Assembly (NCBI RefSeq): GCF_004297405.1
Contig: NZ_SCVC01000042.1
Span: forward strand, 62,001-126,000
DNA from: Reyranella sp.
Lineage (GTDB): Bacteria; Pseudomonadota; Alphaproteobacteria; Reyranellales; Reyranellaceae
Direction of reading: 5' to 3'
Length of the DNA: 64,000 bases
Of this stretch, positions 1 through 64,000 are shown one piece after another. Position numbers and translations under genes: made by a program. Numbering within the stretch: position 1 is the stretch's first letter; each line of letters opens with the position of its first letter. The notes beneath the pieces are model-generated. The model had not been told where the DNA came from, searched no databases, and saw only the letters and a program-made list of their open reading frames with translations.

Positions 1-2270
1 CGTTCTTCGATCGCAACGGGCTACTGTTCCTCCCGGTTGAAGAAGTAAGGGCGACGACCGAAGGGCTGCTTCGTTCGCAGTTCTTCCTGGCATCGACTGC
101 CGCCGACCCGTCGTTGCGCGGTGTCTTGGCCTCGCTCACCGCGATTCTCGAAGGTGTGCGGTATGGGCAGGCGAAGCTGGCCGATGTCGAGCCCTTGATG
201 ACGGAACTCGCAACTACCTTCGACAAGGTAATGGCCGGCGAACCTGCCTATTTTTCGTGGCAGACCTTGATGAGCCGCGGCCAGGCGAGACCTCTCCAGA
301 CGCGACGTGTCCTCGTCGTCCAGGCGGTCATGGACTACAGGGCACTCCAACCCGGCGCGGCCGCGAGCGATGCCATTCGAACAACGGCCCGAGAACTTGG
401 CCTCGGTCCAGCCAATGGTGTCAGCGTTCATCTGACCGGGCCAGTCCCTCTCGGGGACGAGGAGTTCGCGTCACTGGCGGAAGATTGGCACCTGGTTACG
501 GCCGCGATGATCGCGGCTCTGCTGGGGATTCTGTGGCTGGCGGTCCGCTCGGCCCGCGTCGTGTTCGCGATCCTCGCGACGACGGTGCTGGGACTGATCA
601 TCACCACGGGCCTGGGGCTGCTGGCGACCGGTCGCTTCAACCTGATATCAGTCGCATTCATCCCGCTCTTTGTCGGACTGGGCATCGATTTTAGCATCCA
701 GCTCAGCGTGCGCTTTCTCGCCGAGCGACGCTTCCATCCCGAGATTCGCGCTGCGCTGGCCGCCGCAGGCCGGGGAGTAGGGTTGCCCTTGGCGCTCGCC
801 GCTGCCGCCATCGGCGTTGGTTTCTTCGCTTTCCTCCCGACCAGCTATATCGGCGTGGCCGAACTCGGCACCATCGCCGGACTTGGCATGGCGGTCGCCT
901 TTGTCCTCAGTATTACGCTCTTGCCGGCGCTGCTCAGCCTTTTCCGCCCCCGAGCCGGCGGCATGGAGGAGGTGGGCTACGCCGCGCTCGCGCCGGTCGA
1001 GGCATTTCTCGGACACAATCGGCGTGTCGTCTTGGCTGTTGGCCTTGTCCTGGCGGTCGTAGCAACGGCGCTGCTTCCGCTTCTGCGTTTTGATTTCAAT
1101 CCCTTGCATCTCAAGAGTCCTACGGTCGAATCCATGGTGACGCTGCGGGATTTGACGTCGGATCCGAGCTGGACGCTCAATACCATTAACGTCCTGGTGC
1201 CATCGCTCGCCGATGCGCAGCCGATGGTGCGCCGGCTCGGCGAGCTCCCGGAAGTTGCGCGGACGGTCACTCTCCAGAGCTTCGTGCCCCAACAGCAGGA
1301 AGAAAAGCTTGCGATCATCCGCGAGACTGCTGGACGTCTGGCTCCGATCCTTGGCGCGAAGCCCGTTTCGCCTCCATCCGACGCGGAACTTGTGCAAAGC
1401 CTCGCGGCGACATCGGCAGCATTGACACAGGCGGTGACGGCAGGCGAGGCGTCGGAGTCCGCCATCCGGGCCGCACGTCGGCTCGCGGATGCGCTGGGGC
1501 GTCTGCGGCAGGCGGCGCCGGAAGTTCGGTCGCGTGCAGCCGCAGTGGTCGTGACGCCTCTCGGTGTCATGCTCGACCGGGTCCGCGCACTCCTGCAAGC
1601 TGGCCCTGTTACTGTCGAATCGCTGCCGGCCGACCTGGTCGCCGACTGGCTAACCAAGGATGGCCGCGCGCGCATCCAGGCCTATCCGCACGCAAATCAG
1701 GAAACGGATGAGGCGCTTTGGCGTTTCGCCCAGGCCGTCCAGAAGATCTCACCTGACGCCACGGGCGTGCCCATCTCGATCCGCGCCGCGGGTGACAGCG
1801 TAGTGACCGCTTTCTTGCAGGCAGGCACGTACTCAGCCATTGCCATAATCGCAATACTACTGATCTCGCTGCGCCGTGTGTGGGACGTCTCGCTCACCAT
1901 GGCGCCTGTTTTCCTGAGCGGGCTGCTAACCTTTGCTACCTGCGCCGTCCTCGATCTGCCGTTGAACTTTGCCAACATCATCGCCCTGCCGTTGCTGTTC
2001 GGGGTTGGCGTCGCCTTCAACATCTACTTCGTGATGGCATGGCGGGCCGGCGAGACTGCGCCGCTGCAGTCGAGCCTGATGCGAGCCGTCGTCTTCAGTG
2101 CACTGACCACCGCCACGGCGTTCGGCGCGCTATGGCTTTCGAGCCATCCGGGCACGGCCAGCATGGGGCGCCTGCTGATGCTTTCGCTCGGTTGGGAGCT
2201 TCTCGTAACTTTGCTGTTCCGCCCCGCGCTGCTTGCGCGTCCGGCTTCGCCGGAAGGTGGGAAGGGCTGA
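1..2270 (+). CDS. hpnN: HpnN-type hopanoid RND/MMPL transporter, 5' end cut by window
   Basis: The reading frame is open from the first bases (codons in phase with base 3), so the gene starts upstream. About 755 residues are visible of a family usually near 860-900. The product is an inner-membrane RND-superfamily protein of the HpnN/MMPL type, which in other bacteria moves hopanoids to the outer membrane. Two clusters of membrane segments flank a long soluble loop. The first contains a sterol-sensing-like stretch with the motif GLGIDFSIQLSVRF, and the second lies near the C-terminus around LLFGVGVAFNIYFVMAW. The stop is two bases before the ATG of the eipB-like gene, so the two are probably co-transcribed. 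A generic MMPL transporter with another lipid substrate cannot be excluded, because no other hpn gene is visible. Confidence 0.85.
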   Translation, partial: FFDRNGLLFLPVEEVRATTEGLLRSQFFLASTAADPSLRGVLASLTAILEGVRYGQAKLADVEPLMTELATTFDKVMAGEPAYFSWQTLMSRGQARPLQTRRVLVVQAVMDYRALQPGAAASDAIRTTARELGLGPANGVSVHLTGPVPLGDEEFASLAEDWHLVTAAMIAALLGILWLAVRSARVVFAILATTVLGLIITTGLGLLATGRFNLISVAFIPLFVGLGIDFSIQLSVRFLAERRFHPEIRAALAAAGRGVGLPLALAAAAIGVGFFAFLPTSYIGVAELGTIAGLGMAVAFVLSITLLPALLSLFRPRAGGMEEVGYAALAPVEAFLGHNRRVVLAVGLVLAVVATALLPLLRFDFNPLHLKSPTVESMVTLRDLTSDPSWTLNTINVLVPSLADAQPMVRRLGELPEVARTVTLQSFVPQQQEEKLAIIRETAGRLAPILGAKPVSPPSDAELVQSLAATSAALTQAVTAGEASESAIRAARRLADALGRLRQAAPEVRSRAAAVVVTPLGVMLDRVRALLQAGPVTVESLPADLVADWLTKDGRARIQAYPHANQETDEALWRFAQAVQKISPDATGVPISIRAAGDSVVTAFLQAGTYSAIAIIAILLISLRRVWDVSLTMAPVFLSGLLTFATCAVLDLPLNFANIIALPLLFGVGVAFNIYFVMAWRAGETAPLQSSLMRAVVFSALTTATAFGALWLSSHPGTASMGRLLMLSLGWELLVTLLFRPALLARPASPEGGKG

Positions 2271-2272
2271 CG

Positions 2273-3064
2273 ATGAAGGCTGCTCGGCCCTTCTTGATCG
2301 TCATCGTCGGGCTTTTGGTCTCGCACGTCGCAAGTGCGCAACCCCAACCACATCGTGCCGAGTACTCGTTGCGTTTGGGTACTGCCGCGAATGCACCTCG
2401 CGTGGGTACGGCAGTTCAAGACCTTACTTCAGATTGCAATGTGTGGCGGATTCAGCGCCGCATCACTTCCGATGTGTCCCTGACTCCTTCTTTCAAGGTC
2501 GATCTCGCCTTCCGGTCCGAGGGTGAAGAAGACGGACAGGGGAAAGGGTTGCGCTACAGCACTTTCCAGTTCCTGAATGGCGCAGAGCATCAAACGAAGG
2601 GTACCCTTCGACGGACTGACGGCGAGATCCAAGGGGAGATTGCGACGCGGGAGGGCACAGAGCCGGTCAGCTTGCCGCCGCTGACGATGCTGCCTGTGGC
2701 TGCGCTAGGACACTTGGTCCACCGCTTGGCCGAAGGCGCCAATTCATTCTCGATGACGTTGTTTGCTGCAGAAGCTGCCGCAGCTTTCCTCGTCGATGTG
2801 GAACAACTGCCGTTGAGCGCGTTACCGCCAGCCCCACCATCCCTGGTGCCACCCACTTCGCCACCGACTGGCCGATCTTGGGGGGTGCTCATGACTGTGA
2901 CCCGCGCCGGCGCGCAGGATGGAAAGCCTTCTCTTTCCATGCGTGCCAGAGTTTTCGAGTCGGGGGTTCTCGATCAGATCGTCGTGGTCGCCGGCCCGGC
3001 AATTATCGCTGCTCATCTTCGTGCTTTGGACATGCACAAGGAGCGCGGATGCAGCGGTGGTTGA
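2273..3064 (+). CDS. eipB: EipB/DUF1849 periplasmic envelope-integrity protein
   Basis: This 263-residue protein has an N-terminal signal peptide (hydrophobic residues 7-20, cleavage after SAQ). It resembles the DUF1849/EipB family, an alphaproteobacterial periplasmic beta-spiral protein linked to cell-envelope integrity in Brucella. Two cysteines, C55 in SDCNVW and C260 near the C-terminus, occupy the places of the conserved EipB disulfide. The chosen start is the ATG two bases after the hpnN stop, preceded by the purine-rich GGGAAGGG. The same frame is open further upstream inside hpnN, but only this start gives a signal peptide. Position after hpnN and before asmA supports an outer-membrane or envelope role. 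Confidence 0.75.
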   Translation: MKAARPFLIVIVGLLVSHVASAQPQPHRAEYSLRLGTAANAPRVGTAVQDLTSDCNVWRIQRRITSDVSLTPSFKVDLAFRSEGEEDGQGKGLRYSTFQFLNGAEHQTKGTLRRTDGEIQGEIATREGTEPVSLPPLTMLPVAALGHLVHRLAEGANSFSMTLFAAEAAAAFLVDVEQLPLSALPPAPPSLVPPTSPPTGRSWGVLMTVTRAGAQDGKPSLSMRARVFESGVLDQIVVVAGPAIIAAHLRALDMHKERGCSGG

Positions 3065-3141
3065 AGCGGTTGGGGCGCAACGGCGAGGCGTGAGTCGAAT
3101 GCTATCTGGCTAAGGCGGCACACACCAATCTCTTTGGCTTT

Positions 3142-3159
3142 GGCGGCAACCACGCCGCC
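3142..3159 (+). terminator. GC hairpin between eipB and asmA
   Basis: Perfect 6-bp arms GGCGGC (3142-3147) and GCCGCC (3154-3159) enclose the loop AACCAC. A T-rich stretch containing GTTTGTCTCGTTT follows. It could be a weak intrinsic terminator. It also lies only about 20 bases before the likely asmA start, so it could instead affect translation initiation. Confidence 0.3.
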
Positions 3160-3179
3160 GTTTGTCTCGTTTCGCTGCA

Positions 3180-5093
3180 ATGAGGCGCATCGCTAAGGCG
3201 TTGGCCTGGTCGGCCGGCATTGTGCTGGGGTTGGCCGTAGTGGCGGCCGGCGCCTTGTATTTTGTTGCGACCTCTCAATGGCTTCGCGACCAGATTGAGG
3301 GGCACGCCAGCGACTATACCGGCCGCAAGACGCGCATCGCGCAGGTCACCTTCGAATGGGGCTCGACGACAAACGTGCGGTTGGACGGCGTCGAGGTCGC
3401 CAATGCCGAATGGGGTAAAGCCCCGCACATGCTGAAGGTCGAGCAGGTCGAATTCGACATCCGCCTTTGGCCCCTTTTGAAGGGTGATCTCGTACTTCCG
3501 CGCCTCGTGCTGCGCAAACCCCAGATCGAGATCGAGGTTGGTGACAAGGAGCAGCTCAATTGGAGCATGGGCGAAACCCCGGTGGCTACGGGAGCTGTCA
3601 AGGCGATCGAGCCGGACAATCGCTACGAGACGCCACTGATCGGCATGCTCGAAATCACCGACGGCATGCTCGGTTACCGCGACCCCAAGCGAAAGCTCGA
3701 GCTCGACGGTACCGTGTCGACGGCCACCGGCAAAGCGGGTGAGCAGGCGCAGGCCGAATTGGAGCTGAAAGGAAAGCTGGAGGGCCAACCGCTTAGCCTG
3801 CGTTTCGTTGGCGGCTCGGCACTGGCGCTGCGCGATACAGAGCAGCCCTATCCGGTCGATCTCGACGTCGTCTTCGGTGCGACCAAGCTCAAAGCCAAGG
3901 GTACGGTGCAGGATCCCTTCCAGTGGACGGGTGCCGATGTCGATCTCACCCTTCAAGGGCCGAACCTCTCTGACATCTACCCACTGCTGGGCATTCCCGG
4001 GCCGCCGACGCCTCCCTACGTTATCAGCGGCAAGCTCGAGCGCGAGCCCGGCCTCTGGAAGTTCGTCAAGTCGAAATGGCGTGTCGGCGAGAGCGACCTC
4101 ACCGGTGAGGTGACGATCGATGAGCGCCGCAAGCCCGAGTTCCTGACCGCAAAGTTGGTCTCACAGAAACTAGTCTTTGAGGATCTGGCACCGCTTGTGG
4201 GCGCGCCGCCGGCTCGCAAGGCCAATGTCTCGGCCAAGCAGGCCCAGACACAGCAACAACTCGAGGCCAAGGGCGACCTCTTCCCCAACATCCCGCTACA
4301 CACCGAGAAGCTGCGGGCCATGAACATGGACGTGACCCTGGACGCCAAACGGGTGGTCGCGCCTCCCTGGCTGCCGGTGCAGGCCCTCGCTTTCCGCGTC
4401 ATGATCCAGGATGGCAAGGCAATGGCGAAGCCGCTTACCATGCGAGTACTGGGAGGCGGTGCGATAGCGGGCGAGTTGACCATCGACGCACGCGCCGACA
4501 ATCCACGGGTTCGCGCCAACCTAGTGCTGACCGACATCGAACTGAAGAATTTCTTCCGCGAGTCGCGCTACTTCGACACCACGCAGGGCAAGGTGCACGG
4601 CCGTGTCGCGCTCGCCGGCAACGGCCGCTCGCTCGCGCAGGTGATGGGCTCAGCCGATGGCCACATGGCTTTTGCCTTTGGCGGTGGTTCGGTCAGTAGC
4701 TTGATGGTGAGCTTGGCCGGCTTGCAGATATTCGACGCACTTGTCCTCTATGTGACGGGCGACAATCGCATCCCGATCAAGTGCGCGGTGGGACGGTTGA
4801 ACTTCCAGAAGGGCATGGTCACCTTCGATCGCACCCTGCTCGATACCCAGAAATCCGTGCTCTACGTCAGGGGGCAGGTTTCGCTGCAGAGCCAGACGGT
4901 GAAAGTCGAAGTAGACGCGGACCCTAAGAGCTTCGACCTACTCGACTTGCATGGCGCGGTCATGGTCGAAGGCAAGCTCCGCGAGCCGCGCATTGCACTG
5001 GGCCGGGTCTTTCCCCTTCCAACGCCGGTCTTCGGCTCAGCAAAGGACGTCCCCTGCGCCGATCTGACTCGGCAGCTTCTCGCTGCGCCATGA
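3180..5093 (+). CDS. AsmA family envelope protein
   Basis: This protein of about 637 residues has one N-terminal membrane anchor (residues about 6-28) followed by a long periplasmic region. That is the layout of AsmA/TamB-like proteins thought to carry phospholipid between membranes. The N-terminal segment WLRDQIEGHASDYTGRK and the C-terminal AsmA_2-like region with repeated beta-strand patterns support the call. ATG at 3180 is chosen. A TTG at 3162 in the same frame would add six residues, and neither has a clear Shine-Dalgarno sequence. Neighbouring hpnN and eipB suggest a shared envelope-lipid theme. Which AsmA paralogue this is cannot be decided from the sequence. Confidence 0.8.
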   Translation: MRRIAKALAWSAGIVLGLAVVAAGALYFVATSQWLRDQIEGHASDYTGRKTRIAQVTFEWGSTTNVRLDGVEVANAEWGKAPHMLKVEQVEFDIRLWPLLKGDLVLPRLVLRKPQIEIEVGDKEQLNWSMGETPVATGAVKAIEPDNRYETPLIGMLEITDGMLGYRDPKRKLELDGTVSTATGKAGEQAQAELELKGKLEGQPLSLRFVGGSALALRDTEQPYPVDLDVVFGATKLKAKGTVQDPFQWTGADVDLTLQGPNLSDIYPLLGIPGPPTPPYVISGKLEREPGLWKFVKSKWRVGESDLTGEVTIDERRKPEFLTAKLVSQKLVFEDLAPLVGAPPARKANVSAKQAQTQQQLEAKGDLFPNIPLHTEKLRAMNMDVTLDAKRVVAPPWLPVQALAFRVMIQDGKAMAKPLTMRVLGGGAIAGELTIDARADNPRVRANLVLTDIELKNFFRESRYFDTTQGKVHGRVALAGNGRSLAQVMGSADGHMAFAFGGGSVSSLMVSLAGLQIFDALVLYVTGDNRIPIKCAVGRLNFQKGMVTFDRTLLDTQKSVLYVRGQVSLQSQTVKVEVDADPKSFDLLDLHGAVMVEGKLREPRIALGRVFPLPTPVFGSAKDVPCADLTRQLLAAP

Positions 5094-5158
5094 CGCAAGG
5101 CTGATCCTGCCGCAGCACAAATCATGCAGCGGTTGTCACGCGTGCGCGTTCTTTGTTC

Positions 5159-5542
5159 ATGAGTGCAGTTTCTTGGCCCGCTTTTCTCCTGTCACATGGC
5201 CACGCTGGTCATCTTGTGGTCGCTGTTGTGACGAGCGTTGGCGCCGACGAGGTGGGCTCGCTGCGTTTGCGCGCCATACGCGATCTCGTCAGTCGGGTCT
5301 TGCGCAGTTACGATCTGGCCGGCGCCTACTTGCTCACCGTGTCGCGAGCCAGTGGCTTCCCAGAGATCCTTTGTGTCTTCGAAGAGACGCAGGACGCAGA
5401 CGTCTTCGCTGTGTCCGTGCACGCTGGGGCGACCGATCGCTATCCTGAATGGGCGACACAACGGACGTTCCGCCTGGATGAGGCGATGGAAGGTGCTCTG
5501 GCGGCCAGCCTCCTGAGCGATGGTGAAATCGACCAGCGTTAG
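5159..5542 (+). CDS. Hypothetical protein, 127 aa
   Basis: I do not recognise this protein. It has 127 residues with no clear signal peptide or membrane segment, apart from a mildly hydrophobic stretch near residues 15-26. The composition looks like a real soluble alpha/beta protein, and the other frames here give arginine-rich shadow translations. A TTG six bases upstream is an alternative start. It sits alone between asmA and the phospholipase D gene, on the same strand as both. No function is proposed. Confidence 0.45.
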   Translation: MSAVSWPAFLLSHGHAGHLVVAVVTSVGADEVGSLRLRAIRDLVSRVLRSYDLAGAYLLTVSRASGFPEILCVFEETQDADVFAVSVHAGATDRYPEWATQRTFRLDEAMEGALAASLLSDGEIDQR

Positions 5543-5594
5543 GAAATCAGCGCCTGGGTAGGGATCGTTGCGCTTGGTTGCGCGTTAGACGAGA

Positions 5595-7721
5595 ATGAAT
5601 TCGGCCATCCTCCAGCCGGGCCGCACGGTATGGCGGATAGAACGTGCCTGTCGAGCTGCCGTCCTGGTTGACGGCGCGGCCTTTTTTGCGGCTGTACGCG
5701 AGGCTTTCCTCAAGGCCCAGCACAGTATCTTCATTGTCGGCTGGGACATCGACAGTCGCACGAAGCTTCAGGGCGACGAGCCGTTGGCCGATGGTCATCC
5801 CGCCAGTCTCGCAGCCTTCCTGGCCGATCTGGTGAAAGCCCGGCCTGATCTGAAGGTTCATCTCCTCCTCTGGGACTACTCCCTGCTTTATGCCCACGAA
5901 CGTGAGCCCTTGCCGCGGCTCTCCCTGCAATGGCAGCTACCCGAGCAGGTCACCCTGTGCCTCGACTCAACTGTTCCTTTCGGCTCTTCGCAGCACCAGA
6001 AGCTCGTGGTGATCGACGATGCATTGGCCTTTTCAGGTGGTCTCGATCTTACTATCCGCCGCTGGGATACCCCGAAGCATGAACTCGACAATGCACGGCG
6101 TGTCGATCCTTCAGGTGAGCCCTATCGGCCGTTCCACGACATCCAAATGATGGTCGACGGCGAGGCGGCGCGTGCGCTGGCGCTGCTGGCGCGGCAACGC
6201 TGGTGTCATGCCAAGGGAGGCGAGCCCGCGATCGAGCCATACGGTGATCCCTGGCCGGACAGCTATCGGCCGGACTTCACCGATATCGGCATCGGCATTG
6301 CCCGCACTCAGCCACGCTACAACGGCGAGGCGGCTGTTCACGAGGTCGAGGCATTATTCCTCGACTCGATCAGCCATGCCGAGCGCTCGATCTATATAGA
6401 AAACCAGTTCGCGACCTCGCCCCGCATTGCCGCGCGCCTGGCGCTTCAGCTCAGGCGGCATCCGGCCCTTGAGGTCGTGATCGTGGCGCCCCGTAGCCAC
6501 GATTCCTTCGTCGAGCGTCGCACCATGCGCAACGGCCGCATCCGTTTCTGGCGCACCGTAAAGGCCGCGGGTGGTGACAGGGTGCGACTGGTCTATCCGT
6601 CGGTGGAGCGGGACGGTCGCTCCACGCATACGATGATCCACTCAAAGATCATGGTGATCGACGACATCTTCCTGCGCGTGGGGTCGGCCAATATGAATAA
6701 CCGATCGATGGGCGCGGACACCGAATGCGATCTCGCCGTGGAGGCAGTGAACGATGATGAGCGCGCGGCCATCGTGCGGATCCGTGATCGGTTGCTGGGC
6801 GAACATTGTGGCGTGCCGTCGGAAGAGGTGACGGCGGTATTGGCTGCTCATGGTTCACTTGTGCGCGCCGTCGACACCTTGTCCGCCGGTGGTCATCGTT
6901 TGCGGCCGATCGAGGACGGCCTCCCGGATCACAGCCTGTTTGCCCGCCTCGCAGAACGGGTCGCCGACCCCGTGAGGCCGCTGCGGCTCGGGCGCCTGGC
7001 TGGCCGCGTCCTGCCGCGTCTGGTCCTGCATGGTGGCCGGGTCTTGCCGCGTGGGCCGGCGCTGAAGCTTGGCCTCGCAGCCGCCTTGGTTGTCGCGCTG
7101 ACACTTGCTTGGCAAATCACTGGCCTGTCTGGCTTGGCCGAGCCTGACCAGGTTGGCGACTTTCTGTCCGCTGCTCGTGGCGCACCGTGGGCCTTTCTAT
7201 TCGTGATCGCGGCATTCCTAGTTGGCGGCGCAGTGGCATTCCCGGTCACTGTCATGATTGTTGCAACGGCTGCCGTGTTTGGTCCGTGGCTCGGCATGCT
7301 CTATGCCACCCTGGGTGCGGCGGCGAGCGCGCTCGTCATGTACGCGCTGGGTGATCGGTTCGGGCAGGAGGCGCTCGCAGGATTGCTGGGGGCACGCTGG
7401 GATAAGCTGCGCGCGCGGCTGCGCCGACGAGGCCTACTGGCGATGGTGGCGCTTCGAGTCGTGCCGATCGCGCCCTTCACCCTGGTAAATCTCGCTGCTG
7501 GCGCAAGTTCTATCCGTCCAGTCGACTTTGTTCTCGGTACCTTGATCGGCATGGGGCCAGGCCTAGTCGCCCTCTGCCTGATGGGCGACCGCATCGTGCG
7601 GGTCTTCACTCATCCCGTTCCCAGCGAGATCGCGCTATTGGCGCTCTGTGTCGCTGCCTGGATTGGCCTGTCTCTTGCCGCGCAGGCCGCCGTGTCACGT
7701 CTCGGAGGCGACGCCCCTTGA
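5595..7721 (+). CDS. Phospholipase D-like / VTT (DedA-type) membrane fusion protein
   Basis: This is a 708-residue two-part protein. The N-terminal 420 residues form a phospholipase D/cardiolipin synthase-like enzyme with two HxKxxxxD motifs: H134-K136-D141 in SSQHQKLVVID and H349-K351-D356 in HSKIMVID. The C-terminal part (about 485-700) is hydrophobic and carries a VTT/SNARE-associated domain (FPVTVMIVATAAVFGPWLG), the fold of DedA proteins and of lipid scramblases such as TMEM41B and VMP1. A phosphatidyl-transferase or hydrolase joined to a lipid-moving membrane domain is therefore likely, probably at the inner membrane. The stop overlaps the start of the next gene in TTGA, so the two are translationally coupled. 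Substrate is unknown. Confidence 0.85.
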   Translation: MNSAILQPGRTVWRIERACRAAVLVDGAAFFAAVREAFLKAQHSIFIVGWDIDSRTKLQGDEPLADGHPASLAAFLADLVKARPDLKVHLLLWDYSLLYAHEREPLPRLSLQWQLPEQVTLCLDSTVPFGSSQHQKLVVIDDALAFSGGLDLTIRRWDTPKHELDNARRVDPSGEPYRPFHDIQMMVDGEAARALALLARQRWCHAKGGEPAIEPYGDPWPDSYRPDFTDIGIGIARTQPRYNGEAAVHEVEALFLDSISHAERSIYIENQFATSPRIAARLALQLRRHPALEVVIVAPRSHDSFVERRTMRNGRIRFWRTVKAAGGDRVRLVYPSVERDGRSTHTMIHSKIMVIDDIFLRVGSANMNNRSMGADTECDLAVEAVNDDERAAIVRIRDRLLGEHCGVPSEEVTAVLAAHGSLVRAVDTLSAGGHRLRPIEDGLPDHSLFARLAERVADPVRPLRLGRLAGRVLPRLVLHGGRVLPRGPALKLGLAAALVVALTLAWQITGLSGLAEPDQVGDFLSAARGAPWAFLFVIAAFLVGGAVAFPVTVMIVATAAVFGPWLGMLYATLGAAASALVMYALGDRFGQEALAGLLGARWDKLRARLRRRGLLAMVALRVVPIAPFTLVNLAAGASSIRPVDFVLGTLIGMGPGLVALCLMGDRIVRVFTHPVPSEIALLALCVAAWIGLSLAAQAAVSRLGGDAP

Positions 7722-8410
7722 GTCGTGTCCGTGTGATGACCTGGAATATCCATGGCGCGCTCGGTCGCAATCCGCGCTTCGACCTCGATCGCGTCCTGGC
7801 CCTGGTGAAGCGCCATGCCCCCGATATCGTGGCTCTGCAGGAGATCGATTCGCGTCGGGTGCGCGAGGCTCACGTCGGCGATCCGTTCGATGTGCTGCAG
7901 GAAACACTGGGTAACCACGGCGTGGGCGCGCGCACGGTGATTACGGCGGATGGCGCCTACGGCCAGGCGCTGATCAGTCGTTGGCCCCTGACCAATACCG
8001 AGATCCACGATCTCTCGTATCCGGAGCGCGAACCGCGGCGCGCGATCTGTAGCGACGTCGCTACTCCTTATGGTCTGCTGCGCGTGATCGCTACGCATCT
8101 GGGTTTGAGCCTGCGCGAGCGCCACAGCCAAGCGGGCGCACTGCTCGGGATGCTGGGTGCATTGGACCGCCCGACAATCGCGCTCGGTGACTTCAATGAC
8201 TGGCTCTGGGCAGGCTCCGTGCGTCGCAGCCTGGCGAGCGTCCTGCCGGGCTGCAGTCGCCACCGCACCTTTCCCTCGTGGCTGCCAATTTTCCAGCTCG
8301 ATCGTGTCTATCTCTCACCGCCGGAAGCCCTGCTAAGCAGTCACACTGATCCCGAGGCGCGTGCGATCTCTGACCACCTTCCGGTCATCGTCGACATCGC
8401 TCTGCCCTAG
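7718..8410 (+). CDS. Endonuclease/exonuclease/phosphatase (EEP) family protein, YbhP-like
   Basis: This 230-residue EEP-fold metal-dependent phosphodiesterase shows the family motifs in order: MTWNIHGALG near the N-terminus, DIVALQEID, LGDFNDW and the C-terminal SDHLPVIVDI. There is no signal peptide. The TTG start at 7718 lies in a TTGA overlap with the phospholipase D-VTT stop and gives MSRVRVMTWNIHG. Escherichia coli ybhP is also an EEP gene beside the cardiolipin synthase gene clsB (ybhO), so the pairing suggests a lipid phosphodiester role rather than DNA repair. That role is inferred from context only. Confidence 0.8.
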   Translation: MSRVRVMTWNIHGALGRNPRFDLDRVLALVKRHAPDIVALQEIDSRRVREAHVGDPFDVLQETLGNHGVGARTVITADGAYGQALISRWPLTNTEIHDLSYPEREPRRAICSDVATPYGLLRVIATHLGLSLRERHSQAGALLGMLGALDRPTIALGDFNDWLWAGSVRRSLASVLPGCSRHRTFPSWLPIFQLDRVYLSPPEALLSSHTDPEARAISDHLPVIVDIALP

Positions 8411-8547
8411 GCGGCGTACCGCTCCGTTTGAGCGTGCTTGTTCCAACCACAGGACTTGGCCCCAATATCTAGTAAGTGCGCTCTGAATGCGGTTGTCGTT
8501 TATGCCACGTCAGGGAACCACTTCACCCGTGGCGTGTTGCTATTTCC

Positions 8548-11500
8548 ATGAGGGAGCACGGCACCGCAGGGGCGACGGACGCCGATATGTCAGCCGCCGC
8601 CGGTGGGCGAGCATTGAATGTGACTCACCTCGATTTGCGCCGTCTGAACTCGCTACAAGACTTTGACCTTGCCGCACGGCGCGCCGCCGAAGTGGGCTCG
8701 AATTGCATCTGCCTCGGTCCGTTGTTCGATCTGGCACAACCGAGCGATCCGCTTCTGGTGGCCGATCACTCCCGCTCGTTGGAGTCTTGGGCGCAGGTTG
8801 GCTCTCCAGTGCAGGTCGTCGAGCAGCTCGCCCGGAGAAGCGACAGGCAGGGCCTCTCGTTATTCGTTGATATCGTGCTCGATCGTGTGGCCTGCAACGG
8901 AGCGTCAGCGCAAGGCCTCACCGGTATCTATCACCAGTTCCCGGGCCTCAATCCGCTCGATCCTCGGCACACCCGACGAGACGTCTTATCGGCCGTGCTG
9001 CGGGAGGGGGCGGAGAGCCGTGCCGCAGAATGGTGGGCAATGCACTTGGCGGCGCTCGTGAGTTCGGGCGCCCGGGGGTTTCGTCTTCTCGGCGTGGCTG
9101 ATCTGCCGCGTCAAGCGCTGCGGCCGATCGTCAATGCGGTTCGCGCCAAGACAGCGTGCGACCTCTGGGGCTGGACGCCGGGGCTGGATTGGGCGCGGCA
9201 TCGTGAACTGGCAGACGCCGGTCTCAGCGCGGTTTTTGCTTCGACCTGTTGGTGGGATGGCAGGGCCGGATGGCTCGTCGAGGAATATGAAGCCTTGCGG
9301 CGTATCGCGCCGGTGCTGGGCGTTGTCGCTCCACCTTACGAAGCAGTTTCATTAACGGCGGAGCGGCTGACCCGTAATCTCATGCTCGCGGCCGCCGCAT
9401 CCCATGGTGTGTTCATGCCGGGGGGAGTAGAAGAGCCGTGCCAGACGAGGCGTGCTCACGCACTCGCAGACAAGCTGGCGTGCAAGCGCGTTACAGGCGA
9501 ACTGCGAGCGCTCTCGGCTCCCGATGCTGCCGTCGCAATGTTCGTGCGCACCGATCGCGACGATGCGCGGCAAGCAAGCTGCGGAGTCGCCATCGCTGTC
9601 AATACCCAGTCAACACCTGCCGAGGTGTCGCTCGGCCTTGAGCCTTTGCCGCCAATGGCTGGCCTCGGGTTGGTGGCGATCGAGACGGAAGGGCCGTTGG
9701 CGCCTCGTCTATTGCAGCCTGGAGAGGTGTTGGTCGTCGAGGTTGCACCAACCGAGCCCGTGCGTGCGTCTCGCCGCAACGACAAACGAGACGCCAAGCT
9801 GGCGGCGGCTCGTTCTCCAGTCGCCATCGAACGTGTGAGTCCCGTGGTTGCGGGTGCCGGCTTTGCTGCGAAGCATATTGTTGGTCGGCCCCTGACCATC
9901 GAGGTCGATATTCTTGCCGATGGCCACGACGTGCTGGCTGCCGAACTGACATGGTGGTCCGCCGACAAACAGGACCGGTCGATCGTTCCGCTCAGATTGG
10001 TTGGCAATGATCGCTGGCTAGCGACGGTGACGCCAGGCCGCATCGGGCGCCACCATTTCTCCATTGAGGCGTGGCGTGATGAGTACGCCAGCTTATGCCA
10101 CGCGATGGAGGTCAAGCATCGCGCTGGCGTCGATATCGCTGTCGAACTGAGTGAAGCTGATGCTTTCCTCCAGTCCCTCGGCGATATTGATCCCGCCATC
10201 ACCGCGCTGGCTGCGGCCGCTCGTTCCGGAGCCGCGGATACCGCTGTCGCAGAACTGACCTCCCTGAAAGCGCGGACGCGCGTCGCCGCCGTCGCCGAAC
10301 GCCACTTACCTGCGTACGAAGGACCCTTTGCCGTCGAGGTCGAGCGGCCTCAGGCAGAATTTGCCGCTTGGTACGAGCTCTTCCCACGCTCGATCACCGA
10401 CAGTGCCGGCCGTCACGGCACGTTCGATGATGTCATTGCCACGCTACCGCGCGTGCGGGAAATGGGCTTCGACGTCCTCTACTTCCCGCCAATTCACCCG
10501 ATCGGCCATACGAACCGGAAGGGCCGCAACAACAGTCTCTCCGCCGGCCCTGACGATCCGGGCAGTCCTTACGCCATCGGCAGCGAGGGCGGCGGTCACG
10601 ACGCGATCCATACGGCCCTGGGCACGCCACAGGATTTCCGCCGCCTCGTTGCCGCGGCGCACGATCATGGCCTGGAGATCGCTCTCGACTTTGCCATCCA
10701 ATGCTCACTCGATCATCCCTGGCTCCGGGAACATCCCGAATGGTTTCGGCACCGACCCGACGGGTCGATTAAATATGCCGAGAACCCGCCGAAGAAGTAC
10801 GAGGACATCGTCAATGTCGATTTCTACGCCGACGGTGCGATTCCTGCTTTGTGGCTCGCCTTGCGCGACGTCGTGCTGCATTGGGTGGGTGAGGGCGTCC
10901 GCATCTTCCGCGTCGACAATCCGCACACCAAGCCCTTGCCGTTCTGGCAGTGGATGATCGGCGACATTCGCGGCCGGCACCCCGACGTCATATTCCTGTC
11001 AGAGGCCTTCACGCGGCCGAAGATGATGTATCGGCTGGCCAAAGTGGGGTTCTCTCAGTCTTACACCTACTTCACGTGGCGCAACGGCAAGCAGGAGATC
11101 ATCGACTATCTGCGGGAACTCACGACGACCGAGGTCGTGGATTTCTTCCGCCCGCACTTCTTCGTCAACACCCCCGACATCAACCCCATCTTCCTGCAAA
11201 GCTCTGGCCGTGCCGGCTTTCTGATTCGAGCGGCCTTGGCCGCCACCCTGTCAGGCCTCTGGGGTGTCTACTCGGGCTTCGAGCTTTGCGAAGCGACCGC
11301 CCTTCCGGGGCGGGAGGAATACCTCGATTCCGAGAAATACGAGATACGGCCGCGCAATTTCGCGTCACCTGGCAACATCGTGGCCGAGATCACGCTGCTC
11401 AATCGGCTGCGCCGAACTTACCCTGCGTTGCACAGTCACCGCGGCGTGACGTTCTACAATGCCTTCAACGACCAAGTGCTCGTCTATGGCAAGCGGGAGC

Positions 11501-11736
11501 CCGGTGCCGACGACATGATCCTCGTTGCCGTGAGCCTCGATCCTCATGGGCCCCAGCACGCGAACTTTGAACTTCCGCTTTGGGAATGGAAGTTGCCCGA
11601 CGATGGCGTGCTTCAGGTCGAGGACTTGGTTCGAGACGCGCGGTTCGCGTGGCAGGGCAAGATGCAAAGCGTGTCGCTCAACCCGGCCACTTTGCCATTT
11701 GCGATCTGGCGTCTTTCGTCGCGGAGGGCGGCATGA
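8548..11736 (+). CDS. glgE: GlgE-type alpha-1,4-glucan:maltose-1-phosphate maltosyltransferase with extra N-terminal domain
   Basis: This enzyme extends alpha-1,4-glucan using maltose-1-phosphate (GH13_3). Residues from about 420 to 1062 match GlgE: an N-terminal beta domain, then the barrel with nucleophile D790 in FRVDNPHTKP, general acid E819 in FLSEAFTRP and D877 in NTPDINP. The protein is about 1062 residues against roughly 660-700 for actinobacterial GlgE. The extra N-terminal 350 or so residues resemble a decayed GH13 barrel. Start choice is uncertain: ATG 8548 is used, ATG 8587 and GTG 8476 are in frame, and none has a good Shine-Dalgarno. The stop overlaps treS in ATGA. It opens the glucan-trehalose operon. 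Confidence 0.88.
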   Translation: MREHGTAGATDADMSAAAGGRALNVTHLDLRRLNSLQDFDLAARRAAEVGSNCICLGPLFDLAQPSDPLLVADHSRSLESWAQVGSPVQVVEQLARRSDRQGLSLFVDIVLDRVACNGASAQGLTGIYHQFPGLNPLDPRHTRRDVLSAVLREGAESRAAEWWAMHLAALVSSGARGFRLLGVADLPRQALRPIVNAVRAKTACDLWGWTPGLDWARHRELADAGLSAVFASTCWWDGRAGWLVEEYEALRRIAPVLGVVAPPYEAVSLTAERLTRNLMLAAAASHGVFMPGGVEEPCQTRRAHALADKLACKRVTGELRALSAPDAAVAMFVRTDRDDARQASCGVAIAVNTQSTPAEVSLGLEPLPPMAGLGLVAIETEGPLAPRLLQPGEVLVVEVAPTEPVRASRRNDKRDAKLAAARSPVAIERVSPVVAGAGFAAKHIVGRPLTIEVDILADGHDVLAAELTWWSADKQDRSIVPLRLVGNDRWLATVTPGRIGRHHFSIEAWRDEYASLCHAMEVKHRAGVDIAVELSEADAFLQSLGDIDPAITALAAAARSGAADTAVAELTSLKARTRVAAVAERHLPAYEGPFAVEVERPQAEFAAWYELFPRSITDSAGRHGTFDDVIATLPRVREMGFDVLYFPPIHPIGHTNRKGRNNSLSAGPDDPGSPYAIGSEGGGHDAIHTALGTPQDFRRLVAAAHDHGLEIALDFAIQCSLDHPWLREHPEWFRHRPDGSIKYAENPPKKYEDIVNVDFYADGAIPALWLALRDVVLHWVGEGVRIFRVDNPHTKPLPFWQWMIGDIRGRHPDVIFLSEAFTRPKMMYRLAKVGFSQSYTYFTWRNGKQEIIDYLRELTTTEVVDFFRPHFFVNTPDINPIFLQSSGRAGFLIRAALAATLSGLWGVYSGFELCEATALPGREEYLDSEKYEIRPRNFASPGNIVAEITLLNRLRRTYPALHSHRGVTFYNAFNDQVLVYGKREPGADDMILVAVSLDPHGPQHANFELPLWEWKLPDDGVLQVEDLVRDARFAWQGKMQSVSLNPATLPFAIWRLSSRRAA

Positions 11737-14700
11737 ATGCACCGGTCACCGATGTCACCCTGCCGGTTGCTACCGATGCAAGTTGGTATAAGGACGCCAT
11801 CATCTATCAGCTGCACGTGAAGTCGTTCTTCGACTCCAACAACGACGGCATAGGTGACTTTCCCGGCCTCATTTCGTGTCTGCCTTACATCGCCGAGTTG
11901 GGTATCAATACGATCTGGTTGCTGCCTTTCTATCCATCGCCCCGGAAGGACGATGGCTATGACATCGCCGAATACACCGCCGTCCATCCCGAATACGGCA
12001 CGCTTGATGACGTGAAGCGCCTGATCGATGAAGCGCACCGTCTGGGTATCCGGATCATCACCGAACTCGTCATCAATCATACCTCCGATCAGCATCAGTG
12101 GTTCCAGCGGGCCCGTCTGGCGCCACCTGGTTCGAACGAGCGCGATTTCTATGTCTGGTCCGACAATGATCAGAAGTATAGCGGCACGCGTATCATTTTC
12201 GTCGACAGTCAGCGCTCGAACTGGACATGGGACCCGGAGGCCAAGGCCTACTATTGGCATCGCTTCTATGCTCATCAGCCTGATCTCAATTTCGACAATC
12301 CGGCAGTGCTCGAGGCTGTGCTGGGCGTTATGCACTTCTGGCTCGACATGGGCATTGATGGGCTACGGCTCGACGCCGTGCCCTATCTCGTGGAGCGCGA
12401 AGGCACCAACAATGAGAACCTGCCGGAGACGCACGACGTTCTGAAACGCATTCGTGCGGTGATCGACTCTTCCTATCCTGGTCGCATGCTGCTGGCCGAG
12501 GCCAACCAATGGCCGGAGGATACCAAGGAGTATTTCGGTCAGGGCGACGAATGCCATATGGCGTTTCATTTTCCGTTGATGCCGCGCATGTACATGGCGC
12601 TGGCGCGCGAAGACCGGTTTCCCATCACCGACATCATGCGTCAGACGCCGCAGATTCCCGACAACTGCCAGTGGGCGATTTTCCTGCGCAACCACGACGA
12701 ACTCACCCTCGAGATGGTGACGGACTCGGAGCGGGACTATCTCTGGCAGACCTACGCCACGGACCGTCGGGCACGTCTCAACCTCGGTATCCGCCGTCGT
12801 CTGGCGCCATTGCTCGAGCGGGATCGTCGACGCATCGAGCTGATGAACTGCCTGCTGTTCTCAATGCCCGGAGCGCCGGTGATCTACTACGGCGACGAGA
12901 TTGGCATGGGCGACAACATCCGGCTCGGCGATCGCGATGGCGTCCGCACGCCGATGCAGTGGTCCCCGGATCGCAACGGTGGATTCTCAAGGGCTGATCC
13001 GGCGGCACTGGCGCTTCCATCCATCATGGATGCGCTCTACGGCTACGAGACGGTCAACGTCGAGGCTCAGACGAAGGACGTGCATTCATTGCTGCACTGG
13101 ATGCGCCGCATGATAGCCGTGCGTCGCACCCATGGGGTCTTCGGACGCGGAACTCTGCGCTTTCTGTATCCAAAGAACCGCAAGGTGCTCGCATATCTCC
13201 GCGAACTCGATGGCGAGGTCATTCTCTGTGTCGCCAATGTCGCGCGCTCACCCCAGGCCGTGGAGCTCGATCTCTCGGAGTTCGTCGGACGCGTACCCAT
13301 CGAACTCAACGGCGGTTCGCTGTTTCCGCCGATCGGTCAACTCAGCTATCTGCTGACCCTTCCACCGTTCGGATTCTACTGGTTCATCCTGGCGAGCGAA
13401 AGCGAGGCGCCATCCTGGCATACGCCCGCGCCGGAGCCGCTGCCGGATTATGTGACCGTGGTGCTGCGTGCCCGACTGGCTGATGGCGTGCAAGCGATGG
13501 CGCCCGTTCTCGAACGCGAGGCGCTTCCTCCGTATCTCGCCAAGCGCCGATGGTTCGGTGCCAAGGACAAGCAGCTTCAGGCATCGCATTTCGCCTATCT
13601 GGCCCGCCTGCCGGGTGGGGAGGGGGATTTGCTGCTGGGAGAGATCGACGTGACGGCAGGTGGCGAGAACACTCGCTGGCTGTTGCCGCTCTCCGTGAGC
13701 TGGGAAGACGAACAGAGTGCAGCGCTGCCATCGCAGTTGGCCCTGGCGCGCGTGCGACGCGGACGGCGTGTCGGCCTCCTCACGGACGCCTTTGCCCTGC
13801 CGGAGTTCGCACGCGAGATGCTGACGGCGCTGGCTGCTGGCACGACTATCGAAGGGCCGGAAGGCAAGATCGTCTTCGAGCCGACACCAGACAAGATCGA
13901 GCTGTTGCAGCGACCGCCGGACGCTCCGGTTATCTGGCTATCGGCCGAGCAGTCCAATAGCTCGCTGATTGTCGACGATACCGCGATGCTCAAGATCTTC
14001 CGTCGTATCCAGCCCGGTGAGCATCCAGAAGCGGAGATGAGCCGGTATCTGACGAGCCAGAGCTTCGCCAATGCGCCGGCGTTGCTGGGTGAGGTGAGCC
14101 GCATCTCGCCCGACGGTCAGCGTCATGCGCTCGCCGTCGTGCAGGCGTTCGTGCGTAACCAGGGAGATGCCTGGACTTGGACGCTGAACCAGTTCCACCG
14201 CGGGCTCGACGATCTTGCCAGTCGCGAGGCCACCACGGAGTCGCGCGATGACGATATCGAGGACTACCATGCCTTCGCTGGCGCGATTGGCCGCCAGCTC
14301 GGTGCCATGCACCAGGTTCTGGCGCGGCCAACCTCGAACGAGGCCTTTTCGCCGCGACTGGCCGAGGCCGATGACGTCGCTGCATGGACGGAGAGGGCAG
14401 GTGGCCTCCTCAATCAGGCGATGGAGGTGATTGCCGATCGCAAGGGCTGGGAAAGCGAGACCGTCACGGCCGATGCGCAGCAGCTTCTCGAGCGGCGGGC
14501 GGAACTCAGTGAAGCAATGCGCCGGCTCGCCATGAGCGGGTTGGGTTCGATCATGACCCGCATCCACGGCGACTTTCATCTCGGCCAGGTTCTGGTCGCT
14601 AGCGCCGATGCCTACATCATCGATTTCGAGGGGGAGCCAGCGCGGCCGCTTGCCGAACGTCGCCGCAAGGCGAGCCCAATGCGCGATGTTGCGGGATTGC

Positions 14701-15029
14701 TGCGCTCGGTCGACTACGCTGCGGCAACCACGCTCGATCCCAAAAACTTCGTGGCCAATCGCGTCCCCGAAGCGCGCCGCCTACGGTTGGTGACGCGGTT
14801 ACGCAAAGGGGCACAGCGCGCCTTCCTTGCCACCTATCGCCAGGCCGCGGCAGGGTTGCCTGGGATGGATCGCGGCGAGCTGCTCGACTTCTTCCTCGCC
14901 GAGAAAGCCGCCTACGAGATCTGCTACGAGGCTGCTAACCGACCGGCATGGGTCGCGATCCCACTGACTGGCCTGGCGCGCATCGCAGCCCGCCTCCTCA
15001 AGGACGCACCGCCAGGGGAAGCCGGATGA
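11733..15029 (+). CDS. treS: Trehalose synthase / maltokinase fusion (TreS-Mak)
   Basis: This 1098-residue fusion covers two consecutive steps. The N-terminal half (about 1-550) is TreS (GH13_16), which isomerises trehalose and maltose, starting with [15 protein letters not shown]. Likely catalytic residues are D214 in [11 protein letters not shown]256 in LLAEANQWP and D322 in RNHDEL. The C-terminal half is a maltokinase with an aminoglycoside-phosphotransferase-like fold. It carries HGDFHLGQ (H945-D947) and IDFEGEP (D964), and makes maltose-1-phosphate for GlgE. The ATG lies in ATGA with the glgE stop, and the gene's own stop lies in ATGA with glgB. The fusion feeds the GlgE maltosyltransferase directly. 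Confidence 0.93.
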
Positions 15030-17236
15030 ATGACTTAGGCCCCTCCATGGACCCGGCTCGCCGTCTCGATCGGCGCGCCGCCGAGGCGCTGGCTGCAGGG
15101 ATCCATGGCAGGCCGTTCGAGGTCTTGGGCCCTCAGGATGGCCCCACAGGTCGGATCGTGCGTGCATTCCTTCCAGGCGCGAGATCGGTGGAGGTGTTGC
15201 GTCGCACTGACCGGCAGGCGATCGGCACTCTCCGTGCTGGCATCGTCGATGGTCTTTTCGAGGGGCCAACGGCGGATGCCTCTCCCTACCTTCTGCGAAT
15301 CGAGTGGCCGGATGCGGTACAGGAAACGGAAGATCCCTATGCCTTTGGACTGCTTTTGGGTGACCTCGATCTGCACTTGTTCAACGAAGGGCGTCATTTC
15401 CATTTGGCCGACGCGCTGGGCGCCAACGTCGCGACCATCGACGGTGTGACCGGGGTACGATTCGCGGTTTGGGCGCCCGGCGCCGAACGCGTTGCTGTGA
15501 TCGGCGACTTCAATTCCTGGGATCGTACCCGCCACGGCATGCGGCTGCGCTATCCGGCCGGTGTCTGGGAGATCTTCGTGCCCCGCGTGATGGCCGGAGC
15601 ACCCTACAAGTTCGATATCGTAGGCGCCGGTGGCCTCCGGCTACCGGACAAGGCCGATCCGATGGCGCAGCAGGCCGAGCCAGCGCCGGCAACCGCGTCG
15701 ATCGTCGCCTCTCCCTTTGAAGGCCGATGGACTGACCAGGAATGGATGGCGACACGCGCCGGCCGCCAATCGGCACAGGCACCGATCTCTATCTACGAGG
15801 TTCACGCAGGCTCTTGGATGCACCAGGCGTCCCATACCGAGCGGCCGCTCTGGGATTTCCTGGCCGAACGGCTGGTGCCCTACGTGGTCGACATGGGCTT
15901 CACCCATATCGAGTTGCTGCCCATCACCGAGCATCCCTTCGGTGGATCCTGGGGTTATCAGCCGCTCGGTCTTTTTGCGCCGGCGGCACGATACGGTCCG
16001 CCGGACTCCTTTGCCCGCTTTGTCGACGCTGCACACCGCGCCGGCATCGGGGTCCTGGTCGACTGGGTGCCAGCCCACTTCCCGACTGACAGCTATGGTC
16101 TCGCGCGCTTCGACGGTACGGCGCTCTATGAGCATCTTGATCCGCGCGAGGGCTTTCATCGCGACTGGAATACCTACATTTACAATTTCGGCCGCCGCGA
16201 GGTTCAAGGTTTTCTGATCGCTAGCGCACTGCATTGGCTGGAGCGTTTCCACGTCGACGGACTGCGCGTCGATGCCGTGGCTTCGATGCTCTACCGTGAT
16301 TATAGCCGGCCCGCCGATGACTGGATTCCCAATGTCTATGGCGGACGCGAGAACCTCGAAGCGATTGGCTTCCTGCGCCATCTCAACGCGGTGGTCGCCG
16401 AGCGTTGCCCAGGCGTGATCATGGTCGCCGAAGAATCGACAGCATGGCCTGGCGTCACATCTGCGCCACCCGGCGGGCTAGGCTTCAACTTCAAATGGAA
16501 CATGGGCTGGATGCACGACACGTTGGAGTACATCGAACGTGAACCTGTGCATCGCGCCTTCCATCATCACGAGCTGACGTTCGGCCTCCTCTATGCCTTC
16601 TCGGAAAGGTTCGTCCTCCCGATCTCCCACGACGAAGTTGTGCACGGCAAACGTTCTCTAGTCGCCAAGATGCCGGGCGACCGCTGGCAACGTTTCGCCA
16701 ATCTGCGTGCCTATCTTGGTTTCATGTGGGCGCATCCTGGCAAGAAACTGCTCTTTATGGGGTGCGAGATCGCACAGGAGCGCGAATGGAACCATGACGC
16801 GTCGCTCGACTGGCATCTCCTTGACGACATGGCGCATGCAGGCGTGCAGCGATTGGTCCATGATCTAAACGGTCTCTACGTGAACGAGATTGCGCTGCAT
16901 GAGCGCGATGCTGATCCCGCGGGCTTCGCCTGGCTGGTGGGCGATGACCATGCAAACTCTGTCTTTGCCTTTCTGCGCTCCTCTTCATCCGGGAAGGCGC
17001 CTGTTCTTGTCGTTTGCAACATGACCCCTCTGCCACGCCACGGCTACCGCATCGGCGTGCCATGCACGGGGCGCTGGCGCGAGATCGCCAATACCGATTC
17101 GCGCTTCTATGGCGGCAGCGATCTCGGAAACGACGGCGTGGTCCATGCCATCGAACAGGCTTCACACGGTCATCCGCATTCCCTTCAGCTCACTCTGCCG
17201 CCACTCGCGACCGTGATGCTGCGCTGCGAGGACTGA
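15026..17236 (+). CDS. glgB: 1,4-alpha-glucan branching enzyme GlgB
   Basis: This 736-residue branching enzyme (GH13_9) introduces alpha-1,6 branches into the glucan made by GlgE. It has an N-terminal CBM48-like segment ([20 protein letters not shown]). The catalytic barrel carries D416 in [11 protein letters not shown]469 in [12 protein letters not shown] and D536 in [11 protein letters not shown]. Length and motif spacing match the E. coli enzyme (728 residues). The ATG overlaps the treS-mak stop in ATGA. The next gene, glgX, starts one base after the stop. Other in-frame upstream starts would run into treS-mak and are not needed. Confidence 0.95.
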
Positions 17237-17237
17237 C

Positions 17238-19343
17238 ATGGCGACGTCACCCTGGCCCAATCGACTCCTGACCGGCTCACCGAACCCGCTGGGCGCGACC
17301 TGGGATGGGCTTGGGACGAACTTCGCCGTTTTTTCCGCGCACGCGACGCGGCTCGAGCTTTGCCTCTTCGATCCCTCGGGGCGGCGCGAGATCGCGCGCT
17401 TCGACTTGCCGGAGTGCACCGACGAGGTCTGGCATGGCTACCTGCCCAATGCGCGCGCCGGCCTGATCTACGGTTACCGGGCGCATGGGCCCTACGATCC
17501 GCAGGCAGGACATCGCTTCAATCCGCACAAGCTTTTGCTCGATCCCTATGCCCGCCGCCTCACCGGCGAGTGGCGTAATGCCGACGCTCTCTACGGCTAC
17601 CGCATCAACTCGCCGCGTGCCGACCTCTCCTTTGACCGCCGCGACAGCGCGCCTGGCGTAATGAAGGCCGTAGTCGCGGACGAAAGCTTCAACTGGGCGG
17701 ATGATCGCCCACCCGCCATCCCATGGTCGGACACGGTGATCTACGAAGCGCACGTACGTGGTCTCAGCATGCGGCGGAGTGACCTGCAAACTAACGAGCG
17801 GGGTACCTTCGCAGCGGTCGGTGATCCTGTCTTCATTTCCCATCTCCGCAGGCTGGGTGTCACGACGCTCGAATTGTTACCGATACATGCCTTCGTGCAG
17901 GATCGCCCCCTGCTGCAAAAGGGACTGCGCAACTATTGGGGCTACAACACGATCGGCTTTTTCGCCCCGGAACCAAGATACCTGTCCGATGGTACCCTCG
18001 ATGAACTGCGCATAGCGGTCCGTCGCCTGCACGCCGTTGGCATCGAAGTCATTCTCGATGTCGTCTACAATCACACCGCCGAGGGGAGCGAACTAGGTCC
18101 CACGCTTTCGTTCCGGGGCCTCGACAATGCCAGCTACTATCGGCTGGTTGCCGACAATCCCCGCCACTGCGTCAATGATACGGGTACGGGCAATACGCTG
18201 AACCTTTCAACGCCGCGCGTCCTGCAGATGGTGATGGACTCGCTGCGCTACTGGGTGACGGCGTTTCATGTCGACGGTTTCCGCTTCGATCTCGGCGTTA
18301 CGCTGGGACGAGAGAGTTATGGCTTCGACCCGTGTTCGGGCTTCTTTGATGCCATACGGCAGGATCCTGTGTTGCAACGAGTCAAGCTGATATCGGAACC
18401 TTGGGATATCGGCCCGGGGGGGTATCAGCTTGGCAATCATCCGCCAGGATTCTCGGAATGGAACGACCGGTTTCGTGACGGTGTGCGGCGTTACTGGCGC
18501 GGCGACCCCGGGCAACGCGCAGACTTTGCCGCACGTCTCGCTGGTTCGAGTGACTTCTTCGATCGCCGCTGGCGGCGACCCTGGTCGTCCATCAACTACG
18601 TTGCCTCGCATGACGGCTTCACGTTGGCTGACACGGTGAGCTACGCCGAGCGTCATAACGAGGCGAATGGCGAAGACAACAACGACGGTCACGGCGAGAA
18701 TTACTCGGCCAACTGGGGAGAGGAGGGAACGACCACCGATCCCGTCATTCTCGACACCCGCCAGCGCGTGCAGCGAGCGCTGCTTGCCACGCTGTTTCTT
18801 GCCCAAGGGACGCCAATGCTGTTGGGCGGCGATGAGTTCGGTCGCACGCAGGATGGCAATAACAACGCCTACTGCCAGGACAACGAGATCTCGTGGATCG
18901 ATTGGGATTTGCTGGATCAACGCGAGGGCCAGGCGCTCACGGCGTTTGTCGCTCGTATCGTGGCGTTGCGTCACCGACATGCTGTGCTGCGTTCACCCTA
19001 TTTCCTGCATGGGCTCGAGGAGCCAGCGGAAGGTATCCGTGACATAGCCTGGTTCGATGCCTCGGGTGAGGTGATCTCGAGCGATTCCTGGAACAATGCC
19101 GAAGAGCGGACGCTCGTGCTGCGGCGCGCTCGTCGGGACGACGATGGATCGGTAACCATCCTTTCTGTGCTCTTCAATGCCACCGCGGAGAAACATCGGT
19201 TCCGTCTACCGCCACCCCGCTGGGCGACCCGGATCGTTCTCGATAGCGCTGCGCCCGAAGCGCCGGAGCGCGATCTCGACGGCGAAGAGATTTCGGTAGC
19301 TCCTCGTAGTCTGGTGCTGGCCCTTGCGATGAGGGCCGGATGA
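17238..19343 (+). CDS. glgX: Glycogen debranching enzyme GlgX
   Basis: This 701-residue isoamylase-type enzyme (GH13_11) cleaves alpha-1,6 branches of glucan. It starts with the CBM48-like NPLGATWDGLGTNFAVFSAH. The catalytic set is D351 in VDGFRFDLGV, E387 in ISEPWDIGPGGYQ and D459 in ASHDGFTLAD. The GlgX signature NEANGEDNNDGH follows that last motif. It starts one base after glgB and overlaps treZ in ATGA. In this operon it would free linear chains for TreY, TreZ and MalQ. Confidence 0.95.
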   Translation: MATSPWPNRLLTGSPNPLGATWDGLGTNFAVFSAHATRLELCLFDPSGRREIARFDLPECTDEVWHGYLPNARAGLIYGYRAHGPYDPQAGHRFNPHKLLLDPYARRLTGEWRNADALYGYRINSPRADLSFDRRDSAPGVMKAVVADESFNWADDRPPAIPWSDTVIYEAHVRGLSMRRSDLQTNERGTFAAVGDPVFISHLRRLGVTTLELLPIHAFVQDRPLLQKGLRNYWGYNTIGFFAPEPRYLSDGTLDELRIAVRRLHAVGIEVILDVVYNHTAEGSELGPTLSFRGLDNASYYRLVADNPRHCVNDTGTGNTLNLSTPRVLQMVMDSLRYWVTAFHVDGFRFDLGVTLGRESYGFDPCSGFFDAIRQDPVLQRVKLISEPWDIGPGGYQLGNHPPGFSEWNDRFRDGVRRYWRGDPGQRADFAARLAGSSDFFDRRWRRPWSSINYVASHDGFTLADTVSYAERHNEANGEDNNDGHGENYSANWGEEGTTTDPVILDTRQRVQRALLATLFLAQGTPMLLGGDEFGRTQDGNNNAYCQDNEISWIDWDLLDQREGQALTAFVARIVALRHRHAVLRSPYFLHGLEEPAEGIRDIAWFDASGEVISSDSWNNAEERTLVLRRARRDDDGSVTILSVLFNATAEKHRFRLPPPRWATRIVLDSAAPEAPERDLDGEEISVAPRSLVLALAMRAG

Positions 19344-21109
19344 GTGGCCGATTTGCCCGCGATCTGCCGTTCGGGGCGTCACTCCTCGCGCCGAACCTGA
19401 CACTCTTTCGCTTTTGGGCACCGGCGCAACAGCATGTTGCCGTTGAGATCGAGGGTCACTCGCCAGTACCCATGCGCGCTGTCGGTCGAGGATGGTTCGA
19501 AGCCGATGCGCCTTGCGGAGCTGGTGCTTGCTATCGTTATCGGCTGGAGAATGGCCTGACCGTACCCGATCCAGCCTCGCGCGCGCAGGCCGACGATGTT
19601 CATGGGCCGAGCCTCGTTGTGGATCCACGCGCCTACCAATGGCGGCAACCGACATGGCGGGGACGCAAGTGGCAGGAGACTGTCCTTTACGAACTTCATG
19701 TCGGCGCCTATGGCGGTTTCGCCGGCGTTCAAGCAGCGCTGCCGGTGCTGGCTCGGCTCGGTGTCACTGCAGTCGAGCTGATGCCGGTCAACGATTTTCC
19801 CGGTTCTCGCAACTGGGGCTATGACGGCGCGCTGCCTTTTGCACCGGACTCTAGCTATGGTTCGCCCGACGAACTGAAGGCGCTGGTCGATGCTGCCCAT
19901 GCCGCAGGCCTGATGATGTTCCTCGACGTCGTCTACAATCACTTTGGACCCGACGGGAACTATCTCGCCGCCTATGCGCCAGAGTTCTTTCGGGACGATA
20001 TTGCCACGCCCTGGGGTGCCGCCATCGATTTTCGTCGCCCGGAAGTCCGTCGTTACTTCACCGAGAACGCGCTCTACTGGCTGCATGAGTATCGCTTCGA
20101 CGGCCTGCGATTCGATGCCGTACATGCGATCTCAGAGGCAGACTGGCTGGATGAGATGGCAGCCGAGGTTCGGCGTTCGATCGAGCCGGGCCGCCATGTC
20201 CATCTTGTCCTGGAGCACGACGGCAATGTCGCCGATCATCTTCGCCATGACTTCGATGCGCAGTGGAACGATGACGCTCATCACGTCCTGCACGTTCTAT
20301 TGACGGGCGAGAGCGACGGCTATTACGCCGACTACGCCGACGATCCGGCGTGTCGGTTGGCGCGGTGCCTCTCGGAGGGCTTCGTCTATCAGGGCGACGT
20401 CTCGAACTACCGCAAGGGCGTACGACGCGGCACATCGAGCGCCGATCTCCCGCCGACATCCTTCGTACTGTTCCTGCAGAATCACGATCAGATCGGCAAC
20501 CGGCCATTCGGTGACCGGCTTCGTACACAGGCCGATCCACATGCGCTCGATGCAGCCATTGCCCTGCAGCTCCTCTGCCCGCAGATCCCCCTGATTTTCA
20601 TGGGTGAGGAGAGGGGCAGTGCTTCGCCATTTCTCTATTTCACGGATCACAGCGGCGACCTGGCTGCCGCAGTGCGGGAGGGCCGGCGGCGAGAGTTCGC
20701 AGGATTCACGGGCTTTGCGGCAGGAGAAAGTGCTTCTTCCATTCCAGATCCGAACGCGCTGGCGACCTTCGAGATCAGCGTTCCTGCGCCTGATCCGGTC
20801 CGTGGTGAACAAGTCCGCGACCTTTATGCCAGGTTGCTGTCACTGCGCGCGAAGATCCTGATACCGCGACTTGAAGGAGCGCGCGCCCTCGATGCGATGC
20901 CCTGCGGTCCCGCTGCCGTCGTGGCGCGCTGGCGACTGGGCGACGGCACCGTGCTCACCATTGCGACCAACCTCGGGCGCGAGACTTGTACGCTCGCACC
21001 GCCGCGTGGCCAGCTGATCTTCGCGACGAACGAGGGCGCGGCTGCTGGTGCTCAGCATGGCACATTGGACGCCGCGACGACGGTCGTCTTCGTCGATGGG
21101 GCGGTATGA
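19340..21109 (+). CDS. treZ: Malto-oligosyltrehalose trehalohydrolase TreZ
   Basis: This 589-residue GH13_10 enzyme releases trehalose from the malto-oligosyltrehalose made by TreY. The N-terminal beta domain starts FGASLLAPNLTLFRFWAPA. The barrel contains WGYDGALPFAPDSSYG. Likely catalytic residues are D259 in DGLRFDAVHAI, E292 in LVLEHDGN and D383 in NHDQIGNRPFGDRL. Length is typical for the family. Its ATG overlaps the glgX stop and its stop overlaps the malQ ATG, both in ATGA. Its partner TreY is two genes downstream, with malQ between them. Confidence 0.94.
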   Translation: MSGRFARDLPFGASLLAPNLTLFRFWAPAQQHVAVEIEGHSPVPMRAVGRGWFEADAPCGAGACYRYRLENGLTVPDPASRAQADDVHGPSLVVDPRAYQWRQPTWRGRKWQETVLYELHVGAYGGFAGVQAALPVLARLGVTAVELMPVNDFPGSRNWGYDGALPFAPDSSYGSPDELKALVDAAHAAGLMMFLDVVYNHFGPDGNYLAAYAPEFFRDDIATPWGAAIDFRRPEVRRYFTENALYWLHEYRFDGLRFDAVHAISEADWLDEMAAEVRRSIEPGRHVHLVLEHDGNVADHLRHDFDAQWNDDAHHVLHVLLTGESDGYYADYADDPACRLARCLSEGFVYQGDVSNYRKGVRRGTSSADLPPTSFVLFLQNHDQIGNRPFGDRLRTQADPHALDAAIALQLLCPQIPLIFMGEERGSASPFLYFTDHSGDLAAAVREGRRREFAGFTGFAAGESASSIPDPNALATFEISVPAPDPVRGEQVRDLYARLLSLRAKILIPRLEGARALDAMPCGPAAVVARWRLGDGTVLTIATNLGRETCTLAPPRGQLIFATNEGAAAGAQHGTLDAATTVVFVDGAV

Positions 21110-23151
21110 GCGACGTCGCCCTCCTCGATCTCGCGCGCGCCGCAGGCGTCGTCGATGAGTGGGTTGACGTGGAGGGGCATCACCGACGGGTCGGTATCGA
21201 TTCGCTGCGGCACATTCTCGAGGCCTTGGGTTTTCTCAACGCCACTCCCTCGGACCTCGCTGAGAGCCTGCATCGACTGTCCCAGGAAGCGGAGCGCCTG
21301 CCGCGCTTGATCACGCTGCGCGTGGATACGCGGCTTGCTCTGCCGGCGAAGTTTGTACAGGTGGACGAGGTTGCCGAGCTTGTTGACGAGACGGGGGGCG
21401 TGCAGTCGCTGCGGTTCGTGAACCGTCGCGAGCGCGCCTTTGGCCCCATTATGGATCGCAGCGGGTACTACCGGCTGCGTCTTGCCTCGGGTGAAGTGAC
21501 GGTCGCCGTGGCACCACCTTGCGCTGTGACGCTGGCGGACCGGGCGGCGGGTCGTCCGATGTGGGGTGTTGCCGCGCAGATCTACAGCCTGCATCGACCA
21601 GGAGATGGCGGTGTGGGCGATGCGACGGCCGTTCGCCAGCTCGCGGAGTCTGCGGCACAGCACGGTGCCGACGCAGTGGCGCTCAGCCCCGTCCACAGTC
21701 TCTTCTCGGCCGATCCCGCGCGTTATGGTCCTTATTCGCCGTCGAGCCGACTGTTCCTCAATCCCTTGTTCGGTGATCCGGTGGATCTGTTCGGCGCAGA
21801 GCGCGTCGCGCGATTCCTTTCCCCAACGACGTCGGATACCCAAGCCGCATCGTTGGTCGATTGGTCGCAAGTGGCCGGCGCCAAGCTTGCCCTCCTGCGG
21901 AGTCTCTTCGAAGATTTTCGCGACCGCGACCTTGCCGCAGACACTTCTCTGGCGCGAGATTTCACTGCATTCGTGCAAAACGGGGGCGCCTCCTTGCGCG
22001 AGCATGCCCTTTTCGAAGCGTTGCATGCCCACTGGCAGACCCGATCATCGGGGGCGTGGAGTGAGTGGCCTGAGGGATGGCGGCACCCCTTCGATCGCGA
22101 GGTCGTTGCCTTCGCTGAGAAGGAGGCGGAGACGATACGTTTTCACCAGTTCCTGCAGTGGCTGGCGGCCCGATCCTTTTCGGTGACGCAGGAGGCCGCG
22201 CGCGCCGCTGGTATGCGCATTGGTCTGATCGCTGACCTGGCGATTGGCATGGATCGTAACGGCAGCCATGCCTGGGCTCGGCAGGACGACATTTTGCTCG
22301 GCCTCACCGTCGGTGCGCCGCCTGATGCCTTCAATCCGCGCGGACAGGATTGGGGACTTGCCGGTTTCTCGCCGCAGGCGTTGCGTGCAAATGGCTTCGA
22401 GCCGTTTCTCGCGACCCTGCGCGCCTGCCTGAGATACTCAGGTGGCGTCCGCATCGACCACGTGATGGGGCTGCTGCGGCTTTGGCTGGTGCCGCAGGGG
22501 GCCATGCCATCTGAAGGTGCCTACCTGAGTTATCCCTTCGAGGATCTGCTGCGGCTGGTTGCGCTCGAGTCCCATCGCCATGGTGCTGTCGTGATCGGCG
22601 AGGATCTGGGTACGGTGCCACAGGGTTTTCGCGCGCGCATGCGCCGCGCCGGCATTGCCGGGATGGATGTCTTGTGGTTCCAGCGCTCCCGTTCTGGCTT
22701 CCGTTCGCCCCAAAGCTGGCGGCCCGACGCAGTGGCCATGACGACAACCCATGACCTCCCGACAGCGGCCGGTTGGTGGAGCGGCGCAGACATTGCCGTC
22801 CGGCGTGACCTTGGCCTTGCCGCAGACGATGAAGAGGCACGGCGCGAAGTGGATCGGGGCCGTCTTTGGCAGAGCTTTGCCCGAGCGGGCGTCGCTGGCC
22901 GCACGCCACCACCACCTGGTGATACGGCACCTGCCGTGGATGCCGCGCTGGCCTTCGTCGCTCGCTCGCCGTCCCCGCTGATGATCGCTCCCCTCGAGGA
23001 CCTGCTGGGGCTAGCCGATCAGCCCAATCTGCCAGGCACGATCGACGAACACCCCAACTGGCGTCGACGTCTCAATCTACCCGCTGCCACGCTCTTCGAG
23101 TCGCCAGACGTGCGTCGCCGTATCGATCTGATTGCGGCCGGACGCAGATGA
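21106..23151 (+). CDS. malQ: 4-alpha-glucanotransferase MalQ (amylomaltase)
   Basis: This 681-residue GH77 enzyme transfers maltosyl and longer units between glucans. The region WGVAAQIYSLH opens the catalytic part. Catalytic residues are D451 in VRIDHVMGL, E499 in VIGEDLGTVP and D550 in TTTHDLPT. A preceding segment of about 140 residues resembles the N-terminal domain of the long proteobacterial MalQ form. The ATG lies in ATGA with treZ and the stop in ATGA with treY. Placed between treZ and treY, it probably adjusts chain length of debranched glucans so that TreY can use them. Confidence 0.93.
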   Translation: MSDVALLDLARAAGVVDEWVDVEGHHRRVGIDSLRHILEALGFLNATPSDLAESLHRLSQEAERLPRLITLRVDTRLALPAKFVQVDEVAELVDETGGVQSLRFVNRRERAFGPIMDRSGYYRLRLASGEVTVAVAPPCAVTLADRAAGRPMWGVAAQIYSLHRPGDGGVGDATAVRQLAESAAQHGADAVALSPVHSLFSADPARYGPYSPSSRLFLNPLFGDPVDLFGAERVARFLSPTTSDTQAASLVDWSQVAGAKLALLRSLFEDFRDRDLAADTSLARDFTAFVQNGGASLREHALFEALHAHWQTRSSGAWSEWPEGWRHPFDREVVAFAEKEAETIRFHQFLQWLAARSFSVTQEAARAAGMRIGLIADLAIGMDRNGSHAWARQDDILLGLTVGAPPDAFNPRGQDWGLAGFSPQALRANGFEPFLATLRACLRYSGGVRIDHVMGLLRLWLVPQGAMPSEGAYLSYPFEDLLRLVALESHRHGAVVIGEDLGTVPQGFRARMRRAGIAGMDVLWFQRSRSGFRSPQSWRPDAVAMTTTHDLPTAAGWWSGADIAVRRDLGLAADDEEARREVDRGRLWQSFARAGVAGRTPPPPGDTAPAVDAALAFVARSPSPLMIAPLEDLLGLADQPNLPGTIDEHPNWRRRLNLPAATLFESPDVRRRIDLIAAGRR

Positions 23152-25661
23152 TTGGGCCCGCACAGGTCGTTCCGCGTGCGACCTACAGGTTGCAGTTCCA
23201 TGCCGACTTCACTTTCGCCGATGCCGAACGGCTGGTGCCGTATTTCGCCGAGCTGGGTGTCAGCCATCTCTATGCCTCGCCCATAACCGTTGCGCGCCGA
23301 GGGTCGATGCACGGTTACGACGTCGTGGATCCGACACGCATCAATCCCGAGCTTGGCGGCGAGGAGCGGTTTGTTGCGTTGGCTGCCACGGCACGTGCGG
23401 CAGGGCTTGGCCTGGTGATCGACATCGTGCCCAATCATATGGCGGCCGATCTTTCCAATCCCTGGTGGCACGACGTTCTCGCACGGGGACCGAACAGCCC
23501 GTACGCAGGCTTCTTCGATATCGACTGGGATACCGCTGATCCCGAATTGCGCGGCAAGGTCCTGTTGCCGATGTTGGGCCGCCCACTGTCGGAAATCCTC
23601 ACCGCAGGCGAGATAACGTGTACTGCCGCGGAGCTTCGCTACTTTGAGCATCGCTTTCCCTTGGCAGCAGGTACTGAGGCGGGCCCGCTGGCGGAGGTAC
23701 TGCAGCGACAGCACTACCGGTTGGCCTATTGGCGTACCGCCAGCGACAGTATCAACTGGCGGCGATTCTTCGACATAAACGAGCTTGTATGTCTGCGCAT
23801 GGAAGAGCCGGCCGCATTCGAGGCCGTGCATGCGTTGCCGCTGCAGCTCTACGCAGAAGGTTTGGTCGACGGGCTGCGCATCGATCACGTCGACGGCCTC
23901 AGAGATCCGGCTGCCTATTGCCGTGCTTTACGCGAGCGGCTGGACGATCTGGGCAGCGCCTATCAACGGCCGGGTGCCTGGTTGGTGGTCGAGAAGATTC
24001 TATTGGGCGATGAAACCCTGCCGAGGGATTGGGCTTGTGATGGCACAACCGGCTACGATTTCATGAACGATGTGAGCGCGCTCCAGCACGCGGGGGATGG
24101 CGAAGCGGTGCTCGCCGCCGCCTGGTCTCTTCTTAGTGGACGTCCCGCGCGTTTCGCGCTTGAGGAACTCAATGCTCGTCGCGCTATTGTGGCACGTAGT
24201 TTCTCCGCTCAACTCGACGCCTGCGCCCGCTTGTTTCAGGCACAACTGGGTGTCGACACACCGTTGCCCGCGCTACGTCGAGTGCTGACAGAACTCCTGA
24301 CCCACTTTCCTGTCTATCGCACCTACGGTACGACCGAAGGGTTGGCGCCAAGCGATCTCGCCCTGCTGCGTCACACGGCCGAGGCGGCGGCGCGTACTTG
24401 TTATGCTACGGACCGATGGGTGCTCGAAGCACTGCTGGGTCTCTTTTCCCGCAAGCGGCCTGCACAGGCCCTGGCACGACTGCAGCAGCTCAGTGCGCCT
24501 ATCGCGGCCAAGGCCGTCGAGGACACTGCCTTCTACCGCTACGGCCGGTTGCTCTCGCGCAACGATGTCGGCTTCGATGCGGCGACCTTCGCCCTGGCGC
24601 CTGAAGCCTTTCATGCTCGCGTCGAGGCGCGGCAGGTGTCGTTTCCGCAAGCGCTGCTTGCCACAGCCACCCACGACCATAAGCGCGGTGAGGATGTGCG
24701 CGCCCGGCTGGCAGTGTTAAGTGAAGTGCCGGAGCAGTGGACGCGCCTTCAACGGCGCTGGGTCGAGGCGATGGCGCCCTTCTGTGGATCATTCTCGCCG
24801 GGTGACAGGGCAATGCTGCTGCAGACCTTAGTTGGCGCCTGGCCATTCGATCTCGCAACGGATGACAGGCCGGGGTGCGCCGCCTTCGCCACTCGATTGC
24901 AAGCCTGGCAGCAGAAGGCGCTACGCGAAGCCAAGCTTCATAGCGACTGGGCTGCCATTGACGAAGCCTATGAAGCCGCTGCTCATGACACGATCGAACG
25001 CTTGATCGTCCATCGCGTTTCTCCCGGCCTCCTCGACGAGATCGTACGCTTCGCACATTGCATCGCACCCGCCGGCGCGGTGAACGGCCTCGCGCAGTGT
25101 TTGCTGAAGCTGACCCTCCCCGGCGTCCCCGACATCTACCAGGGGACCGAACTATGGGATCAGAGTCTTGTCGATCCCGACAATCGCCGCCCGGTCGACT
25201 TCGACCGCCGCCGCACGCCCGACCGCCGCAAGCTTGTCGATCTGGCTCGCGATTGGCGTGATGGCCGTCTCAAACAGAGGCTCATGACGCGTGCTCTGGA
25301 GCTGCGCCGACGGGCTCCGCGTCTCTTTGCCCGAGGCGCGTACCAACCGGTGCGCATCGAAGGTAATTGGGCCGGCTCGGTGCTGGCTTTCGTACGCATG
25401 CTGGAGAATGAGTGGCTGTTGGTCGTGGTCCCGCGCCTGCCGCTTGGCCTGCTGGGGGAAGGCGACACTATCGCCTTGTCTGCCGGTGCGTGGAAAGGCA
25501 CGACCCTCCACCTCGACGACCTGCCGCCCTCATCTTTGCTGTACGACTGGCTGGGTGGCGGCCCCGTCGAGCTGTTGCATCGCGACGTCAAGCCGGACCT
25601 CCTTTGTGGCACCTTGCCCATAGCCCTGGTTTCGACGGTGGGGCCACCTACTACCTGTTGA
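23148..25661 (+). CDS. treY: Malto-oligosyltrehalose synthase TreY
   Basis: This 837-residue GH13_26 enzyme converts the reducing-end bond of a malto-oligosaccharide to an alpha,alpha-1,1 linkage. The N-terminus ATYRLQFHADFTFADAE is the family hallmark. Likely catalytic residues are D246 in LRIDHVDGLRDP, E282 in VVEKILLG and D510 in TATHDHKRGEDVR. It is the last gene of the seven-gene run and overlaps malQ in ATGA. No strong intrinsic terminator was recognised between its stop and the tRNA gene on the other strand. Confidence 0.94.
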   Translation: MIGPAQVVPRATYRLQFHADFTFADAERLVPYFAELGVSHLYASPITVARRGSMHGYDVVDPTRINPELGGEERFVALAATARAAGLGLVIDIVPNHMAADLSNPWWHDVLARGPNSPYAGFFDIDWDTADPELRGKVLLPMLGRPLSEILTAGEITCTAAELRYFEHRFPLAAGTEAGPLAEVLQRQHYRLAYWRTASDSINWRRFFDINELVCLRMEEPAAFEAVHALPLQLYAEGLVDGLRIDHVDGLRDPAAYCRALRERLDDLGSAYQRPGAWLVVEKILLGDETLPRDWACDGTTGYDFMNDVSALQHAGDGEAVLAAAWSLLSGRPARFALEELNARRAIVARSFSAQLDACARLFQAQLGVDTPLPALRRVLTELLTHFPVYRTYGTTEGLAPSDLALLRHTAEAAARTCYATDRWVLEALLGLFSRKRPAQALARLQQLSAPIAAKAVEDTAFYRYGRLLSRNDVGFDAATFALAPEAFHARVEARQVSFPQALLATATHDHKRGEDVRARLAVLSEVPEQWTRLQRRWVEAMAPFCGSFSPGDRAMLLQTLVGAWPFDLATDDRPGCAAFATRLQAWQQKALREAKLHSDWAAIDEAYEAAAHDTIERLIVHRVSPGLLDEIVRFAHCIAPAGAVNGLAQCLLKLTLPGVPDIYQGTELWDQSLVDPDNRRPVDFDRRRTPDRRKLVDLARDWRDGRLKQRLMTRALELRRRAPRLFARGAYQPVRIEGNWAGSVLAFVRMLENEWLLVVVPRLPLGLLGEGDTIALSAGAWKGTTLHLDDLPPSSLLYDWLGGGPVELLHRDVKPDLLCGTLPIALVSTVGPPTTC

Positions 25662-25890
25662 AAACCTCCACTGGGATTTCGGCGATGCCGCGTGTAATTC
25701 CCTTGTAACTCGCGGCGGCGTGGAACGCAGACACGCAGCTCAACGCACGGGAGCCGGGGAGGGTCACCATGAGCGGGGGCACGCCCAGAGCGGATATCCG
25801 GATTGCAGCGGCCATGACCTCACGGTGCGTAGGTAGCCAAACATGGCCAGCCGGAGTGGCGACCGGCCCGCGAGCTACTTGTTATCGAGG

Positions 25891-25977
25891 TGGTACCCGC
25901 TGCCGGACTCGAACCGGCACGGCCTTGCGGCCTCAGGATTTTAAGTCCTGTATGTCTACCAATTCCATCAAGCGGGC
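25891..25977 (-). tRNA. tRNA-Leu, anticodon UAA
   Basis: On the minus strand this is an 87-nt cloverleaf. The acceptor arm GCCCGCT pairs with AGCGGGT (one G-U). The anticodon stem-loop has the loop CTTAAAA, with anticodon TAA. The variable arm is long, as expected for Leu, and contains GAGGCCGCAAGGCC. The T arm reads GCCGGTTCGAGTCCGGC. CCA is encoded at the 3' end. It lies 15 bases downstream of the FAD oxidoreductase stop and may be transcribed with it. No integrase or duplicated tRNA end was seen nearby. Confidence 0.95.
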
Positions 25978-25992
25978 ATCGCGGGCGCGACC

Positions 25993-27126
25993 TTAGGCGG
26001 CGAACCTCGCCGGCGAAAGAGCCGCTTCGGTAACACCGAGTTCGGCGACGCTGGAGGGTAAGCCCTTGCCGAGTGCCAGGCTGCCAGCGAGTTGGCCGGC
26101 AGCGTAGCCAGTCTGGATACCGTAGCCGCCCTGGCCAGCCAACCAGAAGAAGCCCTCGATCTTGGGATCGTAGCCGGCGACGAGATTCTTGTCGGCGACG
26201 AAGCTCCTGAGCCCCGCCCATTTGTTCTTGATGCGGCGGATCTGCAGCGAGGTCGCCGTCTCGATGCGATCGACGGCAATGGCAATGTCGAGCTCTTCGG
26301 GCTGCGCATCGCAAGGCTCCGACGGCGTTTCGTCGGCCGGCGAGGCGAGGAACTGACCGACCTCGGGCTTGATGTACCAGGTCTCGTCGAAGTCGATGGC
26401 CATGGGCAGCTTCGTCAGATCGAGTCCCTGCGGCGCGTCGAAGGTGAAGGCCGTACGCCGCTTCGGGACCAGGCCGACTGGCTTGGCGCCGGCGAGACCG
26501 GCCACGACATCGGCCCAGGCACCCGAGGCGTTCACGATGTTGGCGGCATGGATCGTCTCGCCATCGCCGAGGCGGATCGCCCAGCGTGCGTCTTTGCGCT
26601 CGAGAGCTGCGACTTCGGCATTGAGCCGCAACACGCCACCAGCGGCGCGCGCACCCTTGAGGAAGCCGCCATGGATAGCGGCAACGTCCATGTCGTCGGC
26701 CTCGGGCTCGAAGATCGCGCCGCCGGCCACATGCTCGGGCTTGAACAGCGGCTGCACGTGCGAGGCTTCAGCGGGATCGAGCCAGCGTACGCTCGGCACC
26801 AGCCGTGCATAATCGGCGGCGGCTTTCTGCAATGCTTCCGTTTGTTCGACCCGGCCGGCGATCAGCGCGCCCCTCGGCGTGAGCAGCGGATGATCCGAGA
26901 AACCTTGTGGCGGCTGGCGATAGAAGTGGCCCGAGGCCACGGTGATGGCCCGGATTTCCGCGCTGCCATAGGTCTCCGAGTGAAGCGCCGCGGAACGGCC
27001 GGTCGTGTGATAAGCAGCAACATGCTCGCGCTCGAGAATGACCACTTTCGCATGGGGCGCGAGATGATAGGCGGCGGAAACCCCGGCGATGCCGGCGCCG
27101 ATGATGGCGAAATCGAAATCCTGCAT
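25993..27126 (-). CDS. FAD-dependent oxidoreductase, DAO family (D-amino acid/glycine oxidase-like)
   Basis: This 377-residue flavoprotein has an N-terminal Rossmann FAD motif GAGIAG (residues 10-15) followed by VVILERE. The DAO-type substrate domain comes next, and the C-terminal stretch reads GFFWLAGQGGYGIQTGYAAG, where the FAD contacts lie. It probably oxidises a small amine or amino acid such as glycine, sarcosine or a D-amino acid. The substrate cannot be told from sequence. The chosen ATG gives MQDFDFAIIGAG. An ATG 12 codons upstream is in frame but adds an unusual segment. It is divergent from the acyl-CoA synthetase gene. Confidence 0.85.
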   Translation of the reverse strand: MQDFDFAIIGAGIAGVSAAYHLAPHAKVVILEREHVAAYHTTGRSAALHSETYGSAEIRAITVASGHFYRQPPQGFSDHPLLTPRGALIAGRVEQTEALQKAAADYARLVPSVRWLDPAEASHVQPLFKPEHVAGGAIFEPEADDMDVAAIHGGFLKGARAAGGVLRLNAEVAALERKDARWAIRLGDGETIHAANIVNASGAWADVVAGLAGAKPVGLVPKRRTAFTFDAPQGLDLTKLPMAIDFDETWYIKPEVGQFLASPADETPSEPCDAQPEELDIAIAVDRIETATSLQIRRIKNKWAGLRSFVADKNLVAGYDPKIEGFFWLAGQGGYGIQTGYAAGQLAGSLALGKGLPSSVAELGVTEAALSPARFAA

Positions 27127-27190
27127 GCGGCGCACATTGCAAGGTTGCTGCCCTGCCTGCAATAGTCACGCGCCTGAGGATTGATCCCGC

Positions 27191-28711
27191 ATGAATATCG
27201 CCCATTTGCTTCTGGGTTCCGCGCAGGAATTCCGCGACCTTCCCGCGTTGGCGCGGGGCACGACTCCCTACCTCACGTACCGTGACCTCTGGCGCAAGGT
27301 TTCGGTGATGAGCACGCATCTCACCGGCCGGTTCGGGCTGAAGCGCGGCGACCGCGTGGCGTTTGCCATGACCAATTGCGTGGAAGCGATCGAGGTCATG
27401 TACGCGGTCTGGCATGCCGGGCTTTGCGCGGTGCCGATGAACGCCAAGCTGCATGCTCGGGAGTTCGCTTTCATCCTGGAGAACTCGGGCGCCAGGATCT
27501 GCTTCGTGACGCCGGACCTGGCTGAGACGATTGCCGAGGCGGCCAAGGAGGCGCCGGACCTCAAGGAGATCGTGGACGTTACCACGCGCTCCTACACTTT
27601 CATGGAAGTTGGTGATCCCAGCCCCGTGGTGTCGACCGAACCGACCGATCCGGCCTGGCTGTTCTATACGTCGGGTACGACGGGGCGGCCCAAGGGGGCC
27701 ACGCTCACGCATCGCAACCTTCTGGCGATGACGCTGAATTACTATGCCGATGCCGACCGCCCACCGCCCGGCGGCTCGATAGTGCATGCCGCGCCGATCA
27801 GCCACGGCTCGGGCCTTTGGAATTTCCCCATGGTTGGGCGTGGCTCGGTTCAGGTGTTTCCCGAGAGCGGCAAGTACGAAGTGCCCGAGACGGTCGAGCT
27901 GATGAACCGTTGGCCGGAGTGCAGCATCTTTCTCGCGCCCACGATGGTGAAGCGCCTGATCGAGCATGGCAGCGTCGCCGATCTCCAGCCGCAGGCGTTG
28001 AGGCTGATCACCTATGGCGGCGCGCCGATGTATGTCGCGGACCTCAAGCGCGCGCTCGACCTCCTGGGCAACAAGCTGATGCAGCTCTATGGCCAGGGCG
28101 AGAGCCCAATGACCATCACGCATCTCTCAAGGGAATATCACTGGGACCGCCAGCATCCGCGGTGGGAGCAACGGCTGGCGTCGGCCGGTCGCGCCGATTC
28201 CTGCATGGAGGTGAGGGTGGTCGACGAGGAGGGGCGTCAGCTTCCTGTCGGCGAGGTCGGTGAGATTATCTGCAAGGGCGATCCCGTGATGGCGGGGTAT
28301 TGGAACAATCCCGAAGCGACGGCGCGATCGCTGCGCGACGGCTGGCTGTGGACCGGCGATGTCGGCGCCTTCGATGAAGAAGGTTTGCTGACGTTGAAGG
28401 ACCGCTCCAAGGACATGATCATCTCCGGTGGTTCCAACATCTATCCGCGCGAGATCGAGGATGTCCTTAATCTCCATCCCGCCGTTGCCGAATGCTCTGT
28501 GGTTGGCCGGCCACATCCCGAATGGGGCGAGGAGGTCGTGGCCTTCGTCGTAAAGCGGGGAACGGCGTCGCTGGCACCGGGCGAACTCGACCAGCTCTGC
28601 CTCGACAATATTGCGCGCTTCAAGCGGCCGAAGGATTACAAGTTCGTGGAAGCTCTGCCGAAGAACAACTACGGCAAGATTCTCAAGACGGAACTGCGCA
28701 AGCTCCTTTAA
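27191..28711 (+). CDS. Acyl-CoA synthetase (AMP-dependent ligase)
   Basis: This 506-residue ANL-family enzyme activates a carboxylic acid to an acyl-AMP and then an acyl-CoA. The P-loop YTSGTTGRPKGATLTH starts near residue 159. The adenylate-binding region includes YGQGESPMT. WLWTGDVGAFDEEGLL and the hinge DRSKDMIISGGSNIYPREIE follow. The catalytic lysine lies in KNNYGKILKTELR near the C-terminus. It is followed 30 bases later by a dienelactone hydrolase gene on the same strand. The chain length or aromatic nature of the substrate is unknown. Confidence 0.88.
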   Translation: MNIAHLLLGSAQEFRDLPALARGTTPYLTYRDLWRKVSVMSTHLTGRFGLKRGDRVAFAMTNCVEAIEVMYAVWHAGLCAVPMNAKLHAREFAFILENSGARICFVTPDLAETIAEAAKEAPDLKEIVDVTTRSYTFMEVGDPSPVVSTEPTDPAWLFYTSGTTGRPKGATLTHRNLLAMTLNYYADADRPPPGGSIVHAAPISHGSGLWNFPMVGRGSVQVFPESGKYEVPETVELMNRWPECSIFLAPTMVKRLIEHGSVADLQPQALRLITYGGAPMYVADLKRALDLLGNKLMQLYGQGESPMTITHLSREYHWDRQHPRWEQRLASAGRADSCMEVRVVDEEGRQLPVGEVGEIICKGDPVMAGYWNNPEATARSLRDGWLWTGDVGAFDEEGLLTLKDRSKDMIISGGSNIYPREIEDVLNLHPAVAECSVVGRPHPEWGEEVVAFVVKRGTASLAPGELDQLCLDNIARFKRPKDYKFVEALPKNNYGKILKTELRKLL

Positions 28712-28741
28712 GCTCTGCGCCTCTAGGAGGAGGAACGAGAC

Positions 28742-29398
28742 ATGGCGATGATCGACTTCAAGCGGCCCGACGGTTCGACCTGCAAGGGTTATCTGGCCGA
28801 GGCCGGCAAGGGTAAGCCCGGCATCGTCGTGATCCAGGAATGGTGGGGCCTCAACGACCAGATCTGCGGCGTCGCCGATCGTTTCGCGCGCGCCGGTTAC
28901 AACGCGCTGGCGCCCGACCTCTACAAGGGCCGCGTGACGCAGAAGCCCGACGAGGCGAACCATATGATGAGCGGCCTCGACTTCGTCGGTGCCTCGGACC
29001 AGGACATCGCCGGAGCGGTCAAGCATCTGGCTGATCTCAGCGGCAAGGTCGGCGTGATGGGCTTCTGCATGGGTGGCGCGCTCACCATCGCGGCCTGTGC
29101 CCGCATCGGCGGCATCTCCTGCGGCGTGCCGTTCTATGGCATTCCGCCGGGACAGCTCGCCGATCCCGCCAAGATCAAGGTGCCGCTGCAGGGTCACTTC
29201 GCTAACAAGGACGATTGGTGCACGCCGGCCGCCGTCAATGACCTCGAGAAGGCGATGAAGGGCGCGGGCCAGAGCCCGGAGATCTTCCGCTACGACGCCG
29301 CGCACGCCTTCTCCAACGAGCGCAGCGAGGCCTACGACGTGAAATCGGCCAACGCCGCCTGGGAGCGCATGCTGGCCTTCCTGGGCAAGCATCTCTGA
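28742..29398 (+). CDS. Dienelactone hydrolase family protein
   Basis: This 218-residue alpha/beta hydrolase has the Cys-Asp-His triad of dienelactone hydrolases: C109 in GFCMGG, D157 or D158 in NKDDWC and H188 in DAAHAF. The N-terminal IVVIQEWWGLNDQI is typical. A strong Shine-Dalgarno, AGGAGGAGG, precedes the ATG. It follows the acyl-CoA synthetase gene and may share its transcript. The family opens lactone rings in aromatic catabolism, but many members act on other esters. The exact substrate is open. Confidence 0.88.
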   Translation: MAMIDFKRPDGSTCKGYLAEAGKGKPGIVVIQEWWGLNDQICGVADRFARAGYNALAPDLYKGRVTQKPDEANHMMSGLDFVGASDQDIAGAVKHLADLSGKVGVMGFCMGGALTIAACARIGGISCGVPFYGIPPGQLADPAKIKVPLQGHFANKDDWCTPAAVNDLEKAMKGAGQSPEIFRYDAAHAFSNERSEAYDVKSANAAWERMLAFLGKHL

Positions 29399-29417
29399 TG
29401 AGGGGCGCGCGTCGCAA

Positions 29418-30797
29418 GTGACGCGCCCTCAACTCGGCCTCGTCATCGTCGGGCTCGGTGCGTCGCTGGCGCCGCTCGACATTGCCGTCAACGTCGCGCT
29501 GCCGGCGATCACCGGCCACTTCAAGCTCGCCCTGGGCGACGTGCAGTGGCTGGTGATCTGCTACGTGCTGGTCTACGGTTCGCTGATGCTGGTCGCCGGC
29601 AAATTGGGCGATCTGTTCGGCCATCGGCTGCTCTTTCGCATCGGCCTCCTCATCTCTGCCGTGGGTTGCGCGGCCTGCGCCGCGGCACCCGACTGGTCGC
29701 TGTTCCTGTGGGCGCGGGCCGGGCAGGGAGTGGGCACGGCACTGGCGCTCGCCTGCACACCGGCGCTCGCCACCTCGCTCTTTCCCGAAAGTCAGCGGAC
29801 GAAGGCGCTGGCGGGGTTCGCCAGTGCCATGGCGCTGGCCGCAGCCGTCGGCCCTTTCCTGGGTGGCGTGTTGGTCGAGGTCTGGGGCTGGCCGGCCGTC
29901 TATTGGGTCCGCGTGCCCATTGCGCTCGCGACTTTGGCGCTCACCGGTCTCTTGCCGTCGCCGAAGCCGGATGCACGTCCATTCGACGCGTTGGGCGCCG
30001 TCTTGCTGGCCGCCTGCATGAGCACGCTGCTCCTGTCGTTGGTGCTGTCGCAGCGCCGCGAGGTGGCGGGTGCCTGGGCGCTCGGCCTTCTGGTGATCGC
30101 GCTGGTGCTGCTGGTTCTCTATGTGCGCCACGCGGACCGCGTCCCTGAGCCCATCATCCGGCCGGCGCTGTTCGCCGACGCGCGGTTTGCCGTTCCCAAT
30201 GTGCTCAACGTGCTCGCCAATCTGGCGGGCTTCTCGATCCTGCTGCTGACGCCTTACTACCTGACGAATGTGCTGAAGCTGACGCCGTTGGGCAGCGGCA
30301 TCGTGCTCGCTATGGCTTTTGGTGGCAGCCTGACCGGCGCGCCGCTGTCGGCCTTCCTTGTCCGCCGCATCGGTCAGCGCCCAACGGTCTTTGCTGGCGT
30401 GGCACTGGTCGGGTTGGGATTGCTGCCGTTGGGCTTCACCGGCATCGACACACCCGTGCTGTTGGTGGCGTCCCTGCTGGTGCTCGAAGGGATCGGGCAG
30501 GGTCTGCTTACGGTTGCCTATACGGACATCGTGACCGCGACCCTGCCGCCGCGCGACCGCGGTGTCGCTGGCAGTCTCTCACTGCTGACGCGAACGCTGG
30601 GCATCGTGGGAGGTGCTTCGGTCCTGACGGCGCTGCAGGCCCGCGGCGCCGAGGGATTTGCCGGCATGGCGGGCTTTCTGGCCGGCTACCGCTTCGCGTT
30701 CGTGACGGCGGGAGGAGGGTTGCTGGCAGCGTTGCTGCTGTCCTGCCTGTGGCCGCGAGTCTGGTCTAACCGGGCCGATGTGCCGCGAGCCCGGTGA
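29418..30797 (+). CDS. MFS transporter, DHA2/EmrB-QacA type
   Basis: This 459-residue integral membrane protein has the features of drug:proton antiporters. The first helix contains APLDIAVNVALPAI. Motif A is present as GKLGDLFGHRLLFRIG after helix 2. The antiporter motif C-like GPFLGGVL lies in helix 5. GTG at 29418 is used, 19 bases after the hydrolase stop. The end overlaps the convergent methyltransferase gene by 32 bases. The exported compound is unknown. Confidence 0.85.
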   Translation: MTRPQLGLVIVGLGASLAPLDIAVNVALPAITGHFKLALGDVQWLVICYVLVYGSLMLVAGKLGDLFGHRLLFRIGLLISAVGCAACAAAPDWSLFLWARAGQGVGTALALACTPALATSLFPESQRTKALAGFASAMALAAAVGPFLGGVLVEVWGWPAVYWVRVPIALATLALTGLLPSPKPDARPFDALGAVLLAACMSTLLLSLVLSQRREVAGAWALGLLVIALVLLVLYVRHADRVPEPIIRPALFADARFAVPNVLNVLANLAGFSILLLTPYYLTNVLKLTPLGSGIVLAMAFGGSLTGAPLSAFLVRRIGQRPTVFAGVALVGLGLLPLGFTGIDTPVLLVASLLVLEGIGQGLLTVAYTDIVTATLPPRDRGVAGSLSLLTRTLGIVGGASVLTALQARGAEGFAGMAGFLAGYRFAFVTAGGGLLAALLLSCLWPRVWSNRADVPRAR

Positions 30798-31515
30798 TCG
30801 GGCAATCACCCAGGAAGCTGCTCCAGTCTTCGCCCTCCGGCGAAACCGCTATGGGGTCGACGAAGCGAAAACCGGCCAGGCCGGCTTCGGCGAAGACCTC
30901 TTCGTAGGTTTGCGGTGCCAACCAGAAATTGTCGAAGCCGAAGCTCGTCCCATCCGGCTTGAAGAAGGAGTAGCGAACTTGGGCGCCTTCGCGCCGTGGT
31001 CGTTCGACGTCGCGCGCGAAGCCATAGGCTGCATAGGAACCGTAGCGGTCGAGCGATGTTCGCGGATTGTCGTTCATGCCGACGAGCCGTCCGCCGGGCT
31101 TCAGGTTGGCGTAGATCGCGCGGGCGAAGACCAGGAGCTGTGCGCGGGTCCGCGCATAGTTGAAGAGATAGCTCGCCAGGATGAGATCGAACGCGCCGAC
31201 GGTGCCCAGATCGGCGGCATCGCCGACCCGATAGGAAATGCCGAGCGGTGCCTCTCGCTCGGTCTGCCGCGCCCGCTCGACCATGGCGCTCGACAGGTCG
31301 ATGCCAAGGACCGAGGCCGCTCCGCGACGCGCCAGGGCGCGCGAATAGGTGCCGTCGCCGCAGGGAAGGTCGAGTACCGAGAGGCCCCGCACGTCGCCGG
31401 CCAGATGGAACAGGGTCGGCGCTTCGACGACAGTGCGAAAGGGGAGCTGTTTGGAGGCCGCATATTCGGCAGCGATATCGTCATACTCGGCATGTCGCAG
31501 CGGCTGGGATGGCAT
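30766..31515 (-). CDS. Class I SAM-dependent methyltransferase
   Basis: This 249-residue protein has the SAM-binding motif I LDLPCGDGTYSRAL (residues 48-61). An acidic residue in VLGIDLSSAMVERA follows, then the post-motif LILASYLFNYA. It is a methyltransferase of unknown substrate. It ends inside the tail of the convergent MFS gene (32-base overlap) and starts 15 bases after the end of the Bug protein gene on the same strand, so those two may form an operon. Confidence 0.85.
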   Translation of the reverse strand: MPSQPLRHAEYDDIAAEYAASKQLPFRTVVEAPTLFHLAGDVRGLSVLDLPCGDGTYSRALARRGAASVLGIDLSSAMVERARQTEREAPLGISYRVGDAADLGTVGAFDLILASYLFNYARTRAQLLVFARAIYANLKPGGRLVGMNDNPRTSLDRYGSYAAYGFARDVERPRREGAQVRYSFFKPDGTSFGFDNFWLAPQTYEEVFAEAGLAGFRFVDPIAVSPEGEDWSSFLGDCPITGLAAHRPG

Positions 31516-31529
31516 GGCGGGACCTTAGT

Positions 31530-32483
31530 TCAGGTGAGCTTGATGTTGCCCTTCTGGATGATGCTGCCGAACATCCGGCTCTCGCTGCCGATGCGAGCTC
31601 GGAAGTCGACGGGATTGAGATAGGTTACCCGCATCCCGCCATTGTGGGTCTTCTCGATGATGTCGGGTGCCCGCAGCGCCTCGGCAATCGCCTTGTCGAG
31701 CCGGGCCACGGCGTCGGGCGAGGTGCCGGCGGGAGCGAGGATGCCGAACCAGGAATCGCCACCCTCCTTGCCGTATCCCGTTTCCCGCAGGGTCGGTACG
31801 TCGGGAAAGTCGGGATGGCGCACCTCGGCCAGCATGGCCAGCGCTCTGAGCTTGCCGGCCTTGATATGCGGCAACGTCGTCTGGTCGAACTGCGCCTGGA
31901 TTTCGCCGGCCAGCAGCGCGTTGGTCGCGGGTGCGCTGCCGCGATAGGGCACGTGGGTCATCTTGATGCCGGCCTCGAGGCAGAGCATCTCGCCAAACAG
32001 ATGGGTGATGGTGGCGAGCCCGGCCGAACCGTAGTTGATCTTGCCGGGATTGGCCTGGGCGTAGGCCACGAACTCCGCGACGGTGTTGCCCGGCACCGAG
32101 GGATGAATGGCGAAGGCGCCCCACGAGGTCGTCATGCGCGACACCGGCACGATGTCCTTGTCCGGATCGAAGGGGATCGGCTGCAGGTAGCGCGTGATGC
32201 ACACCATCGCCGTCGTGGTCGTCAGGAAGGTGTGATGGTCGACCGGTTGGTTCTTCACGAACTCCGCACCGATCATGCCCGAGGCACCGGCCTTGTTGTC
32301 AAACAGGATCGACTGGCCGAGGAGATGGGCCGCGCGTTCCATGACGATCCGGCTGGAGACATCCGACGGGCCACCGGGTGGATAAGGGATAACCAGGCGG
32401 AGTGGTTTGGTCGGCCATTGCTGGGCGATTGCCGGTGCGGCGAAGGCTGCCAGGGCAGAGGCCGTGAACGCTCGACGACGCAT
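31530..32483 (-). CDS. Bug-type (tripartite tricarboxylate transporter) periplasmic binding protein
   Basis: This 317-residue secreted binding protein starts MRRRAFTASALAAFAAPAIA, a twin-arginine-like or Sec signal peptide. The mature N-terminus WPTKPLRLVIPYPPGG is the hallmark of the Bug/TctC family. Such proteins bind small carboxylates for a TctAB-type permease, but no tctA or tctB is visible here, so it is an orphan. The ATG at 32483 is chosen because it places the signal peptide at the N-terminus. A longer in-frame start adds 22 charged residues. Confidence 0.88.
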   Translation of the reverse strand: MRRRAFTASALAAFAAPAIAQQWPTKPLRLVIPYPPGGPSDVSSRIVMERAAHLLGQSILFDNKAGASGMIGAEFVKNQPVDHHTFLTTTTAMVCITRYLQPIPFDPDKDIVPVSRMTTSWGAFAIHPSVPGNTVAEFVAYAQANPGKINYGSAGLATITHLFGEMLCLEAGIKMTHVPYRGSAPATNALLAGEIQAQFDQTTLPHIKAGKLRALAMLAEVRHPDFPDVPTLRETGYGKEGGDSWFGILAPAGTSPDAVARLDKAIAEALRAPDIIEKTHNGGMRVTYLNPVDFRARIGSESRMFGSIIQKGNIKLT

Positions 32484-32575
32484 GAACGCTCCTTCTGATT
32501 TTTCTTTGGCCGATTTTTCGAGCCAAGCATTCCATGCGGGCTCGCGCACCGCCAGCGGCGTGTTAGGCTGCTCTC

Positions 32576-32998
32576 ATGAGACGATTCGACGACGCCAAAG
32601 TGGCGGCCGTGTTCAAAGCCTATCCGTCACCGGTGCGGTCCGATTTGATGAAGCTGCGCGAGATGATGTTTGGCGTGGCGGCGGCCACACCGGGCGTCGG
32701 CAAGCTCACAGAGACGCTCAAGTGGGGGCAGCCCAGCTACCTGACAGAAGAAACCGGCAGCGGCTCCACCGTGCGAATCGACCGGCTGAAGGGCAAGGAA
32801 GGCGGTTACGCCATCTACTTCCATTGCCAGAGCGGTCTGGTTGGCCAGTTCCGTGAACTCTATCCCGACAAGTTCGACGTCGAAGGCGAGCGCGCCTTTC
32901 ACTTTACGACAGGCAAGCGCCTGCCGGTGCGCGAACTGCGCCACTGCATTGGCCTCGCTCTTACCCATCACTCCCGAAAGAAGAAGTCCCGCTCGTGA
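32576..32998 (+). CDS. DUF1801 domain-containing protein
   Basis: This 140-residue small soluble protein of the DUF1801 (YdhG-like) family is recognised by the LKWGQPSYLTE segment and the C-terminal LRHCIGLALTHH. Its biochemical role is not known. The stop overlaps the GTG start of the amidohydrolase gene (GTGA), so the two are translationally coupled. It is divergent from the Bug protein gene. Confidence 0.75.
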   Translation: MRRFDDAKVAAVFKAYPSPVRSDLMKLREMMFGVAAATPGVGKLTETLKWGQPSYLTEETGSGSTVRIDRLKGKEGGYAIYFHCQSGLVGQFRELYPDKFDVEGERAFHFTTGKRLPVRELRHCIGLALTHHSRKKKSRS

Positions 32999-34629
32999 GC
33001 ACCATTGTCTATTCGGCCCGCCGCATCCTGACGATGAATCCCAGCCAGCCCTTCGCCACCCATGTCGCGGTGCGCGATGGCCGAATCCTGGGCGCCGGTT
33101 CCCTCGATCAGCTCAAAGGCTGGGGCAAGTTCGATCTCGACGAGCGGTTTCGGGACAAGGTGATCCTTCCCGGCTTCGTCGAAGGCCATAGCCATGCCTT
33201 CGAGGGCGGTGTGTGGAAGTTCCCCTATGTCGGCTACTTCGATCGCATCAGCCCCGAGGGCAAGCGCTTCAAGGGGCTGAAGAGCATCGAGGAAGTGGTG
33301 GCGGCCCTGGCGGCGCACGAAAAGACGCTGGCCAAGGACGTCTCGCTGCTCGCCTGGGGCTTCGATCCGATCTATTTCGGCGGCCGGCGCATGGACCGCA
33401 GCGACCTCGACAAGGTTTCGATGGATCGCCCCGTGGTGATCATCCATTCCAACTTCCATGTCGCCAATGCCAACTCGCTGGTCCTCGCCAAGGCCAAGAT
33501 CACGCGGGACACCAATGTCCATGGCATCGTGAAGGATGCGGCAGGTGAACCGACCGGCGAGCTGCAGGAGATGGCCGCCAAGTATCTGGCCTATCGCGCC
33601 GCCGGCGTGGAGCTCTCCGCCATCCTGTCAGACAAGGAGGCTGTGTGGCGCTTCGCCAAGGTGGCGCAGCTCTCCGGCGTGACCACGGCCACCGATCTGC
33701 ACAACGACCTGCCGGAGAGCACGGTCGAGGGTTACCTCCACGCCACCAACTCGGCGGAGTTCCCGATCCGTATCCTGCCGGCCTTCGCGGCGGGCAGTGT
33801 GGCGCCGGCCGATGGCGTGCCGCGGCTGCAGGCGCTGATGAAGAAGAACAATGAGCGGCTGCGGTTCCAGCTCGTGAAGATCGTCACCGACGGCTCGATC
33901 CAGGGCCTGTCGGCGCGCATGCGCTGGCCGGGTTACTACGACGGCACGCCCAACGGTGTCTGGAACATCGGTCCCGACGATATCGACCGCATCCTGCTCG
34001 CCTATCACAAGGCGGGTTTCCAGGTGCATATCCACACCAACGGCGACGAGGCCTCCGAAGTGGGGATCGAGGCCGTGGAACGGGCGTTGATCGCAGCACC
34101 GCGTTGGGACCATCGCCACACGCTGCAACATGCCCAGATGGCCGATGCCGGCCAGTTCCGCCGTATGAAGGCCTTGGGCATGTGCGCCAATCTCTTCGCC
34201 AACCACCTCTTCTATTGGGGAGATATTCACTACGCCAAGACATTGGGGCCGGAGCGGGCCGAGCGCATGGATGCCTGCGGGACGGCGCTGGCGACGGGCG
34301 TGCCGTTCGCCATCCACTGCGATGCCCCGGTGACGCCGATCGGACCGCTGTTCACCGCCTGGTGTGCGGTCAACCGGCTCACCGCCTCGGGCCGCACCCT
34401 GGGAGAGAGGGAGAAGATTTCGGTCGCCGATGCCTTGCGCGCGATCACGCTCGGCGCAGCCTACACGCTGAAGCTCGACGAGGAACTGGGCAGCATCGAC
34501 GTCGGCAAGCGCGCCGACTTCGCCATCCTCGATGACGATCCGCTGCAGGTGGCGCCGGAGAAGCTCAAGGATGTCGGGGTTTGGGGCACAGTGCTGGGCG
34601 GCAAGGTGTTCGAGGCGCCGAAGGCGTGA
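32995..34629 (+). CDS. Amidohydrolase family protein, YtcJ-like
   Basis: This 544-residue metal-dependent hydrolase of the amidohydrolase superfamily has the metal-binding HxH in GFVEGHSHAFEGG. A later histidine lies in QVHIHTNGDEA. The C-terminal YtcJ-type segment is ITLGAAYTLKLDEELGSIDVGKRADFAIL. YtcJ-like enzymes usually cleave amides or related bonds of unknown natural substrates. The GTG start lies in a GTGA overlap with the DUF1801 gene, and the stop lies in a GTGA overlap with the CobW-type gene. The three genes are therefore probably translated as a unit. Confidence 0.88.
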   Translation: MSTIVYSARRILTMNPSQPFATHVAVRDGRILGAGSLDQLKGWGKFDLDERFRDKVILPGFVEGHSHAFEGGVWKFPYVGYFDRISPEGKRFKGLKSIEEVVAALAAHEKTLAKDVSLLAWGFDPIYFGGRRMDRSDLDKVSMDRPVVIIHSNFHVANANSLVLAKAKITRDTNVHGIVKDAAGEPTGELQEMAAKYLAYRAAGVELSAILSDKEAVWRFAKVAQLSGVTTATDLHNDLPESTVEGYLHATNSAEFPIRILPAFAAGSVAPADGVPRLQALMKKNNERLRFQLVKIVTDGSIQGLSARMRWPGYYDGTPNGVWNIGPDDIDRILLAYHKAGFQVHIHTNGDEASEVGIEAVERALIAAPRWDHRHTLQHAQMADAGQFRRMKALGMCANLFANHLFYWGDIHYAKTLGPERAERMDACGTALATGVPFAIHCDAPVTPIGPLFTAWCAVNRLTASGRTLGEREKISVADALRAITLGAAYTLKLDEELGSIDVGKRADFAILDDDPLQVAPEKLKDVGVWGTVLGGKVFEAPKA

Positions 34630-35495
34630 TCCCCTTCACCGTCATTGGTGGCTTCCTGGGGGCCGGCAAGACGACCTTGCTGAACCGCCTGCTGCGCGAG
34701 ACAGTGGACCGGCGTTTTGCCGTACTGGTGAACGATTTCGGCGCTCTCGATATCGACGGTCGTCTCGTCGCTGAGCATGGCGGCGATACCGTCGCGCTGG
34801 CCAACGGTTGCCTCTGCTGCACCATCGGCGACTCGCTGGTGACGACACTTCTCGGTCTGCTGGAGCGCCCAGAGCGGTTCGACCACATCGTGGTCGAGGC
34901 GTCGGGCGTGGCCGACCCCGGCCGTATCGCCGATCTGGCGGGGCTGGAGCCCCGGCTCGAGCGTGACGGGGTGATCGTGATGGTCGATGCCGCCGAGGTA
35001 CGCGAGCGTGCAGCCGACGGCCGTTTGACCGATACGGTGGAGCGGCAGATCCGCGCCGCCGACCTTCTCGTTCTGAACAAGGTCGATATCGCATCCGATC
35101 TCGAAGCGACACGCCACTGGCTTTGCCAGCAGGTCACGGCGCCGATCTTCGAGGCTTGCCACGCAAGTGTGCCGCTCGATCTTCTCTTCGGGTTGGATCG
35201 CCACGGTGTCACGGCGGACGTGGCGCCCTCCAGCAATTTTGCAAGCTGGTCCTACACGTGGCGTGAGCCGGTGCCGCGCAAGGCGCTGATGGACCTGCTG
35301 CGTGATGCCCGGCAGGGCGTGCTGCGCGCCAAAGGCATCGTGCGCTTCGACGATGCGCCGGATCGCCGCTTTACCGTCCATCTCGTCGGTCGTCGGCTCG
35401 ACGTACGGGACGAAGGTCCGTGGGGCGATATGCCGGACTCGCGGCTCGTGCTGCTGGGGCTCAGGCCCATGCTAGGTTGCCTGCAAAGGGAGTGA
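34626..35495 (+). CDS. CobW/YjiA-type G3E GTPase (putative metallochaperone)
   Basis: This 289-residue GTP-binding protein has Walker A GFLGAGKTT (residues 9-17), the metal-binding CxCC motif at C62-C64-C65 (NGCLCCTIGD), VEASGVADPGR and the guanine motif NKVD. The C-terminal CobW_C domain follows. Such COG0523 proteins deliver zinc, cobalt or other metals to client enzymes. The overlap (GTGA) with the metal-dependent amidohydrolase suggests that this hydrolase could be its client, which is inference. It ends four bases before the SDR gene. Confidence 0.87.
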   Translation: MIPFTVIGGFLGAGKTTLLNRLLRETVDRRFAVLVNDFGALDIDGRLVAEHGGDTVALANGCLCCTIGDSLVTTLLGLLERPERFDHIVVEASGVADPGRIADLAGLEPRLERDGVIVMVDAAEVRERAADGRLTDTVERQIRAADLLVLNKVDIASDLEATRHWLCQQVTAPIFEACHASVPLDLLFGLDRHGVTADVAPSSNFASWSYTWREPVPRKALMDLLRDARQGVLRAKGIVRFDDAPDRRFTVHLVGRRLDVRDEGPWGDMPDSRLVLLGLRPMLGCLQRE

Positions 35496-35499
35496 CGCA

Positions 35500-36315
35500 A
35501 TGGCAGGCAGGCTGAAGGACAAGGTAGCGATCGTGGTCGGCGCGGGCTCGAGCGGACCGGGCTGGGGCAACGGCAAGTGCACGGCGGTGACCTTTGCGCG
35601 CGAAGGCGCCAAGGTTTTCTGCGTCGATCGCAAGCGTGCCGCCGCCGAGGAGACCGTTGGCCTGATTACCAAGGAAGGCGGCGAGGCCGCAGCCTTCGAG
35701 GCCGATGCGTCCAACAATGCCAGCGTGAAGGCGATGGTCGATGCCTGCCTCGCCAAATGGGGCCGCATCGATGTTCTCGACAACAATGTCGGCATCGGCT
35801 CGACTGGCGGGCCGGTCGAACTGTCCGAAGATGAGTGGCAGCTCGTCTTCGACGTCAACGTGAAGAGCTTCTTCCTGACCGCCAAGCACGTGCTGCCGGT
35901 GATGGAGAAGCAGGGCAAGGGCTCGATCGTGAACGTGAGCTCGATCGCCTCGATCCGCAGCCCCAAGGGCGTATCCTACATCGCCTACAATGCCAGCAAG
36001 GGGGCGGTGAATTCACTGACGCTCGCCATTGCCTCGCAGTACGCCGACAAGGGTGTCCGCTGCAATGCGATCCTGCCCGGCCTGATGCATACGCCGATGA
36101 TCGACTTCCTGGCCGAGCAGTACGCCAAGGGCGAGAAGGACCATAATCAGGCCTACGACAAGATGATCGCCATCCGCGACCGCGCGTCGCCCACCGGCAA
36201 GATGGGCACGGGCTGGGATACGGCCAACGCCGCGTTGTTCCTGGCCTCCGACGAGGCAGCTTACGTCAACGGCCACCTTCTGGTCGTCGATGGCGGGATC
36301 ACCGTCAGGGCCTAA
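35500..36315 (+). CDS. Short-chain dehydrogenase/reductase
   Basis: This 271-residue classical SDR has a cofactor loop of the longer form GAGSSGPGWGNG instead of the usual TGxxxGIG. DNNVGIGS replaces NNAG. The catalytic set is S147/S148, Y163 and K167 (YNASK). The C-terminal ends DEAAYVNGHLLVVDGG, as in fabG-like enzymes. NAD(P)-dependent alcohol/ketone chemistry is expected, with the substrate unknown. It follows the CobW-type gene by four bases. Its TAA stop shares bases with the stop of the convergent AbrB-type gene. Confidence 0.87.
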   Translation: MAGRLKDKVAIVVGAGSSGPGWGNGKCTAVTFAREGAKVFCVDRKRAAAEETVGLITKEGGEAAAFEADASNNASVKAMVDACLAKWGRIDVLDNNVGIGSTGGPVELSEDEWQLVFDVNVKSFFLTAKHVLPVMEKQGKGSIVNVSSIASIRSPKGVSYIAYNASKGAVNSLTLAIASQYADKGVRCNAILPGLMHTPMIDFLAEQYAKGEKDHNQAYDKMIAIRDRASPTGKMGTGWDTANAALFLASDEAAYVNGHLLVVDGGITVRA

Positions 36316-37400
36316 TGATCGTGCTTCAGGAATGTCCTGAAGACCAGCGGACCGGTAAAGATGATCAGGAACAGCCGAAACAGGTGATGGGTCGCCACCA
36401 TGGCGATCTCGATGCCTAGGGCCAGTCCGATCAGGCTCATTTCCGCGAAGCCGCCGGGCGCATAGCTCAGCACGGTGGCGTCGAGGTTGAGGCCGGTGAG
36501 CGCCACGGTGATCTTGGCGAAGATCACGGCGCAGCCGATCAGGATCAGGGCGGCGCCGATCGAGGCCGCCATCTCCTTGTGCAGCCGGTCGAGCGCCGCG
36601 CCGACGAAGCGGCAACCGATGGCGGTGCCGACCACGACCTGCGCCGCGGCGACCAGAAAGCCAGGGGGCTGGGAATTGGTGAGTCCACCGAGATGCGCCA
36701 GTGCACTCACGATCATGGGGCCCATCATGAAGCTCGCCGGCAGGCGCAGCAGGCGGCCCGCGACGGCACCCACGACGCCGCAGGCGATCAGGACGGCATA
36801 ATCCTTCCAGTCGTTGCCGCTGGGCCCATGCACCATGGCGAGTACGCTGGTTTGTGCGCCGTTCACCAGCCGATACCAGACAGGAATGGTGAGGACGACG
36901 GTCAGGATGCGGAGCGCATGGGCGAGGGCAATGGCGCGCTCTTCGCCGCCCATCGCGCCTCCCATGATCGTCATGTCATTCAGCCCGCCCGGCATGGCGG
37001 CGAAGTAGCAGGTCGGTTTGTCCCAGTCGGTCGTGCGCCGCAGCCACGCGTAACAAAGCATTGCGCCGGTCATGGTCATGCCGGTGAGCACACAGAGACT
37101 GACTGCCCACTCTCCCAGTCGCTGCACGAGTTCGGGTGTGAAGCCTGATCCCAGCAGCACACCCAGGACGATGATCATGCCCTGGCGCAACCGGACCTTC
37201 ATGCCGATGCGCAAGCCGAAGAACGCGGCAACCGTAGCGAAGACGCAGGCGCCCAGCATCCAGGCCAGCGGCATCTTGAGCCAGTCGAAGACGAAGCCGC
37301 CGGCCGTGCCGATGGCGATGGCCAACACCAAGGGCCCATAGCCATCGTGGCCGATCGTCGTCTTCTTCTCCGGCTTGAAAGAGACGTCCTTGCTGCTCAA
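36312..37400 (-). CDS. AbrB family (ammonia monooxygenase-like) membrane transporter
   Basis: This 362-residue multispan membrane protein is built of two similar halves, each about five helices, with the paired segments [10 protein letters not shown] and [11 protein letters not shown]. This is the AbrB duplication family often misnamed ammonia monooxygenase. A transport or regulatory role is likely but unproved. The TTG start at 37400 is chosen because it sits in a TTGA overlap with the NAD kinase stop. The longer in-frame reading would run antisense-free into nadK and lacks sense as protein. The end shares bases with the convergent SDR stop. Confidence 0.8.
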
Positions 37401-38185
37401 GGAACGAACTGCTCCTTGAGGATACGCTCCTCGAGGTCGTGCTCGGGATCGAACAGCAAAGTAAGGCGGATGTCGGTCGCCTCGGTCACCGTCACCTTGA
37501 CGACATTGGCGATCTCGACGGAATCCGCGGCCGCGGCGACGGGCCGCTTGCGCGGGTCGAGGATGGTGAATTCGACACGGCTGGTGCGCGACAGCAACGC
37601 GCCCCGCCAGCGCCGCGGACGGAAGGCGTTGATCGGCGTCAGCGCCAGCAGGCCCGCGCCCAGTGGCAGGATCGGCCCATGAGCAGAGAGATTGTAGGCG
37701 GTCGAACCGGCGGGCGTCGCCACCAAAACGCCGTCGCAATGGAGTTCGGGTAGGCGTTTCTTGCCGTCGACGGCGACCGCGATGCGAGCAGTCTGGCGGC
37801 TGGACCGCAGCAGCGACACCTCGTTGATCGCCGTGACTTCGGTGGCCCGGCCGCGGGTGTTGATCGCGATCATGCGCAGCGGGTTCAGCGTCACCTGGCG
37901 CGCTTTCTTCAGGCGATCCAGCAGGCCGATTTCCCTGTAGGTGTTCAGCAGGAAGCCGACCGTGCCGAGGTTCATGCCATAGATCGGCTTCAGCCGGCGC
38001 ATGTTGTGATGCAGGGCCTGCAGCATCAGCCCGTCGCCGCCCAGTGCCACGACGATATCGGCGTCGGCCGTCGTCACTTTGCCATAGCGTTTTTCCAGCC
38101 GCGCCTTGGCTTCCCGGGCGGGTGGGGTGGCAGCGCTGACGAAGGCGAGACGGGGCGGGGGCGACGAAGAGGAGCGAACGGCCAT
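37397..38185 (-). CDS. nadK: NAD kinase
   Basis: This 262-residue enzyme phosphorylates NAD to NADP. It has the family GGDG motif (residues 49-52, ALGGDGLML), [10 protein letters not shown] and the NAD-binding [17 protein letters not shown]. Length matches the short alphaproteobacterial NadK. It lies on the minus strand, and its stop overlaps the TTG start of the AbrB-type transporter. It starts 102 bases from the divergent dioxygenase gene. Confidence 0.94.
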
Positions 38186-38287
38186 CGGGTGTCAGCAATG
38201 CCTAGGGTGCAGGGTTCTTACTATAGCCGGCCCTTGGGACGTTGCGATAAAATCCCGGCCAGAAAGATAACCGCGAGGAGGAACGCG

Positions 38288-39166
38288 ATGGAGCTGGTTC
38301 CACTGGGACCCGGATTCGGAGTCGAGGTGAAGGGCGTCAGCCTGCTGGATGTCGCCATCGACGCCGAGGCCTACAAGGCTGTGCGTACGGCGTTCGAGAC
38401 TCATTCCCTCCTTGTGTTCCGCAATCAGACAATCGCCGATGACATTCAGGTGGCCTATAGCCGCGCCTTCGGGCCGCTCGAGCTCACTAAGGCCGCTTCG
38501 GTGGGCGCCAACAGCTTCTATTCCCGCCTGACCAATGTCGGACCGCAGGGCGAGATCGTGCCGCTCGATCATCGTCAGGTGCTGGTCGCGAAGGCGAATG
38601 CCCTTTGGCACACCGATTCGTCGTTCAAGAAGACGCCGGCGCTGGCGTCGGTCCTGACGGCGCGCGTTCTGCCGGGTGAGGATGGCGACACCGAATTCAC
38701 CTCGACACGGCTTGCCTGGGAGCGACTGCCGCCGGATTTGCAGAACCGGCTGAAGAATGCCGTGGCTACGCACTCCTATGCCAACAGCCGCGACCAGATT
38801 CACCCTGACCTCGCCAATGCCGAGGAGCGCAAGGCGCTGCCGCCGGTGCGCTGGCGGATGAACTGGCGCAATCCGAGCAACGACCGGCGCGCCCTCTATG
38901 TCGCGAGCCACGCCTACGCGATTGACGGCATGGACGATCGTGACGCGCGCCAGCTCCTGGCGCAGCTTCTCGACGAGGCGACACGGCCGGAGTTCGTCTA
39001 CACCCACAAGTGGCGGACCGGCGATGCCGTCATGTGGGACAACCGGGCCATGCTCCATCGGGGCCGTCCCTGGGACTACACCAAGGAACGCTCGATGGTG
39101 CGCACCACCATTTCCGCGACCGAGGCCGATGGCCTCAACGAAGTGAAGCCGCCGGTCCTGCACTAG
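38288..39166 (+). CDS. TauD/TfdA family Fe(II)/2-oxoglutarate dioxygenase
   Basis: This 292-residue enzyme hydroxylates a substrate using Fe(II), oxygen and 2-oxoglutarate. The iron ligands are H108 and D110 (LWHTDSSF) and H257 (MLHRGRPWDY). R268 or R272 is in position to bind 2-oxoglutarate. The HTDSSFKK context resembles TfdA-type aryloxyalkanoate dioxygenases more than TauD. A clear Shine-Dalgarno (GAGGAGG) precedes ATG 38288. The substrate could be an aryloxyacetate, a sulfonate or a natural carboxylate. Confidence 0.85.
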   Translation: MELVPLGPGFGVEVKGVSLLDVAIDAEAYKAVRTAFETHSLLVFRNQTIADDIQVAYSRAFGPLELTKAASVGANSFYSRLTNVGPQGEIVPLDHRQVLVAKANALWHTDSSFKKTPALASVLTARVLPGEDGDTEFTSTRLAWERLPPDLQNRLKNAVATHSYANSRDQIHPDLANAEERKALPPVRWRMNWRNPSNDRRALYVASHAYAIDGMDDRDARQLLAQLLDEATRPEFVYTHKWRTGDAVMWDNRAMLHRGRPWDYTKERSMVRTTISATEADGLNEVKPPVLH

Positions 39167-39173
39167 CGAGGGC

Positions 39174-40367
39174 TCAGCCCGGCATGTCGCCCAGCCGATA
39201 GACCATCTGCGGCTGGTCGATATCCTTCAGGGTATGCCGCCCGAGCGGCTGAACGGCGTCGCGAGGCAGCAGTTCCGCGACCGCCTGTGACAGCACGATC
39301 GGGCAGCCCGCGACGGTCGTGATCTTTTCCAGTCGCGCGGCGTAGTTCACCGCCGGGCCGATCACCGTAAAGTCGAGCCGCCGGCTGGCGCCGATATTGC
39401 CGAACATCACCTCGCCGAGGTGGAGCGCCAGGCCGAATTTCAAGGTCTGTTCGCCGGTCGCGACTCGGCAACCGTTCAACACGGCAATCGACTGAGCAGC
39501 CACGGAAGCCGCGTGCACGGCACGGCTCACCGTCGCCGCCCGCCCGGCCGGATCGGGGATGGGCAGCATCGCCAGCATGGCATCGCCCATGAACTTCAGG
39601 ATCTCGCCACCGGCCGACGTGACGGCGGCGCCCATGGCGCCAAAATAGTCGTTGAGCAGGCAGATGACGGAGTCGCGTGGCAGGACGTCCGAGGTGCGCG
39701 TGAAGCCGCGCAGGTCGCAGTACCAGATCACGGCCTCGATCGTCTGGCCTTCGCCGCGCTTCACTTCGCCGGCCAGAATGCGCTCACCGGCGGCGCGGCC
39801 GACATAGGCGTCGAGCAGGTTGGTTGCGGTATCGCGCAATGAGTGCGTCTCGACGATGCGCGTGAAGGCGAAGTGGAGCAGATACAGGCGATCGAGGTCG
39901 CTGCCGGTGAAGCCGCCCGGCCGGTCCGAAACGATGCTGAGCGCATCGATATGGCCGCCGGTGAAGAAGAGAGGCAACGCCACATAATCCGTCGCACCCT
40001 CGCTCTTGAGCTGGCGTAGCACGGGAGCCTGCGGCTCCTCGCCTTCGAGCCGGAAGCGGAAGATCTTGCGATGCTCGTAGACGGCCGGCAGCGGGTTGTC
40101 GCGATAGTCGGCGCCAGCCTGGAAGCCATGCGGGACCGAGTCCACTTCGACACCACGGCCCCGTCGCCAGAAATAGCCCTTGCCCGAGAATTCGGGGTGC
40201 AGGGTGCGCTGGAAGTAGGCGAGCCGGTAGAGCGGCAGCCCGGCCGCCACGATCTGCTCCCCGGTGGCGGCGATCAGTTCGGTCGTGTCGGTGATCCGGT
40301 AGGCTTCGGTGACGAACCAATGAGCCAGCGGATCGTCATAGACGCGGGACAGGGTCTCTTCGTCCAT
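39174..40367 (-). CDS. Class III adenylate/guanylate cyclase, soluble
   Basis: This 397-residue protein carries a C-terminal class III cyclase domain (about 205-395). The two metal-binding aspartates are D218 in YCDLRGFTR and D262 in LKFMGDAM. K258 is at the adenine-selecting place. DFTVIGPAVNYAARLEK carries the catalytic Asn and Arg. The N-terminal 200 residues lack membrane segments and resemble a GAF-like sensory region (alternating beta strands around EGATDYVALPLFFTGGHIDALSIV). It likely makes cAMP in response to a small ligand. The stop is seven bases from the convergent dioxygenase stop. Confidence 0.87.
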   Translation of the reverse strand: MDEETLSRVYDDPLAHWFVTEAYRITDTTELIAATGEQIVAAGLPLYRLAYFQRTLHPEFSGKGYFWRRGRGVEVDSVPHGFQAGADYRDNPLPAVYEHRKIFRFRLEGEEPQAPVLRQLKSEGATDYVALPLFFTGGHIDALSIVSDRPGGFTGSDLDRLYLLHFAFTRIVETHSLRDTATNLLDAYVGRAAGERILAGEVKRGEGQTIEAVIWYCDLRGFTRTSDVLPRDSVICLLNDYFGAMGAAVTSAGGEILKFMGDAMLAMLPIPDPAGRAATVSRAVHAASVAAQSIAVLNGCRVATGEQTLKFGLALHLGEVMFGNIGASRRLDFTVIGPAVNYAARLEKITTVAGCPIVLSQAVAELLPRDAVQPLGRHTLKDIDQPQMVYRLGDMPG

Positions 40368-40423
40368 GCCTCATCATACAGCCAGCCGGCAGGCGGGCCT
40401 ATCGGCACGGGGTGGAGAGCCGG

Positions 40424-42232
40424 TTATTCGGCTGCAGCGAGACGCTGATTCTGCTGGGCCGCAATCTTGGCGCGGGCCAGATCTTCGCCGCGACGCTTGT
40501 TGACGGCCGCACCGCCCCCCGCCGTGTCGGCGAACAGCGAGAGCTTGTCCATATCGTCGTCCATGACCGGCTGTAGCGCGAGATCGGTGTATTCGTGGCG
40601 CTTGGGGTCGTTCTTGACCTTCTGGCCGATGCGCCAGCCCTGCCAGGCCAGGCGGCCGTAGATCTTGAGCTTCCGCACGGTTTCGAGTGCCAGCTTCCAG
40701 TGGAACACGCCGACCGACTCGATCGGCATGCCATAGCGGCGATCGCGGCGGTACTTCATGCGCACCACGCCGCCTTCGAGCGGATGGACTCCCTCAGCCT
40801 CGAACATGATCTTGAACATGGTCATGAACTGGGCCGGCTCGGCCGGGTTGCGGCCAGGAATCGAGCCATGGCGCTTGGCCACTGTCTCGATATGCTCGGG
40901 CGTGTAGTAGGTGCGCCAAGCGTCGCGGTAGGTCTGCTCGTACTCCGCATCGCTCATCTTCGGATGATGCACGACGCGGTGATGGAGGTCGTACTTGTTG
41001 AGGTCCGGGTCCATCCACACGCCCTGCTTCCAGAGCGTCTGATGGTCCTCGGAACCGGGCAGCGGCGTGAGCATGAACAGCTCGAGGATGTCGAGCGGCA
41101 GCTCCTTCTTGATGATCTCCATGTCGCGCAGGATCGATTCGCGCGTATCGCCAGGGAAACCCAGGATGTAGCCCGCCCAGGTCGAGGCACCGCTGGTGTG
41201 CCAGGCCTGCAGCATCTTGCGATATTCAGTGATCTTGTTCTGGCGCTTCTTGGCAGCGAGCAGATTGTCCGGGTTGACGTTCTCGAGCCCGATGAACACG
41301 CGATAGACGCCGGCCCAGCGCGCCTTATGGATGAAGTTCGGGATGCGATGGCACTGGGTGTCGACCTGGATGATCAGCGACACGCAGATGCCTTCGTTCT
41401 CGCGCAGCTCGATCAGCCGGTCGAAGAAGGCTTCCCAATGCTTGTTGCGGGCCATGTTGTCGTCGGTGATGAAGAACGACGTGATGCCCTGCTTGTAGTT
41501 CTCGCGGACGATCGCCTCGAGGTCGTCGGGCGTGCGGAAGCGGCTCTTGCGGCCCTGCACGTTGATGATGGTGCAGAACGAGCACTGGAACGGGCAACCG
41601 CGGCCGAGGTCGAAGCTCGACTTGCGACCCTCGTTGCGCGCCAAGGCTGCCGGCGGCAGATGCGGCGTCGGGGCCGCTTCGATGCCCGGCAGATCGTTCA
41701 TGTAGTTGTAGAGGGGCTTCAGCGTGCCGTTCCAGGCATCGAGCAACACTTCGTCGAGCCGGCCTTCCTCGGCTTCGCCCGCATAGATCGAGACGCCCAT
41801 GTCCATCGCCGCCTGGATCTCCGGCGGGATGACGGGAAGCATTGAGAGGCAGCCGGCGGCATGGAAGCCGCCCATCGCGACCGAGAAGCCGCCTTTGATG
41901 AACTGGCGGGCGAGATCGGTTGCGCGCGGGAACTGATTGCTCTGTACGCCGACTAGGCAGATCAGCGCCTTGTCGCCGCTGCGCTTGAGGTCGCGCATGA
42001 TGCGATCGGCGCGTACGCGCGTGTTGGTCTCGTCGAAAGGCTTGATGACGATGTCGACATCCGCGCCCAGGACCTGACGCTGGCGGCAATCAGCTCCAAG
42101 GCCGTAAAGAGCGGCCAGGGTGTTCGACGGAATATGCGATCGCAACCATGTGATCGGATAACCATCGTCGTCGTAGTGCGTCGGCTTGATCAGAATTAGC
42201 TGAAAAGTCGTCCGGGTCACAACACCGCCCAT
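40424..42232 (-). CDS. B12-binding domain radical SAM protein of unknown function
   Basis: This protein of about 602 residues has an N-terminal Rossmann-like B12-binding region (about 45-160, ending GGFHAAG). The radical SAM domain carries the cluster motif C213-C217-C220 (GRGCPFQCSFC). A C-terminal region of about 200 residues, rich in charged residues, follows. The architecture is that of BchE, HpnP and P-methylase enzymes, which methylate or cyclise unactivated carbons. The typical DxHxxG lower-ligand motif was not seen, as in many of these enzymes. ATG 42232 is chosen over 42271 because GGAG lies nine bases upstream. No pathway partner is nearby, so the substrate is unknown. Confidence 0.85.
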   Translation of the reverse strand: MGGVVTRTTFQLILIKPTHYDDDGYPITWLRSHIPSNTLAALYGLGADCRQRQVLGADVDIVIKPFDETNTRVRADRIMRDLKRSGDKALICLVGVQSNQFPRATDLARQFIKGGFSVAMGGFHAAGCLSMLPVIPPEIQAAMDMGVSIYAGEAEEGRLDEVLLDAWNGTLKPLYNYMNDLPGIEAAPTPHLPPAALARNEGRKSSFDLGRGCPFQCSFCTIINVQGRKSRFRTPDDLEAIVRENYKQGITSFFITDDNMARNKHWEAFFDRLIELRENEGICVSLIIQVDTQCHRIPNFIHKARWAGVYRVFIGLENVNPDNLLAAKKRQNKITEYRKMLQAWHTSGASTWAGYILGFPGDTRESILRDMEIIKKELPLDILELFMLTPLPGSEDHQTLWKQGVWMDPDLNKYDLHHRVVHHPKMSDAEYEQTYRDAWRTYYTPEHIETVAKRHGSIPGRNPAEPAQFMTMFKIMFEAEGVHPLEGGVVRMKYRRDRRYGMPIESVGVFHWKLALETVRKLKIYGRLAWQGWRIGQKVKNDPKRHEYTDLALQPVMDDDMDKLSLFADTAGGGAAVNKRRGEDLARAKIAAQQNQRLAAAE

Positions 42233-42527
42233 CGCGGATTTCTCCAAGCCAAAAACCCGCGTGCGGCCCACAGTGCGCTTCTACCGCTTGACGGCATCTC
42301 CTGCACAATGCTCTGAGCGGCCTCGCAACGCAACTGCGAGAATACAGTTTCGCACCGAGTCTCTCGGAATAGAGGCACAAGCTTTGGGGTTTTTGGGCCC
42401 TAAGCCTGCCCATTAGTGCCTAAGGGCCATGCCAAGGAGATTATTGCAGTCTGTGACCTGAAAGCGCAGCCTGACCTGCCCCGAGCGTCCTGGAGACAAA
42501 AACGCAGGGGGAGGGAACGAATAAGAC
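42233..42527. other. Divergent intergenic region, radical SAM gene / MFS gene
   Basis: This stretch of about 295 bases holds no convincing gene. It must contain the promoters for both flanking genes. Visible small dyads are CCGAG/CTCGG around a three-base loop at 42355-42367 and an imperfect GGCCCT/AGGGCC pair near 42394-42427. No confident -35/-10 pair was identified. Confidence 0.4.
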
Positions 42528-43778
42528 GTGAGTTTCATCGCGCGTGTGCCGGCGCTGGCACCCTTCCGGATCCGTAGTTTTCGCTTCCAGTGGCCTTCCG
42601 ATCTCCTTGCCTCCTGGGCCTTCGAGATGGAAAGCGTCATCTTGGGCTGGTTCGTCCTGGTGGTGACGGACTCGGTCCTGGCGTTGGCCGTCTTCGGCTC
42701 CCTCCAGTTCCTGGGCACGCTCATTTCGCCGCTGTTCGGCATGGCAGGAGACCGCATCGGCAATCGCACCGTCCTGCTGCTGATGCGGTTCACCTATCTG
42801 GTGCTGGCGTCGGCCCTGATGGTTCTCTTCCTGGCCGACCTCGCCAGTCCGGTGCCGGTCTTTGCGCTGGCCACGATCATGGGGTTGGTGCGGCCGTCGG
42901 ACATCACCCTGCGTAACCTGATCGTCGGCGAGACCATGCCGGCCGATTATCTGATGCGCGCCATGGGCGTGTCCCGCACCACGGCCGATTCGGCGCGCGT
43001 CGTTGGAGCCCTGTCTGGAGCAGCGCTGGTGGCAGCGCTTGGGTCGGGCCAGGCCTATATCGCGGTCTGCGGCGTCTATGCGGTGTGCCTCGCGCTCACC
43101 TTCGGCGTCGGCATCCGGCGCGTGCGCGTCCTGGGTGAAAGTGAAGTGGTGCTTTCGCCACTACGCGCACTGCGCGAGGGCTTCGCCTATGTCTGGTCGA
43201 CGCCAGTCGTGCGCGCTGTGATGCTGTTGGCCTTTCTGGTGAACTTCGCAGCCTATCCGCTGGTTGGCTCATTACTGGCTTATGTCGCCAAGGACATCTA
43301 CGGCCTCGACCAGACGGGACTGGGGTGGTTGATCGCGAGCTTCGCCGGCGGCGCGCTGGCGGGCTCGATCACCATCTCGCTGTATGGCGCCCATGTCAGG
43401 CCTGCGCGCACCATGCTCGTCTGCACGGTGATCTGGCTGTCCCTCAATCTTATCTTCTCGTGGATCACGACGCCGCTTGCCGGAGAAGCGGTTCTGTTCG
43501 TTGCTGGCTTCGCGCAGAGCTTTTGCATGATCCCGATGGCGGTGATCCTGCTCAGGGTCACCAATCCTGCGCTGCGAGGGTGCGTCATGGGTGTGCGCAT
43601 GCTTGCTGTCTACGGGCTGCCCATGGGCCTGCTGTTGTCAGGGCCGATCGTCGAGCGGGTGGGTTTTGCCACCACCGGCACGCTCTACAGCGTCCTCGGC
43701 ATCGTGTTCACCTTGGCGATCGGTCTCTACTGGCGATCCGAACTCTGGGATCGCGCTGCCCCCGTGAACGAAAGGTAG
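42528..43778 (+). CDS. MFS transporter
   Basis: This 416-residue protein has about twelve membrane segments. A loop-2 motif A variant, GMAGDRIGNRTVLLLMR, and the N-terminal FQWPSDLLASWAFEMESVILGWF resemble the enterobactin-exporter-like branch (EntS/MFS_3). GTG 42528 is supported by the purine-rich GGGGGAGGGA 10-20 bases upstream. The lpxR-like gene starts 36 bases after its stop on the same strand. The substrate is unknown. Confidence 0.83.
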   Translation: MSFIARVPALAPFRIRSFRFQWPSDLLASWAFEMESVILGWFVLVVTDSVLALAVFGSLQFLGTLISPLFGMAGDRIGNRTVLLLMRFTYLVLASALMVLFLADLASPVPVFALATIMGLVRPSDITLRNLIVGETMPADYLMRAMGVSRTTADSARVVGALSGAALVAALGSGQAYIAVCGVYAVCLALTFGVGIRRVRVLGESEVVLSPLRALREGFAYVWSTPVVRAVMLLAFLVNFAAYPLVGSLLAYVAKDIYGLDQTGLGWLIASFAGGALAGSITISLYGAHVRPARTMLVCTVIWLSLNLIFSWITTPLAGEAVLFVAGFAQSFCMIPMAVILLRVTNPALRGCVMGVRMLAVYGLPMGLLLSGPIVERVGFATTGTLYSVLGIVFTLAIGLYWRSELWDRAAPVNER

Positions 43779-43813
43779 CGGCAACCTGCTCGACTGCCCG
43801 GCGTTTTCCCGGG

Positions 43814-44896
43814 ATGAAACGCCGCTTCGTCAACGCCGCGGTGCCGATGCTGGCTGCTTTCATCGCCACTACGGCTCCTGCGATCGCCCAGTTAATCCCT
43901 CCGTCGGCGACCGAAGATGAGCGGCGCAGCATTTACACGATCCAGATTGAAAACGATGTTTTCAATCGCATCCGGCCCTCCGATCGCGACTATACGAGCG
44001 GCGTGCGGGTCGGCTGGCTGTCGCCCGCGATCACTGAAATGTCGCCGGGCTTCGTGGCCCTCACCACCGTGCCGACCTTCCTCGGTGAAGCTACTCCCGA
44101 CTCGGTGATCCGCCGCTTCGCGCTCTCGATCGGCCAGGCGATGTACACACCCGAGAACGTGTTCACCTCGCAGCCGATCTATAACGATCGCCCTTATGCG
44201 GCCTGGCTCTATGCGAGCTTCGCCTTGCAGTACACTTACAAGCGCCACGATCCGAAGACGGGTATCGACGAGCCGATCCGGCTCGACACGCTTCAACTCG
44301 ATGTCGGCGTTATCGGTCCCGCGGCTGGCGGCGAGTTCGTGCAGAACAACTTCCATACGCTGATCGGCGTCGCGAAAAGCTACGGTTGGGCCAATCAGCT
44401 CCACAACGAGCCGACCCTCGGACTCTCCTTCGAGCGGCGCTGGCGCACCGGCCGCGCGGTGCTGATCGAGGATCCCAAGCTCGAAGTCGATTTCATTCCG
44501 CGCATCGGCGCGTCGCTCGGCAATGTCGCGACCTACGCCGGTGTCGGGGGCACGGCGCGCATCGGCAAGAATCTGCGAGACGATTTCGGCCCGACACGCG
44601 CCCGGCCGGCTTTGCCAGGCTCGGAGGCGTTCATCGGTGATGGTAGTTTCGGCTGGTATTTGTTTGCCGGCTTCGACGGCACGGCTGTTGCGCGGAATAT
44701 CTTTCTCGACGGCAACACGGACGGGAACAGCCTGCGCGTCTCGCATCGGCCGTTTGTCGGCGAGCTGCAGTTCGGGCTCGCTATTCTCTATCGTGGAGTG
44801 CGCCTGTCCTACACGCAGGTGCTGCGGACGCCGGAATTCTTCGAACGCGAGCGCTTTCAGCAGTTCGGCTCGCTCAATCTGACATTTCGCTACTGA
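43814..44896 (+). CDS. LpxR-family lipid A deacylase (DUF2219 outer-membrane protein)
   Basis: This 360-residue protein has a signal peptide (residues 1-26, ending AIAQ) and an alternating beta pattern ending in NLTFRY, a typical aromatic outer-membrane barrel terminus. The N-terminal motif ENDVF followed by DRDYTSGVRVGWLSP matches the catalytic region of LpxR, which removes the 3'-acyloxyacyl chain of lipid A. An early ATG within the same open frame is chosen because it gives the signal peptide. Longer readings overlap the MFS gene. Whether the activity is on lipid A in this organism is inferred from the family. Confidence 0.83.
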   Translation: MKRRFVNAAVPMLAAFIATTAPAIAQLIPPSATEDERRSIYTIQIENDVFNRIRPSDRDYTSGVRVGWLSPAITEMSPGFVALTTVPTFLGEATPDSVIRRFALSIGQAMYTPENVFTSQPIYNDRPYAAWLYASFALQYTYKRHDPKTGIDEPIRLDTLQLDVGVIGPAAGGEFVQNNFHTLIGVAKSYGWANQLHNEPTLGLSFERRWRTGRAVLIEDPKLEVDFIPRIGASLGNVATYAGVGGTARIGKNLRDDFGPTRARPALPGSEAFIGDGSFGWYLFAGFDGTAVARNIFLDGNTDGNSLRVSHRPFVGELQFGLAILYRGVRLSYTQVLRTPEFFERERFQQFGSLNLTFRY

Positions 44897-44913
44897 GTAG
44901 GGATCGGAATTGG

Positions 44914-44955
44914 GTCCGGCCGGACGAGACCTCGCTTGGTTCCTTCCGGCCGGAC
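44914..44955. terminator. Inverted repeat shared by convergent lpxR-like and sodB genes
   Basis: Perfect 11-bp arms GTCCGGCCGGA (44914-44924) and TCCGGCCGGAC (44945-44955) flank a 20-base loop, midway between two convergent stops. Each arm is also nearly palindromic itself. A bidirectional terminator is the likely role, although no long T-tract follows on either strand. Confidence 0.55.
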
Positions 44956-44961
44956 ACTGGC

Positions 44962-45576
44962 TTAGCCGAGGTTCTTTTCGGCAAACGACCAGTTCGCGAG
45001 CTTGTCGAGCCAAGCTTGGATGTGGTCGGGGCGACGGTTTTGGAAGTCAAGGTAGTAGGCGTGCTCCCAGACGTCGGCGACCAGGAGCGGCGTGCCGCCA
45101 TGGGCGATCGGCGTATCGGCGTTCGCAGTGGTCTCGATCTTGAGCTTGCCGTCCTTGCCCTTCACCAACCAGGCCCAGCCGCTACCGAACTGGCCGACGG
45201 CCGCCGCCTTGAAGGCCGCCTTGAAGGCATCGAGGCCGCCGAAGCTGTCGTCCAGCGCGGCTTTGATCTTGCCGGTGGGCGCACCGCCCTTGGGCGACAT
45301 CGAATCCCAATAGAAGGTGTGGTTCCAGATCTGGGCAGCGTTGTTGAAGATCGCCTTGCCCTTCTCGTCCTTGGCCGACTTCTTGATGACGTCCTCGAGC
45401 GACAGCTCGGCATAGTCCGTGCCGGCCGCCAGCTCGTTCAGCTTGTCGACGTAAGCCTTGTGATGCTTGCCGTAGTGGAACGAGATGGTGTTGGCGGACA
45501 CGACCGGCGCCAGCGCGTCGTCAGCGTAGGGCAGCGGCGGCAAGGTGAAATTGGGCTTGGCTTTGTCGAGAGGCAT
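44962..45576 (-). CDS. sodB: Superoxide dismutase, Fe type
   Basis: This 204-residue enzyme of the Fe/Mn SOD family has metal ligands H34 (FHYGKHH), H86 (IWNHTFYW), D168 and H172 (DVWEHAYYLDFQN). NNAAQIWNHTFYW points to the Fe type. There is no signal peptide, so it is cytoplasmic. ATG 45576 is chosen because TAAGGA lies upstream. A longer in-frame start adds 18 residues that do not belong to the family. A weak -10-like TATGAT on its strand lies at 45642-45647. Confidence 0.95.
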   Translation of the reverse strand: MPLDKAKPNFTLPPLPYADDALAPVVSANTISFHYGKHHKAYVDKLNELAAGTDYAELSLEDVIKKSAKDEKGKAIFNNAAQIWNHTFYWDSMSPKGGAPTGKIKAALDDSFGGLDAFKAAFKAAAVGQFGSGWAWLVKGKDGKLKIETTANADTPIAHGGTPLLVADVWEHAYYLDFQNRRPDHIQAWLDKLANWSFAEKNLG

Positions 45577-45676
45577 GACGCGTATCCTTACGGCTGGCCC
45601 GGAATCTCCCGGGCGGGCGGCGTTCAACATGAACGTTCTGAATCATATGACGTCGCGGATGGCTATGACGTTGCGG

Positions 45677-45700
45677 TTTTCACCGCAACCTGGGTGAAAA
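45677..45700. promoter_or_regulatory. 8-bp inverted repeat upstream of sodB
   Basis: TTTTCACC (45677-45684) and GGTGAAAA (45693-45700) are perfect inverted arms around an 8-base spacer. The centre lies about 112 bases upstream of the sodB ATG. It is a candidate operator, and the regulator is unknown. Confidence 0.4.
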
Positions 45701-45733
45701 GGTCGCGTTTGCCATAGTGCTGGTCGGGTTTTA

Positions 45734-45755
45734 CCGCCGAGAAATTTCGCGGCGG
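45734..45755. promoter_or_regulatory. 22-bp near-perfect palindrome between sodB and bfr
   Basis: The left arm CCGCCGAGAAA (45734-45744) and the right arm TTTCGCGGCGG (45745-45755) pair in 10 of 11 positions, with no spacer. It lies near the middle of the divergent region. A protein-binding operator or a DNA hairpin is possible. No known consensus was matched. Confidence 0.5.
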
Positions 45756-45955
45756 AGATGGTGCTTGTCACGGTGTGTTGGACGGTCGACGACCGCCAGA
45801 AACGGGCTCCGCACAGCAAGTGAGAACCAGTTGCTCGTTCATGAGGTGTTAAGCGCAGTTTTTTCAGCGAACGGTTATTACTTGCGCACTCTTCGGTTGC
45901 GTCGCCTGTTTCCATGAGTATCTGTAAGAACCTACTCAATCAGAGGAGGTTCGCC

Positions 45956-46441
45956 GTGAAAGGCAATCAACAGATCATCGCCGAACTGAACAAGCTCCTG
46001 AAGAACGAGCTGACGGCGATCAATCAGTACTTCCTCCACGCCCGTATGATGAAGCACTGGGGCTTCGACCGTCTCGGCAAGAAGATCTACGAAGAGTCGA
46101 TCGGTGAGATGAAGCACGCCGACAAGCTCATCCAGCGCATCCTTCTGCTCGATGGCCTGCCCAACCTCCAGGATCTCGGCAAGCTGGCGGTCGGGGAGAC
46201 GGTGTCCGAGTGTCTAGCGGCCGATCTCAAGCTTGAGACCGCGGCGCGTACGGCGCTGGTCGCGGCCGTGACTCTTTGCGAGACGTCTAAGGACTATGTC
46301 AGCCGCGAGATCGTGGTCGATATTCTCGAAGATGCCGAGGAGCACATCGACTTCCTCGAAACGGAGATCGGCCTGTTCGAGAAGGTGGGCGAGCAGAACT
46401 ACCTGCAGACCCAGATCGGCGAGGGCAAGGAATCAAGCTGA
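45956..46441 (+). CDS. bfr: Bacterioferritin
   Basis: This 161-residue haem-containing ferritin stores iron as a 24-mer. In E. coli numbering the protein keeps haem ligand M52, and E18, E51, H54, E94 and H130 of the ferroxidase site. Position 127, normally Glu in the ExxH pair, is Ala (EDAEEHIDF), although E128 and E129 follow. GTG 45956 is chosen because a perfect AGGAGG precedes it and it gives the standard N-terminus. The convergent bfd gene ends 13 bases after its stop. Together they would store and release iron. Confidence 0.95.
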   Translation: MKGNQQIIAELNKLLKNELTAINQYFLHARMMKHWGFDRLGKKIYEESIGEMKHADKLIQRILLLDGLPNLQDLGKLAVGETVSECLAADLKLETAARTALVAAVTLCETSKDYVSREIVVDILEDAEEHIDFLETEIGLFEKVGEQNYLQTQIGEGKESS

Positions 46442-46454
46442 CGAGCGGGGCTCG

Positions 46455-46655
46455 TCAGTCTGCGGCGAGCAGGGTCTGAGTGGTCCGCTCGTGGGCGATG
46501 GTGTGAGCAATACGCTCGCGCATGTCGCAGGCGCAGGTCCCGCATTGGGGGCTCTTGCCGCAGGCCCGGAAGACGTCAGAGGGGCGACGGGCTCCTGCCC
46601 GGACGGCAGCGTCGACTTCGCGTTCCCGAATAGCCTTGCAGATGCAGATGTACAT
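46455..46655 (-). CDS. bfd: Bacterioferritin-associated ferredoxin
   Basis: This 66-residue [2Fe-2S] protein donates electrons to bacterioferritin so that stored iron is released. The cluster ligands C4, C6, C38 and C41 (YICICK and QCGTC) have the exact Bfd spacing. The start giving MYICICK is used. A longer in-frame start adds 15 residues before the first cysteines. It is convergent with bfr. A sigma70-like promoter lies 45-75 bases upstream. Confidence 0.93.
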   Translation of the reverse strand: MYICICKAIREREVDAAVRAGARRPSDVFRACGKSPQCGTCACDMRERIAHTIAHERTTQTLLAAD

Positions 46656-46699
46656 GCCTGGCGGCGTTCCCGTGCTCTTGCGACTTACTCGCAGACGCA

Positions 46700-46728
46700 A
46701 AGATAGGGGGCCGTTCCTGGCCGGTCAA
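46700..46728 (-). promoter_or_regulatory. Sigma70-type promoter of bfd
   Basis: On the minus strand TTGACC (plus 46723-46728) and TATCTT (plus 46700-46705) are separated by exactly 17 bases. The -10 is about 45 bases before the bfd ATG. The -35 overlaps a GGCCGG element that recurs upstream, which may be a regulator site. Confidence 0.6.
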
Positions 46729-46732
46729 GTAT

Positions 46733-46748
46733 GGCCGGCAAACCGGCC
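46733..46748 (-). terminator. GGCCGG/CCGGCC hairpin after the thioesterase stop
   Basis: Perfect 6-bp arms with a 4-base loop start at the stop codon of the minus-strand thioesterase gene. No T-tract follows. It could end that transcript, or act as a dyad site just upstream of the bfd promoter. Confidence 0.4.
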
Positions 46749-47182
46749 TAAAAGCCCTTTAAACGGTACTTTTCCAGCTTTTCCCGCAAGGCGTCCCCAA
46801 TCGGGTGGGGCGCCTTGCCCTTGAGTCGGACCATGGTCATTTCAGCGGCCACGATGCAGAGGTCGTCCTTGAAGGCAGCGGAAGCGACCGTGACCGAGCT
46901 GGTGCCGACCTTCAGGACACCTGTTCCGAGCTCGATCTGGCCAGGCCAATGCGACTCGGCCAGGAAGCTCACCGTCATGCCGGCCGAGATGCCGCGGACG
47001 CCATCGTCGCCACGCTGCATCATGCCCATGTCGCGGCTGAAGGTGAGCCTGGCCGTCTCGAGATAGGCACAGAGCGCCACGTTGTTGATGTGGCCGGCGG
47101 CATCCTGGTCGGAGAAGCGAACGGTGTCGCTGCACCAGTGCGGATAGATCGAGCGATCTTGCAAACGTTTGTCGCGTGACAT
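46748..47182 (-). CDS. Acyl-CoA thioesterase, YbgC/4-hydroxybenzoyl-CoA type
   Basis: This 144-residue single hot-dog domain protein has the signature VRFSDQDAAGHINNVAL, whose Asp and Asn line the active site. It probably hydrolyses acyl-CoA thioesters. ATG 47182 is chosen. The longer open frame upstream would run antisense to the acyl-CoA dehydrogenase gene and is not family-like. It is divergent from that dehydrogenase with a 25-base gap, so the two may share a regulatory region. A second thioesterase of the same type lies at 51411. Confidence 0.85.
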   Translation of the reverse strand: MSRDKRLQDRSIYPHWCSDTVRFSDQDAAGHINNVALCAYLETARLTFSRDMGMMQRGDDGVRGISAGMTVSFLAESHWPGQIELGTGVLKVGTSSVTVASAAFKDDLCIVAAEMTMVRLKGKAPHPIGDALREKLEKYRLKGF

Positions 47183-47207
47183 GGCCGGAGTGTAGCATTC
47201 CGCCGCA

Positions 47208-48368
47208 ATGGCACACCCGATCTTCACCGAAGAACATGACCTCATCCGCGCCCAGCTCCGGCGCTTCGTCGACGAGCGGGTGAAGCCGCACGGCCCGAAA
47301 TGGGAGGAGGCGGGGTTCGTGCCGCGCGACGTGCTGGCGCAAATGGGTGAGCTTGGCTTTTTCGGCCTGCGCGTGCCCGAAGCGTTAGGGGGAGCAGGGC
47401 TGGATGCGCGGGCGTCGGTAGTACTGGCGGAGGAGGTCGGACGATCGACCCATGGTGGCTTCGCCATCACCGTGCTGGTCCATACCGATATGGCGAGCCC
47501 GCACCTCGTCCGCTTCGGCACCAAGCGGCAGCTTGAGAAGTATCTGCCCGGAATCATTGCGGGGAAGAGCATCACTGCCGTCGGCGTCACCGAGCCCGGC
47601 GCGGGATCGGACGTTGCCGGCATCCGCACGCGCGCCGTGCGCGATGGCAATCACTACGTCCTGAACGGCGCCAAGATGTTTATCACCAATGGCGTGCATG
47701 GCGATCTCTACTTCATCGCCGCCAAGACCGATCGCGAGGCCAAGGGCTCGCGCGCCATTACCATCTTCATCGTCGAGAAGGGCATGCCGGGCTTCAAGGT
47801 TGGCCGCGCGCTGGACAAGACCGGCTGGCGCAGCTCCGACACCGCCGAGCTGATCTTCGAGGATTGCCGTGTGCCGGCGGAAAACGTGCTAGGCGAGGAG
47901 AATCGCGGCTTCTATTCGATCATGGCCAACTTCCAGACCGAACGGCTGGTGATCGGCGCCATGGCAATGGCGGAGGCGCGCGAGGCCATCCGTCTGACCT
48001 TCGATCATGTCAGCCAGCGCACCGCCTTCGGCAAGCCGCTTTGGGACAAGCAGGCGATCCGCCAGCGTCTGTCACGGCGGCTGGCCGAGGTCGAGGCGGC
48101 GCGCCAGCTCGTTCATCACACGGCCTGGCTCGATGCGCAGGGCGCGGACTGTGTCGCGCAGGTATCTATGGTGAAGGCACTGGCGGGCGATCTCGTGAAC
48201 GAGGTGCTCTACGACTGTGTGCAGTTCCACGGCGGCATGGGCTTCGTGCGTGAGACGGCGGTCGAACGCATGTCCCGCGACGCTCGTGTGCAGGCGATCG
48301 GCGGCGGTGCTTCCGAGGTCATGCTGGAGGAAATCGCCAAGCGCTTCGGCCAAGCCCTGGCCGATTGA
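47208..48368 (+). CDS. Acyl-CoA dehydrogenase
   Basis: This 386-residue flavoenzyme introduces the alpha-beta double bond of acyl-CoA. It has the segment ITAVGVTEPGAGSDVAGIRT, MFITNG, and the C-terminal LYDCVQFHGGMGFVRETAVERMSRD. These are acyl-CoA dehydrogenase signatures. No signal peptide is seen. Chain-length class is not decided by sequence alone. Its stop is seven bases from the convergent membrane cyclase stop. Confidence 0.92.
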   Translation: MAHPIFTEEHDLIRAQLRRFVDERVKPHGPKWEEAGFVPRDVLAQMGELGFFGLRVPEALGGAGLDARASVVLAEEVGRSTHGGFAITVLVHTDMASPHLVRFGTKRQLEKYLPGIIAGKSITAVGVTEPGAGSDVAGIRTRAVRDGNHYVLNGAKMFITNGVHGDLYFIAAKTDREAKGSRAITIFIVEKGMPGFKVGRALDKTGWRSSDTAELIFEDCRVPAENVLGEENRGFYSIMANFQTERLVIGAMAMAEAREAIRLTFDHVSQRTAFGKPLWDKQAIRQRLSRRLAEVEAARQLVHHTAWLDAQGADCVAQVSMVKALAGDLVNEVLYDCVQFHGGMGFVRETAVERMSRDARVQAIGGGASEVMLEEIAKRFGQALAD

Positions 48369-48374
48369 CGAGCC

Positions 48375-50015
48375 CTAATTCGGAGCGACCCGGAACGGCC
48401 CGATGGAGTTGATGGCGCAGTCCAAGCCACCGCTCTGAGTGCAGATACGCAAGGCCTCTGCAGTTGCCTCGCTCTCGCTGGTCTTGCCGCTCACGATCCC
48501 CACGCGGCCATTGCTAGAGAGCGCGAGAGCCCGCCAGTCATTGGCGATCAGATACTGGTCGAGAGCCTGACGCTGATCCGGCGTGATGCTCCCAATATCC
48601 TGCGGGATGAGGACATTGACGGGACGCATGGTCTGCGGTGTGCGCACGAGTGTTTCATTATTCAACGCGTAGACGACGCAGGGCCGCCCCGTCAGGTGGC
48701 CGCAGATCTGCAGGTTGCGCCGGATGGCATCCTGGTCGTTCTGGCTCGGCGTCCACCAATCGAAGCGATTGTGTCCCAGGACAAGCGCCCGGCTGCGATC
48801 CGATTTCAAATAGTGTTCTTCGAGGTTCTTGCGCGCCGGCGCGTTGATCAGCGGCGCCGTTGCCGGATCGAAGGGGATCGGCGGGTTGGGACGCGCCGCC
48901 GGGACGTAAGGGGGCGGCGGCATCGCGGGCGATCGGAACGACCAGACAACATCGTTGCCCACGGCGTAGATCATGCAGCGGTCATAGTCGCGCATGACCG
49001 GCACGTCGCGCTGGACGGCCTTGTTGCATTCTTCGAGGGCAACGCGTCGGGCCGTGGCGTCATCGATGCGGCGGGTGGCCATGGCGAAGATGCCTCGGAC
49101 GTTCAGTGCGAACGCCTTCGAGTCGGCGGCGCTGGCATAGCTCTCGAGTGCCCGTGACCGGAAGTCGGGAACGAAAGGCACCTCTTTTGGCACGAACGAG
49201 CGAGGTTGGGGTGCCGCGGTAGCGGCAGGCGGCGGCGTTGCAGCGGGCGTGGTCGCCGAAGCAGCAGGCGGGACCGCCGCGACTGAGGCGGGCGGAGTGG
49301 GAACAAGTGTGGCGGAGGTCGGCTGGGCCGTCTGCGCCGCGCCCGAGGTGGGCCCCTGACGCAGATAGAAGGTGCCCCCGATCGCGACGATGGCCAAGGC
49401 GGTGACGATGCCGCCGACCAGCAGGACGCGCGATCGCGGGCTGGCCTTGGCCGCCTCATGCGCCGGGTGAGGCGGTGTAGGCTTGCCGCCATCGAGGGTC
49501 AGCCGATAGGCATGGATCGGCCGTGGGATATTCTTGACATGCTGGTCGCCGATATCCTCGGCGCCCAGCATCAGCTTGCCGGTGATCTGTTCGTAGACTG
49601 AGGACGACACACAGATGCCGCCCGTCGTAGCAATCGATTCCAGCCGCACCGCGACGTTGACGGCATCGCCCATCAGATCGTCGCCGCTCTCGACGATGTC
49701 ACCGAGGTTGATGCCGATGCGTAAGTTGAGTTGGTCGTTCTCGCCGGACGTCGCGTTGGCCGAACGCATGGCCTCTTGAATTTCGAGAGCAGCGCGGACG
49801 GCCTCGACCGGACTCGCGAATTCGGCGAGCAACCCGTCGCCCGTCAACTTGAAGACGCGGCCGCGATGATGACGGATGAGTGTGCCGGCGATATCCATGC
49901 GCGCACCGAGCAGCGCCAGCGCATGCTCCTCATCACGCGCCGACATGGTGCTGAAGGCCACGACATCGATCGCGATGATCGTGGTCAGCCGCCGGACAAG
50001 GTTTGTATCGCTCAT
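48375..50015 (-). CDS. Membrane-bound class III cyclase with triple Cys-paired C-terminal repeats
   Basis: This 546-residue protein has an N-terminal class III cyclase domain (about 8-172) with metal Asp D17 (AIDVVAFST) and D60 (KLTGDGLLAEF), and DLMGDAVNVAVRLES. One membrane segment follows (about 196-218). A Pro/Ala/Thr-rich linker leads to a C-terminal region of three similar modules, at about 293-360, 402-455 and 488-542. Each starts with Tyr, then RALAL-like, and carries two cysteines. The modules resemble DUF4189-type repeats. With the cyclase inside, the repeats would be periplasmic sensors. ATG 50015 is chosen because the family motif follows directly. Confidence 0.83.
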   Translation of the reverse strand: MSDTNLVRRLTTIIAIDVVAFSTMSARDEEHALALLGARMDIAGTLIRHHRGRVFKLTGDGLLAEFASPVEAVRAALEIQEAMRSANATSGENDQLNLRIGINLGDIVESGDDLMGDAVNVAVRLESIATTGGICVSSSVYEQITGKLMLGAEDIGDQHVKNIPRPIHAYRLTLDGGKPTPPHPAHEAAKASPRSRVLLVGGIVTALAIVAIGGTFYLRQGPTSGAAQTAQPTSATLVPTPPASVAAVPPAASATTPAATPPPAATAAPQPRSFVPKEVPFVPDFRSRALESYASAADSKAFALNVRGIFAMATRRIDDATARRVALEECNKAVQRDVPVMRDYDRCMIYAVGNDVVWSFRSPAMPPPPYVPAARPNPPIPFDPATAPLINAPARKNLEEHYLKSDRSRALVLGHNRFDWWTPSQNDQDAIRRNLQICGHLTGRPCVVYALNNETLVRTPQTMRPVNVLIPQDIGSITPDQRQALDQYLIANDWRALALSSNGRVGIVSGKTSESEATAEALRICTQSGGLDCAINSIGPFRVAPN

Positions 50016-50102
50016 CGGTTCTGTGCTCCGCCAGCAGGCTACCACAGCAGGCGGCGGAGGACATGCTTGCGTGGCGGCCGCCGCTCTGCGAAGACCGGGG
50101 CC

Positions 50103-50561
50103 ATGCAGTCCGAAAACCCCCGCTATTGGGAAGATTACGACGTCGGCACGAAGTACCCCTTGGGTTCGACCAGCTTCACAGCCGACGAAATCGTCGACTT
50201 CGCCCGCCAGTTCGATCCGCAGAGTTTCCATATCGATGCCGAGGCCGCCAAGGCGTCGCTGTTTGGTGGACTCATCGCCTCTGGCTGGCATGTCGCCGCC
50301 AAGCTGATGCGGCTGTTCGTCGATAACTACATCGACAAGCGCACGGCGCTGGGCTCGCCGGGCCTCGACGAATTGCGCTGGCTGAAGCCGGTACGGCCAG
50401 GCGACACGCTGACCGCATGGGTCGAGTGCGCATCCAAGGTGCCGTCGAAGAGCCGGCCCAACATGGGTGTCATCCATGAGCATTGGAGCGCCACCAACCA
50501 GAACGGTGAACTGGTGATGACGGCCAAGGGGATCAACATGGTGCGCCGGAGGCCGGCATGA
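50103..50561 (+). CDS. MaoC family dehydratase
   Basis: This 152-residue hot-dog fold protein has the MaoC-like N-terminus YWEDYDVGTKYPLGSTSFTADEIVDFA and then FDPQSFHID, the active-site Asp-His region. It ends with a nucleotide-CoA binding segment around HWSATNQNGELVMTAKG. It probably hydrates an enoyl-CoA. The stop overlaps the VOC gene in ATGA. It is the first of a four-gene acyl-CoA-type operon up to 52327. Confidence 0.83.
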   Translation: MQSENPRYWEDYDVGTKYPLGSTSFTADEIVDFARQFDPQSFHIDAEAAKASLFGGLIASGWHVAAKLMRLFVDNYIDKRTALGSPGLDELRWLKPVRPGDTLTAWVECASKVPSKSRPNMGVIHEHWSATNQNGELVMTAKGINMVRRRPA

Positions 50562-51403
50562 AGCAGCCGGTAAAAGGTCTCGACCATGTCGTGGTCATGG
50601 TCGACGGTATCGATGCTGCCGAGGCGGCCTACACCAAGCTCGGCTTCCAGGTTCAGCCGCGTGGCTTTCACAAGAAGCTCGGCACGGCCAACCATCTCAT
50701 GATCTTCGACACCGACTATTTCGAGATTCTGGGCATCGTCGAAGATACGGAATTCAACGCCGAGCGGCGGGAATGGCTGAAGGCAGGTGGCGGGCTTGCC
50801 AACGTGGCGCTGGCGACCGACGGCGCTGACCTCGCTTTCGAGGCCTTCAAGGCCGCCGGGCTCAATCCCGACGAGCCGCTGTCGTTCGATCGGGCCGTCG
50901 AGATCGACGGCAAGACGGAGCAGGCCAAGTTCCGCACAGTGCGCGTGCCCAAGACCAACATGCCGGTGGTCGGTTTCTTTGTCTGCGACCACCTCACGCC
51001 GCAGTTCGTCTACCGGCCGGAATGGGCGAAGCATCCCAACGGCGCTCGGGGCATCCTGGGCGTTACGGTGATCGCAGAGCAGCCGACGAAATGGGCGCCG
51101 GAACTCGAGAAGTACTTCGGCGAGGGCTCGACCAAGCGCGAAGGCGAGGGGCTGGTGGCCAACACGGGGACCCAGCCGATCCACTATCTTTCGCGCAAGG
51201 ACTACCTGGCGCGTTATCCCGGCGTCACGCCGGTTCGGCCGGGCGACCATCCGGCGCTGCTGAGCGTGCGCGTCGAGAACCTCGCGGCCTGCGAGGCATT
51301 GCTGAAGAAGAACGGCGTAAAGCTGCTGAAGCCCGATTCCGGCCGCCTGATCGTGCCGCCGTCGGAGGCCGCCCATCTCACTCTCGAATTTGCGGAGCGT
51401 TAG
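50558..51403 (+). CDS. VOC/glyoxalase-like protein
   Basis: This 281-residue protein of the glyoxalase_3-like group has two vicinal-oxygen-chelate modules. The first starts LDHVVVMVDGIDAAEAAYTKLGF, and the second is ALLSVRVENLAACEALLKKNGVKLL. These folds bind a metal for isomerase, dioxygenase or epimerase chemistry. It starts in an ATGA overlap with the MaoC gene. Position among CoA-thioester genes suggests a CoA substrate, but this is inference. Confidence 0.75.
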   Translation: MKQPVKGLDHVVVMVDGIDAAEAAYTKLGFQVQPRGFHKKLGTANHLMIFDTDYFEILGIVEDTEFNAERREWLKAGGGLANVALATDGADLAFEAFKAAGLNPDEPLSFDRAVEIDGKTEQAKFRTVRVPKTNMPVVGFFVCDHLTPQFVYRPEWAKHPNGARGILGVTVIAEQPTKWAPELEKYFGEGSTKREGEGLVANTGTQPIHYLSRKDYLARYPGVTPVRPGDHPALLSVRVENLAACEALLKKNGVKLLKPDSGRLIVPPSEAAHLTLEFAER

Positions 51404-51410
51404 TCTTTCA

Positions 51411-51854
51411 ATGGCGTTCGATCTTGCCGACCGCGGCATCTATGGTTTCTCGACTTCGGAAAATCTCCGGTTCGCCGATGTGGACGCCAATGGCCACATC
51501 AATAATGGATCCTTTCTCGAACTGCTCGAGAATGCCCGCGTTTCCTACCTGCGCCAGATCGTTCGTTCGGGCCTGCCGCGCTTTCGGATGGTAGTCGGCC
51601 GCATCGAAGCCGATTTCAAGCGGCAGATGTTCTATCCCGGTGTCGCAACGGCCTGCGCCCGCATGATCGAGTCGCACGAGCGCAAGTGCGTGATCGGGCA
51701 GGGACTGTTCGACGGCGAGGGAAATTGCACGGCGGTTCAGCGCGTCCTCATGGTGTCGCTCGACGAGAAGACGCATCGCAGCACGCCCTTCGAGCCGGAG
51801 GTACGCTCTATGATCGACCGGCTCGCCGCCTCCAAAGACGGATTGACCGCATGA
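51411..51854 (+). CDS. Thioesterase, 4-hydroxybenzoyl-CoA thioesterase type
   Basis: This 147-residue hot-dog protein has LRFADVDANGHINNGSFLELLENARVSY, close to the 46748 gene. ATG 51411 is chosen, seven bases after the VOC stop. Its stop overlaps the ATG of the PaaI-like gene in ATGA. It probably hydrolyses an acyl-CoA produced by the operon. Confidence 0.82.
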   Translation: MAFDLADRGIYGFSTSENLRFADVDANGHINNGSFLELLENARVSYLRQIVRSGLPRFRMVVGRIEADFKRQMFYPGVATACARMIESHERKCVIGQGLFDGEGNCTAVQRVLMVSLDEKTHRSTPFEPEVRSMIDRLAASKDGLTA

Positions 51855-52327
51855 CAGCCGAAGTTCCCGCCGGAATTCCAGAGGGTTTCCGTAAGCTCGC
51901 CGTGCCTGATCAGTTCGTGGCGTTGGCCGGGCCGCTCTGGGTCAAGGCCGAATCCGACGGCCTGCGCGTCGGCCTGCCGCTGGAGGACCGTCATGGCAAT
52001 CCGATGGGCTGGGCCCATGGCGGATTGCTGGTCACGGTGGCCGACATGGTCATGGGCCTGGGATCGGGCTTCGCCACGGGCATCTTCTGGCCGCATCCGA
52101 CGATCTCGCTCACCAGCGAGTTCGTGCGCGGCGCCAAACTCGGCCATTGGCTGGAGGGCAAGGCGCGGATCGCGCGACGCACCGTCAATTTCTGCTTCGC
52201 GACCTGCGACCTGATTTGCGATGGCGAGATCGTGCTGGTGTCGTCGGGGGTCTTCAAAGTGCCCGATGTCGACAAGATCCCCGAGCAGTTCCAGACCGCC
52301 GCCCTGTCGCCACCCTGGAAGAGGTAA
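51851..52327 (+). CDS. PaaI family thioesterase
   Basis: This 158-residue hot-dog thioesterase has the PaaI-type core GNPMGWAHGGLLVTVADMVMG, including the HGG motif. The ATG overlaps the preceding stop in ATGA. Such enzymes hydrolyse stalled aryl- or acyl-CoA. It ends the four-gene run, ten bases from the convergent GT-C membrane gene. Confidence 0.85.
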   Translation: MTAEVPAGIPEGFRKLAVPDQFVALAGPLWVKAESDGLRVGLPLEDRHGNPMGWAHGGLLVTVADMVMGLGSGFATGIFWPHPTISLTSEFVRGAKLGHWLEGKARIARRTVNFCFATCDLICDGEIVLVSSGVFKVPDVDKIPEQFQTAALSPPWKR

Positions 52328-52336
52328 GCCGAACCG

Positions 52337-53914
52337 TTACTTCTTCTTCCGCCGGTAAATCCGGTAGCGGTCGAAGTCCATAAGGTGTTCGTAATTCTCG
52401 AAGGCGTCGGCGAACACCCGGTTCTGCAGGAAGTATTCGAGGTAGTCGAACTCCTTGCCCTGGCAGCGCGGCACACCGGCGATACGGTCCACGATCAAGA
52501 GATCGGGATGCTCGCGGGCGAAGTCTTCGCTCACCGTATCGAACACGAACTTCTCGGAATCGCCCATCGTATCGGGCGGATTGTAGAGGGCAGGGAAGTC
52601 GTCGCAGGTCGCGTAGACGCCCTGCAGCACCCACATGGTGAGAAACCGCGTGGTCATGCGGCCGTTGACGTAGTTCACCATCGGCCAGAACGGGTAGATG
52701 CCCGGCGACAGGACCAGGAAGGAGCGGTGCGGCGCGTTCTGCTCGATGATGTGTTGCAGCCGGCCGCCGATCGAATCCTCGAACTGCCGCTGCTTGTAGA
52801 AGGGCGGCGTATAGAGCGCGGCCTGGAAGTAGAGCAGCACCATCAGGGTGGCGCAGATCACCGCCACCGGTAGGCGGTGTGCGCTGCGGCTGATTGGCAG
52901 GTAGCGGTCGACGGTCTGCGAGACGGTGAGGGCAGCCAGCAGGATCGCTGCCGAAAGCGCCGGCAGCACGTGATAGGGCCAACCCTTGGCCTGGCCGATG
53001 GCCGAAAGCGCGGCGCCGATGCCAAAAACGACCAGCACGCGGGCTGCGATGGTCTTGGTGAATAGGGTGGCCAGCAGGCCGAAGATCAGCAGCGCCAGCA
53101 GCGTAGGGCCCAGCACATTGCTGGTCAGCACCTCGCGCCAGCCCGAATCGCCGATCGGGGCGTAGGATTCGATGGCCAATGGCAGCACGAACCGGCCGAA
53201 GTCGGGGAACAGTGTGTACATCGACACGACATGCGCCACCGCCAGCAGACCGATGGCCCAGGGAATGGGATCGGTTAGCGTGGCGCGCCAGCCACGGCGT
53301 ACCAGCAGGTAGAGCTCCACCGCCGCCGGAATGGCGAGATAGTGCGGCTTCATCGCGAGGGCGAGGCCAGCGACAATGCCGACCGCAATGCTGGCCGTTC
53401 GTGTCGGGCTCACCCCTTCGGCCCGCGCCATCGAGGCAATCAGGTAGGGCGCGCAGGCCACGAACATGATGTGTTCGCGCTGGCCGAAATGCTCGTTGGG
53501 CAGCACGGAGAACAAGAACAGCAGCACCGGCGGCAGCAGGGCCTCGGTGAGCGCATGGTCTGCCGAGGGCACAAGATGTACGAGGCGCCGACACGCCCAG
53601 AAAGAGGCGAAGATGCCGGCGACCACCCAGGCGGTGAACCAGAAGGTCACGGTTCCGGGCAGGATCTTTGCCGTCAGCACTGGCAGGCCGTGGATGATGA
53701 AGGTCAGCGGCAGGTTCTCGTCGAGGACCTCGACATAGAGCTTCTCGCCGCCGATCCAGCGGGTCGACACGTCGAGGATGGCGGCGACGTCGTGGTTGAT
53801 GGGTGGGAAGAAATAGCCGGTCAGCCACAGCACCGGCAGGGCGAACAGGGGCGCCAGCAGCAGTCGTTCGATGCGCGGCGGAATTGTCGGGGGCTTGGTC
53901 GTGACGGTTGGCAA
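52337..53914 (-). CDS. GT-C-type membrane glycosyltransferase-like protein
   Basis: This 525-residue integral membrane protein has about ten or more helices. The N-terminal extracytoplasmic loop carries PPINHDVAAIL followed by DENLP, as in GT39/ArnT-like enzymes that use polyprenyl-phosphate sugars. The C-terminal soluble tail ends DRYRIYRRKKK. A TTG start at 53914 is used because no in-frame ATG lies nearby. It is divergent from the methyltransferase, GT2 and ArnE-like genes, so it may use the lipid-linked sugar they make. Confidence 0.65.
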   Translation of the reverse strand: MPTVTTKPPTIPPRIERLLLAPLFALPVLWLTGYFFPPINHDVAAILDVSTRWIGGEKLYVEVLDENLPLTFIIHGLPVLTAKILPGTVTFWFTAWVVAGIFASFWACRRLVHLVPSADHALTEALLPPVLLFLFSVLPNEHFGQREHIMFVACAPYLIASMARAEGVSPTRTASIAVGIVAGLALAMKPHYLAIPAAVELYLLVRRGWRATLTDPIPWAIGLLAVAHVVSMYTLFPDFGRFVLPLAIESYAPIGDSGWREVLTSNVLGPTLLALLIFGLLATLFTKTIAARVLVVFGIGAALSAIGQAKGWPYHVLPALSAAILLAALTVSQTVDRYLPISRSAHRLPVAVICATLMVLLYFQAALYTPPFYKQRQFEDSIGGRLQHIIEQNAPHRSFLVLSPGIYPFWPMVNYVNGRMTTRFLTMWVLQGVYATCDDFPALYNPPDTMGDSEKFVFDTVSEDFAREHPDLLIVDRIAGVPRCQGKEFDYLEYFLQNRVFADAFENYEHLMDFDRYRIYRRKKK

Positions 53915-53973
53915 GGCCCGGGGAAGATATCATAAGCAGACGACAAGACGAGACTTACGGAGGCCTTCACGGC

Positions 53974-54714
53974 GTGGAGCGGGCTGAATACGAGCGCATG
54001 CACGCGGTCGAGGACCGCATGTGGTGGTATCGCGGCCTGCGCGCGCTGGCGGCGGGCGAGCTCGCACGGGCCCTGGCGCGTTCGGCAGCGGCTGGCCCCG
54101 TGCTCGACGCGGGATGCGGTACGGGCGGTATGCTGCGCATTTTGGGGCCAACCGCTGCGGGACGCCCGACCCTCGGCCTGGAATATGATGCGATAGCGGC
54201 CTCGCTGGCGGCGGCCAAAGCAGGTCGGCCCGTCGCCTCGGGTTCGGTCAACGAAATGCCTCTGGGCGATGCCACGCTCGCTGGTTACGTCTCGCTCGAC
54301 GTCCTGTGTCATGGTGGTGTCGAACCAGCGAGTGCCCTGAAAGAGGCGCACCGCTGCCTCCGACCGGGCGCGATCGCGGTCTTCAATCTGCCCGCCTATG
54401 GCTGGATGTTGTCCGCGCACGACAAGCGCGTGCACAATGTCCGCCGCTTTACGCGGGGCCAGGTCGGAGCCTTGCTTGCCGGGCATGGTTTCCGTGTCCT
54501 TCGTTCGAGCTACTGGAACACCTTCTTGTTTCCTCTCATGCTTCTTCACCGACTGACCGAACGCGACGACGCCGAGAGCGATGTGCGCGACTATCCGCGC
54601 TGGCTCGACGCCTTCTTTTCGACGGCCCTTGCGGTTGAACGTGGCCTCATCGCAATGGGTCTCAGCCTGCCGTTTGGCGGTTCCCTGCTTGTCGTGGCGA
54701 CGCGCGATGAGTGA
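53974..54714 (+). CDS. Class I SAM-dependent methyltransferase (glycolipid cassette)
   Basis: This 246-residue protein starts VERAEYERMHAVEDRMWWYRG, the N-terminus of the sugar-cluster methyltransferase family. Motif I is VLDAGCGTGGML. GTG 53974 is preceded by GGAGG ten bases upstream. TTG 53908 is an alternative. The last bases overlap the ATG of the GT2 gene by eight bases. It probably methylates a sugar or lipid intermediate. Confidence 0.78.
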   Translation: MERAEYERMHAVEDRMWWYRGLRALAAGELARALARSAAAGPVLDAGCGTGGMLRILGPTAAGRPTLGLEYDAIAASLAAAKAGRPVASGSVNEMPLGDATLAGYVSLDVLCHGGVEPASALKEAHRCLRPGAIAVFNLPAYGWMLSAHDKRVHNVRRFTRGQVGALLAGHGFRVLRSSYWNTFLFPLMLLHRLTERDDAESDVRDYPRWLDAFFSTALAVERGLIAMGLSLPFGGSLLVVATRDE

Positions 54715-55747
54715 GGCAACTCTGCCGGCTCCGGCCTTGTCGATTGTCGTGCCGGTCTACAATGGCGCCGCAACGGTCGGCGATCTGGTCAAGGCGCTAC
54801 GTGCCCTCGACATCGACGGCGGTCTGGAAATCGTGCTGGCGGTCGATGGCAGCCCGGACAACAGTCTCGACGTCTGCAAGCAGCTCGCCCAGGAGCCCGG
54901 CGCGCCGATCATCGTTCTGTCGCTCAGCCGTAATTTCGGTGAGCACAATGCCGTCATGGCTGGCCTGTCGCGGGCCAGTGGTGCCTTCGCCATCACGATG
55001 GACGACGATCTGCAAAATCCACCAGAGGAGGTGAAGCGCCTCTTCGAGCATGCGCGGGACGGCGGCTACGACGCGGTCTACACCTATTACGAAGAGAAGA
55101 AGCATGCGGCGTGGCGCAACCTCGGCAGCCGGTTCACCAACTGGTGCGCCGACCGGCTGATCGACAAGCCGCCGGGCCTCTATCTGTCGAGCTTCCGTTG
55201 CATCTCCGCTTTCGTGCGTGAGCGGATCACGGCGAGCTATGAAGGCCCTTATCCCTATGTCGATGGCCTGGTCTTCCAGGTGACGCAGAATGTCGGTCGA
55301 CTGCAGGTCAGCCACCTGCCGCGCGCCGAAGGCCGCTCCAACTACACGCTGCGCCGCCTGATCAGGCTGTGGCTCGCGATGTTCCTGAACTTCTCGGTGA
55401 TGCCGCTACGGCTCGCCACCTTGCTGGGCTTGGCTTTCGGCGCGTTGGGCGCCCTTACCGCGGTGATTGTCATCGTCGAGGCGATCATCTCCGACAAGCC
55501 CCCGCAAGGCTGGGCGTCGTTGATGGTCGCCGTTCTCGTGCTGGCTGGCGTGCAGCTCGTCGTGCTCGGCATGATCGGCGAGTATGTCGGCCGCATGTTC
55601 CTGGCCGTCAATCGCAAGCCACAGTATCTCGTGCGCGAGGTCTTCCGTCGCGGTGCGGAAGGTCTCGAGGTCGAACGACCGAGGGTCGATACGCGGGCGG
55701 CGGGGCAGCCGCACCGCGAACCATCGCGGGGGGAGAGCGATCGATGA
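54707..55747 (+). CDS. GT2 polyprenyl-phosphate glycosyltransferase, ArnC/GtrB-like
   Basis: This 346-residue protein has a cytosolic GT-A domain (SIVVPVYNGAATV, VDGSPDNS, MDDDLQNPPEE) followed by two membrane helices near residues 230-300. The connecting segment GRSNYTLRRLIRLWLAMFLNFS is characteristic of ArnC/GtrB/DPM-type enzymes. These put a sugar on undecaprenyl phosphate. The ATG overlaps the methyltransferase end and the stop overlaps the ArnE-like gene in ATGA. Confidence 0.87.
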   Translation: MSEATLPAPALSIVVPVYNGAATVGDLVKALRALDIDGGLEIVLAVDGSPDNSLDVCKQLAQEPGAPIIVLSLSRNFGEHNAVMAGLSRASGAFAITMDDDLQNPPEEVKRLFEHARDGGYDAVYTYYEEKKHAAWRNLGSRFTNWCADRLIDKPPGLYLSSFRCISAFVRERITASYEGPYPYVDGLVFQVTQNVGRLQVSHLPRAEGRSNYTLRRLIRLWLAMFLNFSVMPLRLATLLGLAFGALGALTAVIVIVEAIISDKPPQGWASLMVAVLVLAGVQLVVLGMIGEYVGRMFLAVNRKPQYLVREVFRRGAEGLEVERPRVDTRAAGQPHREPSRGESDR

Positions 55748-56076
55748 CGATCTATTATGTAGCGCTGGGGATCGGCATCCTGGCCGGTATCGGCGGTCAG
55801 ATTCTGCTGAAAGCCGGCGCCGATGCGCCCGATTTCGTGGCGCAGCTCATGCGGCCCTCCACCATTGCAGGGCTGGCGCTCTACGGCTCGGCGGCCTTCC
55901 TCTACATCGTTGCCCTGCGCAAGATTCCGGTTTCGGTCGCTTTTCCCAGCGTGTCGCTCTCCTATGCGATCGTTGCAGTGCTTGGACACTTCCTTTTCGG
56001 CGAGCCCTTCGGCATCAAGCAGATCGGCGGCATTGCCCTGATCGTGGGCGGCGTCGTGTTGATCAACCAGAGCTGA
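55744..56076 (+). CDS. ArnE/SMR-like small membrane protein, possible lipid-sugar flippase
   Basis: This 110-residue protein has four hydrophobic helices with the EmrE-like segments ILLKAGADAP and VAFPSVSLSYAIVAVLGHFLFGE. Size and helix number match ArnE/ArnF and SMR proteins. Directly after the ArnC-like GT2 gene (ATGA overlap), it is probably the partner that flips the undecaprenyl-linked sugar. A quaternary-amine exporter is less likely in this context. Confidence 0.72.
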   Translation: MTIYYVALGIGILAGIGGQILLKAGADAPDFVAQLMRPSTIAGLALYGSAAFLYIVALRKIPVSVAFPSVSLSYAIVAVLGHFLFGEPFGIKQIGGIALIVGGVVLINQS

Positions 56077-56086
56077 GGACCGCGCC

Positions 56087-56950
56087 GTGGATTACGAGCA
56101 GATCAAGTACGAGAAGAACAAGGACATCCTCACCATCACGCTGAACAGGCCGGACAAGCTCAACGCCTTCACGGGCAAGATGCTGTCGGAGCTGCTGGAT
56201 GCGATGGATCGCTCTGATCGCGACGACGATGTCCGGGCGGTGGTCTTCACCGGTGCGGGCCGCGGCTTCTGCGCTGGCGCCGATCTCTCTGGTGGTGCCA
56301 ACACCTTCAACGCCGAGAATCGCGGGCCGGTCGATCCGGGTCTCGACGGCCATCGCGATGGCGGCGGTCTCTTCACCCTGCGCCTCTACGAATCGCTCAA
56401 GCCCACGATCGCTGCCTGCAACGGGCCGGCGGTCGGCGTCGGCATCACCATGCAGCTCGCCATGGACGTGCGACTGGCGTCGGAAGAGGCGCGCTACGGC
56501 TTTGTCTTCACGCGTCGCGCCATTGTCATGGAGGCCTGCTCGAGCTGGTTCCTGCCGCGCTTGGTCGGGCCGCAGCAGGCTCTGGAGTGGGTGATGACCG
56601 GTCGCGTCTTTTCGGCCGAGGAGGCGCTGAATGGCCGGCTGGTCCGTTCGGTGCACAAGGCCGACGATCTCCTGCCGTCGGCCTATGCCCTGGCGCGCGA
56701 GATTGCCGACAACACGGCCCCCGTCTCGGTCGCGCTCAATCGCCATATGATCTGGAAGATGCTGGGCGCCGACCATCCGATGGAAGCGCACAAAGTCGAC
56801 TCCAAGGGCATCTATTCGCGCGGCAAGTCAGCCGATGTGAAGGAAGGCGTGGTCGCCTTCCTGGAGAAGCGCCCCGCGAAGTTCCCGATGAAGGTGAGCG
56901 ACGGCATGCCGTCCTTCTTCCCGTGGTGGCAGGAGCGGCCCTTCAAGTAG
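56087..56950 (+). CDS. Enoyl-CoA hydratase/isomerase family protein
   Basis: This 287-residue crotonase has the oxyanion-hole segment GRGFCAGADLSGG and the second loop NGPAVGVGITMQ. The acidic residue region is followed by PRLVGPQQALEWVMTGRVF. GTG 56087 is used with no better start. It is 10 bases after the SMR gene but has a different role. Substrate is an unknown enoyl-CoA, and a fused-function dehydratase is possible. Confidence 0.87.
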   Translation: MDYEQIKYEKNKDILTITLNRPDKLNAFTGKMLSELLDAMDRSDRDDDVRAVVFTGAGRGFCAGADLSGGANTFNAENRGPVDPGLDGHRDGGGLFTLRLYESLKPTIAACNGPAVGVGITMQLAMDVRLASEEARYGFVFTRRAIVMEACSSWFLPRLVGPQQALEWVMTGRVFSAEEALNGRLVRSVHKADDLLPSAYALAREIADNTAPVSVALNRHMIWKMLGADHPMEAHKVDSKGIYSRGKSADVKEGVVAFLEKRPAKFPMKVSDGMPSFFPWWQERPFK

Positions 56951-56965
56951 GGTCCGGGTCGGGTT

Positions 56966-56980
56966 GCCCCTCGCGGGGGC
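56966..56980 (+). other. GCCCC/GGGGC hairpin upstream of ABC genes
   Basis: Perfect 5-bp arms around TCGCG lie between the enoyl-CoA hydratase stop and the binding-protein start. No T-tract follows. It might attenuate read-through, but could be chance in GC-rich DNA. Confidence 0.2.
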
Positions 56981-57022
56981 TTGCGGCAAGCTGCCGAAAA
57001 ACAAGCCTTCGCGGAGGGAACG

Positions 57023-58063
57023 ATGATCAAGCTGCAGATGCGGCGGCGCGTGCTTTTGGCCGCCGCTCCGATGGTCGTGGCCGCGCCCTATGTGGCGCGT
57101 GCGCAAGGCAAGCCCGAGAAGAGCAAGGTGGTGCTCGCCGTCGGTGGCAAGTCCGCGCTCTACTACCTGTCGCTCACGATTGCCGAGCGCAAAGGCTTCT
57201 TCAAAGAAGCGGGTCTCGATGTCGAGATCAACGACTTCCAGGGTGGCGCCAAGTCGCTTCAGGCCTTGATGGGCGGCAGTGCCGATGTGGTGGCCGGCGC
57301 CTACGAGCACACGATCCGCATGCAGCAGCGCGGCCAGCCGATCGTGGGCTTCGCCCTGATCGGCCGCGGCATGCAGCTCGCCATCGGCCTGCGCAATGAC
57401 GTCGCCGCCAAGGTGAAGGGGCCGGCCGACATCAAGGGCATGAAATTCGGTGTTACGGCGCCAGGTTCGCAGACCAACATGCTGGTGAACTTCTGGGCGG
57501 CCAAGGGCGGACTGAAGGCGACGGACATCGTGCCAATCGGTGTCGGTGCCGGGGCCTCGGTTGTGGCGGCGATCGAGAAGGGCGAGGTCGACGGCGTGTC
57601 TCAGTCCGATCCGGCGCTCACGATCCTGCAGGAAAAGAACCTCATCAAGATCATGCTCGATACGCGGACCATGAAGGGGAACCAGGAACTGTTCGGTGGG
57701 GCTTTCCCGGCGGCCTGCCTCTACGCCCAGCCCGAGCTCCTGACGAAGACCCCGAACACCGCGCAGGCGCTGGCGACGGGGATCGTGCGTGCCAACGAAT
57801 GGCTGCAGAAGGCGTCGCCTGCCGAGGTCGCGAGCTCCGTGCCCGAGGCCTATCTGCTGGGCGACCGTGCGGTCTACGAGAAGTCGTTTGCGGGCGTCCG
57901 CGAGACGATCTCGCCGGACGGGCTGATGCCACCCGGCGCCATGGAGAATGCGCTGAAGTTCCTGGCCGACGGTGACCCGAAGATCGCGGCGGATATCGGC
58001 AAGATCAAGCTCGCCGACACCTGGACCAACGAGTTGGCGCAGCGCGCTGGCAAGCGCAGCTAG
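57023..58063 (+). CDS. NitT/TauT-type ABC transporter substrate-binding protein
   Basis: This 346-residue periplasmic protein has MQMRRRVLLAAAP-like leader features: RRR followed by a hydrophobic stretch to ARAQ. The NMT1/ThiY-like domain begins VLAVGGKSALYYLSLTIAERKGFFKEAGLDVEI. An ATG preceded by GGAGGGAACG is used; a longer in-frame start adds 14 residues. Ligands of this family include sulfonates, pyrimidines and nitrate. The actual ligand is unknown. The next two genes complete an importer. Confidence 0.87.
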   Translation: MIKLQMRRRVLLAAAPMVVAAPYVARAQGKPEKSKVVLAVGGKSALYYLSLTIAERKGFFKEAGLDVEINDFQGGAKSLQALMGGSADVVAGAYEHTIRMQQRGQPIVGFALIGRGMQLAIGLRNDVAAKVKGPADIKGMKFGVTAPGSQTNMLVNFWAAKGGLKATDIVPIGVGAGASVVAAIEKGEVDGVSQSDPALTILQEKNLIKIMLDTRTMKGNQELFGGAFPAACLYAQPELLTKTPNTAQALATGIVRANEWLQKASPAEVASSVPEAYLLGDRAVYEKSFAGVRETISPDGLMPPGAMENALKFLADGDPKIAADIGKIKLADTWTNELAQRAGKRS

Positions 58064-58069
58064 CCGGCT

Positions 58070-58897
58070 GTGGCGCCGACTGATGTGCCAGCGTTGGCGC
58101 TGGCCGATATCACCTGCCGCTTCGCCGCCCGGGACGGTGCACGCGAACCTTACACGGCCGTCGCCAATGCGACGCTGAGTGTGGCAAAGGGCGAGTTCGT
58201 ATCCGTGGTCGGTCCGACCGGCTGTGGCAAGTCGACCTTGCTCAACGTGGCGGCGGGCCTGCTCGAGCCATCGTTGGGGACCGTCGACGTATTCGGCGAG
58301 CGGTTGATCTCGGCCGAGGGCGTCAACCGGCGTGCCGGTTACATGTTCCAGGCCGATGCGCTGATGCCGTGGCGTACCGGGATCGACAATGTGGTCGCTG
58401 GCCTCGAATTCCGTGGCGTGCCGCGCAGTGACGCTGTTGCCCAGGCCGAGGCGTGGCTGCGCCGGGTCGGCCTGGCAGGTTTCGGCGATCGCTATCCGCA
58501 CCAGATGTCGGGCGGCATGCGGAAGCGGCTGGCGCTGGCGCAGACCCTGATCCTCAGTCCCGACATCCTGCTCATGGACGAACCCTTCTCGGCGCTCGAC
58601 GTGCAGACGCGCCAGCTCATGGAGAACGAGCTGCTGGCGCTCTGGGCGGAGGACCGTAAGTCCGTGCTCTTCATCACCCACGATCTCGAGGAGGCGATTG
58701 CACTTTCCGATCGTGTCGTCGTGCTGTCGGCGGGGCCGGCGACACGGCCCATCGGGGACTTCAAGGTCGACCTGCCGCGGCCGCGCGATGTGTCGGAGAT
58801 CCGCATGACGCCGGCCTTTCTGACGCTCCATCGCGAGATCTGGGCGGCAATGAAGGAAGAAGTCCTGAAGGCCTATGCCGCGCAGAAGGTCGCCTGA
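58070..58897 (+). CDS. ABC transporter ATP-binding protein (NitT/TauT type)
   Basis: This 275-residue ATPase has Walker A GPTGCGKST (residues 48-56), signature MSGGMRKRLALA, Walker B ILLMDEPFSALD and switch His in LFITHDLEEA. The GTG start is six bases after the binding-protein stop. The permease begins one base after its stop. Confidence 0.92.
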   Translation: MAPTDVPALALADITCRFAARDGAREPYTAVANATLSVAKGEFVSVVGPTGCGKSTLLNVAAGLLEPSLGTVDVFGERLISAEGVNRRAGYMFQADALMPWRTGIDNVVAGLEFRGVPRSDAVAQAEAWLRRVGLAGFGDRYPHQMSGGMRKRLALAQTLILSPDILLMDEPFSALDVQTRQLMENELLALWAEDRKSVLFITHDLEEAIALSDRVVVLSAGPATRPIGDFKVDLPRPRDVSEIRMTPAFLTLHREIWAAMKEEVLKAYAAQKVA

Positions 58898-58898
58898 G

Positions 58899-59696
58899 AT
58901 GCGCCTGCGTATCCTGCAAATCATGGTCCTCGGTCTGCTGATCGTCTTCTGGTACCTGATGACGGCGCCGGGCCTGATCCCGCCCTTCTACTTCGACAAG
59001 CCCAACCGGGCGGCGTTCTTCTTCGGCGAGCCGCAGAAGGTCTTCTGGGTGATCGTCGACTGGTTCGCGACCGGCGAGATATTCCGCCATCTCGGCATCA
59101 CGCTGCTCGAGACGGCGCTGGGCTTCGTGATCGGCGCGGCCTTCGGTCTCGGCATCGGCCTGTGGCTGGCGCTGTCGCCGACGGCCTCCGCCGTGATGGA
59201 TCCCTATATCAAGGGCTTCAATTCCATGCCGCGCGTCGTGCTGGCGCCGATCTTCGCGGTCTGGTTCGGGCTCGGCATCTGGTCGAAGGTGGCGCTGGGC
59301 GTCACGCTGGTTTTCTTCGTGGTGTTCTTCAACGTCTATCAGGGCGTGCGCGAAGTGAGCCCCAACCTGATCGCCAGTGCTCGCATGTTGGGGGCTTCGC
59401 GCCGCCAGCTCCTGCGCTCGATCTACCTGCCGAGCGCGATGAGCTGGGTGTTTGCGAGCCTGCACAATGCCGTGGGCCTCGCCTTCGTCGGCGCGGTCGT
59501 CGGTGAATATCTCGGCTCGTCGATGGGCGTCGGCTACCTGATCCTGCAGGCCGAAGGGACGTTCGACATCAACACCGTCTTCGCCGGCATCCTGGTGCTG
59601 ACGGCCTTCGCACTGGCGCTCGATGGCGCCGTCGGCGCCGTCGAGCGGCGCCTGATGACCTGGCAGCCTCGGGCCAGCGAGACCGAGAAGGTCTAG
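58899..59696 (+). CDS. ABC transporter permease (NitT/TauT type)
   Basis: This 265-residue permease has about six helices. The EAA loop is ASARMLGASRRQLLRSIYLPSAM. ATG 58899 is one base after the ATPase stop. It would work with the preceding two genes as a small-solute importer. It ends three bases from the convergent enoyl-CoA hydratase gene. Confidence 0.9.
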   Translation: MRLRILQIMVLGLLIVFWYLMTAPGLIPPFYFDKPNRAAFFFGEPQKVFWVIVDWFATGEIFRHLGITLLETALGFVIGAAFGLGIGLWLALSPTASAVMDPYIKGFNSMPRVVLAPIFAVWFGLGIWSKVALGVTLVFFVVFFNVYQGVREVSPNLIASARMLGASRRQLLRSIYLPSAMSWVFASLHNAVGLAFVGAVVGEYLGSSMGVGYLILQAEGTFDINTVFAGILVLTAFALALDGAVGAVERRLMTWQPRASETEKV

Positions 59697-59699
59697 GGG

Positions 59700-60521
59700 C
59701 TACTTGCCCGTAAACCGCGCAGCGCGCTTCTCGAGGAAGTGCGCCACGCCCTCCTTGAAGTCGGAGGTCTGGAAGGAAAGCTCCATCTCGTGGTTCGCCT
59801 GGGTGGTGGCTTCGGCCAGGGTCTGGAACTCGGCCTCCCAGAGCTGCCGCTTCATCACGGCGACCGAACGCGGCGAGACGGTGTTGGCGAGCAGGGTCGC
59901 GTAGGCCCGCGTCTCGGCCATCAGCTTGTCGTCGGGGATGACCCGGTTCACCAGACCGAGCGCCAGCGCCTCGGGCGCGCGGAACTTGCGGGCGGAGCAG
60001 AGAAGGTCGAGCGCGGCGGGAAGGCCCACTAACCGGGGTAGTAGCCAGCTTATGCCATGCTCGGCGATCAGGCCGCGTTGGGCGAAGGCGGTGGTGAAGA
60101 CGGCCGACTCGCCCGCGAAACGCAGGTCCGCGTAGAGCGGGATGACCATGCCGAGGCCAGCTGCCGGACCGTTGATTGCAGCGATGATGAATTTCGGAAT
60201 GGCCGGGAAGTAGGAGTAGTTCATCTTGAACTCGGCCAGGGTGCTGCCGCCCGCCAGGCCTTCCTGGGCCTTGGACGAGCGGTCAGTCGACGCACCGGCG
60301 CCGATGGCCTGCAGGCCGCCCATATCGGCGCCGGCACAGAAACCGCGGCCCGCTCCGGTCAGGATAATGGCCCTTACGTCCGGATCTGCCCCCGCCGTTT
60401 GCATGGCGTCCTTCAGGTCGAGGTGCATCTGGCGCGTCCAGGCATTGAGCTTGTCCGGACGGTTCAGGCTAATCGTGCAGATGCGGTCCGCGACATCGTA
60501 GAGGACGGTTTCATATGCCAT
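59700..60521 (-). CDS. Enoyl-CoA hydratase
   Basis: This 273-residue crotonase starts MAYETVLYDVADRICTISLNRPDKLNA. The oxyanion-hole segment is GRGFCAGADMGGL, followed by NGPAAGLGM and ISWLLPRLVGLPAALDLL. It is similar to the 56087 gene and may be a paralogue. It is divergent from the MaoC-type hydratase gene. Expected substrate is an enoyl-CoA in beta-oxidation or a catabolic side chain. Confidence 0.92.
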   Translation of the reverse strand: MAYETVLYDVADRICTISLNRPDKLNAWTRQMHLDLKDAMQTAGADPDVRAIILTGAGRGFCAGADMGGLQAIGAGASTDRSSKAQEGLAGGSTLAEFKMNYSYFPAIPKFIIAAINGPAAGLGMVIPLYADLRFAGESAVFTTAFAQRGLIAEHGISWLLPRLVGLPAALDLLCSARKFRAPEALALGLVNRVIPDDKLMAETRAYATLLANTVSPRSVAVMKRQLWEAEFQTLAEATTQANHEMELSFQTSDFKEGVAHFLEKRAARFTGK

Positions 60522-60728
60522 CCGGGGGTCTCCTCCTGTGCATTCTTGTGGATGGCATGATGAGCAAAAGCCCGCGACGATACAAATGGGACGCTATGGG
60601 GAAGGGGCAGACGTTACCGCTGACCTATGATCACCCGTCATTGGGGATGCCGGGCACCGGAATCGCCAGTGGCGAACTATTTGCAGTATATTGCAGCCAA
60701 GCGGCAATAATAAAGGCTGAGGTTGGAA

Positions 60729-61196
60729 ATGGCTAAGAGGGAATTCGCTCACCCGAACGAGATGCATAAGCATGTGGGCCAGGAAATTGGGGTGAGTGAC
60801 TGGGTCGAGATTACGCAAGAGAGGATCAGTCTTTTCGCCGATGCGACCGGCGACCATCAATGGATCCATGTCGATGTGGAGCGGGCCAAGAAGGACATGC
60901 CGGGTGGCAAGACTATTGCTCACGGATTCCTGACCCTCTCGCTGATCCCGATGCTCAGTCACCAGATCTCGCACATCAACAACGTCCGCAACGGCATCAA
61001 CTACGGCTGCAACAAGGTTCGTTTCACGAGCCCGGTCCAGGCCGGGTCGAAGGTGCGGGCCCGTGCCAAGCTGATCGCGGCCGACCCGATGGACAAGGGC
61101 GGCGTGCGGCTGACCAATCAGGTGACGATCGAAATCGAAGGGCAGGAGCGTCCGGCCTGCGTGGCCGAGACCATGTCCATCGTGTACGGGACCTGA
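60729..61196 (+). CDS. MaoC-type (R)-enoyl-CoA hydratase (PhaJ-like)
   Basis: This 155-residue hot-dog hydratase has the hydratase-2 motif FADATGDHQWIHVD (D42 and H47 in the active-site spacing). GGKTIAHGFLTLSLIPML follows. It would make (R)-3-hydroxyacyl-CoA. ATG 60729 is used; a TTG six bases upstream is alternative. Upstream lie TTGCAG direct repeats at about 60680. It precedes the ChaC gene by ten bases. Confidence 0.87.
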   Translation: MAKREFAHPNEMHKHVGQEIGVSDWVEITQERISLFADATGDHQWIHVDVERAKKDMPGGKTIAHGFLTLSLIPMLSHQISHINNVRNGINYGCNKVRFTSPVQAGSKVRARAKLIAADPMDKGGVRLTNQVTIEIEGQERPACVAETMSIVYGT

Positions 61197-61206
61197 GGAC
61201 CAGCCC

Positions 61207-61923
61207 TTGCTGAAACGCGAAGAGCTGACGTCGGAGCGGATCGATCAGATCGTCGCCGACGCTCATGCTGCCGGCTACCACTTCTTCCTGTCGTCCGAGG
61301 CGCGCGAGGCAAGCCTGAAGGAAGCGCTTGCTGGATACCAGCCGGGTGAGGATGTCTGGGTGTTCGCGTACGGCTCCCTGATGTGGAACCCGGCGATCGA
61401 ATTCGCTGAAGCCACACCCTGCATGGTCGATGGCTGGCGCCGGTCTTTCTGCTTTTGGGTGCCGCTCGGCCGCGGCACACCGGAACTACCTGGCCTGATG
61501 CTGGCGCTTGAGGGCGGCGGTGCGTGCGAGGGTATCGCGTACCGGCTGGCGCCTCATCAGGTGCATAGCGAACTCGGTATCCTCTGGAATCGCGAGATGC
61601 TGTCGGGCGTCTATCAGCCCCGTTGGGTGCCGGCCAAGCTTCGTGATGGCCGCATGGTTACGGCGGTTACTTTTGTCGTCGATCCGCAGCACTGCCAGTA
61701 TTGCGGTGACCTGCCGATCGAGCGGGCCGCCCATCACATCGCCTTCGCCGAGGGTCGTCGTGGCCCGTGCCGCGACTATCTCGCCAACACGGCCGAGCAT
61801 GCCCGTTCCCTCGGCATTCACGATCCTTACCTCGAAGAGCTGGTGGTACGCGTCGCCAATCTGCGGGGCGAGCCATTGTCGACCGCAGGGCAGGTCAACG
61901 GTGTGGCTGCCGGTCAGGCCTGA
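61207..61923 (+). CDS. Gamma-glutamylcyclotransferase, ChaC family
   Basis: This 238-residue enzyme has the ChaC glycine motif VFAYGSLMWNP (YGSL at 55-58). RSFCFWVPLGRGTPELPGLMLAL, EGIAYRL and ELGILWNREM follow. Such proteins cleave glutathione to 5-oxoproline and Cys-Gly. The TTG start at 61207 is ten bases after the MaoC-type stop. It is probably cytoplasmic. Confidence 0.88.
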   Translation: MLKREELTSERIDQIVADAHAAGYHFFLSSEAREASLKEALAGYQPGEDVWVFAYGSLMWNPAIEFAEATPCMVDGWRRSFCFWVPLGRGTPELPGLMLALEGGGACEGIAYRLAPHQVHSELGILWNREMLSGVYQPRWVPAKLRDGRMVTAVTFVVDPQHCQYCGDLPIERAAHHIAFAEGRRGPCRDYLANTAEHARSLGIHDPYLEELVVRVANLRGEPLSTAGQVNGVAAGQA

Positions 61924-61991
61924 CCTCGCCTCTCGAAAGCGGCCGCAACGGCCAAGGTGATATGGTTCAGAGCCTGTGACATAGTCACGAT

Positions 61992-62918
61992 GTGACTGCT
62001 TTCGTCGACCGCTGGCTCGCGCTGCCGCCCAACCTGCGTGGCATTCTCTGGGTCGGACTGTCGGGCATCCTGTTTGCCCTCCTCAACGTCTTCACGCTGA
62101 TTCCCGCACAGCATCTCAATCCCTACGTGATGGCGTTTCTGCGCTATCTCTTCGGTGCGATGTTCCTGCTGCCGATCGTGTTCCGGCTGGGTCTTCACCG
62201 TGCGTTGCATACCAATCGCCTGGGCCTGCACATCTCGCGCGGCGCCATCCACACCATCGGCATGTTCCTGTGGTTCATTGCGCTGCCGCTCACCACCCTG
62301 GCGGAGATTACGGCGCTGGGCTTCACTGGGCCGATCTTCGTCACCATCGGTGCGGCGTTGTTCCTCCGTGAAGATGTGCGGATGCGGCGCTGGATGGCCG
62401 TCTTCGTCGGCTTCATCGGTGCCATGATCATTATCCGGCCGGGTTTCAGCGCACTGCATCTCGGCGTGCTCTGCATCCTGATTTCGACGCCGATCTTCTC
62501 GGCCTCGAACCTGATCTCCAAGGCGTTGGCGCGCACGGATTCGGCCAACACGATCGTCATCTGGCAGAATATCGTGATCGTGGTCTGTGCCCTGCCGGTG
62601 GCGCTCTGGTTCTGGCAGACGCCGGAGTGGAGCGACATCGCCTGGTTCCTGGCGGCGGGCCTTGCGGGTACCCTAGGCCATCTCTGCCAGCAGCGCGGCT
62701 ATCAGCTCGCCGACATCACCCTGTTGCAGCCCATCGGCTTCCTGTCCCTGATCTGGAACACAATGCTGGGTTACTTCCTGTTCTTTCAGCAGCCCGACGT
62801 CTGGACCTTCGTCGGTGCGGCGGTGATCTTCGCCAGCGCCATGTACATCTCCCACCGTGAAGCGGTGCGGCGGGCGCAGATAAAGACAGCGAGTTCGCAG
62901 GCCAATCCGGAGGCCTGA
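61992..62918 (+). CDS. DMT superfamily (EamA) transporter
   Basis: This 308-residue protein has about ten helices in two EamA repeats. The first half ends near VGFIGAMIIIRPG, and the second has LAGTLGHLCQQRGYQLAD. Export of a metabolite is expected. GTG 61992 is chosen. It ends ten bases from the convergent moaA stop. Confidence 0.88.
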   Translation: MTAFVDRWLALPPNLRGILWVGLSGILFALLNVFTLIPAQHLNPYVMAFLRYLFGAMFLLPIVFRLGLHRALHTNRLGLHISRGAIHTIGMFLWFIALPLTTLAEITALGFTGPIFVTIGAALFLREDVRMRRWMAVFVGFIGAMIIIRPGFSALHLGVLCILISTPIFSASNLISKALARTDSANTIVIWQNIVIVVCALPVALWFWQTPEWSDIAWFLAAGLAGTLGHLCQQRGYQLADITLLQPIGFLSLIWNTMLGYFLFFQQPDVWTFVGAAVIFASAMYISHREAVRRAQIKTASSQANPEA

Positions 62919-62928
62919 AGGCGAAACC

Positions 62929-63921
62929 TCAGCCGCCGGTCACGCTCATGTGGCGGGGGACGGCGGGGCCGGTGTGGCGGCGATCGATGATGAAATCGTG
63001 GCCCTTGGGCTTGCGCGCGATCGCCTCGGTAATGGCGCGGTCGAGAAGTTCGTCGCTCTCGGAAGCACGCAACGGCCCGCGCAGGTCGGCGGCGTCCTCC
63101 TGGCCCAGGCACATATAGAGCGTGCCGGTGCAGGTGAGTCTCACGCGATTGCAGCTTTCGCAGAAATTGTGGGTGAGGGGCGTGATGAAACCCAGCCGGC
63201 CTCCGGTCTCCTCGACGCGGAAATAGCGCGCAGGTCCACCGGTCCGGTAATCGGTCTCGGTAAGGGTGAAGTGCTTGGCAATGCTGGCGCGCGCCAGCGA
63301 CAGCGGTAGATACTGATCGAGCCGCGCCTCACTGCCGATCTCGCCCATGGGCATGACCTCGATCAGGACCAGGTCCATGCCACGGCCGTGGCTCCAGCGG
63401 ATCAGCTCCTCGAATTCCATGTCGTTGACGCCGCGCAACGCCACGGCATTGATCTTGATGGCGAGACCGGCGCGCTGGGCCGCATCGAGGCCGCGCATCA
63501 CCTGGTCGAGATCGCCCCAGCGGGTGAGCTGGCGGAACTTGTCCGGATCGAGCGTATCCATCGAGACGTTGACGCGGCGGACACCAATGTCGGCCAGCTC
63601 CTGAGCGTACTTGGAGAGCTGGCTGCCGTTGGTCGTGAGCGTCAGCTCCTCCAGCGCCCCGCTTTCGAGATGCCGGCCGAGTCCGCGGAACAGCGACATC
63701 ACGTTCTTGCGGACCAGCGGCTCACCGCCGGTCATACGCAGCTTCTTCACGCCGCGGCGGACGAAGGCCGTGCAGAGCCGTTCCAGCTCCTCCAGCGACA
63801 GGACTTCCGCCTTGGGCAGGAAGGTCATGTCCTCGGCCATGCAATAGACGCAGCGGAAATCGCAGCGGTCTGTCACAGAGACGCGTAGGTAGGAAATATG
63901 CCGGCCGAACGGGTCGATCAT
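62929..63921 (-). CDS. moaA: GTP 3',8-cyclase MoaA
   Basis: This 330-residue radical SAM enzyme starts molybdenum-cofactor synthesis. The N-terminal cluster is C20-C24-C27 (RCDFRCVYC). The C-terminal cluster is C254-C257-C271 ([12 protein letters not shown] to YMC), in the MoaA spacing. The C-terminal Gly-Gly tail (MSVTGG), needed for activity, is present. ATG 63921 gives [19 protein letters not shown] longer in-frame start adds 18 residues and is not needed. No other moa gene is visible; upstream ends at the window edge. Confidence 0.95.
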
Positions 63922-64000
63922 GGGACTTCTATTACAGGACGCCCCGATAATGGGCACGCCACAGACCCCCTGCAAGGGCGAAAGACCCTAGGAATCTTGG

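Follow-up and report, generated by a model that had tools for sequence, protein, structure and literature searches.

A conserved four-gene locus of Reyranella resembling a three-component periplasmic glycosylation system, with an associated methyltransferase and possibly an unusual sugar

The locus studied here occupies positions 52337-56076 of a 64,000-nucleotide stretch of a Reyranella genome (the window, meaning the whole stretch analysed). A GT-C membrane glycosyltransferase with an ArnT-like predicted fold (52337..53914, minus strand, TTG start, 525 aa) is separated by a divergent intergenic stretch of 59 bp (53915..53973) from a class I SAM-dependent methyltransferase, or MTase (53974..54714, plus strand, GTG start, 246 aa, Methyltransf_11). 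The remaining two genes encode a predicted polyprenyl-phosphate sugar synthase of family GT2, ArnC/GtrB-like (54707..55747, plus strand, 346 aa), and an SMR/ArnE-ArnF-like small membrane protein, a presumed flippase (55744..56076, plus strand, 110 aa). The MTase and GT2 genes overlap by 8 bp, and the GT2 and SMR genes by 4 bp (ATGA). Open reading frame calls and profile searches found all four genes where the original prediction had placed them, and the coordinates agree with its description of a GT-C gene divergent from three mutually overlapping genes. Gene calling, trained on 11 window genes, may put starts in the wrong place or overlook genes. The MTase frame extends back as far as a TTG at 53908, but the GTG at 53974, which is preceded by GGAGG at 53959-53963, is favoured because an ATG, GTG or TTG stands at that position in 39 of 39 aligned relatives.

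The GT-C gene has a match in 60 of the 61 genomes of the genus Reyranella, with full-length copies 75-98% identical (two genomes, G017 and G051, hold it as fragments only). The flanking gene order is the same across the genus loci fetched, and is kept on the GT-C side in G061, which belongs to another family of the order. Given this near-universal presence and the kept flanking order, the locus is not a chance assembly. The flanks in the window are catabolic genes, with no other glycan genes among the reading frames judged by eye. A vertically inherited three-component system plus a tailoring enzyme is the best explanation of the cassette.

The GT2 protein matches Pfam Glycos_transf_2 (1e-25) and has a DDD motif at D99-D101. 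Its best NCBIfam model is ArnC (NF007986; 169.8 bits, below the equivalog cut-off of 529), and its closest solved structures are ArnC (9hwj, 157 bits) and sll0501 (124 bits), which we take to be of the GtrB type. The GT-C protein has no Pfam or NCBIfam match at E 0.001, nor any Pfam match at E 1, and its profile finds no PDB sequence up to E 1. Its structure model is confident (mean pLDDT 90, pTM 0.90) and appears to fit the ArnT fold best: among the matches in the VIA lists, where absence of a family does not exclude it, ArnT 5f15 ranks first and aligns over the full length (Z 20.3, rmsd 4.6, 438 residues), with 11% identity. Conserved GT-C motifs include NHD (D42), D65-x-N67, F143-x-Q145-R146-E147, K189-P190 and Q308-x-K-G-W-x-Y. 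The analogy with Arn and Gtr systems, by which the GT2 loads a lipid carrier, the SMR protein flips it and the GT-C transfers the sugar, holds in outline (ArnC-like GT2, ArnE/F-like SMR, ArnT-fold GT-C), and this division of labour very probably applies.

The GT2 subfamily occurs in 33 of 385 alphaproteobacterial genomes. A GT-C gene lies within 3 kb of it in 18 of these 33 and anywhere in the genome in 21 (Fisher p 1e-16 across the class genomes; this and all other p values are uncorrected for relatedness), and an MTase lies within 200 bp in 32. The prediction had named failure of the GT-C gene to co-occur with the others as grounds for abandoning it; co-occurrence of the four families was borne out (MTase in 32/33, GT-C in 21/33). 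It had also called the pairing with a methyltransferase unusual, which does not hold: no neighbour of this GT2 subfamily is as constant as the MTase, and the GT-C and the flippase are more variable. Among the best-scoring 80 named loci, of 551 confirmed, a choice that favours close relatives, and with some loci cut off by contig ends, an intact MTase lies directly upstream of the GT2 in 70, an SMR gene lies downstream in 70, and a GT-C or c12 gene is adjacent in 61. The family c12 (PMT_2) is a second GT-C family that can occupy the same slot as the window family. In this set a locus counts as belonging to the genus when its GT2 is at least 79% identical to that of the window, which places 35 loci inside and 45 outside; L230, named Reyranella but 66% identical, falls outside. 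The records carry the names Reyranella, Stella, Ferrovibrio, Elioraea, Oceanibaculum, Roseomonas and others, many of them MAGs; Elioraea has the MTase, GT2 and SMR genes with no adjacent GT-C of the window family.

The MTase (Methyltransf_11, 1.5e-11) is constant and yet dispensable: several cassettes lack it while keeping their other genes intact. Nine of the 35 genus loci have it broken or have lost it, and one Ferrovibrio locus lacks it too; with 10 of the 80 best-scoring named loci thus affected, an obligatory role in making the substrate was rejected. Mapping its presence on the GT-C tree gives five changes, three of them forced by supported branches, which we read as losses, though they may instead be losses followed by regain through recombination. 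Relocated copies occur in the genus, beside Ugd (UDP-glucuronate synthesis) in L071 and beside the CDP-dideoxyhexose cluster RfbF/RfbG/RfbH in L077. Seven intact relocated copies form one lineage in the tree (one change, support 79/83, 80% of bootstrap trees), a grouping on which the idea of chance matches was rejected; an eighth locus, L084, was left out on failing the length, identity or stop filter. Structure searches return generic fold matches for the MTase. Many class I methyltransferases match it at E 3e-7 to 2e-6; TylM1 and DesVI belong to this group without being the best, and TylM1 6m81 ranks 48th by fold (Z 16.4). With matches so generic, it is genomic context that argues for methylation of the cassette sugar, a reading that we slightly favour.

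As to the acceptor, the prediction had offered lipid A, a hopanoid or a glycan, and lipopolysaccharide (LPS) now stands as an even bet. It is favoured because GT-C paralogues adjoin a gene with a LapA domain (identified by Pfam in L170; the same cluster in L102 and L169) and LptF/LptG (L101). Against it, these paralogues have 24-27% identity, and other paralogues have Ugd and a phosphomannomutase as neighbours (L172; the same clusters in L171). Searches of titles and abstract openings, with subscription journals mostly outside their reach, returned nothing relevant on Reyranella lipid A or LPS. Somewhat less probable than LPS, and the strongest of the competing readings, is that the GT-C decorates an O-polysaccharide, an exopolysaccharide or a protein, in the manner of Gtr seroconversion or Pmt-type enzymes, and not lipid A or the LPS core. 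The Pmt fold is close (9i5l, Z 18.9, rmsd 4.4, 342 residues by VIA), and Foldseek ranks the oligosaccharyltransferase 7oci first by E-value (2.5e-5) and ArnT 5f15 third (5.4e-5); a GtrA protein also fills the flippase slot of two remote relatives (L164, L165), and three-component systems described in the available text of one report decorate O-antigens (PMC11127046). Against this, the VIA alignment with Pmt4 covers GT-C residues 13-377 only whereas that with ArnT spans the whole length, the catabolic flanks and kept order of the genus loci are unlike a seroconversion island, and there remain the LapA-domain and LptF/LptG neighbours of the paralogues.

The identity of the sugar is approached through genes that accompany the cassette elsewhere: a DegT aminotransferase (c4), an SDR protein (c5) and the 3,4-ketoisomerase FdtA. 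Of the 45 loci outside the genus, 21 have c4 within the stretch that was fetched and 15 have c5; the stretches of the other 24 show no c4. RmlA and RmlB accompany c4 in L147. A c4-type gene is present in 26 of the 27 GT2-bearing genomes examined, namely 24 of the 33 above plus G022, G058 and G061; the other nine comprise G031 of the genus and eight with fetched loci (L139-L141, L143-L147), among which c4 occurs in 8/8 and c5 in 7/8. FdtA lies between the GT-C and MTase genes in G096, G224 and G322, is present in 55 of the 61 genus genomes, and is joined to a c4-type gene in G016, G022, G042 and G058 (all four of the genus genomes fetched) as well as in G246 and G061. In the 27 genomes c5 and FdtA are complementary (both in 1, c5 only in 12, FdtA only in 11, neither in 3; p 0.0003, or 0.0015 without the genus), and c5 is an apparent substitute for FdtA. 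Among 101 relatives FdtA outside the genus was found in 2 of 3 genomes with the GT2 and 1 of 37 without it (p 0.011, from few genomes). Within the genus a dependence on the cassette is not demonstrable because both are near universal there, and genus FdtA could feed some other glycan. Against PDB, c4 scores 332 bits with 2oga (titled merely 'Transaminase'; presumably DesV), 312 with 7b0d, 276 with QdtB and 190 with ArnB; in the G022 pair the aminotransferase reaches 444 bits with 2oga and 386 with QdtB, and FdtA 101 bits with 2pa7. NCBIfam, unlike PDB, ranks the 4-aminotransferases PseC (240 bits) and ArnB (228 bits) first, with cut-offs of 423.5 and 631 not reached, which makes position 3 for the amino group uncertain. 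We consider an aminodeoxy sugar probable, by a modest margin, in the lineage at large.

It is doubtful whether the genome that holds the window (98.78% complete, in 50 contigs) makes the same sugar as the rest of the lineage. That assembly contains no FdtA match, and neither a c4-type aminotransferase (at 1e-60) nor c5 (at 1e-40) was found in it; the window's reading frames include no ArnB-type aminotransferase beside the cassette. A search through about 1.0 Mb of this genome, made up of the short contigs, contig starts and ten of the contig ends, did not find the FdtA/FdtB neighbourhood; as its flanks did not appear there either, a real loss or another sugar looks the same as an assembly gap. 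One contig of this genome (C20) begins inside a Wzm/Wzt pair. The absences favour a reading that we hold unlikely, though clearly not negligible, in which the sugar handled by the same machine is an ordinary one (glucose, galactose, mannose, galacturonate or a 4-amino pentose) and becomes O-methylated, and the aminotransferase and FdtA serve other glycans. The NCBIfam ranking of c4 fits it too, as do the relocated MTases, whose neighbours suggest that the enzyme may serve other sugars, the MTase relatives in L164 and L165 paired with other GT2s and GtrA-type proteins, and the GT-C paralogues beside Ugd. What argues against it is the presence of c4/c5 or of FdtA in or beside many loci outside the genus, the near-constant c4-type gene and the c5/FdtA complementarity.

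A role in drug efflux, or presence as an unrelated passenger, is improbable for the SMR-like gene. The protein matches EamA (9.9e-10) and Multi_Drug_Res in Pfam, not GtrA (PF04138), and also matches EmrE-type NCBIfam models; EmrE entries are its only solved relatives at E 0.1 (best 0.026), and in 10 of the 80 loci, some of them truncated at contig ends, the gene was not seen immediately downstream. Its best NCBIfam models are nonetheless ArnF (45 bits) and ArnE (40.1 bits), short of their cut-offs of 99 and 92, and the gene overlaps the GT2 in the window and adjoins it in most loci. The hopanoid acceptor is the least probable reading of all and is disfavoured as a general one: a published survey has, in the text available, hopanoid-gene entries for Reyranella, but it lists Ferrovibrio and Oceanibaculum, like Elioraea, as genera lacking shc (PMC12583986), and yet the MTase, GT2, SMR and GT-C genes are all present in Ferrovibrio (L242, L244) and Oceanibaculum (L247).

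Among known systems, Arn, which transfers 4-amino-4-deoxy-L-arabinose to lipid A by way of ArnB, ArnC, ArnE/ArnF and ArnT, has counterparts of the GT2, SMR and GT-C, and cassette relatives also have a DegT aminotransferase nearby. The cassette differs in scoring far below the Arn cut-offs, in a GT-C that matches ArnT by fold only, in a single SMR-like subunit in the window, in the MTase, and in an aminotransferase that in the relatives is nearer DesV/QdtB than ArnB in PDB, with the opposite order in NCBIfam under cut-off. The dTDP-3-amino-3,6-dideoxyhexose pathways (FdtA/FdtB, QdtA/QdtB, with N-methylation by TylM1/DesVI) feed S-layer, O-antigen or macrolide glycosylation; the G022 pair resembles them, whereas the cassette partner would be a polyprenyl-phosphate route and the MTase is like TylM1 generically only. 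We know of no aminotransferase or methyltransferase in the Rgt system (RgtE, a GT2; RgtD and RgtF), which by description is alike in being an alphaproteobacterial polyprenyl-phosphate sugar synthase plus transferase. Rgt transferases act on lipid A, RgtD and RgtF being galacturonosyltransferases in the available text of PMC7795004. Three-component periplasmic systems (GtrA-GtrB-Gtr(type); GT136 pentofuranose) consist, in the text available, of a lipid-phosphate sugar synthase, a flippase and a GT-C (PMC11127046), and by family and predicted fold the cassette has the same linked set. It differs in having an SMR/ArnE-F-like protein, not GtrA or MATE, in the added MTase, in the sugar-making genes linked to it in relatives, and in that the window locus is not an O-antigen locus.

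What the analysis shows directly is the gene order, its conservation, the gene neighbours and the predicted GT-C fold; from these we infer all enzymatic activities, the sugar, the methylation site and the acceptor as follows, with a probability of roughly 0.55 for the reading as a whole. In most cassette-bearing lineages RmlA/RmlB, then FdtA or c5, then the DesV/QdtB-like c4 would probably yield a 3-amino-3,6-dideoxyhexose; in the cytoplasm the ArnC-like GT2 would couple the nucleotide-activated sugar to polyprenyl phosphate, the MTase would N- or O-methylate it at the nucleotide or the lipid-linked stage, and the SMR-like protein would help it across the membrane. On the periplasmic side the ArnT-fold GT-C would then pass it to a component of the envelope, for which lipid A or some other portion of LPS is the likeliest candidate. 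A narrower version is improbable as it stands, namely an Arn-like modification of LPS or lipid A by a cationic N-methylated (perhaps N,N-dimethylated) 3-amino-3,6-dideoxyhexose that is made through RmlAB, FdtA or the Tyr-less SDR c5, a DesV/QdtB-type aminotransferase and the MTase of the cassette, rides on polyprenyl phosphate, is flipped by the SMR protein and is transferred by a new ArnT-fold GT-C family; if it were true, the 3,4-keto shift would have been solved twice, by the unrelated proteins FdtA and c5.

The four genes look like an inherited kit of certain soil and water bacteria for loading an unusual, possibly methylated amino sugar on a lipid, flipping it and adding it to the envelope, perhaps to LPS. 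This offers a likely function for a GT-C family that no Pfam or NCBIfam model covers, and the tailoring of a lipid-linked sugar by a methyltransferase can be put to the test in the cassette, with the natural MTase losses as a comparison set. Cationic envelope sugars alter surface charge and, as known from Arn, can underlie intrinsic polymyxin tolerance; if the proposed reading is true, envelope amino-sugar addition in Gram-negative bacteria would extend beyond Arn, into a little-studied branch of the Alphaproteobacteria.

The four cassette genes at 52337-56076 were confirmed, with a GT-C gene on the minus strand divergent from a plus-strand run of methyltransferase (MTase), GT2 and SMR-type small membrane protein. 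Taking the GTG at 53974 as the MTase start, which has GGAGG ahead of it at 53959-53963, the GT-C and MTase genes are 59 bp apart from start to start, and a start codon occupies the place of this GTG in 39 of 39 aligned relatives (25 ATG, 10 GTG, 4 TTG). MTase and GT2 overlap by 8 bp and GT2 and SMR by 4 bp, which suggests that the three genes are translationally coupled. The flanks are a catabolic region, containing ABC transporter genes and genes that resemble those for thioesterase and enoyl-CoA hydratase (window ORFs read by eye). In the fetched loci of the genus the cassette sits between these same gene clusters, and those on the GT-C side recur in the same order in a genome of another family (G061); in these lineages it is therefore of old, vertical descent.

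The GT2 belongs to Pfam Glycos_transf_2, its top NCBIfam model is ArnC (169.8 bits, short of the cut-off of 529), and its top solved relatives are ArnC and sll0501 (PDB). The SMR protein is of EamA type, with ArnF and ArnE as top NCBIfam models, both below cut-off, and the MTase is a class I enzyme (Pfam Methyltransf_11) whose predicted model (pLDDT 94) has generic fold matches. No Pfam or NCBIfam family model matched the GT-C protein, nor did any PDB sequence up to an E-value of 1. Its predicted model (pLDDT 90, pTM 0.90) was ranked by VIA closest to ArnT (5f15, Z 20.3, rmsd 4.6 over 438 residues; 5ezm, Z 20.0), followed by Pmt4 (Z 18.9 over 342 residues); by Foldseek E-value the yeast oligosaccharyltransferase 7oci came first (2.5e-5) and ArnT 5f15 third (5.4e-5). 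From these rankings the predicted GT-C fold is clear, and closeness to ArnT within that fold is likely.

The cassette is conserved well beyond the window. A GT-C match is present in 60 of the 61 genus genomes among 101 relatives; of 385 alphaproteobacterial genomes, 37 have the GT-C (E 1e-8), 33 the GT2 subfamily (>360 bits) and 56 a match to the MTase profile (E 1e-30). The most constant partner of the GT2 is the methyltransferase, which lies no more than 200 bp away in 32 of the 33 GT2-bearing class genomes, reversing the original prediction that its combination with the other genes is unusual; the GT-C lies within 3 kb in 18 of the 33 and anywhere in the genome in 21. Among the named loci, the best 80 of 551 confirmed, an intact MTase is immediately 5' of the GT2 in 70, the SMR is 3' in 70, and a GT-C of the cassette family is adjacent in 53. 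A second GT-C family (c12, PMT_2) fills this adjacent slot in eight of the 80 and in four fetched class loci (L152, L153, L155, L156). Named records with the GT2 locus include Reyranella soli, Stella vacuolata, Desertibaculum subflavum, Ferrovibrio, Oceanibaculum pacificum, Elioraea, Crenalkalicoccus, Roseomonas, Belnapia and Roseococcus, some of which (Stella, Elioraea) are without the adjacent GT-C of the cassette family. At L235 of R. soli all four genes are present. The cassette is real and conserved, and the original prediction reads it sensibly in outline.

Further GT2 genes occur on contig C34 of the window's own genome (G000). One, at 17281-18276 (L002, L095), is 86% identical to the cassette GT2, and the surrounding 15 kb contain no match to the MTase, SMR or GT-C; at 49476-51086 (L003, L096) an MTase gene is again paired with a GT2, the two sharing 26% and 30% identity with their cassette counterparts, and pairs of this kind are present in many genus genomes.

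Constant as it is, the MTase can be lost. Among the 35 genus loci in the named set (at least 79% identity to the window GT2), it is intact in 26, a remnant in two (L223, L226), and absent from seven. Mapped on a 45-row tree of the GT-C, its presence or absence requires five changes, three of them forced by supported branches. In all, ten named loci have the MTase missing or broken: nine keep GT-C, GT2 and SMR intact, and in the tenth (L225) the contig end falls before the GT-C. One of the ten, the Ferrovibrio locus L234, has no MTase but retains the DegT aminotransferase c4 and the SDR c5. Relocated MTase copies were found at eight loci (L071, L077, L079, L081, L083, L084, L085, L086), the intact ones forming one lineage in the tree, and two genomes (G032, G052) have both the cassette and the relocated copy. 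The relocated gene adjoins Ugd at L071 and lies within a CDP-dideoxyhexose cluster (RfbF, RfbG, RfbH, ABC-2 exporter) at L077; these neighbours were identified directly, those of the remaining loci by gene clusters. Because the MTase is lost with the rest intact and has relocated copies, it fits an accessory tailoring enzyme that can act from elsewhere in the genome rather than an enzyme required for making the donor. The assembly of G000 breaks in a polysaccharide locus, since its contig C20 (locus L296) starts within Wzm/Wzt genes that share 55% and 71% identity with the pair in the L077 cluster.

The sugar that we favour is a polyprenyl-phosphate 3-amino-3,6-dideoxyhexose, which would be tailored by the MTase, flipped by the SMR and transferred by the GT-C. 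Outside the genus, c4 and c5 are recurrent cassette neighbours. The nearest PDB relative of c4 is 2oga (332 bits), which we take to be DesV, followed by 7b0d (312) and QdtB (276), with ArnB well below (190); DesV and QdtB aminate C3. By sequence, c4 likely does the same, and this is not certain because its top NCBIfam models are PseC (240 bits) and ArnB (228), both far below cut-off. The SDR c5 (for example L140:3234-4205) has a distant likeness to GalE, UXS and RmlB, with Asn at the catalytic Tyr position of YxxxK (three c5 sequences aligned with two RmlB). RmlA and RmlB adjoin c5/c4 at L147, and L160 has genes of the same clusters; the 3,4-ketoisomerase FdtA lies between MTase and GT-C in G096, and likewise in G224 and G322 (by gene cluster and PF05523 match). 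Of 27 GT2-bearing genomes tested, 26 have a c4-type gene (1e-60), 13 have c5 and 12 have FdtA. c5 nearly excludes FdtA, the two occurring together in one genome (p 0.0003; 0.0015 with the genus removed), and is possibly an unrelated substitute for the ketoisomerase.

Within the genus, sugar-making genes are absent beside the cassette; FdtA is present in 55 of 61 genomes and is joined to a c4-type gene in all four fetched. In one of these, G022, the aminotransferase matches 2oga at 444 bits and FdtA matches 2pa7 at 101 bits, with RmlB near the pair; the nine genes of this stretch scanned with Pfam include no glycosyltransferase, acetyltransferase or other sugar enzyme besides the pair, the others being EamA (twice), FolB, an SDR and three ABC transporter parts. 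Since FdtA and the aminotransferase are the only sugar enzymes among these nine, the pair would make a free amino sugar used elsewhere, and the cassette, having no sugar-making genes beside it, would be the natural candidate user. Against this sugar in the window's organism, neither FdtA nor a c4-type gene was found in its own assembly. This may reflect a real loss, another sugar or an assembly gap; the flanks of the FdtA/FdtB locus were not found either in ~1.0 Mb of G000 taken from the starts of contigs, from short contigs and from ten contig ends. An FdtA match is also absent from five more genus genomes (G019, G040, G041, G043, G048), which are 60 to 91% complete.

As to the acceptor, paralogues of the GT-C family (24-30% identity) occur in three contexts. 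At L170 the paralogue follows aroA-, cmk-, rpsA- and HU/IHF-like and LapA-domain genes (Pfam), and L102 and L169 have the same gene clusters, all three genomes being of one genus and the paralogue ending the run; at L101 it follows CcmH genes and precedes an LptF/LptG gene; and at L172 it comes after mipZ, an NTP transferase, Ugd and phosphomannomutase. LPS assembly or export genes are present in two of the three contexts. Our first choice of acceptor is lipid A or the LPS core, and our second an O-polysaccharide or protein. A hopanoid, also offered in the original prediction, is unlikely in general, since shc-less genera carry the cassette. A short run of GT2, class I methyltransferase and same-family GT-C was also seen on Sinorhizobium chiapasense plasmid pA (L120, 8938 onward), a megaplasmid typed conjugative.

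By analogy, the cassette would work like a three-component periplasmic glycosylation system (PMC11127046) of the Arn type. It differs from Arn in that its GT2 and SMR fall short of the NCBIfam membership scores, and from Gtr in that the protein in the flippase slot is not classed as a Gtr flippase by Pfam. Two loci (L164, L165) combine features of Arn and Gtr, the cassette GT-C and MTase families occurring there with a different GT2 and a GtrA-type protein (PF04138). A limited search of the open-access literature found no paper describing the cassette, which now has testable proposals for both its sugar and its acceptor.
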